Assembly: GCA_015494005.1 (NCBI GenBank)
Contig: WGCB01000262.1
Coordinates: 1-13,391, forward strand
Source: Caldilineaceae bacterium
GTDB taxonomy: Bacteria > Chloroflexota > Anaerolineae > Caldilineales > Caldilineaceae
DNA: 13,391 nt
Reading direction: 5' to 3'
Shown: in pieces, positions 1 through 13,391 of the stretch
Position numbering within the stretch: position 1 is the first letter of the stretch
Layout: each line of letters begins with the position of its first letter
The notes under the pieces: model-generated
Database searches by the model: none
The model's input: only the letters and a program-made list of their open reading frames with translations
Told to the model about the DNA's origin: nothing
Made by a program: the position numbers and the translations under genes

Positions 1-776
1 ATGATAGGGAGGCTGAGAACGATGCCCAGGATGGTCAGCAAAACGATCAATCCAATGGCTCGCCAGGTGTTCCCGCGAGTCAGGCGCCAGCTGTAGCCCA
101 GGGATTCGATGGGCCCGCGCCGCTCCAGGACCAGGGCGGGCATGGCGGCGATCCAGCGGGCAGCAAGAAACAGCCAGGGGATGGAGATCAACACAACTGC
201 CAAACTGAAAATCAGCAAGAACCCAACGACGCCCAGGGCAGGGCCCTTGCCAGATGCCAGGCCAGCTCCGGCGCTCATGGTCAACACAAGCATGACGACG
301 ATCACCGCGAACACGCCCGCAATCAGGGCAAAGACGATACCCTGGGCGATGACCATGCCCATATAGGCCCAGAACCGGGACAGCCCCCCTCGCAGGCTCT
401 GCCCCAGGGATATCGCCCGGCCATGCAGGAACTCGCCTATCTGGTAGATCAGCGCCGGGGCAATAGCTGCGTTGACGACAAGCCCCAGAAAGCCTATCAG
501 AAAGAACGATGTCATGTAGCTGACTGCGGCTCCCATGGGGAAGGGGCCGCCGGTCTGAAAGGAGCGCATAACGGTCTCGGTGCTAGCTGAAATCTGGCCA
601 GCGAGCAGGCCGCTGATCAGCGCGTACGGCACCAAAAAGAGCGCTGCCAGCCCCACCAGGCCAGCGAAGCGGGCCCGGTAGATCTGAAAGGAGCGGGTCA
701 GCAGATCCCCAATGCTCTGTGGGCGGTCAAAGATAACCGGTTCCCCAGAGGGCGGATCGTCCGGCAGGAAGCTCAT
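1..776 (-). CDS. Polytopic integral membrane protein, C-terminal part cut by the window edge
   Basis: This is an open reading frame of 258 visible codons starting at the ATG at 776-774 and running off the left edge without a stop. The start is supported by a good ribosome binding site (AAAGGAGAT) just upstream. A short hydrophilic N-terminus (about 30 residues, rich in Pro and Asp) is followed by several hydrophobic segments at about 38-60, 88-112, 138-168, 180-205 and 238-258. The stretch around 205-235 (RW, then ALVLERRGP, then a basic SWRLTRG) resembles the conserved part of the glycerophosphoryl-diester-phosphodiesterase membrane domain and YciC/DUF975-like proteins. Members of those groups are mostly of unknown function, so I assign none. 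It is codirectional with the methyltransferase upstream (92 bp gap) and could be read together with it. Its base composition looks less GC-rich than its neighbours. Reality of the gene is likely; family placement is tentative. Confidence 0.8.
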   Translation of the reverse strand, partial: MSFLPDDPPSGEPVIFDRPQSIGDLLTRSFQIYRARFAGLVGLAALFLVPYALISGLLAGQISASTETVMRSFQTGGPFPMGAAVSYMTSFFLIGFLGLVVNAAIAPALIYQIGEFLHGRAISLGQSLRGGLSRFWAYMGMVIAQGIVFALIAGVFAVIVVMLVLTMSAGAGLASGKGPALGVVGFLLIFSLAVVLISIPWLFLAARWIAAMPALVLERRGPIESLGYSWRLTRGNTWRAIGLIVLLTILGIVLSLPI

Positions 777-868
777 GGCGGATCTCCTTTCTGTGGATGG
801 ACCACAAAGTGTGCGGGACGCATAGAACGTACAGGCACGCTATCATTCCAGCCAAGCCACGGCGCGGA

Positions 869-1636
869 CTAAGCGGATGCCTCGCGCCGTTCCCGGACCG
901 GCTCCAGGACGGCGTAGAGGTTCAGGTTGCCCTCCTTCCCGTCCGCCCGGAAGATCTGCCGGATGCGCAGGCCGGCATCCCGGGCCAGGCGCTCCAGCTC
1001 CGTCCTATCCACCTGATGCACGTAGCGCACCGCGTAGGGCCCCTGCTGCCAAGGCAGGAGAGCGTCCCCGGGCTCCACGTCCTGGGGCGAGAGGCCCACC
1101 GTGGACCAGTCCAGGAGCTTGGCCCGGAAGCGGGCCGCCTCCAGGAACTGCCAGAAGGAGAGGATGACCACCTCCTGGCTGAGGCGGGCCAGATCCTGGA
1201 CCACCCGCCGCCGCAGCTCGTAGCCAGGCAGGTGCTGGAGCGTGGCCAGGCAGACCACCACCTGGAAGTGCGGCTCCTCCCGGCCCAGCACCTGGGTCCA
1301 GGCCGGGTCCGCCAGGTCCGCCTGGAGGAAGCGGCAGCGGGTGCGGGTCAGGTGGGCCGTGCTCTCCTGGGCCAGGGCCAGCAGCCGGGGATCCTGGTCC
1401 ACGCCGGTGTACTCCGTGTGGCCGCCCCGCTCCTCCAAGAGCCGAGCCAGCCGCCCGTTGCCGCAGCCCACGTCCAGGACAGTGGCCGGGCGCTGTTTCG
1501 TACCCTCTGGGATGTGGGGTAAAATAGCCAGCAGGCCCGGCGTCCACCCCTGGCGGGTGCGGTGGAACTCGTCCGCCACCGTCTCGTAGAAGCGCCGGTT
1601 CACCGCCAGGAGCCGGCGTTGGATCTCTGGTCTCAT
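869..1636 (-). CDS. Class I SAM methyltransferase, Trm9/ALKBH8-like (putative tRNA wobble-uridine methyltransferase)
   Basis: A 255-residue Rossmann-fold methyltransferase. Motif I is VLDVGCGNG at 53-61, with acidic D80 after the second strand and D107 in QADLAD. Features point to the Trm9/ALKBH8 family rather than a generic UbiE type: an N-terminal FYETVADEFHRTRQGW (16-31) matching the family's YxxIAxxFxxTRxxxW pattern, SFWQF (160-164) where the family has a CWALEQ-like strand, GDALLPW (190-196), and RYVHQVDRTELERL (204-217) matching the VYHLYREGEL region near the C-terminus. Eukaryotic Trm9 methylates the carboxymethyl group of cm5U34 in tRNA to give mcm5U, directly after Elongator/Elp3. 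The gene is divergent from elp3 with 59 bp between starts, which supports a shared pathway. An in-frame TGA 9 nt upstream fixes the ATG at 1636 as the most upstream ATG; the ribosome site is weak. Fold is certain; substrate is inferred from motifs and context. Confidence 0.85.
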   Translation of the reverse strand: MRPEIQRRLLAVNRRFYETVADEFHRTRQGWTPGLLAILPHIPEGTKQRPATVLDVGCGNGRLARLLEERGGHTEYTGVDQDPRLLALAQESTAHLTRTRCRFLQADLADPAWTQVLGREEPHFQVVVCLATLQHLPGYELRRRVVQDLARLSQEVVILSFWQFLEAARFRAKLLDWSTVGLSPQDVEPGDALLPWQQGPYAVRYVHQVDRTELERLARDAGLRIRQIFRADGKEGNLNLYAVLEPVRERREASA

Positions 1637-1695
1637 TCTGGCTCAATCTGGTTTAGCCGAGCAGGCCCAGGCCGCTCGCTTCCTTTCGTGGATCC

Positions 1696-3399
1696 ATGAA
1701 ACGCATCTACGCAGCAGACGAAATCCCATCCGAGGTGCTGGAGAGCAGCCGTCGCTGGCGTCAGCGGCGCCAGTTCGATCCCAGGGCCTACGCGGGGATC
1801 CTGCACGCTGTTTTCCAGGAGATCCAAGGAGTGCCTGAGGGGGAGTGGGACGATCGCCGCTTACGATCTATTTTATCCCGTTTCCCGAAGGACGGCAAAG
1901 GGTTCTTTTCCAAGGCCGATCTCATCGCCGGGTACCGGCACCTGGTGGCCGAGGGGGATCTGGAGCCGGATCCCACGGTGCTGGGGCGGATCCGCATGAA
2001 GCCGGTGCGCACGGCCAGCGGCGTGGCCCCGGTGACGGTCCTCACCGCGCCGGCCGGCTGCCCGGCCCGCTGCATCTTCTGCCCGGACGACGTGCGCATG
2101 CCCAAGAGCTACATCTTCGACGAGCCGGGCTGCCAGCGGGCCGAGCGGGACGGCTTCGATCCCTTCAAGCAGACCCTGGGGCGCATCCAGGCCTTCGAGC
2201 AGATCGGCCACCAGGCCCACAAGGTGGAGCTCCTCATCCTGGGCGGCACCTGGAGCGCCTACAGCCGGGACTACCGGGAGTGGTTCGTGCGTCGCTGTTT
2301 CGACGCCATGAACCAGGCCGGGGATCCGAGCTACCAGGCGGCAGCCACCCTGGAGGAGGCCCAGGCCCGGAACGTCCACGCCACCCACCGCAACGTGGGC
2401 CTGGTGGTGGAGACCCGGCCGGACTGGATCACCCCGGAGGAGATCGTCCACCTGCGGCGGCTGGGGGTCACCAAGGTGCAGATCGGCGTCCAGAGCCTGG
2501 ACGACCGCATCCTGGCCCTGAACAAGCGGGGACACGACGTGGCCGCGGTGCGCCGGGCCCTGGGTCTCCTGCGCACGGCCGGCTTCAAGCTGAACCTGCA
2601 CTGGATGCCCAACCTCTACGGGGCCACCCCGGAGAGCGACCGAGCCGATTTCGCCCGCTTCTTCCATGACCCGGCCATCCGCCCGGACGAGCTGAAGATC
2701 TACCCCTGCTCCCTGATCCAGGGCACGGAGCTCTACCAGCTCTGGCAGGAGGGCAAGTACCGGCCCTACAGCCAGGAGGAGCTCATCGCCCTGCTGGCGG
2801 ACGTGAAGCCCACCATTCCGCCCTACACCCGGGTGAACCGCCTCTTCCGGGACATCCCCGCCCACCACATCCGGGCCGGGGTGAAGCTGGGCAACCTGCG
2901 GGAGTACGTCCACCAGGAGCTGGCACGCCGGGGAACCCGCTGCGGCTGCATCCGCTGCCGGGAGGTGCGGCGGCGGGAGGTGCGCCAGGAGGAGCTGGAG
3001 CTGCGGGTCCACCGCTACGAAACGGACCTGACCCAGGAGCACTTCCTCCACTTTGTCACCACGGAGGCCAGCCCGGAGCCGGGGCTCATCGCCGCCTTCC
3101 TGCGCCTGAGCCTGCCTCGGACGCCGGACGCGGGCAGCCGGGCCTTCCTGGAGGAGATCCAGGGCCACGCCCTGATCCGGGAGGTCCACGTCTACGGCCC
3201 GGCCCTGGCCATCGGCAAGGAGGAGACCGGTGCGGCCCAGCACGCGGGCCTGGGCAGCCAGCTCATCCAGGAGGCGCGACGCATCAGCCGGGAGGCCGGC
3301 TTCCGGCGCATCAGCGTCATCGCGGCCACGGGCACCCGGGGCTACTACGCCCGCCGGGGTTTCCAGCAGGGCCAGCTCTACATGAGCGGCGACTGCTAA
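1696..3399 (+). CDS. elp3: Elp3 family radical SAM / GNAT tRNA uridine(34) carboxymethylation enzyme
   Basis: A 567-residue protein with the full Elp3 architecture. Elp3 uses radical SAM chemistry and acetyl-CoA to build the carboxymethyl group at C5 of tRNA wobble uridine. The N-terminal tRNA-binding region is about 1-95. The radical SAM core (about 100-400) has the [4Fe-4S] cysteines C122, C126 and C129 in GCPARCIFCP, then FDPFKQTLGRIQAF and LILGGTWSAY (about 180-189), VVETRPDW (237-244) and VQIGVQSLDD. A candidate zinc site is C338 (YPCSLIQGTEL) with C416, C418 and C421. The C-terminal GNAT domain (about 440-567) carries REVHVYGPALAIG, the acetyl-CoA loop QHAGLGSQL (515-523) and GTRGYYARRGF (546-556). 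Length and domain order fit stand-alone archaeal and bacterial Elp3; no other Elongator subunit is visible. No clear Shine-Dalgarno precedes the ATG. It ends 13 bp from the convergent phosphatase gene. Confidence 0.96.
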   Translation: MKRIYAADEIPSEVLESSRRWRQRRQFDPRAYAGILHAVFQEIQGVPEGEWDDRRLRSILSRFPKDGKGFFSKADLIAGYRHLVAEGDLEPDPTVLGRIRMKPVRTASGVAPVTVLTAPAGCPARCIFCPDDVRMPKSYIFDEPGCQRAERDGFDPFKQTLGRIQAFEQIGHQAHKVELLILGGTWSAYSRDYREWFVRRCFDAMNQAGDPSYQAAATLEEAQARNVHATHRNVGLVVETRPDWITPEEIVHLRRLGVTKVQIGVQSLDDRILALNKRGHDVAAVRRALGLLRTAGFKLNLHWMPNLYGATPESDRADFARFFHDPAIRPDELKIYPCSLIQGTELYQLWQEGKYRPYSQEELIALLADVKPTIPPYTRVNRLFRDIPAHHIRAGVKLGNLREYVHQELARRGTRCGCIRCREVRRREVRQEELELRVHRYETDLTQEHFLHFVTTEASPEPGLIAAFLRLSLPRTPDAGSRAFLEEIQGHALIREVHVYGPALAIGKEETGAAQHAGLGSQLIQEARRISREAGFRRISVIAATGTRGYYARRGFQQGQLYMSGDC

Positions 3400-3412
3400 G
3401 CCGGGGCCGGCG

Positions 3413-3868
3413 TCATCCCCGGGCCTTCGCGGCCAGGAGGGGGAGGAGCTGGGCCCGCATGGCATCCCGCACCTGGCGGTAGACGGCCAGGCGTTGGGCC
3501 CGGTCACCCGTGGCCTCGTAGGGGTCCGGGAAAGGGAGCAGTAGCCGCTCCTGCACCTGGGGCCACTCCTGGGCCACAGGGCCCAGCCGGTCGCTGAGGA
3601 GGACCACCAGGTCCCAGGGCTGCTCTCGGAAGGCCTCCACGGAGCGGGGCTGGTGGTCGCGGATGTCGATGCCCAGCTCCTGCATGGCCTCCGCAGCCAG
3701 AGGGCTCACCTGCTGGCCTGGGCGGATCCCCGCGGAGGCGGCCTGCCAGGCGTCCCCCAGGAAGTGGTTGACCAGGGCGGCGGCCATGGGGCTGCGGCAG
3801 GTGTTGCCCAGGCAGACGAAAAGGACTCGACGGGGCGAGGAGGGAGACGGGCCAGTTGGCTCGGTCAT
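3413..3868 (-). CDS. Low-molecular-weight protein tyrosine phosphatase family protein (ArsC-like)
   Basis: A 151-residue protein of the LMW-PTP / arsenate reductase fold. The P-loop CLGNTCRS holds the CX5R motif with nucleophile C19 and R25, directly after the first strand (RVLFVCLG). The general-acid loop is FPDPYEATG with D115. The helix ending in YRQVRDAMRAQL is typical of the family. Proteins like this are often annotated as arsenate reductase, but the thioredoxin-coupled enzymes need two further cysteines after the P-loop. Here the only cysteines are C19 and C24, and the equivalent stretch reads VVLLSDRLG, so that mechanism is not supported. A phosphatase role, or glutaredoxin/mycothiol-type reduction, remains possible. 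The first about 13 residues are Pro/Ser-rich and may be trimmed by a later start. It lies behind the terminator of the lipoprotein gene, so it is probably transcribed separately. Confidence 0.88.
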   Translation of the reverse strand: MTEPTGPSPSSPRRVLFVCLGNTCRSPMAAALVNHFLGDAWQAASAGIRPGQQVSPLAAEAMQELGIDIRDHQPRSVEAFREQPWDLVVLLSDRLGPVAQEWPQVQERLLLPFPDPYEATGDRAQRLAVYRQVRDAMRAQLLPLLAAKARG

Positions 3869-3888
3869 GGGGCGCCTCGGGGAGATCG

Positions 3889-3923
3889 AAAACGGGGACG
3901 GACACTGGGTCCGCCCCCGTTTT
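3889..3923. terminator. Strong, probably bidirectional intrinsic terminator
   Basis: An inverted repeat with arms at 3889-3903 and 3909-3923 pairs over 15 positions with one A-C mismatch, around a 5-nt loop. The arms begin with AAAA and end with TTTT, so a T run follows the stem on either strand. It sits about 44 nt after the stop of the lipoprotein gene and just before the start of the phosphatase gene, so its main role is likely to end the lipoprotein transcript. Confidence 0.85.
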
Positions 3924-3938
3924 GCGCGTGGGTTGCAG

Positions 3939-3958
3939 GGCTCGGACGAATCCGAGCC
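3939..3958 (-). other. Perfect 8-bp hairpin just after the lipoprotein stop codon
   Basis: Arms GGCTCGGA (3939-3946) and TCCGAGCC (3951-3958) enclose four bases. On the minus-strand transcript the loop reads UUCG, a stable tetraloop sequence, although closed by an A-U pair. There is no T run next to it, so it is not a terminator by itself. With the terminator about 16 nt further on it forms a tandem 3'-end structure that could protect the mRNA end. Confidence 0.6.
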
Positions 3959-3966
3959 GGGAGGGT

Positions 3967-4977
3967 CTAGCGGGCCACGGCCATGCCGCCTTCCGGCAGG
4001 AAGACGTGCAGGTCGAAGTCCGTGGTCTGGATCACGGGCAGCAGCTCGTGCACCGTGGCCAGGATGTCACCCATGTTCATGCCCGGGGCCACCAGCTCCC
4101 ACAGGTTCATCTGATCGGCCACATTCAGGAGGTGCTGCAGCTCGCCGTTGCCCCAGGTCAGGGTGGGCAGGGCCTTGCCGTTCACCATGATGTGGATGCC
4201 CTCGGCGTCGGTGCTGATGGTCAGGCTCTTCACACCCCGCTCGGAGAGGCTCTTGACCAGCTGCGGGTTCAGGCGCAGGGCGTAGACAGGAGCGCCGGTC
4301 AGGGCGGACCATTCGGCGTCGGTCAGGTCGCCCAGGGTGAAGCTGCCGTCCGGGTTGTAGAAGACAGGCAGGTTGATCCGGGGGGGCACACCCACCGCGG
4401 CCAGGAACTCTTCCTGGGCCTTCTTGGCGGCCATGGCGGCGGTGTCGTCACCCTCCACGTAGAAGGGGATGATCTCCGCGCCTTCCGGCACAGGGAAGCG
4501 CACGATCACGCCGATGCCCAGGCGCTGCACCAGGGGCAGGACCTTCTCGGCCATGGGGATGGCCACGCCGAAGGTGTTCAGGACCTCCGCGGTGGTCTGC
4601 AGGGACTCGCCGTCCCAGACCAGGGAGGGGATGGGCTGGCCGTTCACCAGGAGGAGCAGGCCGTCGGCCTTGTTGTCGATCTGGATGTGCTGGATGTTGC
4701 CGGCCACCATGTAGTCCACCCATTCCTTGGGCACGGCCAGGGTGGAGAGGTCAGCGCCAGCCAGCGCGCCCAGCTCGGCTACAGGGACGTTGCCGACCGA
4801 GGGGGAACCGTCTGCGTTGATGTCGACCACCAGGGCCGGCAGGTCGATCACCAACTCCGTGGGATCCTTGGCCAGGGCTGCCGATGACCCCGCACCCACC
4901 CGTGGCGCGCAGCCGGACAGGACCAGCATGGCCACGAGGAGCAAGGAAGCCCAGACCGCAATGCGTCGATTGTACAT
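3967..4977 (-). CDS. Lipoprotein of unknown function made of two tandem copies of one domain
   Basis: The ATG at 4977 is preceded by AGGAGGT at good spacing and gives a 336-residue protein with a textbook lipoprotein signal: MYNRR, a hydrophobic core, then the lipobox LSGC with C23 as the lipidated residue. Starts further upstream would bury the signal and are rejected. The mature part holds two related units, about 42-170 and 199-332. Matching landmarks are DLPALVVDINADGS (45-58) with NLPVFYNPDGS (202-212), LLLLVNGQPIPSLVW (107-121) with IHIMVNGKALPTLTW (261-275), and LPLVQ plus PEG with LPVIQ plus PEG near each end. I recognise no known family; tandem small beta-rich sheets are a guess. It lies downstream of phoU but has its own candidate promoter and terminator. 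The position suggests an extracytoplasmic protein perhaps linked to phosphate uptake, but nothing in the sequence proves that. Confidence 0.88.
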   Translation of the reverse strand: MYNRRIAVWASLLLVAMLVLSGCAPRVGAGSSAALAKDPTELVIDLPALVVDINADGSPSVGNVPVAELGALAGADLSTLAVPKEWVDYMVAGNIQHIQIDNKADGLLLLVNGQPIPSLVWDGESLQTTAEVLNTFGVAIPMAEKVLPLVQRLGIGVIVRFPVPEGAEIIPFYVEGDDTAAMAAKKAQEEFLAAVGVPPRINLPVFYNPDGSFTLGDLTDAEWSALTGAPVYALRLNPQLVKSLSERGVKSLTISTDAEGIHIMVNGKALPTLTWGNGELQHLLNVADQMNLWELVAPGMNMGDILATVHELLPVIQTTDFDLHVFLPEGGMAVAR

Positions 4978-5153
4978 CGGGTACCTCCTGAGACTATGTG
5001 AGTTGAGTAGAGCTGATTGGGGATAAAGAATAACTGGTGCGAACCAACAATCCGGGTGGGCGAAACCACGTTTCACTGCCGAAATCACGGGCGCAACCGG
5101 TGCGGGAGCGATGGTCTGGCCTGAGTGGCGCAATTGTGAGTCCGGTTACAGTG

Positions 5154-5182
5154 ATGATAAACCGAAATCCACCAGGATGCAA
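5154..5182 (-). promoter_or_regulatory. Candidate sigma-70-type promoter for the lipoprotein gene
   Basis: On the minus strand, TTGCAT (5182-5177) and TATCAT (5159-5154, five of six matches to TATAAT) are separated by exactly 17 bp, immediately downstream of the phoU stop. Transcription would start near 5147 and leave a leader of about 170 nt before the lipoprotein ATG. The whole gene-free stretch 4978-5189 holds this promoter, the long leader and the AGGAGGT ribosome site. I see no convincing riboswitch or Pho box in it. Confidence 0.5.
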
Positions 5183-5189
5183 GTTCAAA

Positions 5190-5885
5190 TTATCGTCTAT
5201 CCGAAACGGCGTCGGAGACCATCTCGTCCATCAGCATGTCCATCTCGATGAGCTCGCCGGTGACGGTGAAAAGGATCCGCTCGCAGATGTTGGTGACCCG
5301 ATCCCCGGCCCGCTCCAGGTTGTGGGCCGCCCACAGGATGTGGTTGGCCTGGTCCGCGAGGGTGGGATCCTGGACGATGAGCTGGATCATCGCCTGCTGG
5401 ATCTGGTTGTAGATGGCATCCAGCACATCGTCCTCCTTGGGGATGGCCCAGGCGGCCTCCACGTCCCGTTCCACAAAGGCGACCAGGGCCTGGTCCAACA
5501 TGCGGCTGGCCTGCTGGCACATGTCCAGAAGCGGCGCCGGCGGGGTGATCCCCGGGGCGCTGCCCAGGAGCAGGGTGATCTTGCCGATGCCCTTGGCGTA
5601 ATCCCCCATGCGCTCCAGCTCGGTGGCGATCTCCAGCACCGCGGCCAGGAAGCGGATGTCCCCGGCCACGGGCTGCTGGGTGGCGATCACCCGCAGGCAG
5701 TCGGCCTCGATGGCGTAGCGCCGCTCGTTGATGGCCTGATCCGCGGCAATCAGTTCCATCGCTTCGGTCAGAGCCTTTCGGCGCAGGACCTTCACGGAGC
5801 GGCAGAGGGCGTTGGTGACCATGCTGCCCAGCAGGATCACCTGGTCCTGGATCTTCTCCAGCTCCTGTTCGTAACGCCGTCGCAT
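5190..5885 (-). CDS. phoU: Phosphate signalling protein PhoU
   Basis: PhoU is a cytoplasmic helical metal-binding protein that links the Pst transporter to the PhoR kinase and turns the Pho response off when phosphate is plentiful. The ATG at 5885 follows AAAGGAG and gives 231 residues, the normal length. It has two three-helix repeats, each with the family's E-x3-D metal motif: ELERMGDYAKGI (89-100) and NLERAGDRVTNICE (189-202). The start MRRRYEQELEKIQDQVILLG is typical. The reading frame stays open upstream into pstB, but the ribosome site and family alignment favour this start. It is the last gene of the pst operon, 47 bp after pstB. No hairpin terminator is visible after its stop, so some read-through into the lipoprotein gene is possible. 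Confidence 0.97.
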   Translation of the reverse strand: MRRRYEQELEKIQDQVILLGSMVTNALCRSVKVLRRKALTEAMELIAADQAINERRYAIEADCLRVIATQQPVAGDIRFLAAVLEIATELERMGDYAKGIGKITLLLGSAPGITPPAPLLDMCQQASRMLDQALVAFVERDVEAAWAIPKEDDVLDAIYNQIQQAMIQLIVQDPTLADQANHILWAAHNLERAGDRVTNICERILFTVTGELIEMDMLMDEMVSDAVSDRR

Positions 5886-5932
5886 CGTTTTTTCTCCTTT
5901 GTCGCTCAGGGCGGCACGCATCGGGGACGCCG

Positions 5933-6769
5933 CTAGCCGAACCGCCCGGTGATGTAGTCCTCGGTGCGCTGGTCCTGCGGGGTGGTGAAGATCTGCTGGG
6001 TGGGCCCGAACTCCACCAGATGCCCCACCCGCTCCTCGTCCACGGTGAAGAAGGCAGTGTAGTCCGAGACCCGGGCCGCCTGCTGCATGTTGTGGGTGAC
6101 CACCACGATGGTGTACTCCTGGGCCAGCTCCTGCATCAGGTCCTCGATCTTCAGGGTGGCGATGGGATCCAGGGCCGAGGCCGGCTCGTCCATGAGGATC
6201 ACCTCCGGCCGGATGGCGATGGCCCGGGCGATGCAGAGGCGCTGCTGCTGCCCCCCGGAGATGGCCGTGCCGGGCTGGTGCAGCTTGTCCTTCACCTCGT
6301 CCCAGAGGGCGGCCTGGCGCAGGGCCTGCTCCACCAGGCCATCCATGTCCCCCTGGAAGCCGTTGATGCGGGCGCCCCAGGCCACGTTGTCGTAGATGGA
6401 GCGGGCAAAGGGGTTGGGCTTCTGGAAGACCATGCCGATGCGCCGCCGCACCTCCACCGGGTCCACGTCCGGGGCGTAGATGTCCTTGCCGTGGAAGAGC
6501 ACCTGGCCCGACACCCGCGCAGCAGGGATCAGGTCGTTCATGCGGTTCAGGCAGCGCAGAAACGTGCTCTTGCCGCACCCGGAGGGCCCGATGAGCGCGG
6601 TGATGCGGTTGCGAGGGATCTGCAGGTGGATCCCCGCCACCGCCTTGGTCTCCCCGTAGGAGACGCTCAGGTCCCGGATGTCCAGGGCCACATCCACGAA
6701 GTCCAGCCGGGCATCGGCAGCAGGGGCCTGGGGGGCGTCCAGGTGGACTTGGTCTAGGGTTCGGTTCAT
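5933..6769 (-). CDS. pstB: Phosphate ABC transporter ATP-binding protein PstB
   Basis: The cytoplasmic ATPase that powers high-affinity phosphate import through PstC/PstA. At 278 residues it is slightly longer than usual because of an N-terminal tail of about 25 residues. Walker A is GPSGCGKST (61-69), the Q-loop is VFQKPNPF (Q116), the signature is [14 protein letters not shown] (170-183), Walker B is [13 protein letters not shown] (190-202) and the switch histidine is H226 in VVTHNMQQA. The FQKPNPF-S-I-DN context and the C-terminal [10 protein letters not shown] are PstB-specific. The signature begins with Ile instead of the common Leu, a conservative change. The ATG at 6769 has GAGGAG upstream. 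It lies 43 bp after pstA and 47 bp before phoU in a compact operon. Confidence 0.98.
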
Positions 6770-6812
6770 GGTTTGATTCTCCTCGCGTGGTCAGGGGCGT
6801 TCGGGAAAGCTG

Positions 6813-7799
6813 TCAGTCGTAGCGTCGACGGTAGCGGTTGCGCAGGATGATGGCCACGGAGTTCATGGCGAAGAGCATGGCCAGCAGCACGATGATCCCC
6901 GCGGCCGCGTTCACGTGGAAGCCCGCCTGGGGCCGGGAGACCCAGTTGAAGATCTGGATGGGCAGCACGGTGAAGGGCGTGCGCAGGGCCTCCAGGGAAG
7001 CCGGGGGCAGGTAGGCGATGTAGGTGAGGGCGCCGATGGTGATCAGGGGCGCGGTCTCGCCGATGGCCCGGGAGAGGGCCAGGATGGTGCCGGTGAGGAT
7101 CCCGGGCATGGCCATAGGCAGCACGTGGTCCCGGAGCACCTCCCACTTGGTGGCGCCCAGGGCCAGCCCGGCCTGGCGCAGGCTGTCCGGGACGGCCTTC
7201 AGCGCCTCCCGGGTGGCGATGATGATCACCGGCATGACCAGCAGGCTCATGGTCAGCCCTCCGGCCAGGATGGTGCGGCCGTTGGTGAGGGGGGAGAGGT
7301 AGCGCACGAAGAGCTCCAGGCCCAGCAGGCCGTAGATGATGGAGGGCACGCCGGCCAGGTTGGCGATGTTGATCTCGATGAGCCGGGTGAGCCGGTTCTT
7401 GGGCGCGTACTCCTCCAGATAGAGGGCCGCGGAGACGCCCAGGGGGAAGGCGATCGCCGCGGTGAGGCCCATGAGCCAGAGCGAGCCCACCAGGGGCGAG
7501 AGGATCCCGGCCCGGGCCGGTCGCCGGGAGGGGAAGCTGGTCAGGAACTGCCAGCTCAGCCGGGGCAGCCCCTCCTGGAAGACGCTCCACAGCAGCCAGG
7601 CCAGCACCACCAGGCCGAAGACCGTGGCCAGCACAGTCAAGGGCTGGAAGAGGGCGTCCAGGCGTTTTCGCCAGGCCAGGTTCGGGCGGAAGCCCCCCTC
7701 CGAGGCCACCGGCAGGGGTTTCTTCACCGGCCTGCGGGCAGGCGGGACAGTCATGGTGGGTTCCAGGCGAATCAACGATGGGTTGTTCTCGCTCATCAT
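6813..7799 (-). CDS. pstA: Phosphate ABC transporter permease PstA
   Basis: One of the two membrane channel subunits of the Pst importer, 328 residues. A cytoplasmic N-terminal tail of about 50 residues, rich in Pro and Arg, is followed by six hydrophobic segments, including about 53-75, 103-128, 141-165, 180-196, 235-260 and 297-320. The cytoplasmic EAA loop that docks on PstB is clear at 198-235 ([23 protein letters not shown] onward, shown here in part). [12 protein letters not shown] (150-161) and [10 protein letters not shown] are PstA hallmarks. The start codon overlaps the pstC stop (ATGATGA), which implies translational coupling. A second ATG follows directly at 7796, so the true first residue may be one later. 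The tail before the first membrane segment is longer than in many PstA proteins. Confidence 0.97.
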
Positions 7800-8734
7800 T
7801 CGTATTGCTCCCGGTAGCGGCGCACGATCCAGTCACTGATCACGTTCAACGTGAGGGTGATGAGGAAGAGGGTCATGCCCACGGCAAAGATGGTGCGGTA
7901 GGCCAGGCTGCCAGCCGGGGTGTCCCCCAGGCTGACCTGGACGATGAAGGCGGTCATGGTCTCGATGGGCACCAGAGGGTTCAGGGTCAGGCGGGGGTTC
8001 TGCCCCGCGGCGATGGCCATGATCATGGTCTCCCCCACGGCCCGGGAGACCCCCAGGATGAAGGCGGCCACGATCCCGGAGAGGGCGGCCGGCAGCACCA
8101 CTCCCCGGATCACCTCCCACTTGGTGGCGCCCAGGGCGTAGGCCCCTTCCCGCAGGGCCCGGGGCACCGCGTGGATGGCGTCCTCGCTGATGGAGGCCAC
8201 CGTGGGGATGATCATCACCCCCATGACCAGGCCGGCGCTCAGGGCGTTGAAGGTGGCCATCCCTGGGAAGAGCTGCTTGAGCATGGGGGTCACGGTCAGG
8301 AGGGCGAAGTAGCCGTAGACCACCGTGGGGATCCCGGCCAGGAGCTCCAGGGCCGGTTTCAGGAAGGAGCGGGCCCGGGGCGAGGCATACTCGCTCAGGT
8401 AGATGGCCGCCAGCAGGCCCACCGGCAAGGCCAGGGCCAGGGCGATGGCCGTGGTCAGCAGGGTGGCGCTGGCCAGGACCAGGATCCCGAAGTGCTTCTC
8501 GGTGAAGAGGGGGGTCCACTGGGTGCTGGTCAGGAAATCCCAGAGGGAGACCTCCCGAAAGAAGGCCACGGTCTCGAAGAGCAGCACGGCGATGATGCCC
8601 AGGGTGGTGAGGATGGAGACCAGGGCCGCACCGCCGAAGAGGGCTCGGAGGATCCGCTCCTTGCGGTGTTTCCGGCGCAGGCGGGCGGCCACATCGGCTT
8701 CCTGGCCGCCCCACCCGATTTCGATCAGGCTCAT
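7796..8734 (-). CDS. pstC: Phosphate ABC transporter permease PstC
   Basis: The partner channel subunit of PstA, 312 residues from the ATG at 8734. That start has AAAGGAGC about 8 nt upstream; an upstream in-frame TTG at 8755 would put this ribosome site inside the gene and is rejected. Six hydrophobic segments are visible, among them about 32-58, 83-112, 127-148, 163-181, 217-241 and 280-302. The EAA loop runs from E184 to about 220 and includes the [14 protein letters not shown] core. [15 protein letters not shown] (131-145) and [10 protein letters not shown] (230-239) are characteristic of PstC. It starts 37 bp after the pstS stop and overlaps the pstA start, the usual pstSCAB order. Confidence 0.97.
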
Positions 8735-8771
8735 GGCACTGCTCCTTTGCGGCAACGGGGTATGTCCATGG

Positions 8772-9827
<1,056 letters not shown>

Positions 9828-9828
9828 T

Positions 9829-9861
9829 CCTTTCCGTGGTGGATCCTTTCCGTAGTGGATC
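9829..9861. repeat. Two tandem copies of a 16-bp unit containing the pstS ribosome site
   Basis: The plus strand reads CCTTTCCGTGGTGGATC at 9829-9845 and CCTTTCCGTAGTGGATC at 9845-9861, a period of 16 with one difference. On the transcript this gives two GGAAAGGA ribosome-binding sequences 16 nt apart in front of pstS. Only the downstream copy is near a usable start codon. Further GGATCGAT repeats follow at 9858 and 9868. Confidence 0.85.
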
Positions 9862-9906
9862 GATGGCGGATCGATTCGATAGTGCATGGCTTTTGTCATC
9901 ACCCTC

Positions 9907-9912
9907 AGCATA
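9907..9912 (-). promoter_or_regulatory. Candidate -10 element of the pstS promoter
   Basis: TATGCT on the minus strand lies 9 bp downstream of the last TTAACC repeat. No good -35 is present at 17 bp; the Pho box overlaps that place, as is usual for PhoB/PhoP-activated promoters. The leader would be about 70 nt. This is a single weak hexamer and is tentative. Confidence 0.35.
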
Positions 9913-9921
9913 GCCGGGACA

Positions 9922-9994
9922 GGTTAACAGACGGGGTGGGTCGCTGGGCCACAGGGTTAAGAGTGAGCGAACGGCGTGTAAACGTTTGGTTAAA
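9922..9994 (-). promoter_or_regulatory. Pho box array: 11-bp-phased direct repeats upstream of pstS
   Basis: On the minus strand the repeats are TTTAACC (9994-9988), TTTACAC (9982-9976), TTCGCTC (9971-9965), TTAACCC (9960-9954) and TTAACC (9927-9922). The steps between their TT positions are 12, 11, 11 and 33 bp, the last being three turns of 11. OmpR-type phosphate regulators (E. coli PhoB, Bacillus and Streptomyces PhoP) bind tandem direct repeats of 11 bp period, with TTAACA-like units in Bacillus. The regulator gene is next door and the pst operon lies directly downstream. Three of the units are strong and the third is weak. Confidence 0.7.
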
Positions 9995-10029
9995 GGGGGC
10001 TGGGATTCGGTGCAGTGCACCGGCCCAAC

Positions 10030-10054
10030 AAAAAAGGCGAGCCATCGGCTCGCC
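10030..10054 (-). terminator. Intrinsic terminator after phoR
   Basis: On the minus strand a perfect 8-bp stem, GGCGAGCC with GGCTCGCC (arms 10047-10054 and 10036-10043), closes a 3-nt loop and is followed by six T (10035-10030). It begins 23 nt after the phoR stop. It separates the phoBR transcript from the pst promoter. Confidence 0.9.
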
Positions 10055-10077
10055 GTCCATTTTGTCGCCGTTCCGTT

Positions 10078-11550
10078 CTACGCGTCCCGGGCCACGCTCC
10101 CTGCCTCCCGGGCCACGGGCAGGCTGAAGGAAATGGTCGTCCCCTGGCCCTCCCGGCTCTCTGCCCAGATGCGGCCGCCGTGGGCCTGGACGATGTGCTT
10201 GGCGATGGCCAGGCCCAGGCCGGTGCCCTGGCCGGAGCGGGCCCGATCCGCCCGGAAGAAGCGCTCGAAGATCCGGGGCAGGTCCTCCGCGGGGATGCCC
10301 ACGCCCGTGTCCGCCACCTGGATCACCACTCCAGGCGGCTCACCCTGCCCGGGAGAGGAGGCCTGGACGTAGGCGCTGACCCGGATCTGCCCACCGGCTG
10401 GGGTGAACTTGATGGCGTTGTGCACCAGGTTGGTGATCACCTGCTGGGTGCGCTCTTGGTCCGCCAAGACCCGGGGCAGGCGGGCTGGCAGGTCCACCAC
10501 CAGGGTGATGCCCGCCCGGGCCGCCTGGGTCTGGAGCCGCTCCACCGGCCCCAGGACGATTTCACTCACCGGGGTGGCGGCCCAGTGGAAGGGCACCTGC
10601 CGGGACTCGATGCGGGAGAGCTCCAGCAGCTCCTGCACCATCTGGGCCAGGGAGTCCACCTCCGTCTCGATCCGGTCCAGGAAGCGCTGGGCCGCGGGTG
10701 GATCCGCCAAGGCGCCGTCCCGCAGGGTCTCCACCAGGGCCCGGAGCGAGGCCAGGGGCGTGCGCAGCTCGTGGGAGACGTTGCTGATGAAGTCCTTGCG
10801 GATGCGCTCCAGCTGCCGCCGCTTGCTCAGATCCCGCAGAACCACCAGGTAGCCCTTGCGGAAGCCGTCCCAGAAGGGGGCCACCGTCACCCGCAGGGCC
10901 CGGCCATCGTTCATCTCCAGGAGCTCGCTCTGGAGCTCGTCCTCCTCCTGGCACTCCTCCAGCAGCTCCACCATGCGGTGATCCCGCACCACCTGGGGGA
11001 AGGAAGCGCCGACCGTCACCGGCCCGGTCAACCGGAGCAGGCGGGAGAGGGCCGGGTTGGCCCGCTGCACCCGCCCCGCCTCGTCCAGGATCAGGATGCC
11101 GTCCTGCAGGTGGTCCAGGACCGCGGCCATGCGACTTTCCTTCTGGGCCAGCCGGTCCATGCGCCCCTGAGAGACGGCCACCAGCCGGTTGAAGGCCAGG
11201 CTGAGCTGGGCGATCTCGTCCCTGGCCGAGGAGGTGGCGGGCTCGCCCTCGTCCTGGATCAGCTCTTCAGCCATGCGGGTCAGGCGGCGGAGGGGGCGGG
11301 CCAGGCTTTCGGACAGGATGGAGGCCAGGGCCAAGGTGGCCAGGAGGGCCAGGGCGCCCCCGGCCAGGCCCAGGAAGATCAGGGCGCGGACGGCGCCATC
11401 CAGCTGGGCGACCAGCTCGGGGTTGACGTCCTGGATGGGGAGGGCTTGGAGCTGGCGGATGGCCAGGAAGGTGAGGCCGAAGGCAAGGAGGCCGGTCAGG
11501 AGGAGGAAGGGAAGGGCGATGCGCCAGCGGATGGATCGGAAAGGGTGCAT
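10078..11550 (-). CDS. phoR: Phosphate-regulon sensor histidine kinase PhoR
   Basis: A membrane sensor kinase that phosphorylates the adjacent response regulator when phosphate is scarce. From the ATG at 11550 it has 490 residues: membrane segment 1 at about 10-31, a short outside loop of only about 25 residues, segment 2 at about 55-79, HAMP about 80-130, PAS about 137-240 (AVLDHLQDGILILDEAGRV), HisKA with H260 in SNVSHELRTPLASL, and HATPase with the N box NLVHNAIKF (374-382), G1 DTGVGIP (414-420), F box IFERFFRAD and G2 GTGLGLAIAK (442-451). The tiny outside loop fits PhoR proteins that sense through Pst/PhoU rather than by binding a ligand outside. The frame is open for 64 codons more upstream, but that part is Arg/Pro-rich and overlaps the regulator gene, so I reject it. 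The gap to phoB is 53 bp; the ribosome site is weak. Confidence 0.95.
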   Translation of the reverse strand: MHPFRSIRWRIALPFLLLTGLLAFGLTFLAIRQLQALPIQDVNPELVAQLDGAVRALIFLGLAGGALALLATLALASILSESLARPLRRLTRMAEELIQDEGEPATSSARDEIAQLSLAFNRLVAVSQGRMDRLAQKESRMAAVLDHLQDGILILDEAGRVQRANPALSRLLRLTGPVTVGASFPQVVRDHRMVELLEECQEEDELQSELLEMNDGRALRVTVAPFWDGFRKGYLVVLRDLSKRRQLERIRKDFISNVSHELRTPLASLRALVETLRDGALADPPAAQRFLDRIETEVDSLAQMVQELLELSRIESRQVPFHWAATPVSEIVLGPVERLQTQAARAGITLVVDLPARLPRVLADQERTQQVITNLVHNAIKFTPAGGQIRVSAYVQASSPGQGEPPGVVIQVADTGVGIPAEDLPRIFERFFRADRARSGQGTGLGLAIAKHIVQAHGGRIWAESREGQGTTISFSLPVAREAGSVARDA

Positions 11551-11603
11551 TTGGGGTGCTACTCGCTTTGAACGGCTCGGGCTACGTCCAGGGCTCGCCA
11601 GGG

Positions 11604-12326
11604 TCAGCCCTCGAAGCGGTAGCCGACGCCCCGCACGGTGACCAGGCGGGTGGGGTTGGCCGGGTCGTCCTCGATCTTCTGACGCAGCCAGCGCACATGC
11701 ACGTCCACGGTGCGGCTGCCGCCGCCGTAGTCCCAGCCCCACACCCGCTCCAGGATCAGCTCCCGGCCCAGGGCGATGCCCCGGTTCTGGGCCAGGAAGA
11801 GGAGCAGGTCGAACTCCCGGGGCTTCAGGTGGAGGAGCTCCTGCCCCCGGTAGACCTCCCGCCGCTCGGGATCGATGACCAGATCCCCGAAGACCAGCTG
11901 GCTGGCCGGCCGGGTCTCCGCCCCACCGTTGCCGGATTCGGCCAGGGTCTCCTCCCGGGTGAGGCGGACCCGGCGCAGGTTGGCCTTGATCCGGGCCATG
12001 AGCTCCCGCATGCTGAAGGGCTTGGCCAGGTAGTCGTCCGCGCCCATCTCCAGGCCCACCACCCGGTCCACCTCGTCGCTGCGGGCGGTGAGCATGAGGA
12101 TGGGCACGTTGCTCTCCTGGCGCAGGATGCGGCAGACTTCGAAGCCGTCCAGGCCTGGGAGCATCACGTCCAGGACGATCAGGTCCGGCTGTTCCTGGCG
12201 GGCCATCTCCAGGGCCTGGAGGCCGTCGGTGGCGGTGCGGACTTCGTAGCCCTGGCGCACCAGGTTGTACTCCAGGGTCTCTAGCAGGCTCGGTTCGTCC
12301 TCAACAACCAGCACTTTCTGCGCCAT
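11604..12326 (-). CDS. phoB: OmpR/PhoB-type phosphate response regulator
   Basis: A 240-residue response regulator. The receiver domain (about 1-120) has the acidic pair E9-D10, phosphoacceptor D53 in [12 protein letters not shown]80 in MLTAR and K102 in AKPF. After a linker of about 25 residues comes an OmpR-type winged helix (about 145-240) with [12 protein letters not shown], the recognition helix [16 protein letters not shown] (204-219) and [10 protein letters not shown] at the end. Paired with phoR and next to pst, it is best named PhoB; PhoP is the equivalent Gram-positive name. The ATG at 12326 has GAAAGG upstream; in-frame ATGs further up add a non-conserved tail. It probably binds the repeats at 9922-9994. 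It starts 75 bp after the DUF47 gene, with no terminator between, so co-transcription is likely. Confidence 0.95.
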
Positions 12327-12401
12327 GGTTGCCTTTCGTTCGGTGCGGCTGAATGCATCCATCCCCTTCAGCTTACCAACCGACGGCTCGCCTGCCAAAT
12401 C

Positions 12402-13028
12402 TCAGGTCATCTTGACCACCACCGAGCCGATGACGTTGGCGGCCATGTCGGCCCGGTCCGCGGCGTTGCTCACGTGGCGGTAGACCTCTCGGGTGCGCAG
12501 CATCTCCATGATGTGGTGGGTGTTCTCCGGCCCGGAGAAGAGATCCGCCACGGCCTGCCGGTAGACCCGCTCCACCTGGTTCTCCCGGTGTTTGGTGCGC
12601 CGGGCGTGGTCCAGGGCCACCATGGGGTTCTCGTCCAGGCGCTGCATGGCCAGGAGCAGCTCGTCCCCGGCCTCCCGCAGGCGGTTCACCATCTCGATGA
12701 GGTATTTGTCCGGCTTGACCTTGAGCAGCCGGATCTCGACGACCGTGCTGTAGGCGTAGTCCAGCACGTCGTCCAGGTAGAGGGAGAGATCGTAGATGTC
12801 CTCCCGGTCGAAAGGGGTGATGAAGGTCTTGTGCAGCTCGTCGATGAGGATGCGCCGCAGTTCGTCCCCTTCCTTCTCGTACCGTTCCACCTGCTGGGCC
12901 GCCTCCTCGGCCTCGGTGGTGACGAAACGCCACAGGGCCTCGGTGCCCACCTCCACCTTCTCGGCCTGCTGCTCCAGCAGATCGATGAAAATGTTCTTGC
13001 GTTTGCCTGTGCGTGACCAAAAACCCAT
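12402..13028 (-). CDS. DUF47 family PhoU-like protein associated with Pit transporter
   Basis: A 208-residue, mostly helical cytoplasmic protein of the DUF47 (PhoU-like, TIGR00153) family. The start MGFWSRTGKRKNIFIDLLEQQAEKV, here from the ATG at 13028 with a GGGGGAGGA ribosome site, is typical, as are the metal-type motifs RYEKEGDELRR (49-59), ITPFDREDIYDLSLYLDDVLDY (middle part, about 70-91) and the closing DRADMAANVIGSVVVK (191-206). DUF47 genes usually sit beside pit genes and are thought to modulate low-affinity phosphate permeases, much as PhoU does for Pst. Here it follows pit by 82 bp and precedes phoB by 75 bp. The upstream extension of the frame lacks family features and is rejected. 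Confidence 0.94.
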   Translation of the reverse strand: MGFWSRTGKRKNIFIDLLEQQAEKVEVGTEALWRFVTTEAEEAAQQVERYEKEGDELRRILIDELHKTFITPFDREDIYDLSLYLDDVLDYAYSTVVEIRLLKVKPDKYLIEMVNRLREAGDELLLAMQRLDENPMVALDHARRTKHRENQVERVYRQAVADLFSGPENTHHIMEMLRTREVYRHVSNAADRADMAANVIGSVVVKMT

Positions 13029-13110
13029 GCTTGTCCTCCCCCTGGTTCGCTGTGCCGGCTGCTTCCGGCAGGGAATGGTTGTCTGTTCTGTTGCCCCGCC
13101 CTTCACGCTG

Positions 13111-13391
13111 TCATGGCCCCAGCACCAGGCGCAGCAGGACGTAGAGGACCGCAGCGATGATCGTGGTGATGGGCACGGTGATGAGCCAGGCGATGAGGAT
13201 GTCCGTCAGGTTGGTCCAGCGCACCTGGCTCATGCGCTCCGACGCCCCCACGCCCACGATGGCGGAGCTGACCACGTGGGTGGTGCTCACCGGCCCGCCC
13301 AGGAGGGAGGCGCCCAGGATCACCGTGGCGGAGGCGAGCTGGGAGACGAAGCTGTGGATGGGGCGGATGCGGTAGAATTTGCCTCCCAGGG
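13111..13391 (-). CDS. pit: Inorganic phosphate transporter, Pit family, C-terminal end (cut by the window edge)
   Basis: The frame enters from the right edge and stops with TGA at 13113-13111, leaving about 92 codons. The visible part contains RIRPIHSFVSQLASATVILGASLLGGP, quoted here only by its key part LGGPVSTTH, followed by VVSSAIVGVGASE and a last membrane segment ILIAWLITVPITTIIAAVLYVLL. The PVSTTH motif within a small-residue membrane stretch is the signature of the second repeat of Pit/PiT permeases, which import phosphate with a cation at low affinity and without ATP. An in-frame GTG at 13323 is internal, not the start, since conserved residues precede it. It is the first visible gene of a likely pit-DUF47-phoB-phoR unit. 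Confidence 0.93.
   Translation of the reverse strand, partial: LGGKFYRIRPIHSFVSQLASATVILGASLLGGPVSTTHVVSSAIVGVGASERMSQVRWTNLTDILIAWLITVPITTIIAAVLYVLLRLVLGP

Follow-up and report, generated by a model that had tools for sequence, protein, structure and literature searches.

The most likely explanation of the gene pair described here, and one that we hold with reasonable confidence on the sequence evidence, is that a stand-alone Elp3 and a Trm9-like methyltransferase act together in a bacterial pathway for mcm5(s2)U34 that stands in for MnmE and MnmG. The first-pass annotation of this DNA had suggested that the bacterium makes mcm5U, or a related ester, at the wobble uridine with these two proteins, and this interpretation was supported by the sequence checks described below, by some of them weakly: the gene neighbourhood was conserved, three trees and a profile match pointed towards Trm9, and Elp3 was never found together with MnmG or MnmE. 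The pair lies in the window, the whole stretch of 13,391 nucleotides that was analysed, which is contig 262 of a Caldilineaceae assembly of 4.17 Mb (820 contigs, 88% complete). The methyltransferase gene (869..1636, reverse strand) starts with the ATG at 1636 and encodes a 255-residue protein, a predicted Trm9-like class I SAM-dependent methyltransferase, and elp3 (1696..3399, forward strand) starts with an ATG and encodes a stand-alone Elp3 of 567 residues with radical SAM and KAT domains. The two starts are indeed 59 bp apart on opposite strands, as had been annotated, with the open reading frames running from 1636 to 869 and from 1696 to 3399, and the 59 bp between them (1637..1695) are presumed to be a shared promoter region for both genes.

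The identity of the Elp3 protein was clear from the family models, as it matched TIGR01211 with 503 bits (cut-off 350) over residues 95-564, consistent with the radical SAM and KAT architecture, and with 94 N-terminal residues preceding the match. All of its PDB matches were Elp3 proteins, the best being 6iaz (6iaz_A, E 5e-106), 6iad and 6ia8, which are structures of Methanocaldococcus infernus Elp3 (MinElp3; PMC6367351). The radical SAM cysteines are found in CPARCIFC at residues 122-129, and K176, K298, E496, H498 and Y550 stand at the places of MinElp3 K150, K266, Q461, H463 and Y517, so that the residues of MinElp3 involved in acetyl-CoA hydrolysis (K150, K266, Q461 and Y517) are all matched, with a glutamate for Q461. 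A glutamate at this place is also present in the Dehalococcoides Elp3, where it is E386 by our own reading (PMC6367351) and stands in the motif RELHVYG. Formation of cm5U34 has been demonstrated for an archaeal Elp3 (PMC13315578), and by its family the protein encoded in the window would be expected to make the same product.

For the methyltransferase, all three motifs that had been proposed as Trm9-like landmarks are present (Y17-A21-F24-T27R28-W31, GDALLPW at 190-196 and RYVHQVDRTEL at 204-214), but the spacing between TR and W is two residues, not three. With DNA coordinates derived from the residue numbers, the N-terminal motif Y..A..F..TR (residues 17-28) lies at 1553..1588 and the C-terminal motifs (residues 190-214) at 995..1069, both on the reverse strand; R28 aligned with yeast Trm9 R29 and R204 with R241. 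R28, H135, R142, W162, D191, W196 and R204 were invariant in 59 aligned homologues (those available in full length, from 59 of the 63 positive genomes). The relationship to Trm9 that had been suggested on the basis of these motifs was not reflected in Pfam or NCBIfam, whose matches comprised generic methyltransferase models and no Trm9-specific model, but a profile of the family itself had Trm9 as its best PDB match, by a small margin. The predicted structure (mean pLDDT 95.9) had METTL6, a tRNA m3C methyltransferase according to its PDB name, as its top structural match with many others close behind, and the fold comparison did not discriminate among methyltransferase families.

The family profile (A1), made from 38 proteins, was compared with 177,635 PDB sequences. 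The top match was Yarrowia lipolytica Trm9 (5cm2) with 53.4 bits, aligned over positions 25-224, that is from the N-terminal TR to past RY.H; the runner-up scored 50 bits, a lead of 3 bits for Trm9, and among the 60 matches listed 5cm2 was the only one whose best stretch extended past position 162. Ordinary methyltransferases of the phylum (43 loci, two of which had no match and were dropped, leaving 41) scored up to 66.9 bits with the same profile, some of them exceeding Trm9 (53-57 bits), with matches confined to the central domain. A haloarchaeal Trm9-like protein from Natronorubrum bangense, which had been retrieved with a Trm9 sequence as query, matched A1 with 86 bits over residues 12-249. 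Searching with a single Trm9 sequence gave a less favourable picture: in the genome of origin it preferred other methyltransferases and the window protein was not in the match list, and the orthologue of the window protein was the best match in 4 of the 21 searched genomes having it (G003, G015, G016 and G049). A profile of the C-terminal part of the family alone matched no Trm9 at E 10. On this evidence we describe the window protein as Trm9-like and do not call it a Trm9 orthologue.

According to a review, substitution of R29, H115, R241, Y243 or N271 by alanine in yeast Trm9 impairs both tRNA affinity and turnover (PMC5372719). This set is incomplete in the window protein, in which R29 (R28) and R241 (R204) are kept and H115 and Y243 are replaced by Q134 and V206; a conserved asparagine near the end of the protein (N239) is a possible counterpart of N271 in an alignment whose register is uncertain here. 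Among the best 80 of 409 confirmed relatives from a scan of species genomes with A1, 53 have H at the H115 position, 24 have Q and 3 are gapped, with the following residue, H135, kept in 77 of the 80; the Y243 position is again gapped in 3 and otherwise taken by V, C, A or L. In the comparison with the 41 ordinary methyltransferases the sequences had been cut 40 residues past the match, which makes the zero counts at positions 191-239 an unfair negative; at fairer positions the counts were 0/41 (27), 1/41 (60), 7/41 (142) and 2/41 (162).

Conservation of the neighbourhood was assessed in 100 genomes (that of the window and 99 relatives), with E 1e-10 or better required for a methyltransferase call. 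The methyltransferase was found in 63 genomes, Elp3 in 65 and both in 62. The methyltransferase match was single in 59 of the 63; in G037, G038 and G043 two matches were pieces of one frame, and G056 had a second, weak partial match. In 54 of the 62 genomes with both genes these were on the same contig, with the matched stretches no more than about 1.1 kb apart, and all 54 pairs were divergent. The remaining eight had the genes on different contigs, and in two of them (G007 and G025) the coordinates allow for a contig break. In the only genome with the methyltransferase and no Elp3 call (G004), the N-terminal 200 residues of an Elp3 are encoded next to it, and the contig end cuts off the rest. 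Three genomes had Elp3 only: in G044 the Elp3 match reaches the contig end, which hides its neighbour, and in G054 and G066 no A1-type methyltransferase was found in the fetched stretches. By family (42 in total), both genes were present in 16, Elp3 only in 2, MnmG only in 15 and none of the three in 9, and so the methyltransferase occurred in 16 of the 18 Elp3-bearing families; Fisher tests on the 100-genome counts ignore relatedness. The neighbourhood that had been noted in the window is thus kept in its family, class and phylum and, as described next, in other phyla.

Among the best 80 of the 409 relatives, the closest named loci were from Caldilineaceae and other Chloroflexota metagenome assemblies, and many of the Caldilineaceae loci shared a gap of 59-65 bp. 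At 67 of these 80 named loci elp3 was present in the stretch, divergent in 66, and at the other 13 it was not found within the stretch; at one divergent locus (L156) 3.5 kb and other open reading frames lie between the genes. The same 80 included four loci from Patescibacteria/Paceibacterota and three from Myxococcota (labelled Deltaproteobacteria or Myxococcales). All seven have an Elp3 frame of about 600 residues or more, with the aligned Elp3 starting 53-137 bp from the methyltransferase match (53-68 bp at L177, L181 and L183 of Patescibacteria and L178 of Myxococcota). They grouped with the same Thermoflexus-like Chloroflexota in the methyltransferase tree (100/99) and in the Elp3 tree (100/99), ten rows of the latter being partial matches, for which, and for three further loci, full-length frames were found. 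Pairwise distances of the two proteins were correlated (r 0.87, 64 of the 67 loci), and none of 999 permutations gave a value as high. The matching placements in the two trees, together with this correlation, fit with transfer of the pair as a unit between Chloroflexota, Patescibacteria and Myxococcota. The open reading frames of ten loci with longer gaps were read by eye, and six of these hold a homologous frame of about 210 residues between the two genes, which we take to resemble Uma2/DUF820.

The full methyltransferase tree (35 of the 41 ordinary and 28 Elp3-linked rows) did not resolve the deep placement of the family relative to Trm9. In a pruned tree, for which 19 ordinary and 17 Elp3-linked rows of the full tree were picked by hand to drop long branches and near-duplicates, the family and Trm9 were joined at 96/92, and in a tree that included the second type of methyltransferase described below (34 ordinary, 16 Elp3-linked and 7 of 11 Dehalococcoides-type rows) the support was 61/87. 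In all three trees the closest outside rows to Trm9 were Elp3-linked methyltransferases. Grouping of the family with other methyltransferases, which would have spoken against the proposed function, was not seen, as it fell outside the 19-35 ordinary phylum methyltransferases in the three trees, with the exception of one long-branched row beside it in the full tree; the deep support was weak unless the tree was pruned.

A broader sample of the phylum (121 genomes) revealed a second form of the arrangement. Elp3 was present in 24 of these genomes and an A1-type methyltransferase in 13 of the 24 at a threshold of 1e-15, in 12 on the contig of elp3. The other 11 Elp3 genomes scored below this threshold (46-66 bits with A1), and all 11 had a methyltransferase of a second, more Trm9-like subfamily beside elp3 and divergent from it; a further 12 genomes with weak matches (13 matches, 58.8-66.0 bits) were without Elp3, and their proteins were counted as ordinary methyltransferases. 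The Elp3 of one genome (G105) is nearly identical to the crystallised protein of Dehalococcoides mccartyi (5l7j; 985 bits, 458 of 459 residues), and its methyltransferase gene starts 44 bp away on the opposite strand; the label Dehalococcoides-type rests on this one of the 11 Elp3s, which was compared with the PDB. With a profile of the 11 Dehalococcoides-type methyltransferases (A4), Trm9 was joint first in the PDB with 76 bits, tied with 1ve3, which aligned at positions 37-139 only. All 11 proteins share the equivalents of R29, H115, R241 and Y243 with Y. lipolytica Trm9 and with the haloarchaeal homologue, with no exception at any of the four positions. Thus, divergent methyltransferases of both types are found beside elp3, that is, two sequence subfamilies in the same position.

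MnmG was detected in 19 of the 100 genomes and MnmE in 20, and neither in any of the 65 with Elp3; in the phylum sample MnmG was present in 55 of 121 genomes and in none of the 24 with Elp3. Elp3 and MnmE/MnmG are mutually exclusive in the genomes sampled. MnmA was found in 37 of 41 genomes, that of the window included. The first-pass annotation had also remarked that no Trm112 was visible. This is true within the window, but two matches to PF03966 (Trm112p) are present on other contigs of the genome, one of them a 131-residue protein with no cysteines and an N-terminus that is hydrophobic by eye, the other (C718) sitting in a 940-residue frame. Matches to PF03966 occurred in 52 of the 63 genomes with the methyltransferase and 30 of the 37 without it, and so the family is not associated with the methyltransferase. 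A Trm112 encoded between the two genes was also considered and rejected, as no zinc-knuckle frame was seen by eye in the ten longer-gap loci.

In the proposed pathway Elp3 alone would, judging by its family, use SAM and acetyl-CoA to form 5-carboxymethyluridine at U34 of tRNAs. The Trm9-like methyltransferase would esterify the carboxyl group in a SAM-dependent reaction to give mcm5U, and in some tRNAs thiolation at position 2 by MnmA would then yield mcm5s2U. The methyltransferase may, and tentatively we would say probably does, work with no need for a classical zinc-binding Trm112, and the mutual exclusion suggests that the Elp3 and methyltransferase route replaces MnmE and MnmG. We are inclined to think, with modest confidence, that all of this holds together: a complete two-protein bacterial mcm5(s2)U34 pathway, free of Trm112 and replacing MnmE/MnmG, that is present in Chloroflexota in two subfamilies, one of them next to a near-copy of the crystallised Dehalococcoides Elp3, and whose divergent genes have been transferred together among Chloroflexota, Patescibacteria and Myxococcota.

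The genomic evidence on the conserved pair would also fit with the same pathway if the ester were not its end product, either because it is an intermediate (for example, on the way to the amide ncm5U) or because methylation takes place elsewhere on Elp3-modified tRNAs. A yeast trm9 mutant accumulates ncm5U (PMC3110198), so that the order of the ester and amide steps is debated, and a tRNA m3C methyltransferase, METTL6, is among the structural matches. However, the residues aligned with Trm9 R29 and R241, which are important for placing cm5U34, are invariant, and we regard this alternative as unlikely, if worth keeping in mind. It seems quite improbable that the methyltransferase targets a protein such as Elp3, or regulates the pathway, with no part in tRNA modification; the generic family models are silent on substrate and two of the published Trm9 residues are missing from the window protein, as this would allow, but in the PDB Trm9 comes first, alone or tied, for two Elp3-linked subfamilies and Trm9-type motifs are kept at both ends of the protein. 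The least probable reading, to which we give hardly any weight, is that of an unrelated small-molecule methyltransferase adjoining elp3 by chance. The generic Pfam matches and the preference of the single-sequence Trm9 search for other methyltransferases in the same genome would suit it, but it is contradicted by the neighbourhood: the genes are divergent neighbours in 54 of the 62 genomes, the arrangement recurs in other phyla, and a second subfamily of methyltransferases occupies the same place. A coincidental neighbour was rejected on these grounds, and the co-occurrence in 16 of 18 Elp3-bearing families also speaks against it.

If the Elp3 and methyltransferase pathway to mcm5(s2)U34 is correct, mcm5U would not be limited to eukaryotes and archaea, the second enzyme acting after bacterial Elp3 would be named and a testable product supplied, and small model proteins would become available for a modification in which defects are associated with human neurodegenerative disease (PMC13315578). 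The exclusion of Elp3 and MnmG in the sampled genomes is part of the weight of the finding. A 2020 review gives mcm5U as a modification of archaea and eukaryotes, with bacteria having only cmnm5U, mnm5U and nm5U (PMC7694415). Another mentions bacterial Elp3 in Dehalococcoides and states that direct evidence for xcm5U derivatives is lacking there (PMC7663514), and a 2026 paper reports that Elp3 occurs alone in numerous bacteria (PMC13315578). Among the matches listed in the open-licence literature, titles and abstract openings contained no description of a bacterial Elp3-Trm9 pair, and no tRNA chemistry of bacteria with Elp3 and the methyltransferase was found in print.

The system resembles eukaryotic Elongator with Trm9-Trm112 or ALKBH8 in that the Elp3 catalytic residues match, Trm9 is the top PDB match of the family profile and R29 and R241 are kept. 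It differs in that the bacterial Elp3 is, as far as seen, stand-alone, the bacterial Trm112p-family matches show no tie to the methyltransferase, and H115 and Y243 are not conserved in the window protein. Bacterial MnmE-MnmG also modifies C5 of tRNA U34, to cmnm5U or mnm5U (PMC7663514), but with other enzymes and another product, and was not found in any Elp3 genome examined. D. mccartyi Elp3 is likewise a bacterial stand-alone protein, and the near-identical Elp3 of G105 is also accompanied by a divergent Trm9-like methyltransferase, although one of a different, more Trm9-like subfamily than that in the window; the D. mccartyi protein is described as having no N-terminal extension (PMC6367351), whereas the window Elp3 has 94 residues ahead of its family match. 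Archaeal Elp3 and Trm9 homologues, clustered in Sulfolobus solfataricus, were described in 2008 (PMC2584109), and mcm5U of Haloferax volcanii is cited as documented (PMC7663514). These two archaea, too, have Elp3 with no other Elongator subunits together with a Trm9 homologue (PMC2584109, PMC5372719), and the haloarchaeal homologue aligns with our profile over nearly its whole length. In contrast to the archaeal system, the pair in the window is bacterial, divergent and recurrent across phyla, and thiolation would presumably be carried out by MnmA and not by Tuc1.

Searches of the 100-genome set (own genome and 99 relatives) found none of Elp3, MnmG and MnmE, at the thresholds applied, in 11 relatives (G048, G053, G055, G069, G079, G082, G085, G086, G088, G089 and G090). 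Several of these assemblies were near-complete, G055 being a single contig and 98% complete. Two further genomes, G030 and G098, likewise lacked matches to all three enzymes, with completeness of just 73-74%. In the 11 relatives the wobble uridine may be left unmodified, or may be modified by some third route.

Convergent with elp3 in the window lies a gene on the reverse strand (3413-3868) for a low-molecular-weight phosphatase/arsenate-reductase-like protein, whose matches to the NCBIfam ArsC models fell short of the respective cut-offs. At 3967-5133, also on the reverse strand, is a 388-aa ORF whose N-terminus looked lipoprotein-like by eye; Pfam gave no match to it at 1e-3. The phosphate gene block (5190-13106) comprises an ABC ATPase, two permeases, a PstS-like binding protein, a histidine kinase, a response regulator, a DUF47/PhoU_div protein and one further ORF that we take to be PhoU-like; no connection of this block to elp3 was seen.

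In some relatives an open frame of about 210 aa, presumably resembling Uma2/DUF820, lies between elp3 and the methyltransferase gene, on the strand of elp3 (loci L112, 4356-5114; L114, 1912-2538; L119, 4353-5114; L120, 4353-4979; L130, 4261-4938; L162, 4282-4923).

A Trm112p-family protein of the own genome (contig 639; locus L105, 640-1035, reverse strand) contains no cysteines and has, by eye, a hydrophobic stretch at its N-terminus. The haloarchaeal Trm9-like protein matched an actinobacterial stretch, given without annotation, from Nonomuraea gerenzanensis (NZ_LT559118.1; locus L270, 4001-4666), with 30% identity and 93% coverage.
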